64,000 nucleotides of DNA from Bimuria novae-zelandiae CBS 107.79 (lineage: Eukaryota; Ascomycota; Dothideomycetes; Pleosporales; Didymosphaeriaceae): positions 840,894-904,893 of the forward strand of contig ML976666.1 in NCBI GenBank assembly GCA_010015655.1, written 5' to 3'. Shown in pieces: positions 1 through 64,000 of this stretch (position 1 is its first letter; each line of letters starts with the position of its first letter). A program made the position numbers and the translations under genes. The notes under the pieces were generated by a model that saw only the letters and a program-made list of their open reading frames with translations, searched no databases and had not been told where the DNA came from.

Positions 1-1
1 G

Positions 2-310
2 GAGGACTACTATGCCCCCCGCCGCCGTCGCCACAGAGACGAAGACTACTTCTCCGACAACTGCCATGACCGACGCCACGTGCCTCGGGATCGCCACCGC
101 GAGCGGGACGCCCCCGCTCCCAACACAAGGGAGCGCGACGACAGGGCGGAGAGGAGGTCAGCACTGCCTCGCACGGAGAGGCAGGAGAAGAAGTGGCAGA
201 AAGAAGGGAAGCGGTTCTTTAATGAGTATGCGGTGCCGGCTATTAAGGCGGAGGGCACGAAGTATATTAGCAAACAGCTTGGGAATATACTTGCGAAGGG
301 GGTTTCATAA
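2..310 (+). CDS. 3' end of an Arg/Asp-rich protein (partial)
   Basis: An open frame enters from the left edge without a start codon and ends at TAA 308-310, giving about 102 C-terminal residues. The first two thirds are low complexity, rich in Arg, Asp, His and Tyr with RDR/RER-type dipeptides, and look disordered. The last 40 residues are different: Lys-rich and probably helical, with aromatic and small residues, ending in a short hydrophobic stretch before Gly-Val-Ser. I do not recognise the family. The Met at 80 that a gene finder might choose is only an internal codon position, because the same frame is open back to base 2. The start, any introns and the function lie outside the window. 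Confidence 0.55.
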   Translation, partial: EDYYAPRRRRHRDEDYFSDNCHDRRHVPRDRHRERDAPAPNTRERDDRAERRSALPRTERQEKKWQKEGKRFFNEYAVPAIKAEGTKYISKQLGNILAKGVS

Positions 311-565
311 CCCCACACCGAGGCCTTGAGAGGGCAAGATTGGTTTTGTACGATAGGTACAGTGACAGGGGTCGGAGTCTGGCCTTTTATAAAGAATTGC
401 GACATTATATATGAAGAGGAGATATCCTTGCCCCGTCGTCCAGCTCTGAATCCTTCCGTCGACTACTCTGTTATCAAATCCCGACATCCAAACCATCCTC
501 TGCGTCCCACCCCTAATGAAACACGCCTTTTCCGTCGGAAAGTTCTGTATATCAAGGTACCGTTA

Positions 566-617
566 CCCCCCCCCCCCCCCCCCCCCCCCCCGCAACCAAC
601 CAACCAACCAACCAACC
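566..617. repeat. poly-C tract followed by (CAAC)n microsatellite
   Basis: A run of 26 C at 566-591 is followed by about six CAAC units to roughly 617. The tract lies between the partial gene and the Ser/Thr-rich gene on the minus strand. Its length is likely to be unstable and may be inexact in an assembly. The rest of 311-675 shows no gene. Confidence 0.9.
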
Positions 618-675
618 CCTCCCATCTGTCAGCAATCCCTCCACCTCTCCCTACCTCTCCCCACGTCTCCCTCCT

Positions 676-1419
676 CTACGACTCACCCATAAAAGTAAGA
701 TACCACCTCGCCTCCCTAACAGCCTCAAGCTCCGCCTTTACATCCGCCAGCTTCTCCTCCAACCTTACAATCTCAGCGCGGTCGTTAGCTATATCTTCGC
801 AAAGCGCGCCGTAGAGCTCAGTGCGCGCCTCCAAAGTATTTTGAGGCGTGGACAGGGAGCCGTAAGTGAGCCAGTTTTGTAGTGGGTTCTCGTAGGCGTA
901 CACGAAGCGCATTAGGGGGTAGGAGACGGTAGATGTATCTGCGTCCGGGGTGGTTGCGGCGCTGGTAGCATCCATATCCCTCTCCAAAGCGTTTTGAGAA
1001 GCCTCCGGGGAGGCCAGGCCGTGGTTGTTAATGAGGAAATTTCTCATTGCGGTGTCGGACTCGTAGGTGTATACGATACGCAGTGGGGGGTAGGAGACAG
1101 TAGATGTATCTGCTTCGGGGGTGGGTGCCGCGCTGGTATCAAAGATAATCGGGTTGGGAGAGGTAGGGTTCGGGTCGATTGCATATGCGTTCCTATAAAA
1201 AGGGGTTGACGCTACTGAGGAGGAATCTGGGGTGTCGGTGGCGAGGACGGGTGTTTCTTGATCTGTGGTGGCAGCGGTGGAGGAGGAGGGGTCGGCGGTG
1301 GGTGAACCCCGGTTTGATGTCGTCGCCTGTGGGATGGCTGATGCGCTGCTGGATGCTGTGCTCGATGGCATGTCTGACGCCGAGATTGGGGATGGGAAGC
1401 GGCGTGCACCTGGATACAT
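676..1419 (-). CDS. Ser/Thr-rich hypothetical protein with an internal tandem repeat and C-terminal coiled coil
   Basis: Single-exon frame of 247 residues starting at ATG 1419. The first 90 residues are Ser/Thr/Ala/Pro-rich and probably disordered. Two copies of a segment follow, each beginning D-(A/P)-D/E-ADTSTVSYP and ending with a V(Y/T)AYE-like aromatic stretch. The copies are 57 residues (171 bp) apart and are still close at DNA level (compare 890-970 with 1061-1140), so the duplication is fairly recent. The last 45 residues form a probable coiled coil of Glu/Leu/Ala/Arg heptads (ANDRAEIVRLEEKLADV). A TATATAC-type sequence lies about 55 bp upstream at 1471-1482. No signal peptide or membrane segment is visible. 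I do not recognise the family. Confidence 0.6.
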   Translation of the reverse strand: MYPGARRFPSPISASDMPSSTASSSASAIPQATTSNRGSPTADPSSSTAATTDQETPVLATDTPDSSSVASTPFYRNAYAIDPNPTSPNPIIFDTSAAPTPEADTSTVSYPPLRIVYTYESDTAMRNFLINNHGLASPEASQNALERDMDATSAATTPDADTSTVSYPLMRFVYAYENPLQNWLTYGSLSTPQNTLEARTELYGALCEDIANDRAEIVRLEEKLADVKAELEAVREARWYLTFMGES

Positions 1420-2154
1420 TTTCGTGTCCTTTTTCAGGGATGGATTTTAGAACCATGCAAGGGGGAAGGACAATGTATATAGGGCCGACTGCGGTTTGTA
1501 TCGCGTTGTAGCGCGATCAGAGAAGTGTACAAGTTTGCGGGCACGAGACGATGGACAAACAGCCGTGTGGGAGTGTGAACGCAGTGGAAGAAGTTCCAGC
1601 ACAGTTGTCCAAAAAGCCACCGAAGTATATAGGGGCACTGTGGGCGTTGATGTTCAACACTGTGGGTCGGAAGGTCCATGTTGAGCTTGGGTTCCGTAGA
1701 ACCGCCAGACCGAGCTGTCTGGATTTTCTCGTCATCTTCGGTACGGCCCACGCGCCCAAAATCACCCTAGTATTGATTTTGATGTTACTGGTTTCGCGTC
1801 GGTGCTGCCTAGTGGGCTGGACGCCAACGCCAAACGCAGGTGGAGCCCATCCTGATGATAGCCATGGACCGGTACACCGAGCACCGCACATCATCAAGGG
1901 AAAGCGTACAGAGCAGTAGGGTACCAGATTTGCTGAACCTCCAGTCCCGTATCTTCTGCGGAACATGATAACCAGCCAAAAGTTGAAGCGCAGTGGCTAT
2001 GTGTGATAGTAACGAAGGCTTGTAGTTTTACACACATTCGAAGTGAATATCAAGGTCACATTAAGAAGTCTCACCCTATGATCCTCCAAAACATTCCAAG
2101 AGCCCCTGCCTTACGTCAATCTTAACTAGAGCCGTCCCATCCTCGCAGCAGCTC
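1420..2154. other. intergenic, no supported gene
   Basis: Short frames occur on both strands here, but none has coding-like composition, family motifs or intron signals that extend it. The stretch probably holds the promoter of the minus-strand gene ending at 676 and the 3' flank of the small membrane-protein gene that ends at 2155. Confidence 0.5.
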
Positions 2155-2434
2155 TCAAACCACAGAATTCGCCTGCACCCTCCGCTTAGGCGCCTGTCGA
2201 ACACCTAGGCAGACCCTGTCTACGTATTAGCCCCTTCCATCCCAAGGATCCAGTCCACTTACCAATCCCCACCATGAGCACAGCCAAGAAAGCTCCAGCG
2301 TAAGGGACGTAGTCAGGCTTGATAGGCGTATCCCGCTTTGCGCAATTAAGCCGGCAGAGGCGCGGATTATAGTGGTCGGGACTGTATCCAGGCGCACACT
2401 TCTTGGTCCACTGTAGACTAGGAGATTGACCCAT
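2155..2434 (-). CDS. small single-pass membrane protein, family member 1 (MG-start, Cys-rich)
   Basis: Two exons, 2434..2263 and 2204..2155, joined over a 58 bp intron (GTAAGT donor at 2262, branch-like GGCTAATAC, TAG acceptor), giving 73 residues. The start at 2434 is preferred over the longer upstream frame because it aligns with two related genes at 12280 and 13637. The order is: an MGxxxS start that fits N-myristoylation; a Cys-rich stretch with CAPGYSPD and two more Cys; one hydrophobic segment (residues about 40-57, VPYAGAFLAVLMVGI); a splice junction in phase 1 directly after it; and a short basic tail. A TATATAAA box lies about 145 bp upstream (2576-2583). The family is not one I recognise; a membrane-anchored small protein is an inference from the motifs. 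The acceptor is not certain, since an in-frame alternative lies 15 bp earlier. Confidence 0.55.
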
Positions 2435-2984
2435 TTTGCTGCTTCCGAGCTTTGAAGAGTTTAGTGTATGAGAGGGTTTCCTCAAGGAAGTCGGGTGATT
2501 GGAAGCTGGAAATATTCGGGTGTCTGGCTCTCCACGTGTTTGGGCTCCTCTTGAAGCGGTAGATGGAGCGGAGGGTTTATATAGGACTGCGAGATCGTGA
2601 GTTAGGCACACGTCGCCGTGATTCAACTTCCATTGCGGATACCATACCTCAGGTTCAGGACGGAGCGATATAGATCAGCATGTGTACCAGGCACCTGCCG
2701 TTGCCCTTTTCAACTTCCAAATGCTAGTAGAGATTGAGCAGGGAGATCTACACTACACTACCCACCCCTCTGTCCCATTACAATAAGCAATACACAGTCC
2801 GGCATTCCGGAAAATAATCAATCCAATGCGACTGAAAAAATGCATTTCATTGTACATGATCTCTGCCAAGAACAGACACTGCTCGCTCATGAAAAGCTTA
2901 CACACACATCCACATCCACCCCTCCTCTCCTCAAACGCTTTGAGTCCCTAATCCCTACATCCTAGAAAATTACAGTCCGCGAAT
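2435..2984. other. intergenic: promoter of the small membrane-protein gene and 3' flank of E2
   Basis: No gene is supported. A TATATAAA box for the minus-strand gene lies at 2576-2583. The stretch 2750-2980 is AT-richer and fits the 3' untranslated region of the E2 gene, which ends at 2985. Confidence 0.5.
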
Positions 2985-4728
2985 CTATAGCATCAGCTCC
3001 AACGGGTTCTCAATCGCCTTCTTGAGCTCACGCATGAACTCGCCACCAACCGCACCGTCAACAACCTTGTGGTCAAAGCTTCCCGTGATCACAATCTGGT
3101 CGTCCCACTCAACGCTCGGTGTGCCGTCTTCTGAGAGCTCACCAGGTACGGCGACCTTCTGCGTTGTGCCGATGGCGACGATGACAGCCTGAGGGGGGTT
3201 GATGACGGCGGTGAAGCGCTCGACGGCGGGGTTCATGCCCATGTTGGAGATGGTGATGGTTCCGCCCTGGTACTCCTCGGGCTTGAGCTTGCCGTCACGC
3301 GCGCGCTTGCCGAGGTCCTTCACTTGGGCGGAAACGGACTGGAGACCAAGACCGGCCACGTTCTTGACGATAGGGGTCATCAGACCAACAGGGGTAGCGA
3401 CGGCGACGGAGACATCGACGACGTTGTGCTGGCGGATGACGACCTGTCCGTTCTCCTCACGCCATGACGAGTTGGCGGCAGGGACCTTGCGTGCGGCGAC
3501 AGCGAGAGCCTTGATGAGGAAGTCGTTGACGGAGAGCTTGTACTCGCCCTTGGAGGAAGCGTTGAGAGCCTCCCGGAGCTTGAGCAGCTTGGAGACAGAG
3601 ATGCTGGAGGCGACGAAGTAGTGGGGGTTCTGCTGCATGCTCTGGGTCAGGCGAGACGCAATGACCTTGCGCATGCTGGTCGCAGGAACGTCCTCGTAAG
3701 TAGGCGCACCAGTGATGGCACCGGCGGCCGCAGGAGCTCCTCCGGTAGACTGAGCCTTCTCAACATCCTCCTTTGTGATCCTGCCGTTGGGGCCGGTACC
3801 CTTGATAGACGATAGCGCAACGCCCTTCTCCAGAGCGAGCTTCTTCGCAGCGGGCGATGCGGAGCCCTGGCGGTCGAGGGAAAGCTCTAGACGCTTGCCG
3901 GAGGAGTCAGATTCGATCGCCTCGGGAGCGGCCTCCTCCTTTGCGGACGGGGCAGTGCCGGATCCTGACTTTGGCGGCTCACTGGCCTCAGAAGCCTCGC
4001 CCTCCTTGGGGGAACCAGCGGCCTTCTTGTCGCCGCCAGCATCTTCGATCGAGAAAGACTCAAAAGCAGAGACATCCTCGCCTTCCTCTACCATGACTGC
4101 GATCGGCTGCTCAAAGTTAGCCACGTCCTATCCCGAGATTTTCTTCTCCCATCTGATCCTCCACCCTTGTTCATCTTCTGCTGTGGCCTGGGACTGGAAA
4201 GGGCACTCACGCTTCCGACGGCAACGTCCTTCTCGCCAGACTCCTTGAGGATCTTCGCGATCACACCCTCCTCCTGGAACTCAAAGTCCATCTGAGCCTT
4301 ATCGGTCTCGATCTCGACCAGCACATCGCCTGGCGCTATCGAATCGCCGACCTTCTTCTGCCAGGTACCGATATTTCCCGCGGTCATGGTAGGGGACAGG
4401 GCAGGCATGCTGACCACTGTGTGCGACGGAAAGGCTGTATATCGCGCAGATTAGCATCGTGTATCCCGGGGGTCTTCGGAAAGACTACGTCGGAGGGCTC
4501 TGCTCACACTTGGAGGCATAGTATCTGGCGAGGGCTGCGAATGCTGGTGTTCGTCGGCTGCGGAGACAGGGTCAGCAAAGCTTCCGCGGCGGTGATTGCA
4601 GGCGCTCAAGCTACGTACGTGGCGAACTCGGAGCATCGCGAGGCGCTCAAGCTTCCTCGCAGGGCAATTGACCCTCTCGAGGTCAATTGGGAGCCCGCGC
4701 GGGATAAAAGTGTCGTAGTTGCTGGCAT
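2985..4728 (-). CDS. LAT1: dihydrolipoamide acetyltransferase, E2 of pyruvate dehydrogenase, mitochondrial
   Basis: Four exons (4728..4619, 4557..4508, 4434..4211, 4106..2985) with introns of 61, 73 and 104 bp give 501 residues. E2 transfers the acetyl group to CoA and forms the core of the mitochondrial pyruvate dehydrogenase complex. The ATG at 4728 opens a typical presequence, rich in Arg/Ser/Ala with almost no acidic residues, that runs into ARYYASKSFPSH. The lipoyl domain (about 60-135) has the lipoylated Lys99 in ETDKAQ. An Ala/Glu/Pro-rich linker follows, then the E1/E3-binding domain (about 210-247), then the catalytic acetyltransferase domain with DHKVVDG near the C-terminus (His474, Asp478). 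All key residues are present. The gene is divergent from SEC7. The domain calls are very secure; the first two exons rest on splice signals and frame continuity. Confidence 0.95.
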
Positions 4729-5298
4729 TGTGACGGGATGCCGATGGGGCCGCTGAAAATTTCCCGGGGCACTCGAGCAGCAACGGCAGGTGGCACCTGA
4801 GCTGAGGGAAGGAGCGAGCGGAGGGTGGAAGGAAGAGAGCCCGCGCTCGTCGGTCGGCGGATCGATGTGCTGGAGATGGGAGAGATTGTTGTGCCCAACA
4901 GAATCAGCGTGTTTAGCTGTTGGCCGTAGCGGCGGCCAAGAGATTCGTTAGTCCCCGAAAAGGGCAGCCACCACCGCCACAGCTGTCGCTGCTGCTTGGA
5001 GCGGAGTCGGAGGTGCGACGCGAGTACTGGCAGGGATGCTTGGTCGGGTTAGGAGGCTGATGCCAAAGACACTTTGTCATTCCACAGTGAATTGCAACAG
5101 GACAGGCAACCATTTGGCCGTTCACCCGGGCCACTATTCCCAGCTGAAACTACTTTGGGCAGGCTCAACCGTGGTACCTGCCACCTCTAGAAAGCGGCTA
5201 CCTGCGCGCAATGGTAGTTTAAGCCGCCCCGCTACTTATTGAGCAGGAGCGACACCAGCTCGGAACACGGCGCATCGCGAGAGTGCACACGATACATA
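4729..5298. promoter_or_regulatory. divergent promoter between E2 (-) and SEC7 (+)
   Basis: The start codons of the E2 gene (4728, leftward) and the SEC7 gene (5299, rightward) are 570 bp apart with no supported gene between them. The interval must hold both 5' untranslated regions and both promoters. I see no clear TATA box and name no specific operator. Confidence 0.6.
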
Positions 5299-8200
5299 AT
5301 GGCCGACACAGAGCCCCCGCCAGGCTCGCCGGAGGTGGAGGACAAGTGGCCGAGCGGACAGCAAGAGCCACCCACAGCAGAAGGGGAGGACCCGAGTGAA
5401 GACGCAGGCTCCCAACCGCCGTCCGAGGCCACAGACGAGAGAGATCCGCAGGCTTCCAGCGCACCGCAGATGCCCGCCGACATGCCCACGCCGACTCCGC
5501 AAACGCCGATAACCCCCAAGCTCAATGTGCCAGAGCCAGAGGAACCAGACTCGCGCCGGACCGCCGAGTTCTTCGAGCAGCGCATGCACCAGGAGAGTCG
5601 CCCACGCACCGATTCGCAGTCTACCGCCGCCACGGCTGCCACAACCGCCACGCGTCCCGGCACGCGAAGCTCGCTCGTCTTTGTTATAAAGGCGCTGGAG
5701 AACATTGCTGCCTCGAAAGACGCAAAAAAGAACAAGAAGCTGGGAGACTCAGTCGCAGGCGCCTTGGCGGCCATCAAGGCAGAGGGTGACCCAGCGCGCA
5801 TCAATCCCGAGATACTCTTCGAACCGCTTCAGCTAGCCTCCGAGGCTCCTTCCGTGCCCGTCTCGATAGCGGCCTTGGACTGTATAGGGAAGCTGATCAG
5901 CTACTCGTACTTTTCCGTGCCTTCCGAGCCGCAGGGCGACAATGCGGCTGCACCCCTGATCGAGAAGGCCATCGACACGATATGCGAATGCTTTCAGGGC
6001 GAAGCCACTCCGCCAGATGTGCAACTCCAGATTGTGAAGTCGCTGCTGGCTGCGATATTGAATGACAAGATTGTCGTCCATGGTGCTGGACTGCTGAAAG
6101 CTGTGCGATTGACGTACAACATTTTCTTGCTCTCCAAGTCGAGCGCAAATCAGCAGGTTGCACAGGGAGCATTGACGCAGATGGTTGGCACCGTCTTTGA
6201 AAGAGTAAAGCTGAGGCTGGCAGCGAAGGAAGCCAAGATCAACCTCTCTCGGGTCTCGTTGAACGGCAAAGACAATTCGGAAGAAAATGTTCACGAAGAG
6301 ATGGGCGTCGAAACCCAACACGCTAATGGCGTCGAAGCCGACATGGAAGAGCAGGAGGAAGAGCATGATGATCCAGAGTCTGCCGAGCCTAGCGACAAGC
6401 CTGTAGACAAGCACACCGGCCCCAAAATCACCCTGCAAAGCTTCGAGCACAACATGAGCTTCAACGACGACCGGATACACGACAACGCGCCAACCCTGGT
6501 CACACGAATAAAAGGCAAACCAGGGTCGAGACAGGTCTCTGGCATCGAAGCTTCGCCGAATCCGCAAGAGGGCGAAGGCTCCGACGAAGAAGAGGAAGAC
6601 GAGATATTCGTCAAAGATGCCTATCTTGTTTTCCGGGCCATGTGTAGATTGAGTACCAAGTCTCTTGCGGTTGATCATGCACTAGACGTGACATCACAGG
6701 GCATGCGCTCCAAACTATTGTCTCTTCACATCATCCATACCATCCTACACAACAACATCGCCGTTTTCGTGTCACCACTCGCGACCATCAGGAGCGGCAG
6801 TGGCGATGAGCCCACTACATTTGTGCAGGCCATTAAGCAGTATCTCTGCTTGAGCTTGAGTCGGAACGGTGCGAGTTCTGTTAGCAAGGTCTTTGAGGTA
6901 GCTTGCGAAATATTTTGGCATATGCTCAAATACCTCCGGGTCATGCTGAAAAAGGAAGTGGAGGTGTTTTTGAAGGAGATCTACCTTACCATCTTGGACA
7001 AGAGGAGTGCACCAGCTTTCCAGAAACAGTACATATTGACCGTCTTCCGAAGATTAGCCGCCGACCCTCGGGCTTTGGTAGAAATGTACCTCAACTACGA
7101 TTGCGATCGGACTGCGCTCGACAACATGTACCAACGCGTTGTTGAACACCTGTCCAAGATATCGAGCACACCGGTCACAGTGTCGCCAATGCAGCAACAA
7201 GCATACCAGGAACAACGCGAGAGACAGTCCAAAACTGCGGATTGGCAAACAAGAGGGACTCTCCCACCCTCATTATCTACAGTGTCAATGAATGCGCCTC
7301 AAGAAAGCGAGCATGCCTATCCGCCGGAATACGCCCTGAAGCAAGAGTCATTAGAAGGCCTGGTGGAGATTCTGCGATCACTGGTGAATTGGTCCGAACA
7401 GTCGATTACCAATACAGCACGGAACTCGAACGTGGATCTGAGGGGATCAGTGGACAACCTCCGAGGCTCTACTGATAATAGAACCATATCTGAGTCTCCG
7501 AATGTTGGTGGAGATTCCGGTACCGTAACACCGATGGTGGAGGACGACTACGGCGAACTCGAGAAGGCGAAACAGAAGAAAACGGCTCTGACGAGGGCTG
7601 TTCGCGAATTCAACTATAAGCCGAAGCGTGGTCTGAAAACTTTGATCAAAGAAGGATTCATTGCTTCAAACGCTCCCGAAGATATTGCTCGCTTTTTCCA
7701 CGAGACAGATCTTCTAGACAAGGGACCGCTGGGCGAGTTTCTTGGAGAAGGTGATCCAGAGAACATTGCAATCATGCATGCCTTCGTCGACCAACTTGAC
7801 TTTAACAAAACGCGCTTTACCGATGCTCTCAGACGCTTCCTGCAATGCTTCCGGTTACCTGGCGAAGCCCAGAAGATCGATCGTTTCATGTTGAAGTTTG
7901 CCGAACGCTACATTACCGGGAATCCGAACGCTTTCGCAAACGCTGATACAGCGTATGTGTTATCTTACTCTGTCATTATGCTGAATGTAGATCAGCACAG
8001 CAAGAAGATGAAGGGGCCCCGGATGACTCCCGAGGACTTCATCAAGAACAACCGCGGCATCAACGATGGCCAAGATCTACCCGAAGATTATCTTCGCGGG
8101 ATCTATGAAGAGATTGCGCACAAGGAGATTGTGCTGGAAACAGAACAAGAAGCAGCAGTGGATAAAGGTCTCATACAGCCTCAGCAAGCCGGAGGTCTGG

Positions 8201-11200
8201 CTGCTGTGGGTCAAGCATTGATCGGCGGTGGTCGAGACCTGCAACGAGAAGTTTACGTCCAAGCGTCAGAAGCGATGGCAAACAAGACCGAGCAGTTATA
8301 CAAGCAACTTCTCCGCGCACAGAGGCGGACTACAAGGACATTACCAGTTTCGAAGTTCATACCCGCCTCTTCCTCTAAACACGTTGGGCCGATGTTTGAA
8401 GTTACTTGGATGCCTTTCCTCACCGCGCTGTCTGGTCAGGCCCAGGACCACAACATTGAGATTGTACGGCTTTGCATCGAAGGCATTAAACTCGCCATTC
8501 GCATCTCTTGCATATTCGACGTCGAGAGTGCGCGACAGGCCTTCGTCGCATTTTTGGCGCGTTTCACCAATCTTTACAATCTGAGCGAGATGAAGGCCAA
8601 GAACATGGAGGCTTTGAAAGTCCTCATCGAAATTGCAAACACAGAGGGTAACTTGTTACGTGAGTCGTGGCGGGAGGTTCTCACCTGCGTTTCTCAGCTT
8701 GACCGATTTCAACTCATATCAGCTGGCATCGATGAGAGGTCGGTGCCGGATGTTTTGAAGACTCAGTCGCAGGGCGGCTCGCAGTCTCGGAAGTCGTTGA
8801 ACGTGCCAAGTAACCGGCGACGACAACTTCCGCATACCAACAGCATGCAATTCCAAGCGGACGTTGCTGAGGAAAGTCGCTCCACAGACATAGTACGAGG
8901 CGTCGACCGAATCTTCACCGGCACCGCCAATCTCTCTGGCGAGGCCATCGTCGATTTCGTCAAGGCATTGACCCAAGTCAGTTGGCAAGAGATTCAGTCG
9001 TCCGGCCAGAGTGAATCTCCTCGCACGTACAGCTTGCAGAAACTCGTCGAGATCAGTGGCTACAACATGACCCGTGTCCGTTTCGAATGGACGAACATTT
9101 GGCAAATTCTAGGCGCGCATTTTAACGAAGTCGGCTGCCACACTAACACGAACGTTGTCTATTTCGCCTTGAACTCCTTGAGACAATTATCGATGAAGTT
9201 TATGGAGATCGAAGAGCTTCCTGGATTCAAGTTCCAGAAGGACTTCCTGAAACCATTCGAGCATATCATGAGCAACGCCAGTGTTGTATCGGTCAAAGAC
9301 ATGGTCTTACGATGCCTCATCCAAATGATCCAGGCGCGAGGCGAGAACATCCGTTCCGGCTGGAAGACGATGTTTGGTGTTTTCACTGTGGCTGCACGCG
9401 AGCCATACGGTAAGTCGAACACTTGGTTGATAATGCAGGACTAACATATATTAACAGAGGGCATTGTGAATCTTGCATTCGAAAACGTATCACAAGTGTA
9501 CAACACTCGCTTTGGTGTAGTCATCTCGCAAGGCGCCTTCGCAGATCTTATCGTCTGTCTCACCGAGTTCTCCAAGAACTACAAGTTCCAAAAGAAGTCA
9601 TTACAGGCTATCGAGCTGCTAAAGTCGTCCGTGCCAAAGATGCTGCGAACACCCGAATGTTCGCTGTCGGCCAGGGCCGGCTTCGTGAAAGAATCGGACA
9701 AAGGTTCATCAATACCAAAGCAACCCAGCCGGCAAACGCAGGAGGAGCAGTTTTGGTTCCCTGTCCTCTTTGCGTTCCACGATGTCTTGATGACGGGTGA
9801 AGATTTGGAGGTACGATCAAGAGCTTTGAACTATCTTTTCGAAACTTTGATCACCTACGGAGGTGACTTCCCGCGAGATTTCTGGGATATGCTCTGGCGC
9901 CAGTTGCTTTATCCTATCTTCATGGTATTGAAGTCGAAATCGGAAATGTCGAAAGTCCTCAACCATGAGGAACTGTCCGTCTGGCTTTCCACGACCATGA
10001 TTCAGGCTCTACGGAACATGGTCAGGTTATTCACCCACTTCTTTGAATCCCTGGAGTATATGCTCGAGCGCTTCCTGGACCTTCTGGCACTCTGCATCTG
10101 CCAAGAAAACGATACCCTTGCTAGAATCGGCAGCAACTGCCTACAGCAACTCATCTTACAGAACGTCCAAAAGTTCACGCCGAAGCACTGGAATCAGATT
10201 GTCAAGGCATTTGTTGACCTTTTCGTACGGACCGAGGCCACAGCTTTGATGTCCGCCGCCACAGCAGGTACACTATCTCAATCGCAAACCTCCAACGGCT
10301 CGTATGGGTATGACCCCGAAAAGACCCCCACAGCGAGCGTTCCTCCGAAAGAGCTTTCGTTGCAGACCCCTAGCGAAGAGCAGTCAATTGGTGACAATGC
10401 GCTTGGCATTAATGGTTTGAACAGCCCGCGGCGTCCATCCGTTGTGACAAATGAGTCATCAAGTACTCTTGGTGCAGAGCAACAGCGAATGCCCTCGCCC
10501 CTACCGAAGCGCCAGACGCAGGAGCTAGAAGACTACCGTCCCGAAAATCAGGACATGCCTCAGCCCCCTGTCGTCGTTACCGCCGCCCGCCGCCGCTTCT
10601 TCAACCAAATCATCACCAAATGCGTTCTCCAACTCCTCATGATTGAAACCGTGCAGGAGCTCTTCACTAACGATGCCGTCTACGACAAGATCCCCTCCGG
10701 CGAGCTCCTCCGCCTTATGGCTGTGCTCAAGAAATCTTACCACTTCGCCAAACGCTTTAACGCGAACCGCGATTTGCGCACCAGATTATTCCGCGAGGGC
10801 TTCATGAAACAGCCACCGAACCTCTTAAAGCAGGAATCAGGCTCCGCCTCAGTCTACGTCAGCATCCTCTTCCGCATGTACCACGACACGTCCACCGACC
10901 GCGCCGCCTCGCGTGCCGACACTGAAGCCGCTCTCATTCCCCTGTGCGAGGACATCATCGCCTCGTACATTGAGCTCGACGAGGAAACCCAGCAGCGCAA
11001 CATCGTCACCTGGCGCCCTGTCGTCGTCAGCGTGCTCGACGGCTACAACCACTTCCCACCAGGCGAGTTTGAAAAGCACGTCGGTGTCTTTGCGCCGCTT
11101 ATTATCGGCTTGCTCGGCACCGAGATGCAGAGCGATATTCAGAGATCGGTGCAGGCGCTCGTGATGAGGGTGTTTGAAAGCAAGGTGGGGATAGAGAAGG

Positions 11201-11289
11201 TGCCGCTTATGACACCGACGCCGCGGAGTCCAGGGGCGAGTTTTCAGGGGAGTCCAAAGTTGGATCGGAAGGCAAGTCGAGGGCGGTGA
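5299..11289 (+). CDS. SEC7: Sec7-family guanine nucleotide exchange factor for Arf GTPases (BIG/Sec7 type)
   Basis: Two exons, 5299..9409 and 9458..11289, separated by a 48 bp intron with a canonical GACTAAC branch, give 1980 residues, usual for fungal Sec7. It loads GTP on Arf1 at the trans-Golgi and drives coat recruitment. The ATG at 5299 is the first in the frame. The order is: a disordered acidic N-terminus (1-110); the DCB region (about 120-330); an acidic spacer; the HUS region with YLNYDCD (about 597); the Sec7 domain (about 770-945); and long HDS repeats to the end. The catalytic glutamate is in FLGEGDPEN. In the SYSVIMLNVDQHS region and the following Met, the side chains are those linked to brefeldin A sensitivity in Sec7/ARNO studies. 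The last 20 residues are Ser/Pro/Arg-rich. Confidence 0.96.
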
Positions 11290-11816
11290 GGCGGGCAGTA
11301 GTGAGTGGTTTTGTTCTTCTTGACTTGAGGCTTGTATGCTTGGAAGGTATCTCTGGCAGTTTTTAGACATTTATTGGTTGGAGCGCTCTGGGATGGGTGA
11401 GTGCTTCGCTTCTTCGCTGGGTAGCATGTTAAGCAAAAGATGTGTGCGGAAATAAAGCTTTAGGCGTGTATGTATACTATTAGTTTTCGTGCACGGCGGT
11501 AGAGTGGTGGCGTAGAGTGTTATTGCATACCTGTTGTCTCACTACTATGATTTCAAAATCGTGTTTTCTGCCCACGGCGCACTACTGGCATCATTAAGGG
11601 TGCTTGCACAGGCATCATAACCTTTTATTATTAAGAGCTGGATTGACCTGTCATTGGTATATAATCGTAAACCAACCCGAATAGATGGTCATCAGGTTCA
11701 TGAATATATGGCTGCTCTAAAATAGCGCGCAAATATTGCCAGTTTGGTCCCATCTCCTCATGTCCGTGTCCGCTGTGTGACCCTTCAACCGCCTGCTAGG
11801 TAGCCTAGCGAGAGGC
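11290..11816. other. intergenic between convergent SEC7 and small membrane-protein genes
   Basis: This is the 3' flank of SEC7 and of the minus-strand gene ending at 11817. An AATAAA-like signal (GAAATAAAG) lies near 11450. No open frame with coding features is seen. Confidence 0.5.
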
Positions 11817-12280
11817 CTACACCAAACCTTCACCCTTCTCGTCCATCTCGATGACCTTGCTAACCGCCTTGTTCTCCCTGCCGCGCTCGCACGCGGCCTT
11901 GGCCGCGCGGACGTCTTGCTCGATCTTGCGAAGCCGCATGTAGCTCAACCCAGCAACTACGCATCGCATTAGCACAGCTCGCTACCTTGCTTTCAACCGA
12001 GTACCCATGATATTCTCAACTTACCGACTAAAACGGCCACGAAGAGCATCATGAGGACGACGTAGTAGACACAGCCGCTCTTGTCGAGGAAGATATCCGG
12101 CGCCATGGTCTCGAGGAGCGCTCGAGGAACGTTCTGCGGCGTCGTCTCCATCGAGCCCTGCGTGATGGGCTGGACGGCGGGCACCTGATGGGGTCCCTTG
12201 TGGCCCTCCCTGATGCAGCACCAGTAGGGCTTGCACTTGTAGTAGTCTTCGGAATTGGGGCACGTCAGTTCGTTGCCCAT
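11817..12280 (-). CDS. small single-pass membrane protein, family member 2 (MG-start, Cys-rich)
   Basis: Exons 12280..12025 and 11956..11817 with a 68 bp intron (GTAAGT, branch GCTAAT, TAG) give 131 residues. The start MGNELTC aligns with family members at 2434 and 13637. It has Gly2 with Thr6 and Cys7, a possible dual acylation site, then five further Cys in the first 25 residues. A polar stretch of about 40 residues follows, then LDKSGCVY and one hydrophobic segment (about 66-85). The phase-1 splice junction falls directly after this segment, as in the other two genes. Exon 2 encodes a charged, probably helical tail of 45 residues (MRLRKIEQDVRAAKAACERG). A TTATATAG box lies about 108 bp upstream (12387-12394). 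Its function is unknown. Confidence 0.65.
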
Positions 12281-13232
12281 GGTGATGGAGTTGGTGGGTT
12301 GTATGAATGCAAGGGCTGGGTCTGTAGCTGTCGGGTGTGGTTGGGTGAGCTTGGAGGGAGAGTGCCGTGTGGCGGGGCGGAGGTGTTTATATAGTTCGGG
12401 GAGAGTGCGCGAGATAAGAGGGCGGTGGGTAAGTGGTAGGGTAGGGTAAGAGCGTTTGCTACGTGAGAGATATTTGGAGACCCGTGCGTTGAATGGCGAA
12501 AGGAGTGGGCTTTGCAAACAGATAAGAGGCGACGTCGCGGATAAGAGGCGAGTGCGAGGGCCGTGATCAAGTTGATTCTGGGTATCTGCGACACAAGTAA
12601 GTGTTCATAGGCAAAATACGACCGCCTGCTTCTAATTCCATTCAGCAACACCGCATGTATCCTTCCCCATCTCGATCTCTCCGCACGAACTTGCAATTGC
12701 TAATATCTTAATCTCTTATATGCGTATGTATATTTTCTCGTTCAGCAATTCGCCATCAAGCTTGTCCCTGATTTGGTTAAACTAGCGGATCCGACGTCGT
12801 CTTGAGGTCCGCGAAGGACATCAGTATGAGCCTTAGAGCTGCTATATTGTTGCATCTACTTTGAAAAGTCTAAACGTACTTTTAATCATGCAGTTCGGTG
12901 GAACTACCTGCGCTATTGCTCTTTGCATTAATGAACGTGACACATAAATAAGACGAGATTAAATCAATCGCAGCACGAGAAAGGTCCTCTATCTCAATAA
13001 TAATCCGATTCATTCATGTCTGCATGTCCCAGTGCCGCTCTCCCATTCATACCAACGAGCGAGCACTCAAAAACAGATGCCCGATACGCTTGCAAAAACT
13101 AACTCGGAGCTAACATGCCACGCCACACTCCGATGAAAGCTCATGGATGAACCTTCAGAAAAACACATGTCCGATGCCGTCTAGGACTTGGAAAGAATCG
13201 TCTGGGAGCCAGCGCCTCGTCACTCACCGCTC
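12281..13232. other. intergenic, no supported gene
   Basis: This holds the TATA box of family member 2 at 12387-12394 and otherwise only short frames without coding character. The part from about 12700 to 13100 is AT-richer. No repeat was recognised. Confidence 0.45.
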
Positions 13233-13637
13233 CTACTTCCGATATCCACGAAGGAGCAGAAGTAGAAGTAGAAGCATTTGCCGCCACGATAAGATCCGCT
13301 TAGCCCAGGGAATCCCCATCCCCTCGCCAGCTAAACCGCATATTCCACCCGCTGGCGACGCTTCAGCACGCGCCGATAGATCTGCCACGCACCTATTCAC
13401 TCGTCAACCCCTATCCTTTGGCATAAACCCTGAAATCTACTTACCTAGAAGAACAAGAAGAATCACGACCGAAAGGATCCCCGCATAGACACAGCCAGGG
13501 CGGTCAAGAGAGATGGGGGAACGCTTCTGTGCGATAGGGTGGCACATGTCTGGTTTACCCACGTTTCCGAGATCGGGGAGGTAGCCTGGTGGACAGATTT
13601 TGCTCATGTCCCGGCCCTTGCTGTGGGAATGACCCAT
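13233..13637 (-). CDS. small single-pass membrane protein, family member 3 (MG-start, Cys-rich)
   Basis: Exon 1 is 13637..13445 and ends in phase 1 at a GTAAGT donor directly after the membrane segment, exactly as in the two related genes. The protein starts MGHSHSK (Gly2, Ser6, Lys7 fit N-myristoylation). It then has CPPGYLPD, PDMC, and LDRPGCVYAG running into a hydrophobic segment (about 48-64). The downstream exon is less certain: three in-frame acceptors are possible (introns of 63, 93 or 114 bp), all reaching the same stop at 13233 through a Leu-rich stretch coded by a short AGAAGT repeat (13256-13276). Length is 96-113 residues depending on the acceptor. A TATATAA box lies about 165 bp upstream (13797-13805). 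Confidence 0.5.
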
Positions 13638-14070
13638 TTCTATTGTTCTTGTGCCGTGGGAAGTGAAGATAAGGTTGGATATATCGTTGTGAGATGGACC
13701 GATGGTAGGTATCCCAGGATGAATGTGAAGACACTTTTGAAGATTGAGGGAGTATTTATGGATTCGGTTGTAGAGTATAGGGTGTGGGTAGTGGGTATTA
13801 TATAGGTATGGGCTGGTGTGTGAGATAGGGCGGGTGGTCGCGTGTTATGGGCACGCGGGAGCGAACTTTTCAACTTTCACGGGGCTCAGGTGCTCCTTCG
13901 TCGTTTTCATCAGCATCAATGACCTTGGCAGATCGTTTACTGAGGCTGTTTAGTAGAGGTTGAGTAGGAAGATTTCTGTGAATGTGATACACACGGGTCA
14001 ACCCCTTGTCAAACGAGTTAGCGAACCAGCCTTATTACCATAGGTACCATTCAGTCGGACGCCACCAGAC
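13638..14070. other. intergenic, promoter side of family member 3
   Basis: It contains the TATA box at 13797-13805. No gene is supported. Confidence 0.4.
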
Positions 14071-14075
14071 GGCCA

Positions 14076-14170
14076 GGTACAAAGTAAGTGTTAGCTATTG
14101 TATTGCTTATCCTGGGGCAACATAGGTCTAAGACAATACCAAATAGAACTACCTTACCTAACCTTGTACC
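14076..14170. repeat. short dispersed repeat, copy 1 (MITE-like)
   Basis: About 95 bp bounded by GGTACAAAG at the left and CCTTGTACC at the right, a short imperfect terminal inverted repeat. The inside shares the blocks CCTGGGGCAACA, AGGTCTAAGACA and CCAAAT...CTTACC with copies near 54355 and 56243. No coding capacity. A small non-autonomous element is the likeliest explanation (inference). Confidence 0.6.
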
Positions 14171-14379
14171 TACACGACTAGGCACTGTTACATATATTGC
14201 TTTTATTATCACGTCACAGGCTCGTTCATGGGCTTCCAGGCTTCACCGCCATATTCATTGTCCATCCCGATGTTGCGTCGGCTGCGCACCCCCTCTTACC
14301 CTCGGACGGATACACGGTCAGCGCTTCTACAAACAGTCCACTAAAGCCGCGACTAGAAACCGTGAAATTTTGATAAATG

Positions 14380-14570
14380 CAGGGTATTTAACAATTACTG
14401 GGGAAAGGCGGGTAATAATCCTAAGACAGCTTTAGCAATAGTAGCTAACGCAACAGAAGCAGACAAACACGATTTATAGAAAATTCTAAGCTATATATAC
14501 TGTAAGCAATATCACTAGCAACTCGTACATATGCCTATTATAGATTTAAAGGTCATTGCAATTACTGCAC
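14380..14570. other. short AT-rich, RIP-like patch
   Basis: The base composition falls abruptly to TA-rich sequence with many TAA/TAG/TTA words, like the transposon graveyard at 27-45 kb, between GC-normal flanks. Probably a small relic of a mutated repeat; no element could be identified. Confidence 0.4.
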
Positions 14571-14853
14571 TCCCCCAATTCAAGTGGCGGTCACCGACCG
14601 AAAGTACTGTGTATTGCCAAATACTACGGTGCCGTTGATAAAGTAGAAGATAGGCCCTTCGGACTTCTCCCTTTGCGTACCAGTGTCCTCACCCGTCGGT
14701 CCGCATGACCCCAGCACAACGCGGGCTCGAGCAAGCTCGTGGGCTGGTAGTGGGACGGCGGGGACTTCTGGGGACATTGTTATGTGACGACGGTTGTGGC
14801 CCACTGTGTCTACGTATTCCCGAACTCCTCGACGAACGGGCTCTTCCTCATCA

Positions 14854-15233
14854 CTAGGGTCGCCGTTCAATGGGTCGTCCTGGCCGAGACGCGCCGGGCT
14901 GGCGGGGTAGTGGCTCGAGCAGTCCATCGCCATGAGTGACGAGCGCAGGGCTTGTAGGAGGTAGTGGCCTGTCGTTGGTGGGATGGCCGGCGGTGTCTGG
15001 TCGTGTCTCTTCAAGTAGTAGTTGATTGTTGCGTGCAGTCTGTCTGTCTTTTGCTGTATCTTGGTCAGGCGCCGCCTGCGACGCGCTGTTGACTGGTGGC
15101 TCTTTCTTCTTTGGCCATGGGAGTGGTGTCCGAACACTAGTACTACCGTCCGGTGCACCCTAAGCAGCAAACAGACTTGCGACGGTGGGCTTTACTAGGA
15201 GGCATAGCGACTTACAAAAAATACAGATAGCAT
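14854..15233 (-). CDS. candidate small two-exon protein, uncertain
   Basis: A model with exon 1 at 15233..15216 (MLSVFF), a 56 bp intron (GTAAGT...GCTTAG) and exon 2 at 15159..14854 gives 107 residues, Pro/Thr/Arg-rich and probably disordered (for example RTPLPWPKKKEPP). The same DNA also carries a longer frame without intron (15170..14580) that has no early ATG. Both frames look somewhat coding-like and I cannot decide between them; a frameshifted gene spanning both is also possible. There is no recognised domain. Confidence 0.3.
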
Positions 15234-15543
15234 GGTTAGATATTAAGTCTCTAGGGAGCAGATGGTTGGCCGCTATAACAACTAGCATTATGCTCAATTG
15301 AACCCTTGTTACTTCGCAGTCAAATCGTACGTTGAACTATGCAGACATTGGCGTGCGCATTAGCCCACTGGCGCTATCTACCTTTGCAGTAATAATATAG
15401 CCCACGGTTTCAAGCGAAAGCGAAGCACGGAAACAGTTCGCCGTTGCTCGATATTCTCGCTTCAGGTGCATAATCAAGCGACACAGTCCGTAGCGCGAAT
15501 CGCCCGAGCGAGGCTACTTCCGTGAGCGCTCTCATGCCCCTGT

Positions 15544-17429
15544 TCAAACCTCCTTGTTAGGCGTAACTTCAACGTGCCCAAAACTAGCCTCTCTAACTAT
15601 ACTATCGTGTCGCATGTCCTTGATTTTCTCCGCTTCGGCCTCATCAATCAGTATGGGCTTCTTCCGGATCTGTGCCCAGACCACTTGATGCATTGGTTTG
15701 AGGAAGAGCGCGTCCATTTCTTCTAACGTAACACCTAGAACCGTGGAGACGAAGTCAGTAGGATGAAAGGTGTCTCGTTTATATTTTTGAAACAGAAGAG
15801 TTTGGTACGGGGACGTTGCTTACCCTTGGTCTCGGGCACAAACAAAAATGACCAGATACCCATACACAGCAAAATCGTCGCGAAGAAGAAGTAAGCGCCG
15901 TAGCCGAGATCGGAAATCATATACGGCGTACTCCTCGCAATGATAAACGAGCCCAGCCACGTATCCGCGGTCGTAAGACTCACGCACATCATCCTAATGT
16001 CCAGAGGAAAGATCTCAGATGTGTACGTCCATGAAACGCCTTGCCACGATGCGCAAATGATAAACGCGTTCAAGTACACAGCTACCATGCTGAGATAACC
16101 CCAACCATCGCGAGTCACATCTCCGCGAGCGGCGGCGGCGGCGGGATCGGCGCGCATCACGTAGCCGCCGATGTACCACATGGGGATGCAGCCGAGGCCA
16201 GCGCCCCAAATGAGAGCTTTGCGACGGCCGACCTTCTCGACGACGAGGACGGTGAAGGTGATCATACCGAGGGTTTTGGCAATGCCGTAGAAGCCGGTGG
16301 AGAAGAGCTTGAGGGAGGTCCCAGAGACGCCAAGGGTTTCGAAGATGCGCGGAGCGTAGTAGGTGATAATACTAAGAATTCATTAGTTAAGAGTGTCTTA
16401 AAATGGTAAGAGTGTCGTTGGGACGAACTTGACACCTGTGAAAGACTGCAGAAACATCAAGGCTAGACCGATGCCCATCCGATTGCGTGTGCCTTTTTGA
16501 AACAGCTTTTTGAACTGCGCTGCTTTGCTCAAACGGTTGGTGCTTCGTTCCTCCACCTGAACACGGATTTCACCCATTTCGTGCTGGATGTACGGATGTG
16601 ATGAAGGAAGGCCACGCAGTGCCACCAAAATCGTCTCTGCTGCGTCGAAGTTATCGCCTCTCGCAAGCCAGCGCGGCGACTCCGGACACCAGAACATTCC
16701 CAAGACAAGCATGATTCCGGGGAACAACTGCAGTGCCAAAGGGATGATCCACTGTGCCTTGCTGTTGCCGCTGATCGTTTGATCAGTCGCATAGTTGATC
16801 CAGAAACCTGGCCAAGGTCAGTACGCAACTTACACGCGCACGTGCGATTCACATCGCACCACTTACCCAGCATGCCTCCACCCTGCGACGCGATCTCAAA
16901 GATTCCGATCAGCCGCCCACGGATCGACGGAGGTGCAACCTCAGCAATATAAACCGGAACAGTGAGTGAAGAAGCGCCGATTCCAAGTCCTGCAACAGCT
17001 CTTCCAACGTAAATCAAATTAAGATTGCCCTGCGCAGCAGTCATCAGCGTCCCGCCAAGCAAAAAAACCACACCGGCTATCATGACAGTCCTTCTCCGCC
17101 CGATCTTCTCCGCGATAGGAAACGTCAGTAACGCGCCGAAGAAGCAACCAGCTTGGAACGTCGAGACGATGTTGGCCTGAATGGTGTCGCGCGTTGTCTT
17201 CGATACATTCGCCCATCCAAAATCGCGAATGAAAGAGTTCAACGCCATGGTGCCGCCAATCACAGCTGTATCGTAGCCCACTGAACCATTGTGAGCTATT
17301 GCGGTCGAAGTGAGTGAGTTGCATACTGGCAAGCGCAGACATCGAAGCCACCAGCGCAATCATATGGATACGCCAGTTGCGCACCTCCGGTGGATCTTGC
17401 GTCCCATTTGCGTGTGTGTTCCAGCCCAT
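15544..17429 (-). CDS. MFS sugar transporter (sugar/quinate permease type)
   Basis: Five exons (17429..17327, 17280..16867, 16807..16429, 16371..15824, 15734..15544) with introns of 46, 59, 57 and 89 bp give 544 residues, normal for a 12-helix plasma-membrane sugar porter. Phases fit at every junction. Family motifs are present in order: GYDTAVIGG in helix 1, GRRRT after helix 2, an R-G-R loop, PESPRWL at the end of helix 6, VGRRK in the second half, and PETKG after helix 12. The third intron has an unusual donor, GTTCGT, but restores a normal NIITYYAP. Upstream of the ATG at 17429 the frame continues open and coding-like to about 17495 without ATG, so an upstream start may have been lost or lie in another exon. 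The substrate cannot be read from sequence. Confidence 0.9.
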
Positions 17430-17900
17430 GTTGTTCGCGCGGTACCAACTTAACAGAAATTGTTTTTGAAACTTCGAGGTATGGTGTTCAGGCACACCAG
17501 CTCAAAATCTGTCTTCCCCACAGAAGTTTCTGAGGAACCAAGGTCCAGGTCACGGTGGATACGGGTTCCCATCTCAACCATTTATATTGGTTTTCTCTGT
17601 CATCACGTCCCATAGCAAGGGAATGTGCTCACGCGGCCGCGCATGGATTCTGAGAATCGCATGCCACCTGCCAGTTCCGGGTTATTGTACAACGCATCTG
17701 GGGAGATGAACTTGGCGGAGGGTTCGACAAGCTTAAGGACACACTTTTGATAGGATAGGAGGAGTGAAGATTGCTCGGCGGAAGTGTGGAGGGCTGCTTG
17801 GCAGCGGAAAGAAGGCGGGGAAGCGCGGCGACGTGTGCGGGGAAGCAAGACGGTGCCGCAACTAATCCAACGTCGGTTGAATCAGGTTGTAGCTCTCGTT
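17430..17900. other. intergenic plus sequence of unclear origin
   Basis: Two overlapping minus-strand frames at 17603-18093 look partly coding-like, but neither matches the expected continuation of the efflux-pump relic next door. I treat the stretch as non-coding or decayed. Confidence 0.35.
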
Positions 17901-17959
17901 GTGAAAAACATCGAGACAACGGATCGATACAATCATCTGGTACCGCAATTCTCCAGCGT

Positions 17960-18510
17960 GTTTTGGAGGAGGTAGGAGATGTAGAACGAAGACTAGCATT
18001 GCGGCTGCTACGGCGCCGATGGGAAGGTTGCTGTAGAAGCACCCTGAACATGATCAGTGGGGCACAGTCAAGATGGAGAGTAGGTTTTGTCACATCTCCA
18101 AGTCACATAGGCTGTAAATACCCCTCCAATCAAGGCGGCGGTGATGGTCGCCACAGCATAGACACCGCCGATGATATTCTGATAGGCCGGTCTCCTCGCC
18201 ATCAGCTTGATCTTGGCAATTGTTACTAGTGTGCCGTTGAAGATGGCGACGGAGCCTGCACCAGAGACAGCTCGGCCTACAATGGAGACAGCTGAGGAAG
18301 GAGCCACGTCTAGAACGAGTGTTCCTATTTCAAAGACCAATAAGGTAGCAAGAAAAGAGTAGGAGGACGGCTGATAGGAGGGTAACCCTGAGCGCCTAGT
18401 AATTGCCCGTGATGCGTGGTATAGTGGTCACGATGATGGTGCCGTCGAGAGAAACAGTGGATGTAGAAATTACGAGCGCCACTAGGGTGACGAAGAATTG
18501 TGCCTTGGTC
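17960..18510 (-). pseudogene. truncated drug-efflux MFS transporter (14-helix, DHA2/aflatoxin-pump type)
   Basis: The relic starts around 18500 with a first-helix motif (SLDGTIIVTTIPRIT), then meets a stop. About 30 residues that normally carry helix 2 are missing, and the frame changes before LVFEIGTLV. The next part (18340-18068) is well preserved: IVGRAVSGAGS, then ARRPAYQNIIGG and a TWR motif, with a plausible intron (GTGACA donor, TTCAG acceptor) leading to CFYSNLPIGAV at 18042-17970. Similarity then ends, and helices 5-14 are absent. The combination of deletion, frame change and truncation means no functional transporter. The family match is to fungal multidrug and mycotoxin efflux pumps, which fits the neighbouring regulator and synthase remnants. 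Confidence 0.75.
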
Positions 18511-18875
18511 GTAGGCACTAGGTCTGAAGTTGGAGATTATGTGTTCGATGCATTGGCTGCGGCGTCGAGGGCATCGTTGCGCTTCTCCTGAGTGTTGGTT
18601 TATGCGGATGCATCCATGGCGAGGTATCCTAGACTACAGTAATCGGTGAACCTTTCCTTCTGCGAAAAGAGCTGGTTTTGATGTTGGTCGAGATACACGC
18701 AGAGAGCCCTGGAGCGCATTAGTGCACGTGATCTCTCGCTCAGCGAGGTAGCCAATGAGCGTGCAGCCACCGGGCAGCCACCGGGCAGCCTCGCTCTCCG
18801 CATGGCAGCATTCCTTTGATATATTTCCTGTTGGCAGCCGGTGAACATGGTGCACAAACAAAAACTCACACCAAC

Positions 18876-19772
18876 ATGTCGGCACCTCCACCATGGACTG
18901 GGCTCACTTACACGTCGACGCTACACAGCACGCCTCCGGAATACCTCACGCAGCTGAAGCTACCGCGTCCGTTTGTTGTCGTTGTGACCGGTGCCAGTAG
19001 GAACATCGGTGCCGCCACAGCCAAAGCATTTGCGAGGGCAGGTGCAACAGGACTGATACTGACGGCGACGCACGTTGGCGAGGCGCTTCAGCAAACCAAG
19101 AGAGAGATCGAGGCGATTTCGTCCTCAACCAAAGTCAGTGTGCTTGCTGCAGACTTGAACAACCCTTCCAATGCCGAGCGGGTTGCAGAAGCAGTCCGCA
19201 GCGAGCACGGCGGACGACTCGATATCCTCGTCAACAATGCGGCCTTGGCCAGCACGCATTCCTCGGCCTACAGCAAGGACTTGGCTGCTATGCAGATCGA
19301 CCAGATATCGACGTCGATGACGGTCAACCTCGTTGGCAAATTCGCGACTATCAAGGCCTTGCTGCCGCTGCTCCTGGCAACTGAAGGCGCAAGAACAGTG
19401 GTCAATATAACGAGCGCGATGTCGCATTTCGCGGGTATGGGAGCTTTGGGCTACAATCTGTCGGAGCTGGCCACAAACCGGTTGACCGAAGCTGTGGCAC
19501 AGCTGTACGGGGCGCAGGGCGTGCTAGCGTTTGCGGTGCATCCGGGGATTGTGGCCACCATGCCACCACCGGTGGGCCTACCCGATGGAGGTCGACCGTT
19601 GGCGGTTGACGACGTGGGACTCTGTGGTGTGTTCCTAGTATGGCTAATGGGCGAGCGGAGAGAATGGCTGAGCGGAAGATATTTGAGCGCCAACTGGGAT
19701 GTGAGGGAGCTGGAGGCCAAGCGGGAGGCCATTGTCAGCGAGGACCAGCTGAAGATGCGCATGGTTGTGTAG
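18876..19772 (+). CDS. short-chain dehydrogenase/reductase with altered catalytic motif
   Basis: Single exon of 298 residues from ATG 18876; an earlier in-frame ATG at 18846 is less likely. The Rossmann fold is complete. The cofactor motif TGASRNIG is near residue 40, AADLN is the NAD(P) acidic-residue region, NNAALA replaces the usual NNAG, and the catalytic Ser lies in NITSAMS. The catalytic motif YxxxK reads Y-N-L-S-E, so the active-site Lys is Glu (codon GAG). The rest of the SDR core continues normally (NRLTEAV, then HPGIVATMPPP). It converges with the frameshifted regulator gene. Without Lys, oxidoreductase activity should be lost or much reduced, so this may be an early-stage pseudogene or a non-catalytic SDR. 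Confidence 0.8.
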   Translation: MSAPPPWTGLTYTSTLHSTPPEYLTQLKLPRPFVVVVTGASRNIGAATAKAFARAGATGLILTATHVGEALQQTKREIEAISSSTKVSVLAADLNNPSNAERVAEAVRSEHGGRLDILVNNAALASTHSSAYSKDLAAMQIDQISTSMTVNLVGKFATIKALLPLLLATEGARTVVNITSAMSHFAGMGALGYNLSELATNRLTEAVAQLYGAQGVLAFAVHPGIVATMPPPVGLPDGGRPLAVDDVGLCGVFLVWLMGERREWLSGRYLSANWDVRELEAKREAIVSEDQLKMRMVV

Positions 19773-19878
19773 GCATGTGGCATTCTTCTACCTAGCTAGC
19801 CTAGCATAAGGCATATCAGCACTTGACAGTAGCCCGCGTCTCCCTCCTCTATACACGACCTGAGGTATGTGTGTATGA

Positions 19879-21095
19879 CTATGCCCTAGCCACTCCGAAG
19901 TCCTTGATCCGCTTCATTGACTTGCGGACCTCACGCCGCATCTGCGGGATTGCAACCTGGGACCAGATGGGTGCGGGCTCGTCGTCGTCGTCCAGCTCGT
20001 CACGTACGTCACGGTCTGGTGGGGCCTGCATTTCGTCCAGCACAGCCTCGAGCTTCTTCACTTCGCGGGCCAACATGTTGCGCATCAACGCACGCTGGTC
20101 CTCCTCCTCTAGGTTGAATTCGCCGATCCAAATTGACGTGTGCGTTACATTGCGAGTCAGTGCCGCCTCTTGTATGCGCCACGTGACTCGCGGCGCAGCC
20201 CCAGGGCCGTCTGGGGTCGGAGGCGCATCAAAGGACGGGCAGTTGATATGATGTTCGGGCGAGGCAGCAAAGTTATACCATTCTAGAGATTTACCCAGAA
20301 TTGAGAGTAACAACAACGCAATGTGAGGGCGCTGGGCACAAGGGCAACTTAGCAGGCCGCGGACGGTAGCAATTGCGACGCGGTTGGACAAGAGTACCTT
20401 GTCCAGCGGCAGCGCGCTCGGCGACAGCCGTTGGACGTGTCCCCGAGTAGTTGTAGGCTTGAGCACGCCGGGCCGCTCTGAGTGGAACATGGTACAGTAG
20501 TGCAGCGAGTGCCTATGATAGTCCGTCAGCCGTGTCCTCCATATGCTGATTGAAATGTTGAAAGCCTAGTGTCGCCATCCCTTTGGCCTCGCAGTCGTGG
20601 ACGAGGGGTTGGAAGTGCGAGGGCGACGCCAACGTCACTGTCGTTGTCCTGGGCGGCGAACGCCCTGAGTTGTTCGTCTCAACGAGCTCGGGAGGCGTCA
20701 GGGCTCCCATTCCCGTGGTGAAGGTCCTAATATCGGCCCACTGCGCGAGGCCTTCGAGGTCGAAGTCGCCGATACTGTCTAGGTTTATTAGCCTATCACC
20801 ACCCCCGGCGCCGCCCTTATAGGGCGCTGGCAGCAGCGAGAGGGCGGGCATAGCGATTGTTGACATTGACACCGGGGTGGGTGCTGGCTGCGGCTGCTGT
20901 TGTAGCTGGGGGACGCGGCTCGCCCACGAGTGCTTGCCATGGCGGCGTGAGGGGCTGTAAAAACAATTGTAGCTATTCTGCTGGCATCGCGTACACGTTG
21001 GCTGGGGTTTTATCGCATTTCACCTTGGCTATTGCGCAAGCATCACAGGCGGAGCGGAGTCTGGTCCGTGACGTTGTTGGCCGTGCGGGTGACGT
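19879..21095 (-). pseudogene. AflR-type Zn2Cys6 transcription factor, frameshifted
   Basis: Read from right to left, an N-terminal segment without ATG (an ACG stands where Met is expected, near 21095) leads to a Zn2Cys6 cluster. Its first three Cys are in one frame (from 21047) and the last three in the next frame, because of a single extra base near 20996. The second frame continues to 20513. Another one-base shift near 20520 leads to the frame 20490-19879. That frame carries the aflatoxin-regulatory-protein domain (LLSCPCAQRPHIALLLLSI then LEWYN) and an acidic C-terminus to a normal stop. Such regulators switch on aflatoxin, sterigmatocystin and related polyketide clusters. Two frameshifts and no ATG mean no product as written. 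A CTGAC branch and a CATAG acceptor near the second shift could mimic an intron, but no matching donor is seen. Confidence 0.8.
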
Positions 21096-21654
21096 TGTGG
21101 AGGTTATTGCGAAACACTACTTAGTTAGCGGTAATGAGCCAGACTTTATCTCGTAAGACTGACTGTAAGTTGGACGTTAACTAGCATAGGCTATCCGCTA
21201 TATGTATACCTGGTGGTACTTAGTACCGTAGTATAATAATATTTGGAATTCTGGTATGTCAGCTCGCGTTGCTCTACGCACGTGAACGATTATGTGAACC
21301 ACGTCTGCCTTTCCCGGGCCTAAGCTCTTACTGCAGCTTGCATGGCGCTCCGTCAGCTACAAGCAAGATGAGAGTGAATGAGGATAACTTTGCATCTTTA
21401 CAGGACATTGGCCCACCCAGATAACCTTTCTTAACATTACTGCCGCCGTACACTGGCCTATTTAATTGCCGTACGTCATCACTGCTGGAGTACTGCATTG
21501 TGCACGATGAAGCACAATTAACTAGTGCGTTTCCTTAAAGCGGATGGCCAGAATACATATGTACTATTATCAGGGACCCATTCATGGTATGCAGCACTGA
21601 GACATGGTAATCACGTGATGATATGGCCCGTGCATACGTTAAATATTTCCGACC
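21096..21654. other. intergenic, no supported gene
   Basis: Nothing recognised. Small frames occur without coding features. This is the upstream side of the regulator relic and the downstream side of the NmrA-like gene. Confidence 0.4.
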
Positions 21655-22677
21655 TTACCTGGCAAACACGAACTTCGCGCCGCCCTCTATCAACGCAGAC
21701 AGCTTGGTTGCCTCTTCTCCACCTAGCTTCCTCACGTTCGCCACTGCTTCAGTATGGCGTGGGTACAGCTGGTCCCCGCCCGCGTCATACTCCTTGTACG
21801 TGACCAAGAGTGGCTTCGCGACGGGTTCAGGCACGAAGCTGATCTTCTGCAAGAACGCCGTCTCGTCGATTTCGCGAACCTCGATGGTCTTGTCACACGC
21901 TTTAGCAATCACGCCAAAAGCGTCCCGCAGCTTGACCAGCTCCGGTCCATTCAACAAAATCACACCATCATGACTCTGTGTCGCCAGGAGGGCCCTACCC
22001 GCGGCAAATGTCAGCTTGAACGTCTTTCCTTCCATGTGAACGTGTCTTACCCTGCAACGCAGCCAATATCGTCTGGGACGATGAAATCGAAAAGGGCATC
22101 CGGATGGTAGAGCTCCACAACGCCCTTTTGCGCTTCATGCGCGTACATGAAGAGATTCGAGCTGAAGTATGCGGGACGCAAGACAGCAATCCGTAGACCG
22201 TCGATCTGCTCTAGGGCTATCTTAGTTTGAGCGTGGCCCGGGGCACTATCTCAGTCATATCCGTCGACGACGGCGGGCTTTGTACTGTGTAGGAGGATAG
22301 CAGAACCAGGTAGGTAATGCCGGCGTCTTTGAGGGCTTGGAAAGTTGCCTTCATCGAATCCGGACTGTCGAAGACGGTATACACGAACACCGCGTTGGCG
22401 CCCGATTTCCTAACTGCCGCGGTCACGGTGGAAGGCTGGGATACTGATTGTTCAGTTTAAGCGGATGCATCTACCATACAAGCAGCTTGGGACCCCATCA
22501 CTTACAGTCGGCCAGTATCCGCTTGTATCCGCCCCTCTTTTCGTACTCTTCTAGCTGCTTGACGGGTTTGTTGACGTCTCTCATGGCCAGCCAGACCTTC
22601 GCACCACGCTTACGCGCTTCTATGGCCGCTGCGCTGCCCCCAGCTCCGCTAGCACCAAAAACGAGGACTTTTGCCAT
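21655..22677 (-). pseudogene. NmrA-like NAD(P)-binding protein, one frameshift in exon 2
   Basis: Three exons are clear: 22677..22506, 22443..22051 and 21994..21655, with introns of 62 and 56 bp (canonical donors; branches CTGAA and GCTGACA). The product would be about 301 residues. Exon 1 has the nucleotide-binding motif VFGASGAGG, exon 2 has the core (VFVYTVFD, later LRPAYFSSNLFMY), and exon 3 the substrate lobe. Exon 2 is 393 bases long, which does not fit the phases of its two introns. The frame breaks between the IVPR segment and the QTKIALEQ segment, near 22235. NmrA-like proteins are atypical SDRs that act as redox sensors or reductases and often sit in secondary-metabolite clusters. 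A sequencing error cannot be excluded, since everything else is intact. Confidence 0.75.
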
Positions 22678-23775
22678 TTTGGAATCTGATATGACAGTCA
22701 TGAATGCGTGTAAAAGTTCAAGTATTGGCTGTTGCTACGACAAGCTTAGTGGACGAGACTTTTATACTCATCTCCATCGTGCAGAAATCAAAAATCCTTA
22801 CCATCTGAAGCTGGCGGTGTGCTTCTCTCTGCCTCACGCCCGCTCGCTGCCCGAAGGGTACACTACCGGTGAGCCTGCAATCCATCTCGGACATATGTGG
22901 CTCCGAGAGGCCGGTAGGCCATTCCTTTACGAGTACTCTGGAAACTCTGCATATTCGGCGGCTTCGGCAGATTCGATCACTATTCCATCTGCGCGATGAA
23001 AGTTCCGTTAACCAAGGAGTGTTCTTCTCACGCTCTCATATACAAGACTACAATCTCTAGCTATCATACGCCCAAAACGCCCCCAAGTCCAGCACAAATC
23101 CCCTTGTATTATTGCGGAGAGTGGCTTTTATCAGAAGAACCCACACGTCCGCCACCCTCGTGGAAGACTCAGACTGCAATGGTGGACCCGCGTGAGGCTG
23201 AAATATGGTTGTCATCTCAAGGTTATTGATAGTTGAGAGGCCATGTCTCCTGTCACACGGTTATTCGCAGCATCAGCGCTTGCGGCTGCGGGTGAGCTGA
23301 AGTGACTTCTGGACTGCATGCAGGCATGCAAGCAGCACCAGTAAGATACCTTCGCATCCTGCTACTGTGACTCTTGTTTGAGACGCATATAAGGTGCTGA
23401 TTGGTCACCTCGGCAAGAGAGGATTCGCTCGGAGATCTCGCTCCCCGCTCGCTCCCGGGTTGTACTACCGTTGGCGAAATGTGTAATACAGTCAGGCAAT
23501 TACCATTGGTACTTCCGCAACTGGTCGCTTAGTATCCGGTGTGGGTTCGAAGCGTGCTATTGCATTGTACATGAACCGTAAAGCCTGCATGAAAGATATG
23601 TCCACAGTTTTACAGTACTATGTCGCGAACATCATCCATTAGTGCTCTGCAGAACCTCTAGCCCCCCTGTTGATAGGGACACTGAGGAAGAAACCATACA
23701 TGCGTCAAAGTCAAGCAGCGTATGATGGAAGACAAACTGATCCCGAAACTTCGCACACCGAAATACATGCTCATA
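22678..23775. other. intergenic, no supported gene
   Basis: Between the NmrA-like gene and the polyketide synthase fragment I see only short frames. If more of the old synthase gene is here it is too decayed to recognise by eye. Confidence 0.4.
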
Positions 23776-23975
23776 TGCAATTGTGCACCACTATCAGTGG
23801 TCCGAGTACAGATGTCAAGGACCCCGAGGAGAAGCTACGCTCAGAAGGAGTCAGATGCATTCCGTTGAGCATACCATACGCATTCTATTCGGCCCAGATT
23901 GATTCCTGGATGGAAAAGTTTGAGGAAGCCACGAATAACATTGAATACTGTGAAATCCCCCTCCCTTCACCCTAA
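23776..23975 (+). pseudogene. fragment of a non-reducing polyketide synthase acyltransferase domain
   Basis: The frame encodes a stretch resembling the acyltransferase (MAT/SAT) domain of fungal non-reducing polyketide synthases. A segment ending KLRSEGVRC leads to LSIPYAFYSAQID and a helix with KFEEA. In intact domains the His of the AFHSAQ motif is catalytic; here it is Tyr (TAT for CAT, a C-to-T change). Only about 55 residues remain and the frame ends at 23975. No other synthase domain was found in the flanks. Together with the efflux-pump relic, the AflR-type relic, the SDR and the NmrA gene, it supports a decayed polyketide cluster (inference). Confidence 0.6.
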
Positions 23976-24098
23976 ACCACCCCTGTAAGCATGCAAACAC
24001 AAAATTCACACAGCAATCCCACAGAAGTAATAGTTTCTCAAAAACATTTTCTATTCCTATGAAAAATTCTACAACTATCCTACACCCCACTCGATCAT

Positions 24099-25944
24099 CT
24101 AACTACACGCCGCCGCGCCATCGCACCGACTCGGCACATCTCCATACCCCGCCCACGCCTGTCCTGCGCCCAGGCAGTTCGTAGGACGTATCTGCTCGGA
24201 CGCAGTGATGGTCGCGGTGCACTTGAATTTGTAGCCGGCGTTTGTTGGGATAGTTGCTGCCGGAGGAGGAGGAACAACGGAGGTTGAAGTCGCGACCGGA
24301 GTCTCTGGGACAAAAGGGGTGGGGATGAGAGACGGCGATGATGAGGGAGTGACAGCTGGAGATTCAATGGCGGAAGAAGTAGGCGTGGGAGTGACCGCTG
24401 GGGTTTCCGCGACCGAAGACGTGACGATGCTGACGGGCGCCGAGGTTGCGGCCTCGGTGGGCACATCCAGAACCGCAGAGGTCGCGTTCGCCGCAGCAGT
24501 AGCGGAGGAAGACGGGACAATTACTTCTGTAGCCTGCGAAGCGTCAGCCGTCGCACTTGGAGTCGACACCGGAGCTGGAGGGGGCACTGACGCCGCGTCG
24601 CCCTTCGCCACGCCCACGAAGGCATTCAGATTCACAGGGCTACAATTCTCCGTAATCTCGAGCGTGCCCGTTGCGCCGAACACATCCGCGCCATCGCGGG
24701 CCAGCGTGAACGTCTGCTTGCCCGTGCCCATGGCGACCTGGAACGCGCTGGCACCTGCGGGCGCCTCGAAGCTCTGCGTGTTTCCACCCGAGGTGACTGT
24801 CACGGTGCCGGCGGACTGGAGCAGGGCAACCACGAAGACGGCGTCCTGCAGCGTGTCGATGCCGTCGAAGGCGCCGCACGCGGCCTTGGGGCTAGGCCGG
24901 TACCAGTACACGAGTTTGTCCTGGGCGACGGAGATTTCCTTTGCGCCGGCCTTGTACGCGGTGATGTAGGGCTCTGCCATTTCGAGCCAGCCGCCGTGCG
25001 GCATACCATTTGCCCACGCGCTGGAGCCGTCGTCGGTGTGCTTGCTCGTCTCGGCGTCAGGGCCGATGTAGTGGCTCTCGCCGTAGTCGTTCCACGTGAT
25101 GATCTCAATCATCTGGGGTGCGAGGGCGAGGATCTCGTTCCAGCGGCGGAACCAAAGGAGGTCGCCGGGGAAATTCCACGCTTTGCTCGCGAAGTTGGTG
25201 AAGAACCAGGGGGAAACAGGGGCCATGTAAGTCTTTCCACCGAGCCATTCTGTGTATTTGGCGTCGAAGTCGGAGGTGGTGACGTTGGATTCGGGGGTGG
25301 GAGCGCGGTTTGCGCCGTTGCTGTCCCAGCCGATCCAGTTGAAGGAGCCGTCGATGTCGCCGACGGAAGTGGCATCCCTGATGCCCGTGGGGGAGAGGTT
25401 AGGCACGAGGTAAAGATCCGTTCCAGCAGCAGCACGGATGGTGTTCGCGTTGAAGAGCTTGCTTGGATCGTTGTCGCCGTTGAAGCTCGAAACAAAGCAC
25501 TTTCCGTCCACTTGGAGTTGGCCCGGCTTTGCACAGTACTCCTTGAGCTTCGCGCCGACGAGCTCGTTCTCGCCCGTCTCGAAGTAGTTATAGTCGAACG
25601 AAATGAAAACCTTCATGTCGTTGTTGGCAGCACTTTCATATGCGTAGTTGAGCTGGGCGTCGGTATAGTCGTCCTTGGCGATGTTGAGCGCAAAGGCGTC
25701 GATACCGGCGGCTTTCGCCCTCTTCATGTCATCGTCATAATCGGCAGCGCTTTCGCGGTTTGCCATAATGCCAATCTACACAGCTTAGCTCCCGTCGCAT
25801 CCAAAGCATTTGTTCTCCTACCATGAAGTGCGCAGCAACAATCTTCCCCGCATCCTGTCTCTTGATAGACGAGGTCTTGAACGGTGCAGCGTTCGCCGCA
25901 GCGGCAAGGAGCCCGAGAGCCACCGAGGTAGTCGTAGCGCGCAT
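24099..25944 (-). CDS. secreted alpha-1,3-glucanase (GH71, mutanase type)
   Basis: Two exons, 25944..25822 and 25775..24099, with a 46 bp intron, give 599 residues. The enzyme would hydrolyse alpha-1,3-glucan of fungal cell walls. Residues 1-19 form a signal peptide (RATTTSVALGLLAAAANA), followed by a short propeptide with a KR site. The GH71 domain (about 30-435) begins with AAHFM|IGIMANR and contains DAFALNIAKDD, VFISFDYN, WIGWDSNG, VSPWFFTNF and TWNDYGES, all typical. A long Ser/Thr/Pro/Val linker (about 436-550) looks heavily O-glycosylated, and a 45-residue Cys-containing C-terminus ends in AACS. Length and domain order are normal for the family. Confidence 0.93.
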
Positions 25945-26750
25945 GTTGCAATGAAAAACGAATGTATGAAGCGAGCGACAGAAAGCAAAAGCGAATGTAG
26001 AGAATATACAAACAAGTTAAAGAACGAAGAGAACTGATGTCGAGTCAGGCTAGTATTTCTCTAAACCCGTTGTATATAAAGACTACCTCGTAATCCATCG
26101 ATTTTCTCCACCGGAGTCCCGAAGCGAAGAGTTTCTGAAGCTGGACCCCACCCGCAAAGGCCACACTAAGAGAGGCTGAGCCCATCTCCACTGAACGAGC
26201 GGCATCTCGCAGCGGCAGGAGAATGCGAAAACAATCCTGTTGGTCGACGGCTCCGTTTCAGGACCAGCGTGTAATGCGATTTACGTCTTTGCGGACTCGG
26301 TCCGCTCCTCGGAAATTGGTGCTGACGTTTTTAGCAACCACGCTAACTCCCTTTACACCATCTCCTAGGATGTGGCTTGCATACGCGTAGCAAAGCAGAA
26401 AAAGGCGGGAAACAAGCGGGTGAGGTTTTGCTAGTGGCAGGGGCCAGAAGTATTTTCTAGGGGGCCAGGAGTATACGCAGGTTACGGTACGGCGCGTTAT
26501 GGTGCTGGGGCGAGCACTGTGGTATTGTTGAAATTGCCCTGCTCTTGCTGAGTGTTATGCTCTAAAACAGCAAGAGGACTGACTAAACGGTCAATGGGCG
26601 GAGGTTTGAGGGTGGGTGCGGTTTTGATATCCCCTCAAGGCGCCGGTTAATTAGTCCGTGGAGATGAGCGATGATGCTGATGCTGATGCTGATGCTGCGT
26701 GAACGACCCGTGACACTTCGTCGTCGATAGGAACAACACAGATTTTCTAA
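25945..26750. other. promoter of the GH71 gene and edge of the AT-rich block
   Basis: No gene is supported. A TATATAAA-type box (TGTATATAAAGA) lies near 26070, about 125 bp upstream of the GH71 start. A (GATGCT)4 microsatellite lies at about 26669-26696, just before the sharp change to AT-rich DNA. Confidence 0.5.
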
Positions 26751-26933
26751 ACTTGGTTTTTATTATTTATTAATTTATCTAATTAACGTCTACCTCTCTC
26801 TAGTAAACTGTCTATAAAATATAAAATAATATAGATATAGTAAATATAGTTATTAAAAGTTGCTTTATAGTAGTATTTACTAATAATATAAAATAAAATA
26901 TAAAATAATACAGTTTTTTTATATAAATAAAGT

Positions 26934-27075
26934 GTGCGATAGGCTTGTAAATGGTTTGGGTCGCAAGGGCCACAGTTGGGTCTGACTAAGTAGAACACCA
27001 AACTTCTTAATTTTAAACTCTTTATAACTTTATAAATATAGGAGCTATTCTTATGCAATTTTAATATAAGGTATA
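26934..27075 (+). repeat. left arm of an inverted repeat split by Gypsy element A
   Basis: This segment recurs as reverse complement at 41235-41385, with most differences being C/T or G/A. Shared blocks include CGCAAGGGCCACAG and CTTTATAACTTTATAAAT. With element A and one 5 bp target copy removed, the two arms would be about 165 bp apart. The original was therefore a palindromic element of roughly 450 bp, probably a foldback or MITE-type repeat, into which element A inserted. Confidence 0.65.
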
Positions 27076-27190
27076 TATATATGAGTTATATAACTCTAAA
27101 AAAAAGCCTATATTTCATATTTATTTTGGAGCGAAATTTTCCTTTTAGTAATATTTTACGTCTTTTTTTAGGATACACGACTTAATATAC

Positions 27191-27436
27191 TGTGACGGCC
27201 TGGCATGCTGGCAGGTCACATGACCTCGCGTATGAGGTGCAACTGCCTTACGCCCTGGTGCGGCTGCCCGCGTACCCAGCGCAGTTACTTCAGATGGATA
27301 GTTGTTCCCCTCTAACAAGCGCACAAAAGCACTGCGAGCATATGTACCTATAGTCTCCTCATCTTAGTGTAGCTAAAATAGAGCCAACTTACCTTATCTA
27401 CTTCTCTAGATTTAGGAGACCGTGCCCGTCCTTATA
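27191..27436 (+). repeat. 5' LTR of element A
   Basis: 246 bp; begins TGTGACGGCC and is preceded by TATAC. The terminal CACA has become TATA, a pair of C-to-T changes typical of RIP, while the right LTR keeps CACA. Confidence 0.9.
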
Positions 27437-28372
27437 TTACACTAAGATCTCTACACCTTAGCTAAAAATAGTAATAAAATATCTAGTTAAACTACTTAAT
27501 CTACTTGCACGTATAATTTAACGATAACTACTTAAAAAACCTACTATATAACTATACTAAGCTATTAGTTCATTAAAGTAAAGTTACTTAATATAAAAGG
27601 AGTCCTAATACTACTAAGCAAGGCTTAAAAGGAGTTAAAAGATAAATAGTTTAAACGTAATATGCTATAGTAGCTAGAAAAGTTAAATATCTTACTATCT
27701 CTATTAGATAAATAGTAGTAACGTCTGCGCTATATAATATAATAATACTAAAACACCTATTTATAGCGTTAGTGCTAGGGAAGCACATACTTAGCGACGT
27801 ATATAATCTATCTAAACGTTTTACTTACTAAAAACACGAGATCTAGATCTACGGCTACATTACTAAGGAGAACTATAACTAAGATACCTCTATAAAGCTA
27901 GCCTATATCTAGTAAGGTATTAAGAAAGACTCCTTGTAAGCACTTTAGCTACTTACCTTTATAAGTAATAACCTAATTAAGGTAACGCTAGAAGGCGTAA
28001 TTAAGTACTTTTAATAAAACTTTATAATAATTATAGTTAAGCTAGTTAGCTAGATACTCCTTCGCAGCGTAAAGTAGTAATAGCTATATATATACTACTA
28101 GATTACTACTAACGCCCTAACTAAAGGCGAGGAGCTAAATAGTGCCTTTACTTAAGTATAGTAGAAAATAAATAAGCTAGAAGCCTAGTTAGCTAAGCGT
28201 GCTACTATTACTCCTTCTTCTCCTATATATACGCTAGCGACCTAACCTCGTGCCACTTGCTTCTCTATCCTCCCTTACACCTCTTTAACACCCTATAAAG
28301 AGCCTAGTTACCTTAATAGCTCCTTCTTTCCTTATACACTACTTTTTACACCTGCTACTTTATTAGCTATAC

Positions 28373-28830
28373 TGTTAAGATCCCAAAGAGGTAGCTATTC
28401 TCTAAGGGGCTAAGGTTGGTTCTCGGGCAGGAGTACTGGTAGGACAGGAAAGGGTTGTAGTAATAGCTTGCGCCTATTACTAAAGGCGTTAGTATTAAAG
28501 GTGTGTATAATATAATTAAATTAACAAGGTTGCTTATTTAGATCTAAATAATAGATTAATAAACAGGTTAAACACGAATGCCTTAAGGGTATTCGTGTGG
28601 GTTTATATACAAGAGGGGTAAACCTTACTATCTATCTCTCTTTCTACTGTCCTTAGATTCCGATGGATGGTCGCGCCGTCCGTGGATAGTACACCTTCCA
28701 CAATCTTAGCAGGATGGTATGTCTTAGCTGGATGGTACATTACGTAACCTCGGTTACGCGACCCCGCCGAGTGTTACTTTTACTAAGGCCCGTTAGTCCT
28801 CCGCGTTCCATACATGTTTAGATCCTAACA
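28373..28830 (-). repeat. LTR of element B, left copy (3' LTR in element sense)
   Basis: Begins TGTTAAGATCCC and ends ATCCTAACA; 458 bp. Preceded by the target copy TATAC at 28368-28372. Confidence 0.88.
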
Positions 28831-28961
28831 TCACCTCCCCTCTTCTAGATAGCGTCCTTGGTATCCTTGTTCTGCGCCCCTTAGCTGTAGATACGGTTGT
28901 CGCATATAAATACCCGCGTGAGTTGCTGTTTTCGCGTTCTGGCCTTAATGCCTTTCTAACT

Positions 28962-29580
28962 ATGCCTAAGGATCCTAAGCCCCGTAAAGCGCGCGCGCCT
29001 TGTAAGAAGACTTTAACCTAAGAGTAGCGTGATTATATTCGTTATGTTAAAGGGAGTAGTAAAGAAATGCCTTTTTATTATAGTCGCTGCAAAAAGCTAA
29101 ATATCTATTGTTTCGTGGATACTGCGTCTAGTTGTTACGCTGGTTGTATCGCTGCAAGGAGCAAGTGTGAATTGTTTATTCCTAAAAAGGAGTAGGAGAA
29201 GGTAGAGGATAAGGAGCGTGAAAAATAATTAGCGTTAGCTTGCGCTAAGGAAAAAGTGTTACGTAGTTAATAAGAACTTACTTACTATAAGCGTAAGTTA
29301 TTAGAGATTAAGAGTTATAAGAGGTTATTTGCGCGTTAAGATAGGAAGTTGCTAAACGCCTAGGATAAGGTGCAAGAGACAGAGAGCTTAAGTGTAAATG
29401 CTCTGTTCTAAAACGATTTCTTCGCTAATCTAGGCTAGTTACAGGCTAATAATCCCTTTCCTAATCCATTAATAGATCTTCTTCTTAACGAATTTTTGTC
29501 GGGTTCTCCTCTAATCGTTCCTAATTCCTTCTTATAGTCTGACGATAGTATTGTGCTAATAATTAGTAATAGTTATTAAG
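28962..29580 (+). pseudogene. antisense extra reading frame of element B, degraded
   Basis: On the strand opposite to gag-pol, between the polymerase remains and the left LTR, a coding-like frame starts at an ATG (28962). It is basic at first (PKPRKARAPCKK), then has a Cys-containing segment (YCFVDTASSCYAGCIAA) and a long Glu/Lys/Leu-rich, probably coiled-coil part. It is broken only by TAG/TAA stops at places where Gln or Trp would fit. Such an accessory gene encoded opposite to pol is unusual. Function unknown. Confidence 0.5.
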
Positions 29581-32529
29581 GTTTACTTCTAGTTCCTATA
29601 TATCTTCTAAGTGTAGATATTCTTTCTACTTAATTAAGTAGGTTCGTGGCTAATCCGTGTGTTGTAGTATTTTCTTAACTTCGAATTCGGTTTCTTCCTC
29701 TGGCTGGTAATAGAAGGTGGTTTTAACTAGTGTCTCTAGGTCCGCTAGTTCTAATCGGTCTATGTAGAATACTAGGTGTATTTTGGCGTCTGGTGGTAAT
29801 TCCAATTAGTAGTTAACTAGTGATATTTGTTCAGAAATAAAAAATAGCCTAACCTTAATATAATCTAGTTTCTTGTGCTTTTTCTTCTAGGTTCGAAGAT
29901 TTTTCGTAAGTAGATATGCTTTATCCCCCTTCTTTAGCTAAGGTGCCGTTTTTCTTTTTCGGTTTGTGTAGGAAATGCTTTACTATTAAGCTTTCTTGAG
30001 GTTCTCTTGGAGTTGTTAATGTATTTCTTTTATTTTTATAGCCATGTTAATGGCTTCTTCCGCTCTAATAGCAGTAGAAAATGTCTAATTAAAGAGATAT
30101 AAATGTCTTCCGTGGTTTGCATAGAACGGTGTATATCCGGTTGCTACTAATATCTTGTTATTATATGCTAATTATGCCATTAGTAATAGGGAAATCTAGT
30201 TATTCTTCTAGTTATTGCAGTAGATGCGTAGGTACGTTTTTATTGTTTGATTCGTACGTTCTGTTTGTCCGTCCGTCTGTAGGTGGTAGGCTGTTAATAG
30301 TTTTCGTTTTGTTCTAATAAGTGCCATGAGTGTTATCCAGTAGTTCGAAGTGAAGAGTTTGTCTCTATCGCTAATAATTGTCTTAGGAATGCCATGATGT
30401 CGTATAAGTCAATCTAGGATAAGGAACGCTAGTTTCGTTACTATTATTACCTTTTTACACGATAGTAATTCCACATATTTAGTAAATCTGCACACTATTA
30501 CTAGTATTACGTCGTAACTTACTCTGTTTATAGGATCCTTTAACTTTGGCAATCCTGTGACAAAGTCCATTGCGATGTCTTCCTATAGTGCTGTAGGTAT
30601 CTGGATGGCTTGCATTTCTCCATATTTGGAATGTATTACGTGTTTATTGCGCTGGCAATCTACGTATTTGCGTATGTAGGTTGTTACTACTTCTTTAATT
30701 CCCTTAAAGCTGTAGTTCCTTTGGATTAGCTCCATTATTTTTCTAATTCCAGGGTGTCTATATGCAGGGTCGTCGTGGTATTATCGTATAACCTCTATCT
30801 ATTGTTCCTTTAGTACTTCCCGTGTGAGTATAAGGAGTTAATTAAGTTCTGCTATCGGCTCCAGGGAACCATTAGGATTTTTCTTTAATATTATAAAGTA
30901 GGTTTTAACCTTTTCTCTATTAGTATTTATTCTACTAAAAGCGTCTGCTCGTCTGTTTTCCTTGCCTAGGGTGTATATAATTTTAAATTTATATTATCCT
31001 AGTGTTTCTAACCATCTTCCTTGTCGTTGGTTTAGTTCTTTCGTGGTTGTGAAACGTATAAGGTTTTTATAGTCTATGAAGATTATAAGTTCCGAGCAAC
31101 TATGTGCATAGATCCTCTAGTATTTAATAGCTTTTATAATCGCGAGTAGTTTTTTGTCGTGTACTTTGTATTGTAATTCTTTAGATGTAAACTTGTGTGC
31201 GTAGTATATAATTAGGTGCTATTTGTTATTCTTCTCTTATTTCGCGCATGCTCTGACTGCTAAGTCGCTTGCGTCTGTTTTAATACGCAGGGGTTTGTTA
31301 TCCTGGAAGTGTATAAGGACTAGTAGCGTAATACATGCTTTCTATAGCGTTTGGAATGCTTACTCGCATTCTTTTGTCTAATTGAAAGGTTTGTCTTTCT
31401 TTATAAGGTTTGTAAGTAGTAGCGTAATTCTGGAGTAGTCTGTAATAAACTGTCTATTAAATCTAGTAAATCTAAGGAAGGCTCGTACTTCCTTAAGGTT
31501 AGTAAGTAATTTCTACTTCTTTACTTCCTTAATCTTTAAAGGGCTTACTTAAATACCTTTAGTATTAATAACATGTCCTAGAAACTCTAATTCTGTGACA
31601 TGGAATTTACATTTCTTAACTTTTAATTATAGGTTGGCGCTGTCTAGTGCTCGTAGTACTATTTATACGTGTTATACATAATCCTTCTCTTGTTTAGAGA
31701 ATATCAGGATGTCGTTAAGGTAGGCAACTATAAATATGTTAAGGTAGTTCCTTAGTACGTTATTAATTATTACTTAGAACGTTGCTAGTGCGTTCGTGAG
31801 TCTAAAAGGCATAACTTAGTACTTAAATAGTCTGTATCTAGTTCGAAAGGCTGTCTTCCACTCGTCACCTGCTGCTATTTATATGAGGTGGTATTTGTCT
31901 CGTAGGTTAAATTATGTGAATATCTTGGCTCGTCCTAGCCTGTCTCGAGATTCTTATATGTTTGGTAGTGGGTATCTGTTCTTAATCGTTATATTATTTA
32001 GCCTTCTATAGTTAATGCATAGATGTTGTGTTCCATCCTTCTTTACAATAAATATTAGGGGTAATGCTACTAGCAATTCTAACTTACGTATTTATTACCT
32101 CTTAAGGGCTTTCTTTAAGAATTTGCGTGTCTATTAGAGTTCTTTTGCGCTTTATCTATATAGTAGTCTAAAGGGTGGCGTCTTTCCCTCTTTAAGAATA
32201 ATATAATAATCTTAGTGTGTATGCTTAAGAAGGGCGTTGGCTCCTTTCTCTTCCTAAAACAAATAACTCTATTCCTTATATTTATTAGGGATATTAAGAG
32301 GTGTGCTATTCTCTTCGTGCTTACGCTTTATAACCTAGTAGTTCCTGCCAGCATCTACTAAGTTAGTTTCGTGTTTATTAACTTCTAGTTGCGAGACTAT
32401 ATTATTAATAGCTCTCTTATCTACTATTATGCTTTGTTAATGCGTAGGCTTTGCTTGCAATGCATAGTTACAGCGCTTAAAGGATAGCTCTTTCTTTTCC
32501 TAGTTAACTATAGGGTTATGCTTCCTTAA

Positions 32530-32772
32530 CTAGGGTAATCCTAAAATCACGTCGTGATTGGCTTCTTTAATAATATCGAGGGTAATTAATTCCTGGTGTC
32601 TATGGATTGTAAGGGTAGTTTTGACCTCGTATTTAATGGTTGCTTTGCCGGGCATTAGTTGTCTATTCGCGATATAAATAGCATAGGGTATAGCCTTCTT
32701 GCGCTTATAGGGTCCCGCTCTATCGAGTGCTTTTCTTAACACATAGCTTTCCTGTGCTCCTGAGTCTAGCAT
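32530..32772 (-). pseudogene. aspartic protease segment of element B pol
   Basis: An 80-residue open stretch begins with the retropepsin-type motif LDSGAQESYV and ends with HDVILGLP, the flap and C-terminal signature of retrotransposon proteases. It is the longest frame left in element B. Upstream and downstream frames are interrupted by RIP stops, so no polyprotein can be made. Confidence 0.8.
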
Positions 32773-34758
32773 GGCTTTTATTCATGTTCCTTTAAGCTAT
32801 ACTAGTAGCTTAATTAATGCCTAACTGTTCGTGGTATTTAGTTCCTTGAAGGCGTTTTCTCGCCTAAGCCTAGGTCTAAAAAAGATATTTTCTTCGTAAC
32901 TGGCTCTGTGGGTTCAAGGTGTCCTTTTTTCTTTTTCCCTTAAGGCTACTACTAGGCCTCTTCTAGGATAGCTTCACTGTCTTCTTCCTTTATTACTGTT
33001 TTAATCCTAAGGGTCGTGGTCCCTTTTAGTACGCAATTAAACCTATACTTTTTTTTTACTCCCTGTGTTCCTTATAGTTAGGGTGTAAGCATATTTGCTA
33101 TTTATCTAACGCGTATTTTCTATTAACTAGTAGTAATAGTACTTAGTTTAGTGCTTAGTTAAGGTGTGAAAAGTATCGCGTTTTACGTTTATCCTAGAGG
33201 TGAACGTCGTAACGATCGATAGGGCAGTTAAACTACTCTTATCTACATTATTAGTATGTTTAGGGAAAGTAGCTATATTCCTTAGCTCGGTAATAAAGGG
33301 TACATTAATTTTCTCCGTAGAGGGTCTATTATATAGTCTTATGCGTAGGGTTGCAGTGGTCCAGGTCGTACTATAGTTCGTAGTTCGGGTTTTCGTTTAG
33401 GTACTTCTTTTTAGGGTCTTTGTGGGCATAGTAATAGTCTGCCATTTTACGTGCTGTCTTGCTAACTAGATCGGGTTAGTAGGCGTGGTGAAATACAGCT
33501 ATGTAGTCTTGTTATTCTATTACTATAAACCCGAAGTCTCCTTCCCTTAGTTAGTGTCTTTCTAAGAAGTTAAAAACATTCGTCGTCTTGCTAGTAATAG
33601 GTTTACTCTAGCTAGGGTAAGGTATAAGAGATTAAGGTATTAGCTCCTTCTCTTTCTTATCTAAACTTTTATATATATCCTTATAGAGTCGTGAGTTAGG
33701 TAACTCTAATCGTTCCGATTCTTCGTCGTAGATGTTAACTTGTTTAATGGCGTTTATTACTTGCTATTCTTCGTTAGTTGTTTCTTTGTTAACAGTTAGT
33801 ATGTTTAGTTACCTAGTAATCTTGTTCTTAGATCTGCAGTTCCTGGCTATGTGGCCTAGTTTGCCATATATAAAATATTTACGCGTCTCGGTCCCCTGTC
33901 GTCGGGTTCTATCTAAGATACGTTAGTTAGGCTTTTAGAAGCCTATAACCTTTCCTGTTCCCTTTTCTAGGTTGTTAAACTAGACATCTTCTATTAGTTA
34001 GGGTCTGTAATAGTTGCGTTACTGGCGTCGAGGTGTTTTTAGTGGCGCCCTGTAGACTATAGGTGCCTATTATCTAAAACTGGCGTTCCTCGGATTCCTG
34101 CGGAATTCTTCCTATAAGGCGAACCATTCCCTATTAATGCGGATAGTCTCTTCGTATAGTTCTTTTAGGGTCTTTACCTTTATACTACTACGTAGTAGTT
34201 CCTTGCGCACGTTGCGTTTAAGTCCTTATTTATATATTATTTTAAGAGATTTGTCCTCCTAGTTAAGTTGCACGGCGTACTTATAGAATTTAACTATATA
34301 CTTGGCTACAAATTATTACTGTTAAATTGTCTAGATCGCATGCTTAGCGATAGCGGTTTTATTAGCAATTCTAAATATCTATTAGAGGCATTTCTTAAAG
34401 TTGGCGTAGTCCTTAATAATGTCGATAGCATCTTCGTTACTATTAATGTAGTCTTTATCCTCGTTGTCGTGATCCATGTCTAGGTATTTAACTAGATAAG
34501 GATAGATCTATTCTTTAGCGCTTCCTCGCATATAGGTCGCTGCGAAGATAACCTTCTTTTTATCTTTAAGGTCTTAGTTTTAGTTAAAGAAGTAGAGGTC
34601 TAGTTGCAATAGCCAGGTGTTAAGGAGGGTATAGTTACTATTATACAAGTCAGGTTTGTGTGCCTTGTTCTTGCCATCCCCTATAGGGGTGACGTAGTTG
34701 TCTGAAGCCATGGAAGAGGTAGGGGTCCTAATAGTACTCATGTTAAGGGTGTTTAAGA

Positions 34759-35234
34759 TGTTAAGATCCTAAAGAGGTAGCTATTCTCTAAGGGGCTAAG
34801 GTTGGTTCTCGGGCAGGAGTACTAGTAGGACAGGAAAGGGTTGTAGTAATAGCTTACGCCTGTTACTAAGGGCGTTAGTATTAAAGGTATATATAGCATA
34901 ATTAAATTAACAAGGTTGCTTATTTAGATCTAAACAATAGATTAATAAACAGGTTAAACACGAATGCCTTAAGGGTATTCGTGTGGGTTTATATACAAGA
35001 GGGGTAAACCTTACCGTCTATCTCTCTTTTTACTATCCCTAGATTCCAATAGATGGTCGCGCTGTCCGTGGATAGTACACCTTCTATAATCTTGGCAGGA
35101 TAGTATGTCTTGGCTGGATAGTATGTCTTGGCTGGATAGTACATCACGTGACCTCGATTACGCGACCCCGCCGAGTGTCACTTCCACTAAGGCCCGTTGG
35201 TCCTCCGCGTTCCATACATGTTCAGATCCTAACA
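34759..35234 (-). repeat. LTR of element B, right copy (5' LTR in element sense)
   Basis: Begins TGTTAAGATCCT and ends ATCCTAACA; 476 bp because of an 18 bp tandem duplication around 35098-35135. Followed by TATAC at 35235-35239. Confidence 0.88.
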
Positions 35235-36273
35235 TATACGTTATTTAATAACTAATAATAATAAAACTTACGTAGCCTACTTTCTAGACTCGCTGCTACT
35301 AAAAGATAGTAAAAACGTTACTTTTAATTAATAAGGAAATAGCTTAGAGAATAAGATACGTGCTAACTATAACTAGTACTAAAGCAAGAATAAGCAAGAT
35401 ATATAAAATAATATTATTTTATATATACGCACGTAAACTAAAGGCGTAGCTAATTAGTACTTTTTTATACTTATTTGTACGTTAAAGAATAATAGCTAGA
35501 ATATTAATTACTAGTACCTACTAGCTTAACTTAAGAAGATTTATAATAATTTATATAAAAAGCTTAACACTTAGCGTAACTTCTAAAGACTTTACCTTAA
35601 GGACGCTACTAACTTTATTATATTTTAAAATAATTTTTTTTTACTTAAAAACGCTGCCTCCTAGTAAAGTAATAAGTTAAAAGTTTTATAAAAAGCTTTT
35701 AAATACCCTACGTACCTAAATAAGTATCTACTATTATTAGTATAGTAAGTATTATAATAATTATATTAACCTAGTATAAGATTTCGCCTAAAAGCTTATT
35801 ATAAGTACCTAACGTAGTAGTAATAGTAAGCATAACTAACTAAGTTAGGTAAACACCTAGTAGACTTTCTTACTATAGTAACTAACCTAACCTTTTATAG
35901 TAACTTAACTAATTTATCCTGCCATAATAAATAGCCTACTAACCTACTATTATTACTATAAACCTAGTTACGTCGCCCGCGACTGCCCGCATAGCTCTAT
36001 TAAATAAAAAGTAGTAAAGAATAGTAACTACGGCCTAGGTAATAAGAACAAGCTAGATAAAGAGCAAAAGATAACCTATTACGACAAGCTATTAAGAAAT
36101 AACTCTCTTTAGGGGAAGTCTTTTCTCTAGAAAAGCCTACTAAAGCTATTAGTATATAAAGTATCTTATTTAGTAAAAGTACTTTTGTTATACCTTACTA
36201 TATTTTAACTAATAGCCTTATAATTAAACTAAAAGGTCTTATTAATACTAGCGTAGGCAGCTACGTTCTAGTC

Positions 36274-36526
36274 TGTCGGTTCACAGGTAGCAAGGAATAA
36301 ACAAGTAACTCTCTGTCTTTGGTATCTGGTGTCTGTCTTGTCTTGTGTGTGTGCTATAATAGTTCTATATACCTTCCTTCCAGTTCTTGTGGATGTGATA
36401 GAGTACCAGGTGGTGTGGAGGCGAAGGGGTTTCGGTACAGTATCAGGTTAACTAGAAGTGAGGGGGTACAGGGGTATGATAGGGTTACACAGTTCCCTTA
36501 GTGCGGAAGGCGAGGCTGTGCAGACA
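36274..36526. mobile_element. solo LTR, not RIP-mutated, inside element A
   Basis: A 253 bp segment with normal GC content stands out from the TA-rich surroundings. It begins TGTCGGTTCACAGG and ends CTGTGCAGACA, is flanked by the 5 bp duplication TAGTC, and has the TG...CA ends of an LTR. No internal region or partner LTR is present in the window. It must have inserted after element A was mutated. The family is not recognised and the orientation is unclear. Confidence 0.75.
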
Positions 36527-37327
36527 TAGTCTATCTTAAGCACCTTTATATAATTAAAAAAGGACTTAAAGTATTTATTAAGAATATAAAAGCTATCCTC
36601 TTAGCAGGATATAATAGTTAACTAAATAAGTAAGTAAATAAGCACTTTTAGGCTAATTAAGTATTAAATAGCTACTACCTTACTACTTATTTTATACCCT
36701 ATAATACTAGCCGCTATGACCTTATAGTTAGTCGTAAGCTTTTTAAGGAAGCTAACGTCTAGGTTAACTATAAGTAGTAAATACTTAAGTAGCTAAATGT
36801 AATACTAATTAACTATAAAAAAGATATTATTATCCTAATGCGGGACACTATTACAGGAATTAATTTTAAGTATTAAGTAGATACTAACTAATATAATAAG
36901 CTTATAAATATAGCTATAGTATAGCATATTTACTACCTATTATAGTAATCCCCTTAGCGTTATACCTACTAAAAGAACCTAGCGAAGATAGAGAAGCAAC
37001 TCCGCTATTAAGCGCTACTATTATAAGAGTAGTAGCCTACTTACCTTAAACCTATCTCTCGCGAGGACCTTACGAAGGCAGGCCTAAAAATTAATACTAT
37101 AAAAGCTATTATATTTATAATTAACGCACGTTAGAAGGAGATAGTTATTAATTATATTAGTATCTATAAGATAGTAAAGCTAATTTAGGACTATAAGGAG
37201 GAGCTACGCTAGATAGACCTACTAGATCTAAATAAAGAACTCTGCTAGCTTCTTATAAAGAAGTTACTATTCCTAGGCTACGCAGGCGCTACTCTAGCTT
37301 ACCTTTTAAAGAAAAAAGACGTTCTAC

Positions 37328-37785
37328 TGTTAGGATCTGAACATGTATGGAACGCGGAGGACTAACGGGCCTTAGTAGAAGTGACACTCGGCGGGGTCGC
37401 GTAACCGAGGTCACGTGATGTACCATCCAGCCAAGACATACTATCCTGCCAAGATTGTGGAAGGTGCACTATCCACGGACGGCGCGACTATCTATCAGAA
37501 TCTAGGGACGGTAGAAAGAGAGATAGATAGTAAGGTTTTCCCCTCTTATATATAAACCCACACGAATACCCTTAAGGCATTCGTATTTAACCTGTTTATT
37601 AATCTATTATTTAGATCTAAATAAGCAATCTTGTTAATTTGATTATGCTATATATACCTTTAATACTAACGCCCTTAGTGACAAGCGTAAGCTATCACTA
37701 CAACTCTTTCCCGTCCTACTAGTACTCCTGCCCGAGAACCAACCTTAGCCCCTTAGAGAATAGCTATCTCTTTGGGATCTTAACA
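37328..37785 (+). mobile_element. solo LTR of the element B family inside element A
   Basis: 458 bp that match the reverse complement of the element B LTRs, starting TGTTAGGATC and ending GGGATCTTAACA, flanked by the target copies TCTAC. It splits the region just upstream of the reverse transcriptase of element A. It arose from a separate B-family insertion followed by LTR-LTR recombination. Confidence 0.88.
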
Positions 37786-40700
37786 TCTACCTCTACACTA
37801 TAATAGCGTAGATTATAATATTAAGCTAATTATAGATAACACGCTAACGTTAAGCTTACTATATAGTATATTTTTAGAGTAGTTATAACTTATTAAGGAC
37901 TACTTAAACAATTACCTCTAATAAGGCTTTATTACTTATAATAATGCTTTATACGCCTCGCTAGTGCTATTTACTAAAAAGCTGAAAGGGGGGTAGTAAT
38001 TTTATATTAACTATCGCAAGCTTAACGTAATTATAAAAAAATTATTTTATTCTATTTATTTGAGAGACTCTCACGCGGCTCGTAAACGCTAAAGTATTTA
38101 TAAAGCTAGACATATAATAGGCCTTCTACTATATTTAACTTAATAAGGACACTAAGGACCTAACCACTTTTTATATACGCTATAGTAACTATAAGTATTA
38201 TATACTCTTATTTAGCCTTTATAATAGCCCTGCGACCTTTTAAAGATATATTAATAAAGTACTATATAGAATACTCGATAACTTATGTACAGCCTATCTA
38301 GACAATATCCTTATATACTCAAAGGACCCACTATACTATAAGGAGTATATTACTTAGGTGCTAAGACGTCTCTATAATATAGGGCTCTAGGTTAATATTA
38401 AGAAGAGTAAGTTTATAGTAATAAAAATAAAGTTCCTTAGTCTTATTATTAGCACGTAAGGTATTTAGAAGGATCTAAAAAGAGTTATTACTGTATAAAA
38501 CTAGCTAGTACTTATATTAGTTAAAACTATATAGTTATTCCTAAGCTTTTATAACTTCTACTAGACCTTCCTTAAGGACTATAGGCGTATTATCTAACTA
38601 CTTACTAAGCTACTTTAAAAAGGTGCCTAGTATACTTTTAGTAAACGCGAGCTTGTAGCCTTCTAGTAAGCTAAAGACCTTATATTATTAAATAATATTC
38701 TTACTTATTACTTACCCTATTATATAACGCGCATAAAGACTAATGCTAGTAATAAAGTTATAGCTAGTATACTCTCTTAACTATAGGATAATAGTCTCTA
38801 GCAACCTATTACTCTTTATTTTAAGACTATAAGTAGTCTGCAGATAAACTATAACATTTATAATAAAGAAATACTTACTATACTTTATACTTTAAAAAGT
38901 AGAGATCATAGCTTATTAGTTTATAAATAACTAAGCTATTTAGCGCTATTACTAACTATTAAGCACTAAAGTACTTTTTTACTAAGTAAGAGCTTACTCC
39001 TTAATAGATACGCTAGGCTATAATAGTAGCTAATTTTAACCTAAAGCTTACCTACTAACTAGATACTACTAACATAGTAGTTAACGCGCTATCACGCAAG
39101 TAGGAGGAACTATAGACTTAAAAGAAAAAGAATAAAATAGCTTGTATAAGGGCCTTCTTACAGGCTAAATAGCTAGACATTAATATAGTATAAGTAGCTA
39201 TAACCTAGCTCGCTAGCCTCGCTACTAAGGAACTATAGTAGAGGTTTAAAATTATAGCCTCTAATACTTTTATAGTTTCTCCTTTTCTAGAGGATCCGCA
39301 TACCCTTGTTAATTAAGTAATTAAGGCAAACTAAAACTATCTTAGCCTATAAAAGCTATAAGAAAAAGCTTAGACAGATTTCTAAGCACTATAAAAGCTA
39401 AATAATTAAAATTTACTTTTATACTAGGGCTAACTAATTATTTTAGTAATTTACTTCCTACGCACCTACTTAATTTAAGCTATTTATACTATATAGATTA
39501 CTACTTACTTTAAAAAATATAAGACTACTAAACTACTTAAGAACTAATACTACTAGCTAAAGATAACTAAGGATATAGATACCTACGTAGTAGCTTATAA
39601 GACTTACTAATAGAGTTACGCACCTCGCGACTGCACCTTAAAACTATTAAAATTATTACTAATACTAAAATAAGTATAGTATGATATTTTAATAGACTTT
39701 AAGTTATTTCTACCTAATAAGAAAGGATATAATAATACCTTTATTATAATTAACTACTTAAGTAAGCGCTGCTTCTTACTACCTTACTATAAGATAATTA
39801 TAGCTAAGTAAGTAATAAATATATATTATTACTATATTTAGCATGTATATGGCATACTTAAGTCTATTATCTCTAATAGAGGCCCTTAGTTTGTCTTAGC
39901 CTTTATAAATAAGCTATATTAACTTATTAGTATTAAGTAAAAGCTTTTAACCACCTATTACTTTTAAATAGATAGTAATATAAAAATTATAAACTAGTAC
40001 CTTAACTAGCGCCTACGCCTCTTTATTAACTATTATTAAAATAACTAGTTAGACCTACTATCTTGCATAAACTAGGCTTAGGCTATATTGCCTTATGAGA
40101 CTATAGGCCTCTCGCTATACAAGATCGAGTTCGGACATTAGCCTACTTACTACTAGGACTAGGAGGGGTGGATAAGGACCTTACCTACTACTTATAAATA
40201 GACGTCCTAAGAGGAAGCGCAGAACTACGTAAGAGTTTAATATAATATTATAAAATTAGCTATAAATATAGCTTAGAAAAAAATTACTTAAACTTAAGAG
40301 TAATAAGTACGTTAAGCAAATAAAAAATAGTATAAGCTAAATTTTAAAGTAGGTAACTAGGTCTATATTATACTAAAAGGCTTTATAACTAGTAGGTCTA
40401 ACTAAAAGCTTAATGAGTAAATATATAGACCCTATCTAATTATTACTATAAAAGGTTACTCCTATTAAGTAAGACTTTTATTATATATATATATATATAC
40501 ATAACGTCTTTTACGCAGACTACCTACGCAAAGCTACTATAGACTTTTTACTAGGTTAAGTAGAGCTAAAATAAGAGCTAACAAAAGTTAATAGTAACCT
40601 AGAATAGTAAATAAAAAAGATCCTTAATAGCTATATATACTATAGATATTTATAATATAAAGTCTCCTAGACTGCCTATAATTCTGACCCTATCTAGTAC

Positions 40701-40938
40701 AACGCCCGAGGCTTTAAGGGAGCGCCCTATAAGGTTAGAGACTACTACTAAGCTTACCTAGAGAAACCTGGCCCGCCGTTGCAACTAGACGCCTGGCTAC
40801 AAGCGTACAAGACTAGCGAGCACCTAGAGATAATAAAGGAGGTTAATCGAGCTAGAGACAAGACAGCGCAGAGCAAGGCACGAAGGAGGAAGTAGCATAA
40901 CGGACTCAAGGGACTGAGCTCACCTTGGAGGGGGGTGA

Positions 40939-41184
40939 TGTGACGGCCTGGCATGCCGGCAGGTTACATGACCTCGCGTACGAGGCGCAACTGCCTTACG
41001 CCCTGGTGCGGCTGCCCGCGCACCCAGCGTAGTTACTTTAGATGGATAGTTATTCCCCACCGACGAGCGCACAAAAGCGCTGCTAGCCTATGTACCTACA
41101 GTCTCCTCATCTTAGTGTAGCTAAAATAGAGCCAACTTACCTTATCTACTTCTCTAGATGCAGGAGACCGTGCCCGTCCTCACA
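40939..41184 (+). repeat. 3' LTR of element A
   Basis: 246 bp, starts TGTGACGGCC and ends CCTCACA, followed by the target copy TATAC at 41185-41189. Preceded by the polypurine tract at about 40927-40938. Confidence 0.9.
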
Positions 41185-41234
41185 TATACTATATAATTCT
41201 TTAAAAATTAAATATATTACTATTAATATATATA

Positions 41235-41385
41235 TATACTTTATATTAAAATTACATAAGTATAGCTCCTCTATTTATAAAGTTATAGAGAGTTTAAAGT
41301 TTAGAATTTTAGTGTTCTGCTTAGTTAGACCCCACTGTGGCCCTTGCGATTCAGCCCATTTATAAGCCTAGTGTACGAGAGGCGT
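41235..41385 (-). repeat. right arm of the inverted repeat split by element A
   Basis: Reverse complement of 26934-27075, shown by the blocks CTGTGGCCCTTGCG and TTTATAAAGTTATAGAGAG. See the left arm for the interpretation. Confidence 0.65.
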
Positions 41386-41710
41386 AGTAAATGTAAGACT
41401 TAATTAATAGGCATTATATATAAAGTACTATTTTCTCTATAGTAGACTAATAGTTATAAGTATTTTTATAGTATAAAACTTACGTTATTAATACACTACC
41501 TTTCTATGTAAAAGCCCTGCGAAGTTACGAGCTGCAGCTAGTTATAGTGTGGGTGGGTGCTACGTTTTATAAAATAAAAATAGTTATAGCTATTTCAGTG
41601 TAAAGGTGTTAGTATATAAAATATTTTAAGTATTTACTTATAGGCTTTATATTACTTTTAGGCTATTATAGCTATAAAAAATAGTAGTTTAAGAAATAGC
41701 TAGTTATTAG
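41386..41710. other. AT-rich non-coding DNA
   Basis: TA-rich with RIP-like composition; no element or frame recognised. Confidence 0.4.
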
Positions 41711-41962
41711 TGTCCGATTACATGGCCCTTTGCACATGCAAAGGTAGCTGGCACAACCCTACACAAAGAATCTCTGCCAGCAATCAGGTTCATCCGTACG
41801 ATTCCGGGCGGGACAAAGGGCGACTCTCCTTACTCAACGGAAATAGATTAGCGTCTTAGCGTAAGACGGAAGGATAAAAGAGCCTTACATTCTTGCATAG
41901 ACAAGAAAAAAACAAGGATCAATTATTATTTCATCTTATTAAGAATACCCTTCAATCTAACA
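41711..41962 (+). mobile_element. solo LTR, lightly or not RIP-mutated
   Basis: 252 bp beginning TGTCCGATTACATGG and ending CTTCAATCTAACA, flanked by the 5 bp duplication ATTAG (41706-41710 and 41963-41967). GC content is normal and a GGATAAAAG box fits a promoter on the plus strand. Internal region and second LTR are absent. Similar in size to the solo LTR at 36274 but different in sequence. Confidence 0.8.
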
Positions 41963-42060
41963 ATTAGGTACTTAAGTTGCTAGTACGTGGAGTTGCAAAA
42001 GGTGTCCTTAGCTAGTAGATAGGCTAGAGCGCAGAACCCTGCGTATTACTGCCTCGGACC

Positions 42061-45000
42061 TGCCTTTCAAAAGTCCTTGCCCACCTTGGCGAGCAGGTGT
42101 ATACGCCATGTTCTGAATTGGGAAGCATCTCCGAGCCTACGTGGCTTTTGCTTCTAACCTCATAACCCCTCTATACTACTTGCTCTCTGATTAATACCAT
42201 CTTTACTATAGCTCCTTACGATATTACTACTAAGGCTTTAATAATTACTCTTAAGGGTACTAGAAAGCCTAATAATAAGATTACTTGTCTAATAAGTAAT
42301 AAGAAATTTAAGGTACATAATTAACTTAATATTTATATAAGTAATTAAATAAGACTTTAATCTATGCCAGTAGGTACTTAAGCTTATAAATAAATACTTT
42401 AAATATAGCTATTACTCTAGTATAATTTTAAAGTAGGATAAAGTTATATAGAAAGTAGTTAATAGCGTAACGTGGTTCACTACCGAGCGGGCCAACCCCA
42501 CCGAGCGGGCCACTTTTTAAAAGTTAGTCTATTGCGAAGCGCCTCCTACAACACCACTATAATTTACTATAATTCGCAAAACATAGAAATACTATTTAGA
42601 CTTATTGCTATTAGATGCATCTATAATTTCTACTGCGCAGGTGCGAGCGTTGTGGCCAGCTTCGCCGTAACGTCCGCAGCGCCTCTGCCCACGCACCCTC
42701 TTTGTAGACTCTTCACCCTCCTTTTGCCTACTACTATCCTTTTTAGCTATTAAATTAACTACCTCTTCTACTATAAGTGTCTTAGCTACCTAAATATACT
42801 TCCTCTTTTAACTTTTTACCTCTATTACTATTTTTACTATCTTATAAAGCCCTGCTATTTCTTATTATATTAATACTATTTCGTGCCCTATTAATGCAAC
42901 ACCTTTATTAAGCTACTTAATAGCTCTAAGAAGCGGAGAAACTAGTAAATCTCTATACTTCTATATAGGCTTATAAACTAACGTTAACTAAGCCTCTATC
43001 TCGCGGAGGTTGCTTAGTGTTTTTAATTCCTATAGGGTGTCCTTTACGTTAGGTGGAGTTAGCGTACGAAGAACTATATTAAGTCTTAATAATACTACCT
43101 CTAGGTCGTGTAGGACTAATTTAGCGCCTTTAAAGCCTGCGCAGATGTTCGCCTCTATTATTACTTTTTTAAAAGCTACTTTAAAGGCTAGTAGAAAGGC
43201 TTCCTTCTTAATCTACTTAGTGCTATACTATGCTAAGCTACTAATCTTATTGCTATACGCCTGCTTTAAAGGTGAAAAACAACCTACATTAAGTAGCTGC
43301 AAGAGGTGTGATGAGTGTAAAGGTATATAGAGAATAATAATCTTCTATTCCTTATAGTATTTGTGGAATTCGTGTGAGCAGTGGCTCTTATAACTATTTA
43401 TAATTAGTAGCTAGTGTGCACCTAAACTACGCGCCTTAGTATAGGTATTAAAGTACCTTAGCTAGGCAAGGCTAAGCTTATTTAACATCTAGCTATTAGG
43501 ACTAACTTTAATAACCTAGTCTTAGGGTAGATTATAGAACTAAGACGTGATTAGAACCTTGCTAGGGAAGATAAGAAAGGGTAGTAAAGCCTAGCCTTTA
43601 GCGCTAACACCCTAGATATTAGTAACCTACCTATAATTACTAGATTAAATCTTCTTTAGGTTGCTTCGCTTCTTAGAGCCTGTAAAGACCATCTAACCCT
43701 GTATTACCCCTATTATAAAGCCTGTCTTGTCGAAGTTGTACGTGTCGTTATTAGCGATACTATACTTAGCCTTAGTATTAGTAACTAGCTTAAACTAGGG
43801 CGTTATAATACGTAGATCTTCGTTTAGGGCTCGCTAACAATTATATAGATAGCTCTTTTAAAGCTTAATTTCTGGCGTACGCGTCTTAAGCCTGTCTACC
43901 TAGTACTTACTAATAGGCTATCCACCGCGCTTAGTAAGTAGATTATTAGTTATATCTTAGACTATATCTCTTATTGCACCTATTCCTTGCTAGTTAAGCT
44001 TAAGTATATATTAGACTAGAGCCTCCTTCTCTAGCTTAGTTAGCTTCTTTAAGTTGGGCTCGCGATTGCGTCGAGAGAGGGCTCCTTAGCGTCGTTATTA
44101 TACTATTATTTAAGGCATGCTAAAGGCTATAATAACGCGTCTTTTACTCTTATCGCGATTTTTAATTATAGCTTAGATAGCAAGCTATAGTGCGCTTTTA
44201 GTATAAGGTTATTACGCGTTATGTTGTGATAGCATTGTGGTATAAGCTAGAGGTGGGCTGCATTTAGTAAAGTTGGCCCGCTCGGTGGGGTTGGCCCGCT
44301 CGGTGGTGAACCACGTTATATACTAATTACTATAAATAAGAGAAATTTTACACTAATATTACTAGCACGCTTAACTTAAAAAAAATTAATATTTTTATTA
44401 TAACTATCTAGCGCATCTTAAGAAAGGTGGGCTTTAAAAAAATAAAGCTAATAAAAAAGGTTAAATTAATAAAAAATAAAATATAAAAAACTTAGTATAA
44501 TTAGTGCCTATCGCATAAATACTAGATAATTAAAGCCGAGAAGAATATTGTTTTGTTTAATAAATATTTATAGTTTTCCTTTATAGACGTAGAGGATATA
44601 GAGTATAGCAAAAGGCTAATAAGGTATTTATTTAAAATTATATCTATAAAAGGTAAAAGGACTACATTAAGTTTATATTTTAAGGGTGCTTTTTATATAA
44701 TAAAATAAGGCCCTGTTACTGATAGACGCTAAAAATAAAGAAAGAGAAGAAGGCTACTACTACTTAAATTAAAAAGCCAAACTAGGAGCTAGAGCCTATT
44801 ATAAAAGTATAATAACAGCTTAAAAATAATTATATAAAAAGATAAGGCGTCTTCTTATAATTATTACGTCTAGAGCAATATATATAGCATTTATAATATT
44901 ATAAAGCTACTTTAGTATAGTAACTTACTTAATTTAAACGCTATTAAACCTTGCTAGCTATAGATACAGAGAGGTACTATAAAGAAAGGTATACTAAAGA

Positions 45001-45238
45001 GTAGAGTAAAAGCTATTTATACTTAAGAGTAGTACTAGTGAGATCTACCTTAAGAAAAGATCTAGGCTTCGACGAAGCGTATTCCTATCTATATTAAGAT
45101 GATTATTAAGCTAGAAGAAGGTAACGAGTATAAGGAGGACAGGAATCTCGATAGGCTTAGGTAATTGGATATATATCCAAATTAGGAATGTGGCGTATAC
45201 CCGCTGCTCGCCAAGGTGGGCAAGGACTTTTGAAAGGC
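42061..45238 (+). mobile_element. Tc1/mariner-type DNA transposon, RIP-degraded, split by a pogo-type element
   Basis: Inverted repeats of about 60 bp at 42061-42120 and 45179-45238 are nearly identical (core CCTTGCCCACCTTGGCGAGC). Between them is a plus-strand transposase relic. Its N-terminal part (about 42215-42330: APYDITTKALIITLKG) lies left of the nested element. The rest (about 44317-45150) lies right of it, with RKVGFKKIK, a coded end KRIPIYIKMIIKLEEGNEY, and many TAA/TAG stops in between. The unsplit element would be about 1.33 kb. The two halves read on in the same sense across the insertion. Exact outer ends and target duplication are unclear. Confidence 0.75.
42470..44316 (-). mobile_element. 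pogo/Fot1-type DNA transposon with repeat-bearing TIRs, RIP-degraded
   Basis: 1847 bp bounded by ACGTGGTTCAC and its complement, with TA target copies at 42468-42469 and 44317-44318. The inverted repeats are about 45 bp and each contains ACCGAGCGGGCC twice in tandem. A transposase relic reads on the minus strand, with NDTYNFDKTGF (43755-43700), the DDE motif region where D-E-T-G-F is usual. Stops and substitutions are RIP-like, but the terminal repeats are untouched. Confidence 0.85.
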
Positions 45239-45239
45239 A

Positions 45240-45645
45240 CCTCCGTACCGTACTCTATATTTACGCCCGTAGTCTGCCATCCTACCATCGTATGTACCCC
45301 GGCATGCGCCAACTTTACCAAAGAAAAATCCGCGAGATCGCCTTACATGAAACACTCGGAAGTTCGACGGGGACGGCTACCGCCTGCGGGGCGGGAGCGA
45401 ATAGTCTAAACAGCACCGTGGTAGTAAGGCGTTCCGTACATATACACTCCGACTCCGTTACGTCCGTACGCCCATTGTTCACGCTAGCCTCATATCGCGA
45501 ACGCGCACCAAACCTCAGCGTGTAAATCTCTCTACTGAGGCGTCCAGCGCAAAATCGACCACTCTTCTCTTGCCCTGCAGTCGTTGGTGCTTGCTCATTC
45601 CTTTGTAAGAACCTTCGCACAAGCCCGGATCTTAACGGGTGTTGT
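45240..45645. other. 3' flank of the GlcG-like gene
   Basis: GC-normal sequence between the Tc1-type element and the GlcG-like gene. Two overlapping plus-strand frames (45188-45525) start inside the transposon end and have no recognisable content; I do not call them genes. Confidence 0.4.
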
Positions 45646-46188
45646 TCACAGCTTCGCCTTCGGTGCAAAGCTCTTGACAACCGCCTCAACCCCCGCCGTC
45701 GCAACATCCTCATCTTGTGCCGGCGTCCCCGTACTGCAACCCACGGCGCCGACTACGACGCCGTCTTTCACAATCGGCACACCACCTGTACTCGTTAACT
45801 CAAGCCCCAAACAAAAGCACCCAAGCCTCCTCCCTCTTCGCCCTTCCTCACTGCGTTCGAAGGGAGAGGTAGTATACTCACCGCCAATAGTACTAAACCT
45901 CCCCCCATTCGTCCAATTAATCCCCCACACCGCACTCCCCGGCACCACCTTGTCTTTGTAACTACTCGTAGGCACCCTATGCCCCGCCGCCGTAAACGCC
46001 TTATTCACCGCTATATCCACACTCGTCAACTTCGCGCCGTCCATTCTCGCAAAAGCCAGGAGGTGCAGCGATGCATCCACAACCGCGACGTTCATAGGTA
46101 CGCTGATGGCTTGGGCGCGCTGGATGGAGGCGGACAGGGCGGTTTGGGCGCCGGCAAGGGTGAGGATAGGGGGGTTGTGCGTTGCCAT
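45646..46188 (-). CDS. GlcG/HbpS-like (DUF336) small protein
   Basis: Two exons, 46188..45882 and 45785..45646, with a 96 bp intron (GTGAGT...ACAG) give 148 residues, the usual size. The intron length is a multiple of three and it has no stop, so an unspliced frame also stays open, adding 32 residues in the middle of the domain. Splicing restores the conserved FSTIGGGVPIV. Other family features are NVAVVDASLHLLAF, the DIAVNKAFTAAG helix, and VVGAVGCSTGTPAQDEDVA at the C-terminus. Bacterial relatives bind haem or are linked to glycolate use. The fungal role is not established. No targeting signal is visible. Confidence 0.85.
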   Translation of the reverse strand: MATHNPPILTLAGAQTALSASIQRAQAISVPMNVAVVDASLHLLAFARMDGAKLTSVDIAVNKAFTAAGHRVPTSSYKDKVVPGSAVWGINWTNGGRFSTIGGEYTTSPFERSEEGRRGRRLGCFCLGLELTSTGGVPIVKDGVVVGAVGCSTGTPAQDEDVATAGVEAVVKSFAPKAKL

Positions 46189-46370
46189 TGTTGAATTATT
46201 GTGATGGAATAGATGGGATGTAGATGTGGGATAGGGGAGTGTTGTTGATTAAGTTTGTGGAGTGGAGGGAAGGGGTCGTGATCGCGTTGGGAAGTTGGCG
46301 CGGATATTGAAGGAGTTTAGTGTCAGCCTCGGAACGCGAACGAGTGGAGAAGCGGATGACGTATGTAGTA

Positions 46371-48504
46371 GTGTTTCGCACCACCCAATGCACGCTACGG
46401 GCCAATGCACGCGGAACACCAAATCACTCTTACAACAACAATGAGTTTCTGAACCATGCACGATAGCTGAATTGTTCTAATAATTTATTATATAACTAAA
46501 CAAACTGCTGCAAAAAATATATACTATTTAAATTTTAACGGAAGCTTAATGTTGCGGCCACCTTAGGTCGTGATTACGTGTAAAGGATTCTAGGTCTCCG
46601 CATCCTTAACCTTTGTAATAACCTAAACCTAGGCCTTTTTCTTCTATTATTTTAAGAGAGGCTTTAGGGCCTTCCTCTTTCCCTTTTAAGAAGGTTGTAT
46701 AGCCTTCTTAAAGTTATCTTTCTTAATTCTTTAACGTTCCTAGGTAGCCTATTTTTTAGCCTTAATCCTCTCCCTTTTCTTCTTTTTCTTAACTCTTAAC
46801 CTTTCTCTTTCTTCTTTCTCTTAAAGCTTAAGGACCTTTTATTAAGCCTTCTTTGCCTTTATACGAGCTTTTTTAAGTTGTTGCTCTTTTTCTTCTTATT
46901 TCTTAATCCTCTTACGGAACCGGACCTCCCTTATCTTTAAAGGTGACTAGAACACTGCACTACTATAGTATTTCTTTCTTTATTAAAGGTTAAGAGTCTT
47001 GCTCTTCTTCTTATATTTCCTTATTAATAAAATAGCCTGCCGCAGGCCTTCTACTTTAGTGTAAAGGAGGTTATTTTAAACTATAATATAATAGAGTGAA
47101 CGTTAAAGTTTCTAAACGTCTTTACTACTCTAATCTTTAACTTGAGACCGTACGATAGTTTTAATTTTATGCTAGTCCTTTTTACTAAGTACTAAGGTAG
47201 AGCTCTCTCGTGAATCTTGAGGTTCTAGAGTTAATTTAATAAATTTCTTAAGGATAACCTCTCCGTTAGTTGGCCATATACTAGTAGCCTTAAAAGCTTT
47301 AAGAATAAGCTCTTCTCTAAAGGAAGAAGTCTAGGCCTGCTAGAATAAAGGAAAGAAGTCTCCTTTAACTATTAGGACTAGTCTTTAAGCGTTATAGAGG
47401 TGTTTTGTAAGCGCGTTAGAGTAGTCTGTTAAAAGAGGCTTAAATATTACCACATCTAGTAGTTAAAGCCTGTGAGTTAAATAAGGAGGAAATACTATAA
47501 GCAGAATTCGATTCTGGTTACAGTAGTTAATAAAATCTATTATAATGTGAGATCTATAACTATCTAAGATAAGTAACCTCCATGCGCGTCTATCCTTTTA
47601 AGCCTTCTCTTTAGTGTATTAATTAAACACCTGTTCTAGCCATGCAAGGCCTATATCATTATTGCTCTATCTATTTAGAGATGAGCTAATAAAGGCCTTA
47701 TATTTTCCTGCTCGTACGCCTTCTACCCAAGAGGATTGGATGGATAAGTTGGCTAAGGCAAAAAGAAGCCCGGGCGGGAGAGAGGATCCATCACCACATA
47801 TACATGCTAACAAGGTTATCCACTCTCGATTCCTATCTTAAAGAGCTTCTCTTACTTCCTTTCTATTCTACATTGCTTTACTAAAGATCCTTTTGCTTCT
47901 TCTAATGATCCTAGTAAGGAAGCCTTTCTTATCCATATTGTACAAGTGCTAAGGCTGTATCTTGTATTCCTCTATCTTGTTATGCAGAAGTTGAAAGAAT
48001 TGCTAATATTTATCCCTTGAATTAGCTCTGTGTCGGTCACGGTCTATTCCAGTAGTCTAGTGTGATTTAATATTGTTCTTGTGCCGGGCGATAAATCGGG
48101 TAACCTAGTTCTGGCCCACGTCTTGTTTTGCTATCGCAGAGGCGAAATTTCGTACCATCTCCCTTGTAGGTTGTAGCCGACGAGCTGTAAGGCCTTCTAT
48201 GTACTTTACAAGCTCTGCCTCTTGTTGTGGGTTGAGCTTTTGGGTGTTAGAGATACGTGTTATTCTTGAGGCTGTAATCCCTTTGTGCCGGCGCATCAGC
48301 GTTGTACGAACAACACCATACTTTTTTGCAATTATCGCGTAAGAGAAAGTTTCGCATGGCTCTAAGGATTTAATTTCTTTAATTGCTTCGTCAATCGGAT
48401 CCATATCGGTTGAGTTATGAGGCAGCGAAAATATGGTGTTGATTAAGGGGTAAAGTACTAGCGCGTGCATTGGCCCGTAGCGTGCATTGGGTGGTGCGAA
48501 ACAC
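46371..48504 (-). mobile_element. pogo/Fot1-type DNA transposon with transposase relic
   Basis: 2134 bp with inverted repeats of about 45 bp starting GTGTTTCGCACC, flanked by TA on both sides. Each repeat holds CCAATGCACG twice, spaced about 20 bp. A minus-strand transposase starts at 48404 (MDPIDEAIKEI) and is open for about 100 residues with a helix-turn-helix region (FSYAIIAKKYGVVRTTLMRR) and the start of a CENP-B-type domain (LVKYIEGLTARRLQPTREM). Beyond 48105 the frame has stops, but parts of the DDE domain can still be read (YNMDKKGF about 47945-47920; LILDSYRSHI about 47575-47545). It is less eroded than the 27-45 kb elements. Confidence 0.85.
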
Positions 48505-48871
48505 TACCTTCCTTATCTCACCACAAAACATATCTACAAAAACATCAGACATACCTAAGGATATCAGATATTTTGCTTTCTCAAGACTCCAAGCTGCCTG
48601 CTTTGCCCTCCACCCTCACCCGCCACTCACACCAGTCTATCGAATCGAACCCTTTTCTGGGCTCCCAAACATGAACATGCGAAGCCGTGGCTCATCTACA
48701 TAGGGTAGCGCCCATCCGATGCCTGATACCACACCAAGTGCCGAGAAACGCCAGTAGCACCCAGATCTCGCGAGGCGGTCAGCAAGCAAACATCACTACT
48801 AGCCTCGCCATCCGTACGGAGAAAACCATGACTCATTAGACAAGCAAAACAAACACACAAACGGAGCCCGA
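48505..48871. other. 3' flank of the cullin gene
   Basis: GC-normal, no supported frame; presumably the 3' untranslated region of cullin-1, which ends 367 bp from the transposon. Confidence 0.5.
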
Positions 48872-51339
48872 CTACGCGAGGTAGCCCAGCTCGTCACCCT
48901 CTAAGCGCTCTAGGTACTCCTTCTCGAGGAGGATGTCGATGCACTTCTTGATGTCGGGCACGCGGGGCATGAAACGGTTCTTGATCTGCTGGATCGTCTC
49001 CGAGACGAGCTGCTGGTGCTTCATCTTCTTGCGGGACTTCATGATACGCACAATGGCAGACTGTGAAATGTTAGCGATATTGTTGCAAGATAATGTTAGT
49101 GCTGTACATACCTGCATGAGCAGCTTCCGGTCCTCCTCGATCGTCTTGTGCGTATCCTCGGCCTCCTGCTTCTGCTCGCCCTTGATGGTGATGTTGAAGT
49201 TCATCTTGACCTTCTTCGTCTTGAAGCCAAGGTTCAACTTATACGTAGTACCCGACTCGGGCTTGGCACCTTCTGGCTCAGCGGTGAGGACCTTGGCCTT
49301 GATGAAGACACCGATGCTAGGGTCTAATGTCTGCTTGTCAAGCTTGGTGATTTCGGCAATCTCGTCATAGGTGACGGAATCCTGGTCGTTGAAGGGTAGC
49401 AAAATGGCCATCTGATAAGTTGATACTTGGTAAGTGGGAGAGACCTTCTGGCCAGCAACCTTGCAGTAGTTTGCCTTCAGCTCACCCTTGGACAAATGCC
49501 ACAGCCATGAGAGCTTTCGGCCTTGGTGCTTATTGTTGTAAAATCGGGTGAAACGCTCGTACGTCTGCACGATGAGTTGGGGAGGCGTAAAGGTCGTGTT
49601 TGGCGGGCTCAGGGGCCAGAAACCGGTACCGAGAATGTTGTAGCTGGCGTCGACGAAGGTCTTACGCTCCGTGGGGTCGAAAGTGGCGTCTAACCAATCT
49701 GAATAGTTGCTGTTCAGATCCTTTGAAATTTGCATGTCCTGGAACATGCGCTGCAGCTTGTTGGTGTACTCAAAACCGCAAGCCTCCTTCAGCTTCGAAA
49801 TCATGGTAGTCTCAGCGTCGTCCGAGGCTGAAGTGCTCTGGACCAAACGCCGGGCCAGCATGCGCGAGTAGAACTTCTGGAATACATCCTTGTCTTCAAT
49901 GTACTTGAAAACCGTCATCACCTGGGTCAGCAGCGCCTCCATGTTGTCCTCTTCCGTCATCTTGGCGCTGGACTTCTTCAGTAGGGTATCCGTGTACTTG
50001 GCAAGCAACTCGGGCGACTTGTTGGAGCCCGACTTGCAGATCTTGTTGCGGTTGACGAATTCGCGGCAGGCGTTGTCCAGGGAACGCACAAACTCCGACT
50101 CGCCACCAAAAGAGCGGTTCACAAGATCCTGGTACTGGGTGTGGACCTCCAACAGCGCATCAACGTAGACCTTGGGCTCGATGTTGTCACCCTCCACAGC
50201 GACCTTTTCTACCGCCGAGAGACCAGCCTTCCTAACGTGCGTCTCAAAGCGGGTGCGCAGCGGGTCCAGGCCCTCTGGGATGCGGGCAAGCAAGTTGTAC
50301 ATGCGGCCCAGATCTTCCTGCTTGTCGTGGTCAAGCAGCAGCTGGAACTCCTCTCGCAGGGCCGACGAGTGCTTCTCGATGAGTGACTTCTCGCATGCGC
50401 GCATGAGCGGTGACATGATCTCGGCAAGCAAGTACAGGGATACGCGGTTCTTCTCTTCCTCCAAGCGGTGCTCAGCCTTCTTCATGTATTCCACCACGCT
50501 GTTCTCGGCCAAAAACTGCTTCGATTCGTTGTCATAGTACACTTCGGTGGCGTCCAGGAAGGGCTTTTCGAAATGCTGCTTATATACGTCGAGCGTAGAC
50601 TTGGAGCTGTCCTGCTCGTCCAGACCGAGAGACACGAAGGAGTCGACGACGCGCTTGACCTGCATCTGGTCAATGGTCTCGCCGTTGCGCTGCTTCTCCA
50701 CCAGCTTCAGGACCGAGCGCATAACCTGCTCCTGTGTGCCTGCGAACATGTCCTCTTTCCACCGCACCAGGTGCAGAGTGTAGATATCGTAGATGTTCTT
50801 CTTGCCCTCATCCATCTCACGCTTGACCCAATGCCGGTTCAGGTAGCGGAACAGATGGTTGTTGTACTGGGCGGCGGTGGTGTAGCGCCCCCACTCCTTG
50901 ATGTAGAAGGAGAGGAGGGCCTCATCGGTGTGCTCGGTGGAGGCCTTTTGCACAGCGGCGAGATGCGTCTTCAGGTAGTCGATCAGATGCGTGTATAGCT
51001 CTTCACCGAGGAGATGGGCTCCGCCGCGGTTGGTGGACGCTGTAAACGAGGTACCGGCGACGGCCTTTTGTGCGGTACAGAAGTTGTGGATGGCTGTGTA
51101 GAGGCCCATGTAGGTCTTCATATCCATGCCATCTCGCAGGCTGTGCATGATTTTATTCACACCGGCTTCGAGGTAGGTCCATCTGCGATGTGTTAGCAAG
51201 TATTCGGCGTAAATCGATGTATACAAGGGTCGGCAAGCTACCAAAACAGGACGGCGAGGAACGGCAAATAAGACAAAGCAATCACTTACGTTCCCGCAAT
51301 GTCCTCCTTCTTGGGGACGGGTGGCATAGCGGAGGCCAT
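48872..51339 (-). CDS. CDC53: cullin-1, scaffold of SCF ubiquitin ligase
   Basis: Three exons, 51339..51290, 51182..49112 and 49060..48872, with introns of 107 and 51 bp, give 769 residues. Cullin-1 holds Skp1/F-box proteins at its N-terminus and the RING protein Rbx1 at its C-terminal domain. The start [14 protein letters not shown] joins the conserved [14 protein letters not shown] across intron 1. Cullin repeats occupy about 20-410, the cullin homology domain about 420-640, and the winged-helix end carries the neddylation motif [10 protein letters not shown] with Lys715. The protein ends in [14 protein letters not shown], the usual cullin C-terminus. The second intron is 51 bp without a stop in frame and lies 7 codons before the neddylation Lys, so retention would insert 17 residues. 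Confidence 0.95.
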
Positions 51340-52230
51340 GTCGGGCTGCGGCGTCGCGTGCACTGCGACACTTTTCGAGGGCGACTTCTTGCGCTTGAAG
51401 AGCGGTATCTTCGGGGAAGAAGTTCGCGGCGGACGGCTTCAAAGAGTGTGGGGTGTTGCGACCTGGGTGCTGCGGAAGCTGCGCGGTGTTGAGTTGGAGG
51501 GGAGAGAAGCGGCGCCGCGGGCGGTTTTGTAGGGTCGGCGAAGGCGGCGAAGGCGGCGATTAACTGGTACTCCCGCACGGGTCACGGCCGCTGAATTCAC
51601 GCCGAGTTTGTTGCTCCGACAAAGAGAGGGAGAGAAGGCAGGTGAAGGCGGCTCTCCAGGCGGCGGTGGCCTTTTGTGATTCACGGCGGAGCCAGGCTAC
51701 AGCACGCTGGCCGCGAAGCTCGAACCCTCTTGGCGCGTTGCAGCCTTACTTACTTAATTACCGTCAGCCACTACAAAGGTTCGACCGCGGCAGAGAAACA
51801 CACTTTTCTGCTCGACCCACGGTTTTCAACCTGCAAACCCGAAGTGCCCATATGGTTCAACCAGATGAAATGTGCAGTCTCCCGACGTTCACTTCTTCCA
51901 CTTCTTCCGCCGCTTCCCTGCAGCACGCCATTCGCGAAGCCTTGAAGTTACGCACACGTCACAAAAGATGACCGCTCACTTTCTCGCACATGTGCGCGGG
52001 TGATGCCTCTTCACCCGGAATCATCTAGACCTCGCACGCGGATGCTGCTACGGAGGCTCCACAAATGCGTACAGATCCTACTTGACAACTATTTGCTCGG
52101 TCACGCCTGCCATGTAGCTATGACGTTGCTGTACCTGGACCCTTGATATCACTTCTACATCCACAGCGCAGTATTACTACACACAACCGCCAGTCTCACC
52201 TCCCTTGTCCTTCCAACATCTACACACAAA
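51340..52230. promoter_or_regulatory. divergent intergenic region between cullin-1 (-) and the cupin gene (+)
   Basis: The two genes diverge and their start codons are 891 bp apart. Overlapping frames occur on both strands, but none has consistent coding character. No clear TATA box is seen. Confidence 0.5.
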
Positions 52231-52827
52231 ATGAAAATGCCACCCCTCACACTCACCCCCCTCGCCTCCCTCCGCCTCTCCAACCACCTCATCCCCTCCC
52301 ACGACGCTCTCCCAAACACAACCCCACATGCCCACCCGCTCCTCATCTACCACTCCGCCTACCCACCGCACACCTCCGCCTCAGCGCTAGAAGCGCACCT
52401 TCCGACCAACGGCCTTACACCCCAGTGGCGCTACACAATGTACCAAACAACGCACTACCACAGCACCACTCACGAGGTCCTCTGCGTCTTCCAGGGCCGC
52501 GCGAAGCTGCTGTTCGGCGGCGAGGAGAACCCGGGGCGCGTCGAGCAGGTTGTGCAGGCCGGCGATGCGGTGGTGGTGCCGGCGGGCGTGGGACATCGGT
52601 TGGTGGAGGAGTATGGCGATGGGGAGGGAGGAGGGTTTATGATGGTGGGGAGTTATCCCGAGGGGTGTGGGTGGGATATGTGTTATGGGAGGGCGGGGGA
52701 GGACGAGAAGGCGAAGGCCGTGGGGAGCGTGCCGTGGTTGAAAAAAGATCCGCTGTACGGAGATGACGGGCCGGCGCTTTGGGGCGAGGAGGAGCTTAAA
52801 GAGAGGCGGGAAAAGAGTGAGCTGTAG
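52231..52827 (+). CDS. cupin-domain protein (YjlB-like)
   Basis: Single exon, 198 residues, start at 52231 (a second ATG lies two codons on). The cupin core has both motifs: HYHSTTHEVLCVFQG, with two His and a Glu as metal ligands and the closing Gly, and GDAVVVPAGVGH, with the third His. This matches G(X)5HXH(X)4E(X)6G and G(X)5PXG(X)2H. The C-terminus is Lys/Glu-rich with PWLKKDPLYG, as in YjlB-type single-domain cupins of bacteria and fungi. Most cupins of this sort are metal-dependent enzymes or binding proteins; the substrate is unknown. It converges with the gene at 52924. Confidence 0.85.
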   Translation: MKMPPLTLTPLASLRLSNHLIPSHDALPNTTPHAHPLLIYHSAYPPHTSASALEAHLPTNGLTPQWRYTMYQTTHYHSTTHEVLCVFQGRAKLLFGGEENPGRVEQVVQAGDAVVVPAGVGHRLVEEYGDGEGGGFMMVGSYPEGCGWDMCYGRAGEDEKAKAVGSVPWLKKDPLYGDDGPALWGEEELKERREKSEL

Positions 52828-52923
52828 AGGAGAAGGGTGTGTTTCACGCCGTCTCGACAAGGGTGGAGCGAACAAACATCGATTACCACGCGGATTGGGT
52901 TATACAAAGAGAACAGAACGAGC

Positions 52924-53683
52924 TCATCTACCCGCAGTGTACACAACACTCAACGACCGCTCCGCCCCTCCCGCAAGCCACACCTGCGACCCCTCCACGC
53001 CTCCTCCTCCTCCCCACAACCCCATCCCCAAATATCCCTTCGCCCCCTTCCAAAAACGCTCTGTCTTCCCTCCTCCCTTCCCCTTCGCAGCACCATACGT
53101 CCACACCCCCACCTCCTCCGCCGCACCCCCATCAAACCCCAAAATCGCCCACGCATCCCGCCCGCCATTCGCGTGGAGAAGCTGCGAAGCACCTCCATCA
53201 ACATCTCTGAGATCGAGCAGGTTTTTGACGTCATCCACGCAACAAATCAGCTTTGATCCGTGCGAGGACGTGTTTTTCGAGCGGCCCCAGACAGGGAGCC
53301 GCGAGACGTGGCATGTGTCGTGGCGCGAGGTGTAGTCCACCCATAGCGGGATGAGGTTTAGTGAAGCTGTGGGGATGCGCTGGATGTGGATGTGGTGTGT
53401 GGATGTTTTGGGGAGGGGGTAGGTTGCTGAGAGGGCGGATACTGTGCTGTGTTAGCGGTTATACGAAGGTGGAAAGGAGGGAGTACCTTCTGAGGTGTAC
53501 ACGGTAGTGTATGGAAGGGGTGGGCGCGGGTGCGGGTGCGGGTGCGAGGCTTGCGCGTGGTAGAAGTACTCGGGGAGGTCGCGGCGGGGAGCGTCGTGCT
53601 CGGAGGGAGTGGAGGAGCTGAGAATTTGTTAGGATTGTGGGAGGTTTGTAGGGTGCACAGCCGGTGGAAACTAACACCGTCAT
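52924..53683 (-). CDS. hypothetical protein, three exons
   Basis: A model with exons 53683..53676, 53617..53487 and 53441..52924 gives 218 residues. The first exon is only 8 bases, supported by a canonical CCTAACAAA branch and CAG acceptor of the 58 bp first intron but a weaker GTTAGT donor. The second intron (45 bp, GTACTC...CTAACACAGCACAG) is convincing. The protein begins MTVSSTPSEHD, has a His/Pro repeat (HPHPHPRPP), then a compact, probably folded domain with IPLWVDYTSRHDTCH, WGRSKN, WAILGFDGGAA and VWTYGAAKGKG. Aromatic/glycine patterns resemble a beta-rich fold. No family is recognised. It converges on the cupin gene 97 bp away. Confidence 0.55.
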
Positions 53684-55043
53684 CCTGGATATTTGCCCTG
53701 CGATTTATATCGTGTCTGAGGTAATAGCATTGGCGAGGATGCTTGGTGTTGTTGGAGTATCCGGAGTTTATAAGGATGAGTCGGGTGTTGGGAAATGGGT
53801 AGGTGCTGGTTGGTCGGGTTCGTGGTGTGGTTGCATCGATTGCGGCGTGATTTTGTGGTCGTTCAATAGGAGCGCGCGGGAATCAATGCTTGAAAGAGGG
53901 GATTGCGCGGTCATGTGCGCCGGAGGGACACTTCCAAGGTCTGCGCGAAGTGTGCGACACAAACTGAAGCTGAATAGCACCGGTTACTGGTCTGTCTCCT
54001 GGAACGACATAAGTTAGCACTGCGACGAGGAATTTGCGAGGTGTGGGACTAAGAGTTGGAGGCAGGTGCGTGGAAAGGGGTCCGAATGCGAAGAGGTTGG
54101 TTACACGGAAGTTATTCTGTGAGTGATCATTCGTGCAGGCTCCTCGAGGTGTTACGGCAAATCGCGCGCGAAAAGCGAAGCTAAGCTGAAGGCTGGGTAT
54201 ACAGCACTAAGCACACAGTCGTGTAGCTGTTTGACGTTCTTGTAGCGAGCGATCAGGACATGGCGGCACCTCCAGGATATAATTTGAAGCGTATTCCCCA
54301 GCATGTATAACGTACTAATTATTCTGTTAGAAGAATACGGCACGCGGACGGCCAGGTACAAAGTAGGTGCAAGTCAGACACTTTATCGCCTACCCTGGGG
54401 CAACACACAGGTCTAAGACCATGCCAAATGGAACTGCCTTACCCGAGCTCGACACGACTGGGCAGTGGGCACCTGGTCGGGACGTGTAGTTCGCTCTTGC
54501 CATTGCGTTCGGGAGTTCACTCCCACTGGCAGTCGCTCCCGGGCACACCTTCCCCCCTCATGCTCTTTCCTTCCTCTACAGTATCCCTTATCTCGCTACA
54601 CACTAGCTCGAATGCCTCGATGATACTACTATCTGCTTGCCGTGTTCCACCTCCCTTCCACTCCCATCTACCCACGGCGAACAGCTCGCCCATCCTCTCG
54701 TCAGCCGCGCGAGCTACGGGACCTCTCTGCCTATCACTAGCTATTCGAATATCCCAATAGCACTACATTCCATCGCTTTTCGAGATGGCGGGCGCCAGCA
54801 GACGGAGAACTTTGCCACCAGGCACGACATATACTACAAGTACGCTCCCTGAAGCTTTTTGATATGGCGGCTAACACGAGACGCTTAGACAGGATGAATT
54901 ACCCCGCAATGGACGGGGGGTTGTCTACTTCTGTCCCACCGGATTCCTCTGCGCCTCCGTGTGTACAATTCAGCGACAGGGAGGACGAATACTAGGAGTA
55001 TCCCACGGAAGGCCTTCACGTCCATGGATGCAAGAGATGTCAT
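53684..55043. other. intergenic with a dispersed repeat
   Basis: No gene is supported. It includes copy 2 of the short dispersed repeat at about 54355-54460. Confidence 0.45.
54355..54460. repeat. short dispersed repeat, copy 2 (MITE-like)
   Basis: Begins GGTACAAAGTAGGTGC, shares CCTGGGGCAACACA, AGGTCTAAGAC and CCAAATGGAACTGCCTTACC with copies 1 and 3. Its right end has diverged and has lost the TTGTACC half of the inverted repeat. Confidence 0.6.
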
Positions 55044-55991
55044 ATGGATCCAGCCGTCTCGTGGGACGGTTACAAGCCGCTTCCACCACGTCAAGATCGC
55101 GCGGGCCTGCGGGCCAAGATATCCAGACTCGTGAAGCCCGTTGATCATTCGAATTGCTGGGCACGTCGGCGTCTGACGTGTATCGAATACACGTGTGAAT
55201 ACCCTAAGGATCTTCATGGGAACTCTTGCAGCAAGAAACCTGTTGTGCCGCCATCCAGCTCGTCGGACAGTTACACCACGTGCCCGGAACACCCGCGGCC
55301 CCAGCCAGGCCTGTGGACCAAGATCTCTAGGGCCATGAAACGCGTTGGGTGTGTGTTTACTTCCATGAAAATCAAGACCAAAAGCCACAAGCGTCCCATC
55401 TCAAGGCGCGAAACAGGCGACCTACGAGGTGGCTCTGCCGGTGCTTCGGAAGACATACAGCAGTGCGAAACCAAACCCGACGACGACGATTCGACTCTAT
55501 CTCCTCCTCAATCTGATGAGTCACACCAGGCCGATGCTTCCGCCCAGCTTCCGGCGCCAGGGCACGAACCAGACTTCCATATAATATGGTTCGAACCCGA
55601 CGATACTCCGAAACCTACTCTCCCGTCACCCGCTTTTTTACCCCCCAGCACACCGCAGGTGAACTTTTCTTGGGTACGCCGACCTAGCCCCAGTAGTGTC
55701 GTTAGGAGCACACGCGTAGTCTCCGACCGCCGATCTACCGCTAAGACGCTCGAACGGCTCGAACAGCTCGAACAGACGGTGGATGAACGACTCCAGGAAT
55801 TGACCGACCAGATTCGAAGTCTTGCGGCTCAGATGAGTACTGTGTTGCAAGTTCTGTCAGAACGACCTGAACCACATCGAGAAGATGCGGTTGCCAACGT
55901 TAGTTCCGGTGCTAGGAGTCTCCCTGGGAGTCTCCAAGATCAGCCACGTTCTGTTCCTGATAGAACTGTTGTATGCAACCCCCTGACGTAA
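55044..55991 (+). CDS. hypothetical protein with duplicated basic helix and C-terminal coiled coil
   Basis: Single-exon frame, 315 residues. Two similar basic amphipathic segments occur about 65 residues apart: GLRAKISRLVKPV (about 22-34) and GLWTKISRAMKRV (about 89-101). A Ser/Asp/Pro-rich, probably disordered middle follows, with FHIIWFEPDD as a conserved-looking island. Residues about 230-275 form a strong coiled coil (LERLEQLEQTVDERLQEL). It could be a lineage-specific protein; no family is recognised. The flanks carry repeats, and the start at 55044 is the only ATG that fits. A CAAT/TATA layout is not obvious. Confidence 0.5.
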   Translation: MDPAVSWDGYKPLPPRQDRAGLRAKISRLVKPVDHSNCWARRRLTCIEYTCEYPKDLHGNSCSKKPVVPPSSSSDSYTTCPEHPRPQPGLWTKISRAMKRVGCVFTSMKIKTKSHKRPISRRETGDLRGGSAGASEDIQQCETKPDDDDSTLSPPQSDESHQADASAQLPAPGHEPDFHIIWFEPDDTPKPTLPSPAFLPPSTPQVNFSWVRRPSPSSVVRSTRVVSDRRSTAKTLERLEQLEQTVDERLQELTDQIRSLAAQMSTVLQVLSERPEPHREDAVANVSSGARSLPGSLQDQPRSVPDRTVVCNPLT

Positions 55992-56099
55992 CTTCCATGA
56001 CTGACGTGTCTAGGGCGAGATTCCTGACGATCGCTGGCCCGTCCGCGGCGGGTCGTTCTTCGATGGCACGACTCAGCCATGGGTTTGAGTCTGCACAAG

Positions 56100-56650
56100 G
56101 GTCTGGGTTGGCCCACGGATACCTGTAATGGGACTAGCCAGTTAAGCTATGAGTATTTCTACTCTTATAGTGCACTTGATAGCTGCTAAATGCATACATT
56201 CCCATTGGATTTGAACCCTCATCTTTCCCATTGTGACGGCCGGGTACAAAGTAGATGCAGCCATTGTATTGCATGTCGAGAGGTAACACACAGGTCTATA
56301 ACAACACCAAATGGAGCGGTCTTACCCGACCTTGTACCTACACGGCTCGTGTTTCTTCATCTCATTGGGGCTCTAGATAGTTGGGCATAAAGTAGATGCA
56401 GTCAGCTATCACATTGCATATCGAGAGGTAACACACAGGACTATATCATCCTAACATCTGGACTGGTTATGTTACCTCCCGGTGCACGATCCGTATACAA
56501 GTCTCAAGCAGAATCGATTCCCTTGATGTTTATTCTGTAAAGATGCCGACGCACTCATATGGGATTAACCAGTTTCGCTATGAGAATTTCTACTCTGACT
56601 ATGCGCTTGGGTGCTACTGGGTTTATGCATCCACATTGAATTTTTCCACG
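56100..56650. repeat. local repeat cluster X-Y-Y'-X'
   Basis: Two sequence blocks each occur twice. Block X (56125-56215) and X' (56553-56645) share CCAGTT..GCTATGAG and TTTCTACTCT and end with a TGCAT...CATT..ATTT stretch. Block Y (56243-56338), with ends GGTACAAAG and CTTGTACC, is copy 3 of the dispersed repeat, and Y' (56383-56456) is a partial copy sharing TAAAGTAGATGCAGTCA and CGAGAGGTAACACACAGG. Y is thus nested or duplicated within an X duplication. No coding capacity. Confidence 0.6.
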
Positions 56651-57155
56651 CTGTTTAGTCCAGCGAGTACGAGCAGGATAAGATATTAGTGGCCAGCAAT
56701 ATCGCCGTTTGGGATGGCGCTCTGATGTTGCGCATTTTTCTGGTATTCTTCTATGCGTGGTTATTACATGAGTATTGCTATGTGTCGCACGATATATTCA
56801 GATCGTCCGTGAAGATAAAAGGAAAGCTACGCTCTTTCACTACAGCGCTGTCTATGGAGATTCTTGCAATGTAGCGACGCACAGTATCAAAACGGAGTCC
56901 TGTCCACATGCGGTCTCTAGTCATACAGAGGATACAGCTATTTGGATTCGGTAGCCCCGCGCACATACATACACGCTTCCCCAGTCCCTATGCTCCGTTC
57001 ACTTACTTCCCACCTCGCCGTCCAAGCTTCAAAGCTGCACCCTATAGCTTACGCAATACTCAAGCACAACTCTATCTCTCTTACATCCTTCCACAGGCAT
57101 ACTCCAGTCCCCTAACTATACATACATCCTCTCGAGCACAACAACAGATCTAGCA
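56651..57155. other. intergenic, upstream of the four-exon hypothetical gene
   Basis: No supported gene. The last 150 bases are pyrimidine- and CA-rich, as in many fungal 5' leaders. Confidence 0.4.
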
Positions 57156-58926
57156 ATGAAACCCCCACCCCCACCCGCCCTCCTCCTCGCCGATTTCACC
57201 GCCCCCATGCGCACCTACCGCATAGCGCCCGCCCGCGCAACCCACTACGCCGACCTGCTCGCCCTCGCGCGCCGCGTGTTCGACCGGCCGAAGCATAAGT
57301 ACCACGCACATGTGCACTTGCGCCCCGGCGACTGCGAGGCCAGTGGCCGAGCGATTCCCCAGGAGTGGGATGAGGGGTGGTATTTTGAGAGCTTTGGTAA
57401 TAGCCTTGGTGGGGATGAGGAAGAGGGGGTGTTGACGGTGTGGGTGCACTTCGAGGCGTGGACGTTTTCCGAGAGGGTAGCGAGGGCGAGGCGGAAGTTG
57501 GGGATTGAAGACGAGGAGGGGAAGGAGAGGATGGAGGTGGACGGGTTGGTGGGGAGGGGGGATGAGTGTGCGGAAGGGGGGAGGTGGTGGGAGGCTGTGG
57601 GGTGGTGGAGGATGGCGGAGGGGGTGGAGAGGAGAGCGAGGGAGAAGGTATGTGGTGTTTAGGGTTGGTGAGGAAGAGAGACGCTGACTGTGGTAGGCTG
57701 AGCCGAAGGTTGAAGAACGTAAGAGCGATGACACGGTGGCGTGTCCGCGTGCGAAGAGAAAGGTACGGAGCGGACGGGAGGGTGGAGATACGCGCTGACT
57801 TGTTCCAGGGCCTGCCGGGTTTTGTCAAAGATGAGGTTTTGGGTATCGTGCGGGAGGAGCTGTCGGATGCCATCAGTGTTAACCTTTCTGAGAGGCTTAG
57901 GAAGTGCATCGAGGATATGGTGGAGGAGAAGGTCCGCAAAGCTCTCGACGAGGAAAGACTAGACCCTGCTAGACCTAGGCGCAAGGTACATTTCTTCCGT
58001 CACTGACACGCGCATTGCTAACATCCTACCAGAGACGTCGTATGACATACGAACCCAACGATGTGAATGAACTCCACCCCGACAAACCCATCGACTATAG
58101 TAACTTCCCCTGGCCCATTACCCACCCCTTACAAATCCCCACTACACCATCTACACTACAGGACGTTATAACAGTCGACGCCTACGCCACCAGCAAGCAA
58201 TACTCCCGCGACCTCATCGTCGGCCGCGCCCTCCCGAGTATCTGCGTCGACCCCAGCATCCGCCCCCTCGTCCGCGCCGCACTCGTCGCGCAAAACAACT
58301 CCAGCACCTCCACGCGCGTCTACACATACATACCCTCCAAGTACGGCAAGAAGCCCGACCGCATCGGCGAACTCCAGATCCCGCTCGACGCAGTCGAGTA
58401 CATCGCGCCGTTCTCCGGCGCCCACAGCAAGCTCGAGCGCAGCGCGAAGATCGCCGCTGTGCTGAAGCAGCGCGCCGATGCTGAGGGCGAGACGGCCTCT
58501 TTCACGACGCTGAAGCAGCGCCCGCATACTAGAGATGAGACATTCACAACCGTGGACACGTACACCGGGACCAGCTTTCTGGACTGGGATATCATCATAG
58601 GACACGCGGAAGCCGAGATCTGTGCGGATCCGGGCCTGAGGCCGCTCGTGCGCGCGTCGCTGGCGAGTCAGGATAGAGTGCACTCGTGGATACCGGCGCG
58701 GCATTCGAATGATCGGACGCGGACGAATGGCGAGCTGATTATCTCGCTAGCGAATGTCCGCGTGTGGGCGGAGTTCGATGCGCCGACTGAGATGAAGCGC
58801 AGGGAGAAGATAAGGGCGGCTTTGATGAAGAAGAGCCAGGCGTGGCAAGGGCATAGGTCGCAGGAAGCGACTGTTGTTGGCGATGACAGAGCGGTTCTTG
58901 TGGATGTTTCGGATGAGGGTAATTGA
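57156..58926 (+). CDS. hypothetical three-part protein with tandem C-terminal repeats
   Basis: Four exons (57156..57647, 57697..57762, 57809..57985, 58033..58926) with introns of 49, 46 and 47 bp (branches GCTGAC, GCTGAC, GCTAAC) keep one frame and give 542 residues. The parts are: a domain (1-115) with DRPKHKYHAHVHL, an acidic DCE, WDEGWYFE and LTVWVHFEAW, shared with the gene at 59283; a charged helical middle (about 187-245, LSERLRKCIEDMVEEKVRK); and two copies of a 100-residue unit. Each unit has a D-Y/T start, a D-L/I-I-(V/I)-G helix, ICVDPSIRPLVRAAL or ICADPGLRPLVRASL, and a GELQIPL or GELIISL strand. No family is recognised. Splitting it into two genes at 57662 and 58015 is the alternative, but every intron is canonical and phase-consistent. 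Confidence 0.6.
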
Positions 58927-59282
58927 GCCTGTTTTGTAACAAGTTCGAGGGTTACGAAAATTACTTGAGCGGCTGGGAGACCGGGGCTGACTATTACTTG
59001 GAACTATATCTGTTTGCTCTGTCAATGATAGTTTGTTTGTTCCGTCCTCGAAGGGATTACAGACATCGTTTACTTCCCAATGAGCCGCGTGACCGGTTTC
59101 CTATCATGTTAGATTTCCCCAACGCTTAGTATTTTATCTGAGAACAGTATTTAACTCCGCTTCTTACTTTTATTAGACTTCTCTCCTTACACTCTGCCCC
59201 GAGGCGCGGCGGGCCTCCCTATTTCCGACCTTGATACAGGAATCATAAACACCTATCTATACACAGTCCAACTTCGTACACC
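58927..59282. other. intergenic between the two paralogous-domain genes
   Basis: 356 bp holding the 3' flank of the upstream gene and the promoter of the downstream gene; a TATTTAA-like sequence lies near 59148. No frame is supported. Confidence 0.45.
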
Positions 59283-60132
59283 ATGGCTTCCGAGCCCCGA
59301 ACAATTACTATTCGCGACTTCCTCACGGACAAGCACGGCTTCACCCTCCCCGCCTCGCGCCTCGGCTCGTACAATGCAACACTCAAGCACACGTCAAGCT
59401 CACTCTTTCGCCATCCTAAAGCCTTCACCATGCACCTCCACGCCAGTGTCCACGAGAACGACTGCGAGACCCCGCTCGAGAAGAACAAATGGGAGCGCGG
59501 AGAGTACTTCAAAGAGGGGCAGATCACGCTGTGGGCGCACTTTGTGCGGATACCGGGTGTGGACTTGTTCGGGGAGTCGCTGGAGAAGCTCGAGGAGAAC
59601 AAGAAAGACGAAGAAAGGGCTAAGAAGAGGTGGCGCCACGAGTTCCCGGAGAGGTCGAAGCAGGAGATGACCATACAACGGCCGCAGAAGGAGGTGGATG
59701 AGTCGCATGGGAGGCGGATCAAGAAGGCGAAGGTGCTCGAGGGATACGGTTTGCCGCCGCAGCCGTCGAAGCCGAATAAGCAGGAGCACTTCTCGAAGTA
59801 CGCTAAAATTGCGTCGCTTCCGAAGGAGAATGCAGGGGTGAGTGCTGGATTTTGACGTCGATCTTTTCGAGGATTCAGAACTGACTGGTGATCAGAACCA
59901 TGCAGAGTGCGCAAAGACAGCGCCGCCGTTTGCCGGCTTCCAGGACTCGATCGCTGCCAGTGCTCACAATGCTAGTGCATCAGCTGTGGAGAAACGCACC
60001 TCAATTCATCAAGGCCAAAGACCTCTTAGCGAGAGTCCACTGTTTGAGACTGACGTGCAGATCAAGCAGGAGATGCCGGAATACTCATCTGAAGATGAGG
60101 GTGGGATTGAGTGGGATGATGGCTGCTGCTAA
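59283..60132 (+). CDS. hypothetical protein sharing its N-terminal domain with the gene at 57156
   Basis: Two exons, 59283..59837 and 59896..60132, with a 58 bp intron (GTGAGT, branch AACTGACTGG, CAG), give 263 residues. Residues about 20-105 parallel the neighbour: FRHPKAFTMHLHASVHENDCE, then W-x-R-G-x-Y-F and ITLWAHF, with the same spacing of H-x-H, D-C-E and aromatic residues. A Lys/Glu-rich helical stretch and a basic segment (RRIKKAKVLEGYG) that could be a nuclear signal follow. Exon 2 ends acidic, with DVQIKQEMPEYSSEDEG. The IKQE tetrapeptide fits a SUMO site, and the acidic tail finishes in DGCC. Function unknown; tandem paralogy is the best clue. Confidence 0.65.
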
Positions 60133-60900
60133 GCCGGTGAGGTCGTCCTGGTCAGATGACCTGGTTGTAACTTAATGATCGGCTTGCGGTGGATTAGGTC
60201 GAGGTCGTCGAAGCTCTATTATTATTATCATAGAATGTAAGAGCAACCAGGATGCGATAGATCTTGAACACTTCTGTCGCAAGTGCCTACCATTAGGTCG
60301 TAAGAGTTTGGGAACTGTTAGTAAGTTCGAACTATGGTGAGGAATGCACCTACTGCATCCTCATCAATGCTCAGCTGCTAAGGAGGTACAATTCAAGTAG
60401 TAATAAACGTCATTAAGTGGTGCAACATCGACTTCCTCAAGTGATGCAGCGCCGCGTTTTTTTTTTTTTTTTTTTTTTTTTTTTGGAAGCGGCCCGTCTC
60501 ATAACTCGGCTAAGAGTTCAGAGATCCCTCGCACCAAAATTTCGCCACTAACAGACTTCTCATATATGCATCGTATATTTCGTGATGGCGTATTTGCGTG
60601 CCTTCGGACATTGACTTTCGATCGATCGACGAGTGAGCCTTGTGCGACGGCCGAGACCATGTTTCAGCCCATAAGCTGCACATACGTTCAGATTAGCTTC
60701 GGCCGCTAGCGGCTGGCGGCGGTATCTATCAGGTTCGAAAATCCAGGAAAACCTTGGCAAAACCTTATTCTTTTTCGCGCGCGCGCCAATTTGTATAGGA
60801 AATTTAAATACTAACGGTTACTGCTAGGTCATTGTCAGTGTACCTTCTAGCAAAGTAAGGCTATAGAGTTACGTGACGACGTCTATACTAATTGTTTTCT
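60133..60900. other. intergenic, no supported gene
   Basis: It carries a 28-base poly-T run (60457-60484), next to GC-rich sequence, and an alternating CG run near 60778. Composition turns AT-rich after 60780, where the next degraded transposon begins. Confidence 0.45.
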
Positions 60901-61049
60901 TAGTGTTGCAGACGTTCTGGCATGCTCGTGGCCATGTACGCAGCTGTTGGCATCCCAACGCGTCCTTGCTAACGACGCGACCTTACACCGCCATAGTCTC
61001 CCGAGCCTGTATACCTCGACCGCGGTCTCTCTACGCGTACCCGTAATAA

Positions 61050-62260
61050 TATTACTTGTTTCTTAACTCTTAGATGGTATCTAAGCGCTATTACTACTCG
61101 TAAACACTGCTCTCGACACGCTATTAGTAATATAATAGAGAACCTGAAGGTGTATAGGACTAACCGTCGCCCTGTACAAGGCAAGCTAAGGAGACCTCCT
61201 GCTATATTAGACAAAGACAGAGAGGCGCTATTTAACGAGCTTGTCTGTTCTAGTTAGCTATATCAGGACAAGATCGTGTAGTAGCTAGCTATAAAGCGTA
61301 ACTATCACGTCTCTTGCTCTACTATACACTAATTCTTAAAGAAGAAGAAGTAGAGCAAGCGTACGTTGCGGCCCTTCTCTATTAACTAAAATAAGGACCT
61401 ACGGCAGGGTTATCGCGTCTAAATAAGCCAGTATACGCAGAAGGATCTCTGCTTTATTAATAAGGCAATCTTTAATAAGAAGAGTAGTTAGAGGCACAAG
61501 GCGTATGCCCCCGTTAGAGCTAACTGTCGGTACAGCCAGGACATCCGGCGTGGCGATACCTGGGTGATTCTCCCAGCTTATACTGCGTAGCATGGGTATC
61601 TGCCTTGCACTAGCATTAAGGACGGTTACTATAACTGTAAGGAGTTTGTAGGGTGGATTAAGACGCAGCTAATACCTACATTACGCGCCTTCTATAGTAA
61701 TAAGCTAATAGTAATTATCCTTAACAACGTGTTAATACACATAAATAATAACGTCCGCGCTATTATTAAGCGCGCTAGGTATCTGCTCTAGTACCTATCG
61801 CCATACTCCCTAGACTATAACCCTATTAAGCTCACCTTTGCGGTCTTGAAGGCCTGAATCCGCTGGAACTACGTCTTTATACGCTCTTGATTTAGCCGTA
61901 ATAGCTTTAGAGACTTCTTAAAAGTAGTAATCTAGGAGAGTTGTTATAATAGATTTATAAGAAAGCACTTCCGGTACGCAGCAGGCGGCTTATATATTAA
62001 TAATAATACGTTACTAAGGGTCTGGAGGGAGCTAAGGACGGAATTTAACTTTAACTTTAATAATAAGGATAATAAGTCTTAATTTATAGAGCTAGTGGCG
62101 GCGGGCGACGGCTATAGAGGGTCCTTAACGTCTACTAGTCTATTAGTTCTGGCCTTGGTTGGCGAGGATGAGGAGAAGAAGAGAGGAGGGAGAGGAGGCT
62201 CTATTTATAAAGTTAGCAGCGCCCACGGTACTATTAGTATAGTACTATAAGAATAATAAA
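61050..62260 (+). pseudogene. Tc1/mariner-type transposase relic, RIP-degraded
   Basis: The plus strand holds a decayed transposase. Readable islands include a DNA-binding part (HTH-like, 61060-61200), then LNNVLIHINNNVRAII (about 61720-61770) and YLSPYSLDYNPIKLTF (about 61793-61840). This is the classical Tc1 pattern in which D-N, PYSPDLNPIE and a downstream aromatic stretch mark the DDE/D site. The expected Glu of NPIE is Lys (AAG). Stops are TAA/TAG as expected from RIP. Terminal inverted repeats were not found, so the element ends are unknown. Confidence 0.65.
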
Positions 62261-62329
62261 GTTTCAGGCTAAGATATATAAAAAACTATAGAAAAATAGT
62301 AATACTACTACTAAACTTATAGAGATGAA

Positions 62330-63590
62330 TCCTTATCCTTCTCGTGTTCTATTGTTATAGTAAACAACATCTTTGCAGTACGATAACTAGTCTTAAACAC
62401 TCTTAGATCCTCTTTTAGATAGCAAATAATACCATCCTTAAGCTTTAACTTACGGGCAACCTTATATAGGTTACCTTAAAGGTTGCTTATTGCGTAGAGA
62501 TTAGAAACTATCTACCACTTGTTAAGCGCAATCTCTATTGTCTAGGTGTACTTATCCTAATCCTTAGGCAACTATTGTCCTACAAGCCACTTAAAGAACT
62601 CCCTCACCTCCACTTAAGTGTCTCTATGGCTGTTGATAGGGCTAGAGGAGGGCGCGGCTAGTGGATGTTCTGTAATGGTGTAAGCGCTCGGGGGTCTTTG
62701 TGCGAATAATAATGGCGGCGGAGACTTAGACGCCATGGCGCGTGGGCCATGTGGCCAGCTCTTAGACGCCTCTCGCTGTATAAGAAGTAGCTGCCGCGCC
62801 TTAGTCTCTCGCGCCTGGCGCTTTAGCTCCTTAAGCTAATAATGTTCCTCCTTGTCTTTTTATTATTATTAACGTTAGCGCTCTTAATTGTGTTTACGCT
62901 ACTATCGCGTATCCTCTTGTTCCTCTTCCTTATTTTTAAGACGTTGTAACTCTCTCTAGTGCTTTAAGTCTTCTACACGCTTCCTTTGCCGCTTTCTCTC
63001 CTCTTTAGATAAGCTATTATTACTACCTAACTGTTTTTTGCCCTTGCCTTTGCGGGTATGAGGGTTAACTTTAAGCTAGTTACCTGTGTTACTACGCTAG
63101 TACGCAACAAGCTAAAGGGGTGGCTACTTAATAGACGCACTCTCTTATCCCTTAATAATCCGCTTTGTCTATGTCTCTCTATCTGCTAGACGTATCGCGA
63201 AGTGTTCACCAGTCGTTAGAGGAACCCAGCACTAATGGCCATGGTTGTCGCAGAGATTCTCATGGCAAATCCACCTCTCGTGGATACTGCTGAGCAGCTT
63301 GGCGGAAGACTGCCGGATCTCCTGCTGCGCCTCCGCCCGCAGTAACTGTGTCGTACGACTGCCACGAGGCACCGCGGCGGCGACCACCGGCGGCGGAGTA
63401 TTGACATGCCCAGGCGACGAAGGTTCGTTGGCGTACGTTCGAGGAAACGTCCTCTGCAAGAGAGTAACCTCTATCCTAACCTCTACTTTTACCTCTATAA
63501 AATCGCAACCTCGCACTGTATTGGTAGACCGGTCTATATCCCTTACGAGCGCGTCCCCTTGCTCTACCGTAGAGTTTTGCAATTAATAGA
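62330..63590 (-). pseudogene. RIP-degraded gene relic of unknown family
   Basis: A minus-strand frame can be followed from about 63580 to 62330 with stops only at TAG/TAA codons that fit mutated Gln or Trp. Its N-terminal part is open (63582-63232) and has EAQQEIRQSSAKLLSSIHER followed by a Cys/His/Trp-rich segment (WICHENLCDNHGHWCWV). A long Lys/Glu/Arg-rich coiled coil (about 63050-62800) and a C-terminal domain around 62620-62400 (VREFFKWLVGQ, later LKLKDGIICYLKEDLRVFK) follow. It is adjacent to the Tc1-type relic and converges with it. I do not recognise the protein; it may be a second mobile-element gene. Confidence 0.4.
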
Positions 63591-63779
63591 TAGCCTAGCT
63601 GCTAGCTGCAGGTGGCGACGTAACCGTAGGAGGTATCGCGCTGAGACGCTTGCAACGTCAAACATCGTCAAAATAGATTAGTGGCCTGCATCTCCACAAC
63701 AACACCATAGATTTTGATACTTTTCGGATTTTCTTGATTCTACGGTCTAAATCTATAGGACTTTTGAATTTCATAAAAA

Positions 63780-64000
63780 TCAGATATGTGGTGGTGGAGA
63801 TACATAAGGTTGCGGCGATGTAGGGATGTTGCCGCATGTCGCCTCATCGTCTGTAGACCCAGCAGCGTCAACGTCGCTCCCAGCGCCAGCATCCTCATAT
63901 ATAGTAAACTGAGGCTGTTGAGACTGCAGGTAAGACGTCTGTATAGATATCTCTTGGTGTTGAGGTTGTTGTTCAGGCTGTGAGGCGTATGCAGAGTCCT
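63780..64000 (-). CDS. Gln-rich 3' end of a possible gene (partial)
   Basis: An open frame enters from the right edge on the minus strand and ends at TGA 63782-63780, about 73 residues. It is rich in Gln, Pro and Ser, with an acidic island (YEDAGAGSDVDAAG), and has no RIP-type stops, unlike the relic just to its left. The rest lies outside the window. Function cannot be judged; it could also be an upstream exon of the neighbouring relic. Confidence 0.35.
   Translation of the reverse strand, partial: DSAYASQPEQQPQHQEISIQTSYLQSQQPQFTIYEDAGAGSDVDAAGSTDDEATCGNIPTSPQPYVSPPPHI

What the first reader, a model, noticed from the sequence alone, without database searches (positions are those of the whole stretch)
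2155..13637. A family of three small MG-start, Cys-rich membrane proteins with one conserved splice junction
Genes at 2155-2434, 11817-12280 and 13233-13637 (all minus strand) share an MGxxx(S/T) start, a Cys-rich head, an LD(K/R)xGCVY or related lead-in, one hydrophobic segment, and a phase-1 GTAAGT junction directly after it. Two share C(A/P)PGY(S/L)PD. All have a CTATATAA box 105-165 bp upstream. The tails after the junction are unrelated in sequence. A conserved membrane anchor with exchangeable tails is unusual and I know no described family like it.
Basis: partly seen in the sequence, partly recalled or inferred. Interest (0 to 1): 0.8.

Follow-up and report, generated by a model that had tools for sequence, protein, structure and literature searches.

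The report
Three related small fungal membrane proteins
A fungus carries three neighbouring small genes, apparently old duplicates of one gene, for short membrane proteins of unknown role; they share an intron and a promoter type, but the idea of a fixed anchor with swappable tails is not supported.

Summary
The three genes look real, and C links them as a family. C matches A (BLASTP E 3e-06) and B (1e-06), best in the predicted frame of 36 frame pairs; A and B do not match each other. All three start MG, have one hydrophobic segment, a phase-1 GTAAGT donor at its end and CTATATAA upstream. A 264 kb scan for MG start, hydrophobic end and donor returned these three and one poor place. 'Unrelated exchangeable tails' is not supported: with a 52-nt intron in C (gene end 13331, not 13233) the C tail continues the ungapped alignment with B, 7 of 19 identical, reached by 64 of 20000 shuffles, although tails compared alone with free register are not significant. 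No relative was found in Pfam, NCBIfam, PDB sequences or the large protein set, where a cullin control found Pleosporales proteins. Best reading: a fast-diverging, locally duplicated family of single-pass membrane proteins of 73-131 aa. Topology is open: flanking charge favours an outward Cys-rich head, the MG start a myristoylated cytosolic one.

The parts
2155..2434 (-). Gene A, predicted 73 aa: exon 1 2263-2434, intron 2205-2262 (58 nt), exon 2 2155-2204. A 43-nt intron (acceptor at 2220) keeps the same end with 5 extra residues.
   Evidence: similarity to C
2577..2584 (-). CTATATAA box upstream of gene A, at the start of a 21-bp stretch shared with the B promoter
11817..12280 (-). Gene B, predicted 131 aa: exon 1 12025-12280, intron 11957-12024 (68 nt, CTAAT branch-like site), exon 2 11817-11956
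   Evidence: similarity to C
12387..12394 (-). CTATATAA box upstream of gene B
13331..13637 (-). Gene C, predicted 84 aa: exon 1 13445-13637, intron 13393-13444 (52 nt), exon 2 13331-13392
13798..13805 (-). CTATATAA box upstream of gene C

Best explanation
Three paralogous genes, born by local duplication and now strongly diverged, encode single-pass membrane proteins of 73 (A), 131 (B) and 84 aa (C). Shown by computation: protein-level, frame-specific similarity of A with C and of B with C; the same donor position and phase; one hydrophobic helix; a TATA-type box upstream; a tail with a basic cluster next to the helix. Inferred: the intron is ancestral and the tails have drifted rather than been exchanged. 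Inferred, weaker: the protein inserts as a reverse signal anchor (type III), with the Cys-rich head in the lumen or outside the cell and the basic tail in the cytosol, is made when a TATA-driven, condition-dependent promoter is on, and acts as a small surface or endomembrane protein, alone or as a modulator of a larger membrane complex. I hold the family part at about 0.8 and the outward head at about 0.5; the score is for the whole.
For: BLASTP A-C 3e-06 and B-C 1e-06. Shuffles that keep head, helix and tail composition apart: A-C whole protein 1 of 2000, A-C head 0 of 2000, B-C whole protein 0 of 2000, B-C first exon 3 of 2000. Best of 36 frame pairs is the predicted one for A-C (60, next 30) and B-C (51, next 32), while blastn on the genes gives nothing better than E 0.057. 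Third codon positions differ more (68% of 56 codons C-A; 65% of 23 codons C-B) than first and second (38% and 41%). Phase-1 GTAAGT donor in 3 of 3. B and C tails align in register. Architecture scan: 4 places in 264 kb. In a model of the C first exon a helix covers 46-63, with block pLDDT 87-88 from residue 51. Net charge of up to 15 residues after the helix, cut by hand, exceeds that before it in 3 of 3: A +4/+1, B +3/-1, C +5/+2.
Against: No transcript evidence. A-B show no direct similarity (777 of 2000 shuffles reach the score; no coding-frame signal). In a six-frame search of 264 kb the cross-matches are weak: A to C 0.01, C to A 0.019, and B to C 0.13, C to B 0.15 against best other rows of 0.083 (query A), 0.19 (B) and 0.17 (C), so B-C does not stand clear of noise there. 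Tails compared alone with free register: A-C 318 of 2000, B-C 256 of 2000; A-C in register 2649 of 20000. The MG start with S/T at position 6 argues for a cytosolic head. The codon-position contrast was measured on a protein-guided alignment, which favours it.
Confidence: 0.5

Rival explanations
1. Same family, opposite topology: Gly2 is N-myristoylated and head cysteines (for example the GCVY cysteine beside the helix in B and C) are palmitoylated, so the head is cytosolic and held twice, by lipid and helix, with the tail on the other side.
For: MG with S/T at position 6 in 3 of 3 although much of the head has diverged. The PROSITE myristoylation pattern, as I recall it, is met by A and B. 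N-myristoylated transmembrane proteins exist: mouse Stbd1 (PMC5358331, abstract start in listing); juxtamembrane S-palmitoylation is described (PMC11923826, abstract start in listing).
Against: C fails the recalled pattern (His after Gly; 2 of 3 pass). Net charge after the helix is higher than before it in 3 of 3.
Confidence: 0.3
2. Modular system: a conserved anchor exon joined to exchangeable tail exons.
For: One junction after the hydrophobic segment in 3 of 3; A and C tails not significantly alike; tails alone with free register not significantly alike for A-C or B-C.
Against: B and C tails align through the junction in the register fixed by the first exons (64 of 20000). The B tail has one match in the genome besides itself, E 0.51, in a stretch where I saw no fitting first exon.
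Confidence: 0.06
3. Chance: unrelated short open frames, or only A and C related, grouped by a reader who searched a large window.
For: B-C matches of E 0.13-0.15 in the 264 kb search lie close to noise rows of 0.17-0.19; A-B unrelated by every test; no homologues in public proteins.
Against: Frame-specific similarity, same phase and position of the donor, CTATATAA upstream of all three, tail register of B and C, and only one other place with the architecture in 264 kb.
Confidence: 0.14

Closest known systems
TEMP, type III endosome membrane protein (mouse; PMC3901140, abstract and section list seen)
   Same: Short protein (111 aa), one helix, experimentally N-out/C-in, function not inferable from sequence: a precedent for the topology proposed here.
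   Different: Animal protein; no sequence relation was tested; the abstract mentions no Cys-rich MG head.
N-myristoylated transmembrane proteins such as mouse Stbd1 (PMC5358331, abstract start in search listing)
   Same: Title and abstract start: N-myristoylated and transmembrane.
   Different: A starch-binding protein; no sequence relation was tested; acylation of A, B, C is not shown.
PLAC8/PCR small membrane proteins (PMC12467093, abstract start in search listing)
   Same: Small membrane proteins; Cys-richness of PLAC8 is recalled.
   Different: Two helices by that abstract; A, B and C have one helix and no PLAC8 match in Pfam.

Membership tests
One paralogous family (A, B, C) | Pairwise similarity beyond composition | tested here: inconclusive
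   Met for A-C (1 of 2000 shuffles) and B-C (0 of 2000); not met for A-B (777 of 2000)
One paralogous family (A, B, C) | Same donor position and phase | tested here: met
   Phase-1 GTAAGT at the end of the hydrophobic segment in 3 of 3; use of the donors in transcripts not testable here
One paralogous family (A, B, C) | Similarity only in the coding frame | tested here: inconclusive
   Predicted frame best of 36 pairs for A-C and B-C; not for A-B
N-myristoyltransferase substrates | MG start and PROSITE-type pattern (recalled) | tested here: inconclusive
   MG in 3 of 3; pattern in 2 of 3, C fails
N-myristoyltransferase substrates | Acylation of Gly2 in the cell | not testable with these tools
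   Needs labelling
Type III (reverse signal-anchor) membrane proteins | One helix, more positive charge after it than before it | tested here: met
   Charge after/before: A +4/+1, B +3/-1, C +5/+2; helix limits set by hand
Type III (reverse signal-anchor) membrane proteins | No cleaved N-terminal signal peptide | not tested
   N-termini look non-hydrophobic by reading; no signal-peptide predictor was run
Type III (reverse signal-anchor) membrane proteins | N-terminus outside the cytosol | not testable with these tools
   Needs a topology reporter
Anchor with exchangeable tails | Tails unrelated across the junction | tested here: inconclusive
   B-C related in the first-exon register (64 of 20000; 74 of 20000), not with free register (256 of 2000); A-C not significant
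Anchor with exchangeable tails | Tail found joined to other genes | tested here: not met
   Only the B tail was searched: itself and one rejected match at E 0.51
Any Pfam family (CYSTM, PLAC8 and others) | Profile match above the curated cut-off | tested here: not met
   0 of 3 proteins; one sub-threshold SURF1 match for C, E 0.25

The most novel reading that the evidence does not exclude
An undescribed, Pleosporales-restricted family of doubly anchored proteins: a myristoylated, palmitoylated Cys-rich cytosolic head fixed by both lipid and helix, expanding by local duplication next to housekeeping genes.
Probability: 0.25. Interest if true: 0.45.

Novelty: new member of a known kind. Interest (0 to 1): 0.27.

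Why it matters
Short, lineage-restricted fungal genes with an intron are easily missed or mis-modelled (established knowledge, not tested here). A trio in which intron, promoter box and helix seem to outlast the sequence gives a handle (junction plus helix plus TATA box) for finding such genes. It does not, on present evidence, show a new modular principle.

Tried and rejected
Own-genome protein searches with each first exon at E up to 10 found only the query itself; the tool's first look scores only its best candidates (one each), so this does not rule out distant copies; indeed it missed the A-C similarity. Codon pattern for D(K/R-like)xGCVY: 5 matches in the genome, 2 are B and C. Of the other three, C7 and C120 are unconvincing, and C98:150987 (LDRSGCVYVYLLPVVALILLIRGLRYL) has a fitting helix, but I saw no in-frame MG start, TATA box or donor; its 41 aa returned itself and gene C at E 0.206. 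I left it out of the family. A profile hit at C11:950281 (E 0.012) shows no clear transmembrane segment by eye. The C13 match of the B tail was rejected. The viral-contig scan matched 25 stretches, none a relative. PDB profile hit to the FGFR3 helix, E 0.29, and NCBIfam MIGRI for C, E 0.019 and below its cut-off, I take as helix-plus-basic chance matches. A 5.8S rRNA search of the genome, meant for placing the organism, gave no match. The structure model is of the C first exon only, three sequences deep, mean pLDDT 62.7; no fold search was made. Literature: searches listed 1, 2, 3, 7, 0 and 6 papers; by title and abstract start none describes such a fungal family. One abstract was opened; only open-access papers are held.

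The thresholds were set after seeing the three genes. Acceptors were listed only for introns of 40-120 nt. In one search a B-C comparison with the tail strings one residue out of register (B string includes the junction residue) gave 5828 of 20000, no similarity. Membership beyond 100 kb on either side of the window was tested only by the word-based and pattern searches.

Full report
What is there. The window lies on contig C11 (840894-904893) of a 77.4 Mb assembly in 191 contigs. The cullin frame at 48872-51442 is closest to an unnamed protein cluster (91%) and, among named proteins, to Massarina eburnea (86%), Byssothecium circinans and Lentithecium fluviatile (85% each), so the fungus belongs in or near the Massarineae, Pleosporales (that suborder is recalled, not looked up).

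Gene models. On the minus strand A starts at 2434, B at 12280 and C at 13637. Each first exon runs open to a GTAAGT donor (2262, 12024, 13444), all in phase 1. Acceptors were listed for introns of 40-120 nt. B has two: 43 nt without a branch-like site, giving another frame, and 68 nt with CTAAT, ending at 11817, which I take. Unspliced, C would stop at residue 66, just after the hydrophobic segment.

Are they related? BLASTP gives 3e-06 for A-C and 1e-06 for B-C. Against shuffles that keep head, helix and tail composition separately, A-C and B-C stand out (whole proteins 1 of 2000 and 0 of 2000) and A-B does not (777 of 2000). Of 36 frame combinations the predicted one is clearly best for A-C and B-C. 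DNA similarity inside the genes is close to nil (best E 0.057), but A and B share a 21-bp stretch starting at the TATA box (90%, E 8.6e-04). In a six-frame search of 264 kb around the window the cross-matches rank first among non-self matches but are weak: A to C 0.01, C to A 0.019, B to C 0.13, C to B 0.15; the best other rows lie at 0.083 (query A), 0.19 (B) and 0.17 (C). A scan by architecture (ATGGG, 40-130 codons, hydrophobic end, donor) over the same 264 kb gave four places: A, B, C and one with two cysteines and no TATA box; its thresholds were chosen with the three genes in view. Taken together I hold the family to be real with C as the link.

The tails. With the 52-nt intron of C, BLASTP aligns B and C without gaps over 42 residues from 23 before the junction residue to 18 after it. 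Over the 19 tail residues after the junction residue 7 are identical, and 64 of 20000 or 74 of 20000 shuffles score as well; the other three C acceptors give nothing of the kind. Against this, a local comparison of tails alone, with the register left free, is not significant (B-C 256 of 2000, A-C 318 of 2000), and A-C in register is not either (3 of 15 identical, 2649 of 20000). In all three a basic cluster follows the helix (K+R: A 4 of 14, B 5 of 15, C 6 of 14 residues; helix limits set by hand). This is what drift of a tail in old duplicates looks like; exchange is not needed.

How it might work. In a three-sequence model of the C first exon a helix covers 46-63 and the head is poorly predicted. 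Charge around the helix favours head outside, tail inside in 3 of 3; small N-out proteins of this size exist, such as TEMP, 111 aa (PMC3901140, abstract). Against this stands MGxxx(S/T), present in all three; the recalled PROSITE pattern is met by A and B and failed by C. N-myristoylated transmembrane proteins exist (Stbd1, PMC5358331, listing). A role as a small surface or endomembrane protein, and regulated expression from the TATA box, are inference only.

Relatives. None in Pfam, NCBIfam above cut-off, PDB sequences (one helix match at E 0.29), viral contigs or the large protein set (B alone: 10 candidates, none at E up to 1; alignment: 197 candidates, none). In the genome the CxPGYxPD codon pattern gave two matches, A and C. 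Short fungal genes with an intron are often absent from protein sets (general knowledge), so absence is weak evidence of restriction.

Odds after checking. With them in, I lowered the family part from 0.85 to 0.8 and the best explanation from 0.6 to 0.5, set the myristoylated rival at 0.3 (0.35 before, so that the four readings add up), raised exchangeable tails from 0.04 to 0.06 and chance from 0.12 to 0.14.

Verdict. Probably a real but ordinary kind of thing: a small, orphan, locally duplicated membrane protein family with a shared intron. The part that would have been unusual, exchangeable tails, is not supported.

Noticed in passing
window 45646-46188 (-): An open 180-aa frame with an HbpS-like domain (PF03928, E 1.2e-32) inside the AT-rich stretch.
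   Followed up: partly
window 26001-48000: GC falls from about 0.5-0.6 to 0.28-0.41 for some 22 kb, like the AT-rich blocks left by repeat-induced point mutation in Pezizomycotina (recalled, not tested).
   Followed up: no
L010 (C98:149487-152507), positions 1486-1608: LDRSGCVY followed by a hydrophobic run and basic residues, resembling B and C (gene C at E 0.206), but I saw no start, TATA box or donor.
   Followed up: partly
window 24099-25766 (-): Glycosyl hydrolase family 71 frame (E 1.3e-118) just before the AT-rich block.
   Followed up: no
window 566-591: A run of 26 G on the minus strand next to GGTT repeats, close to the 676-1419 open frame.
   Followed up: no
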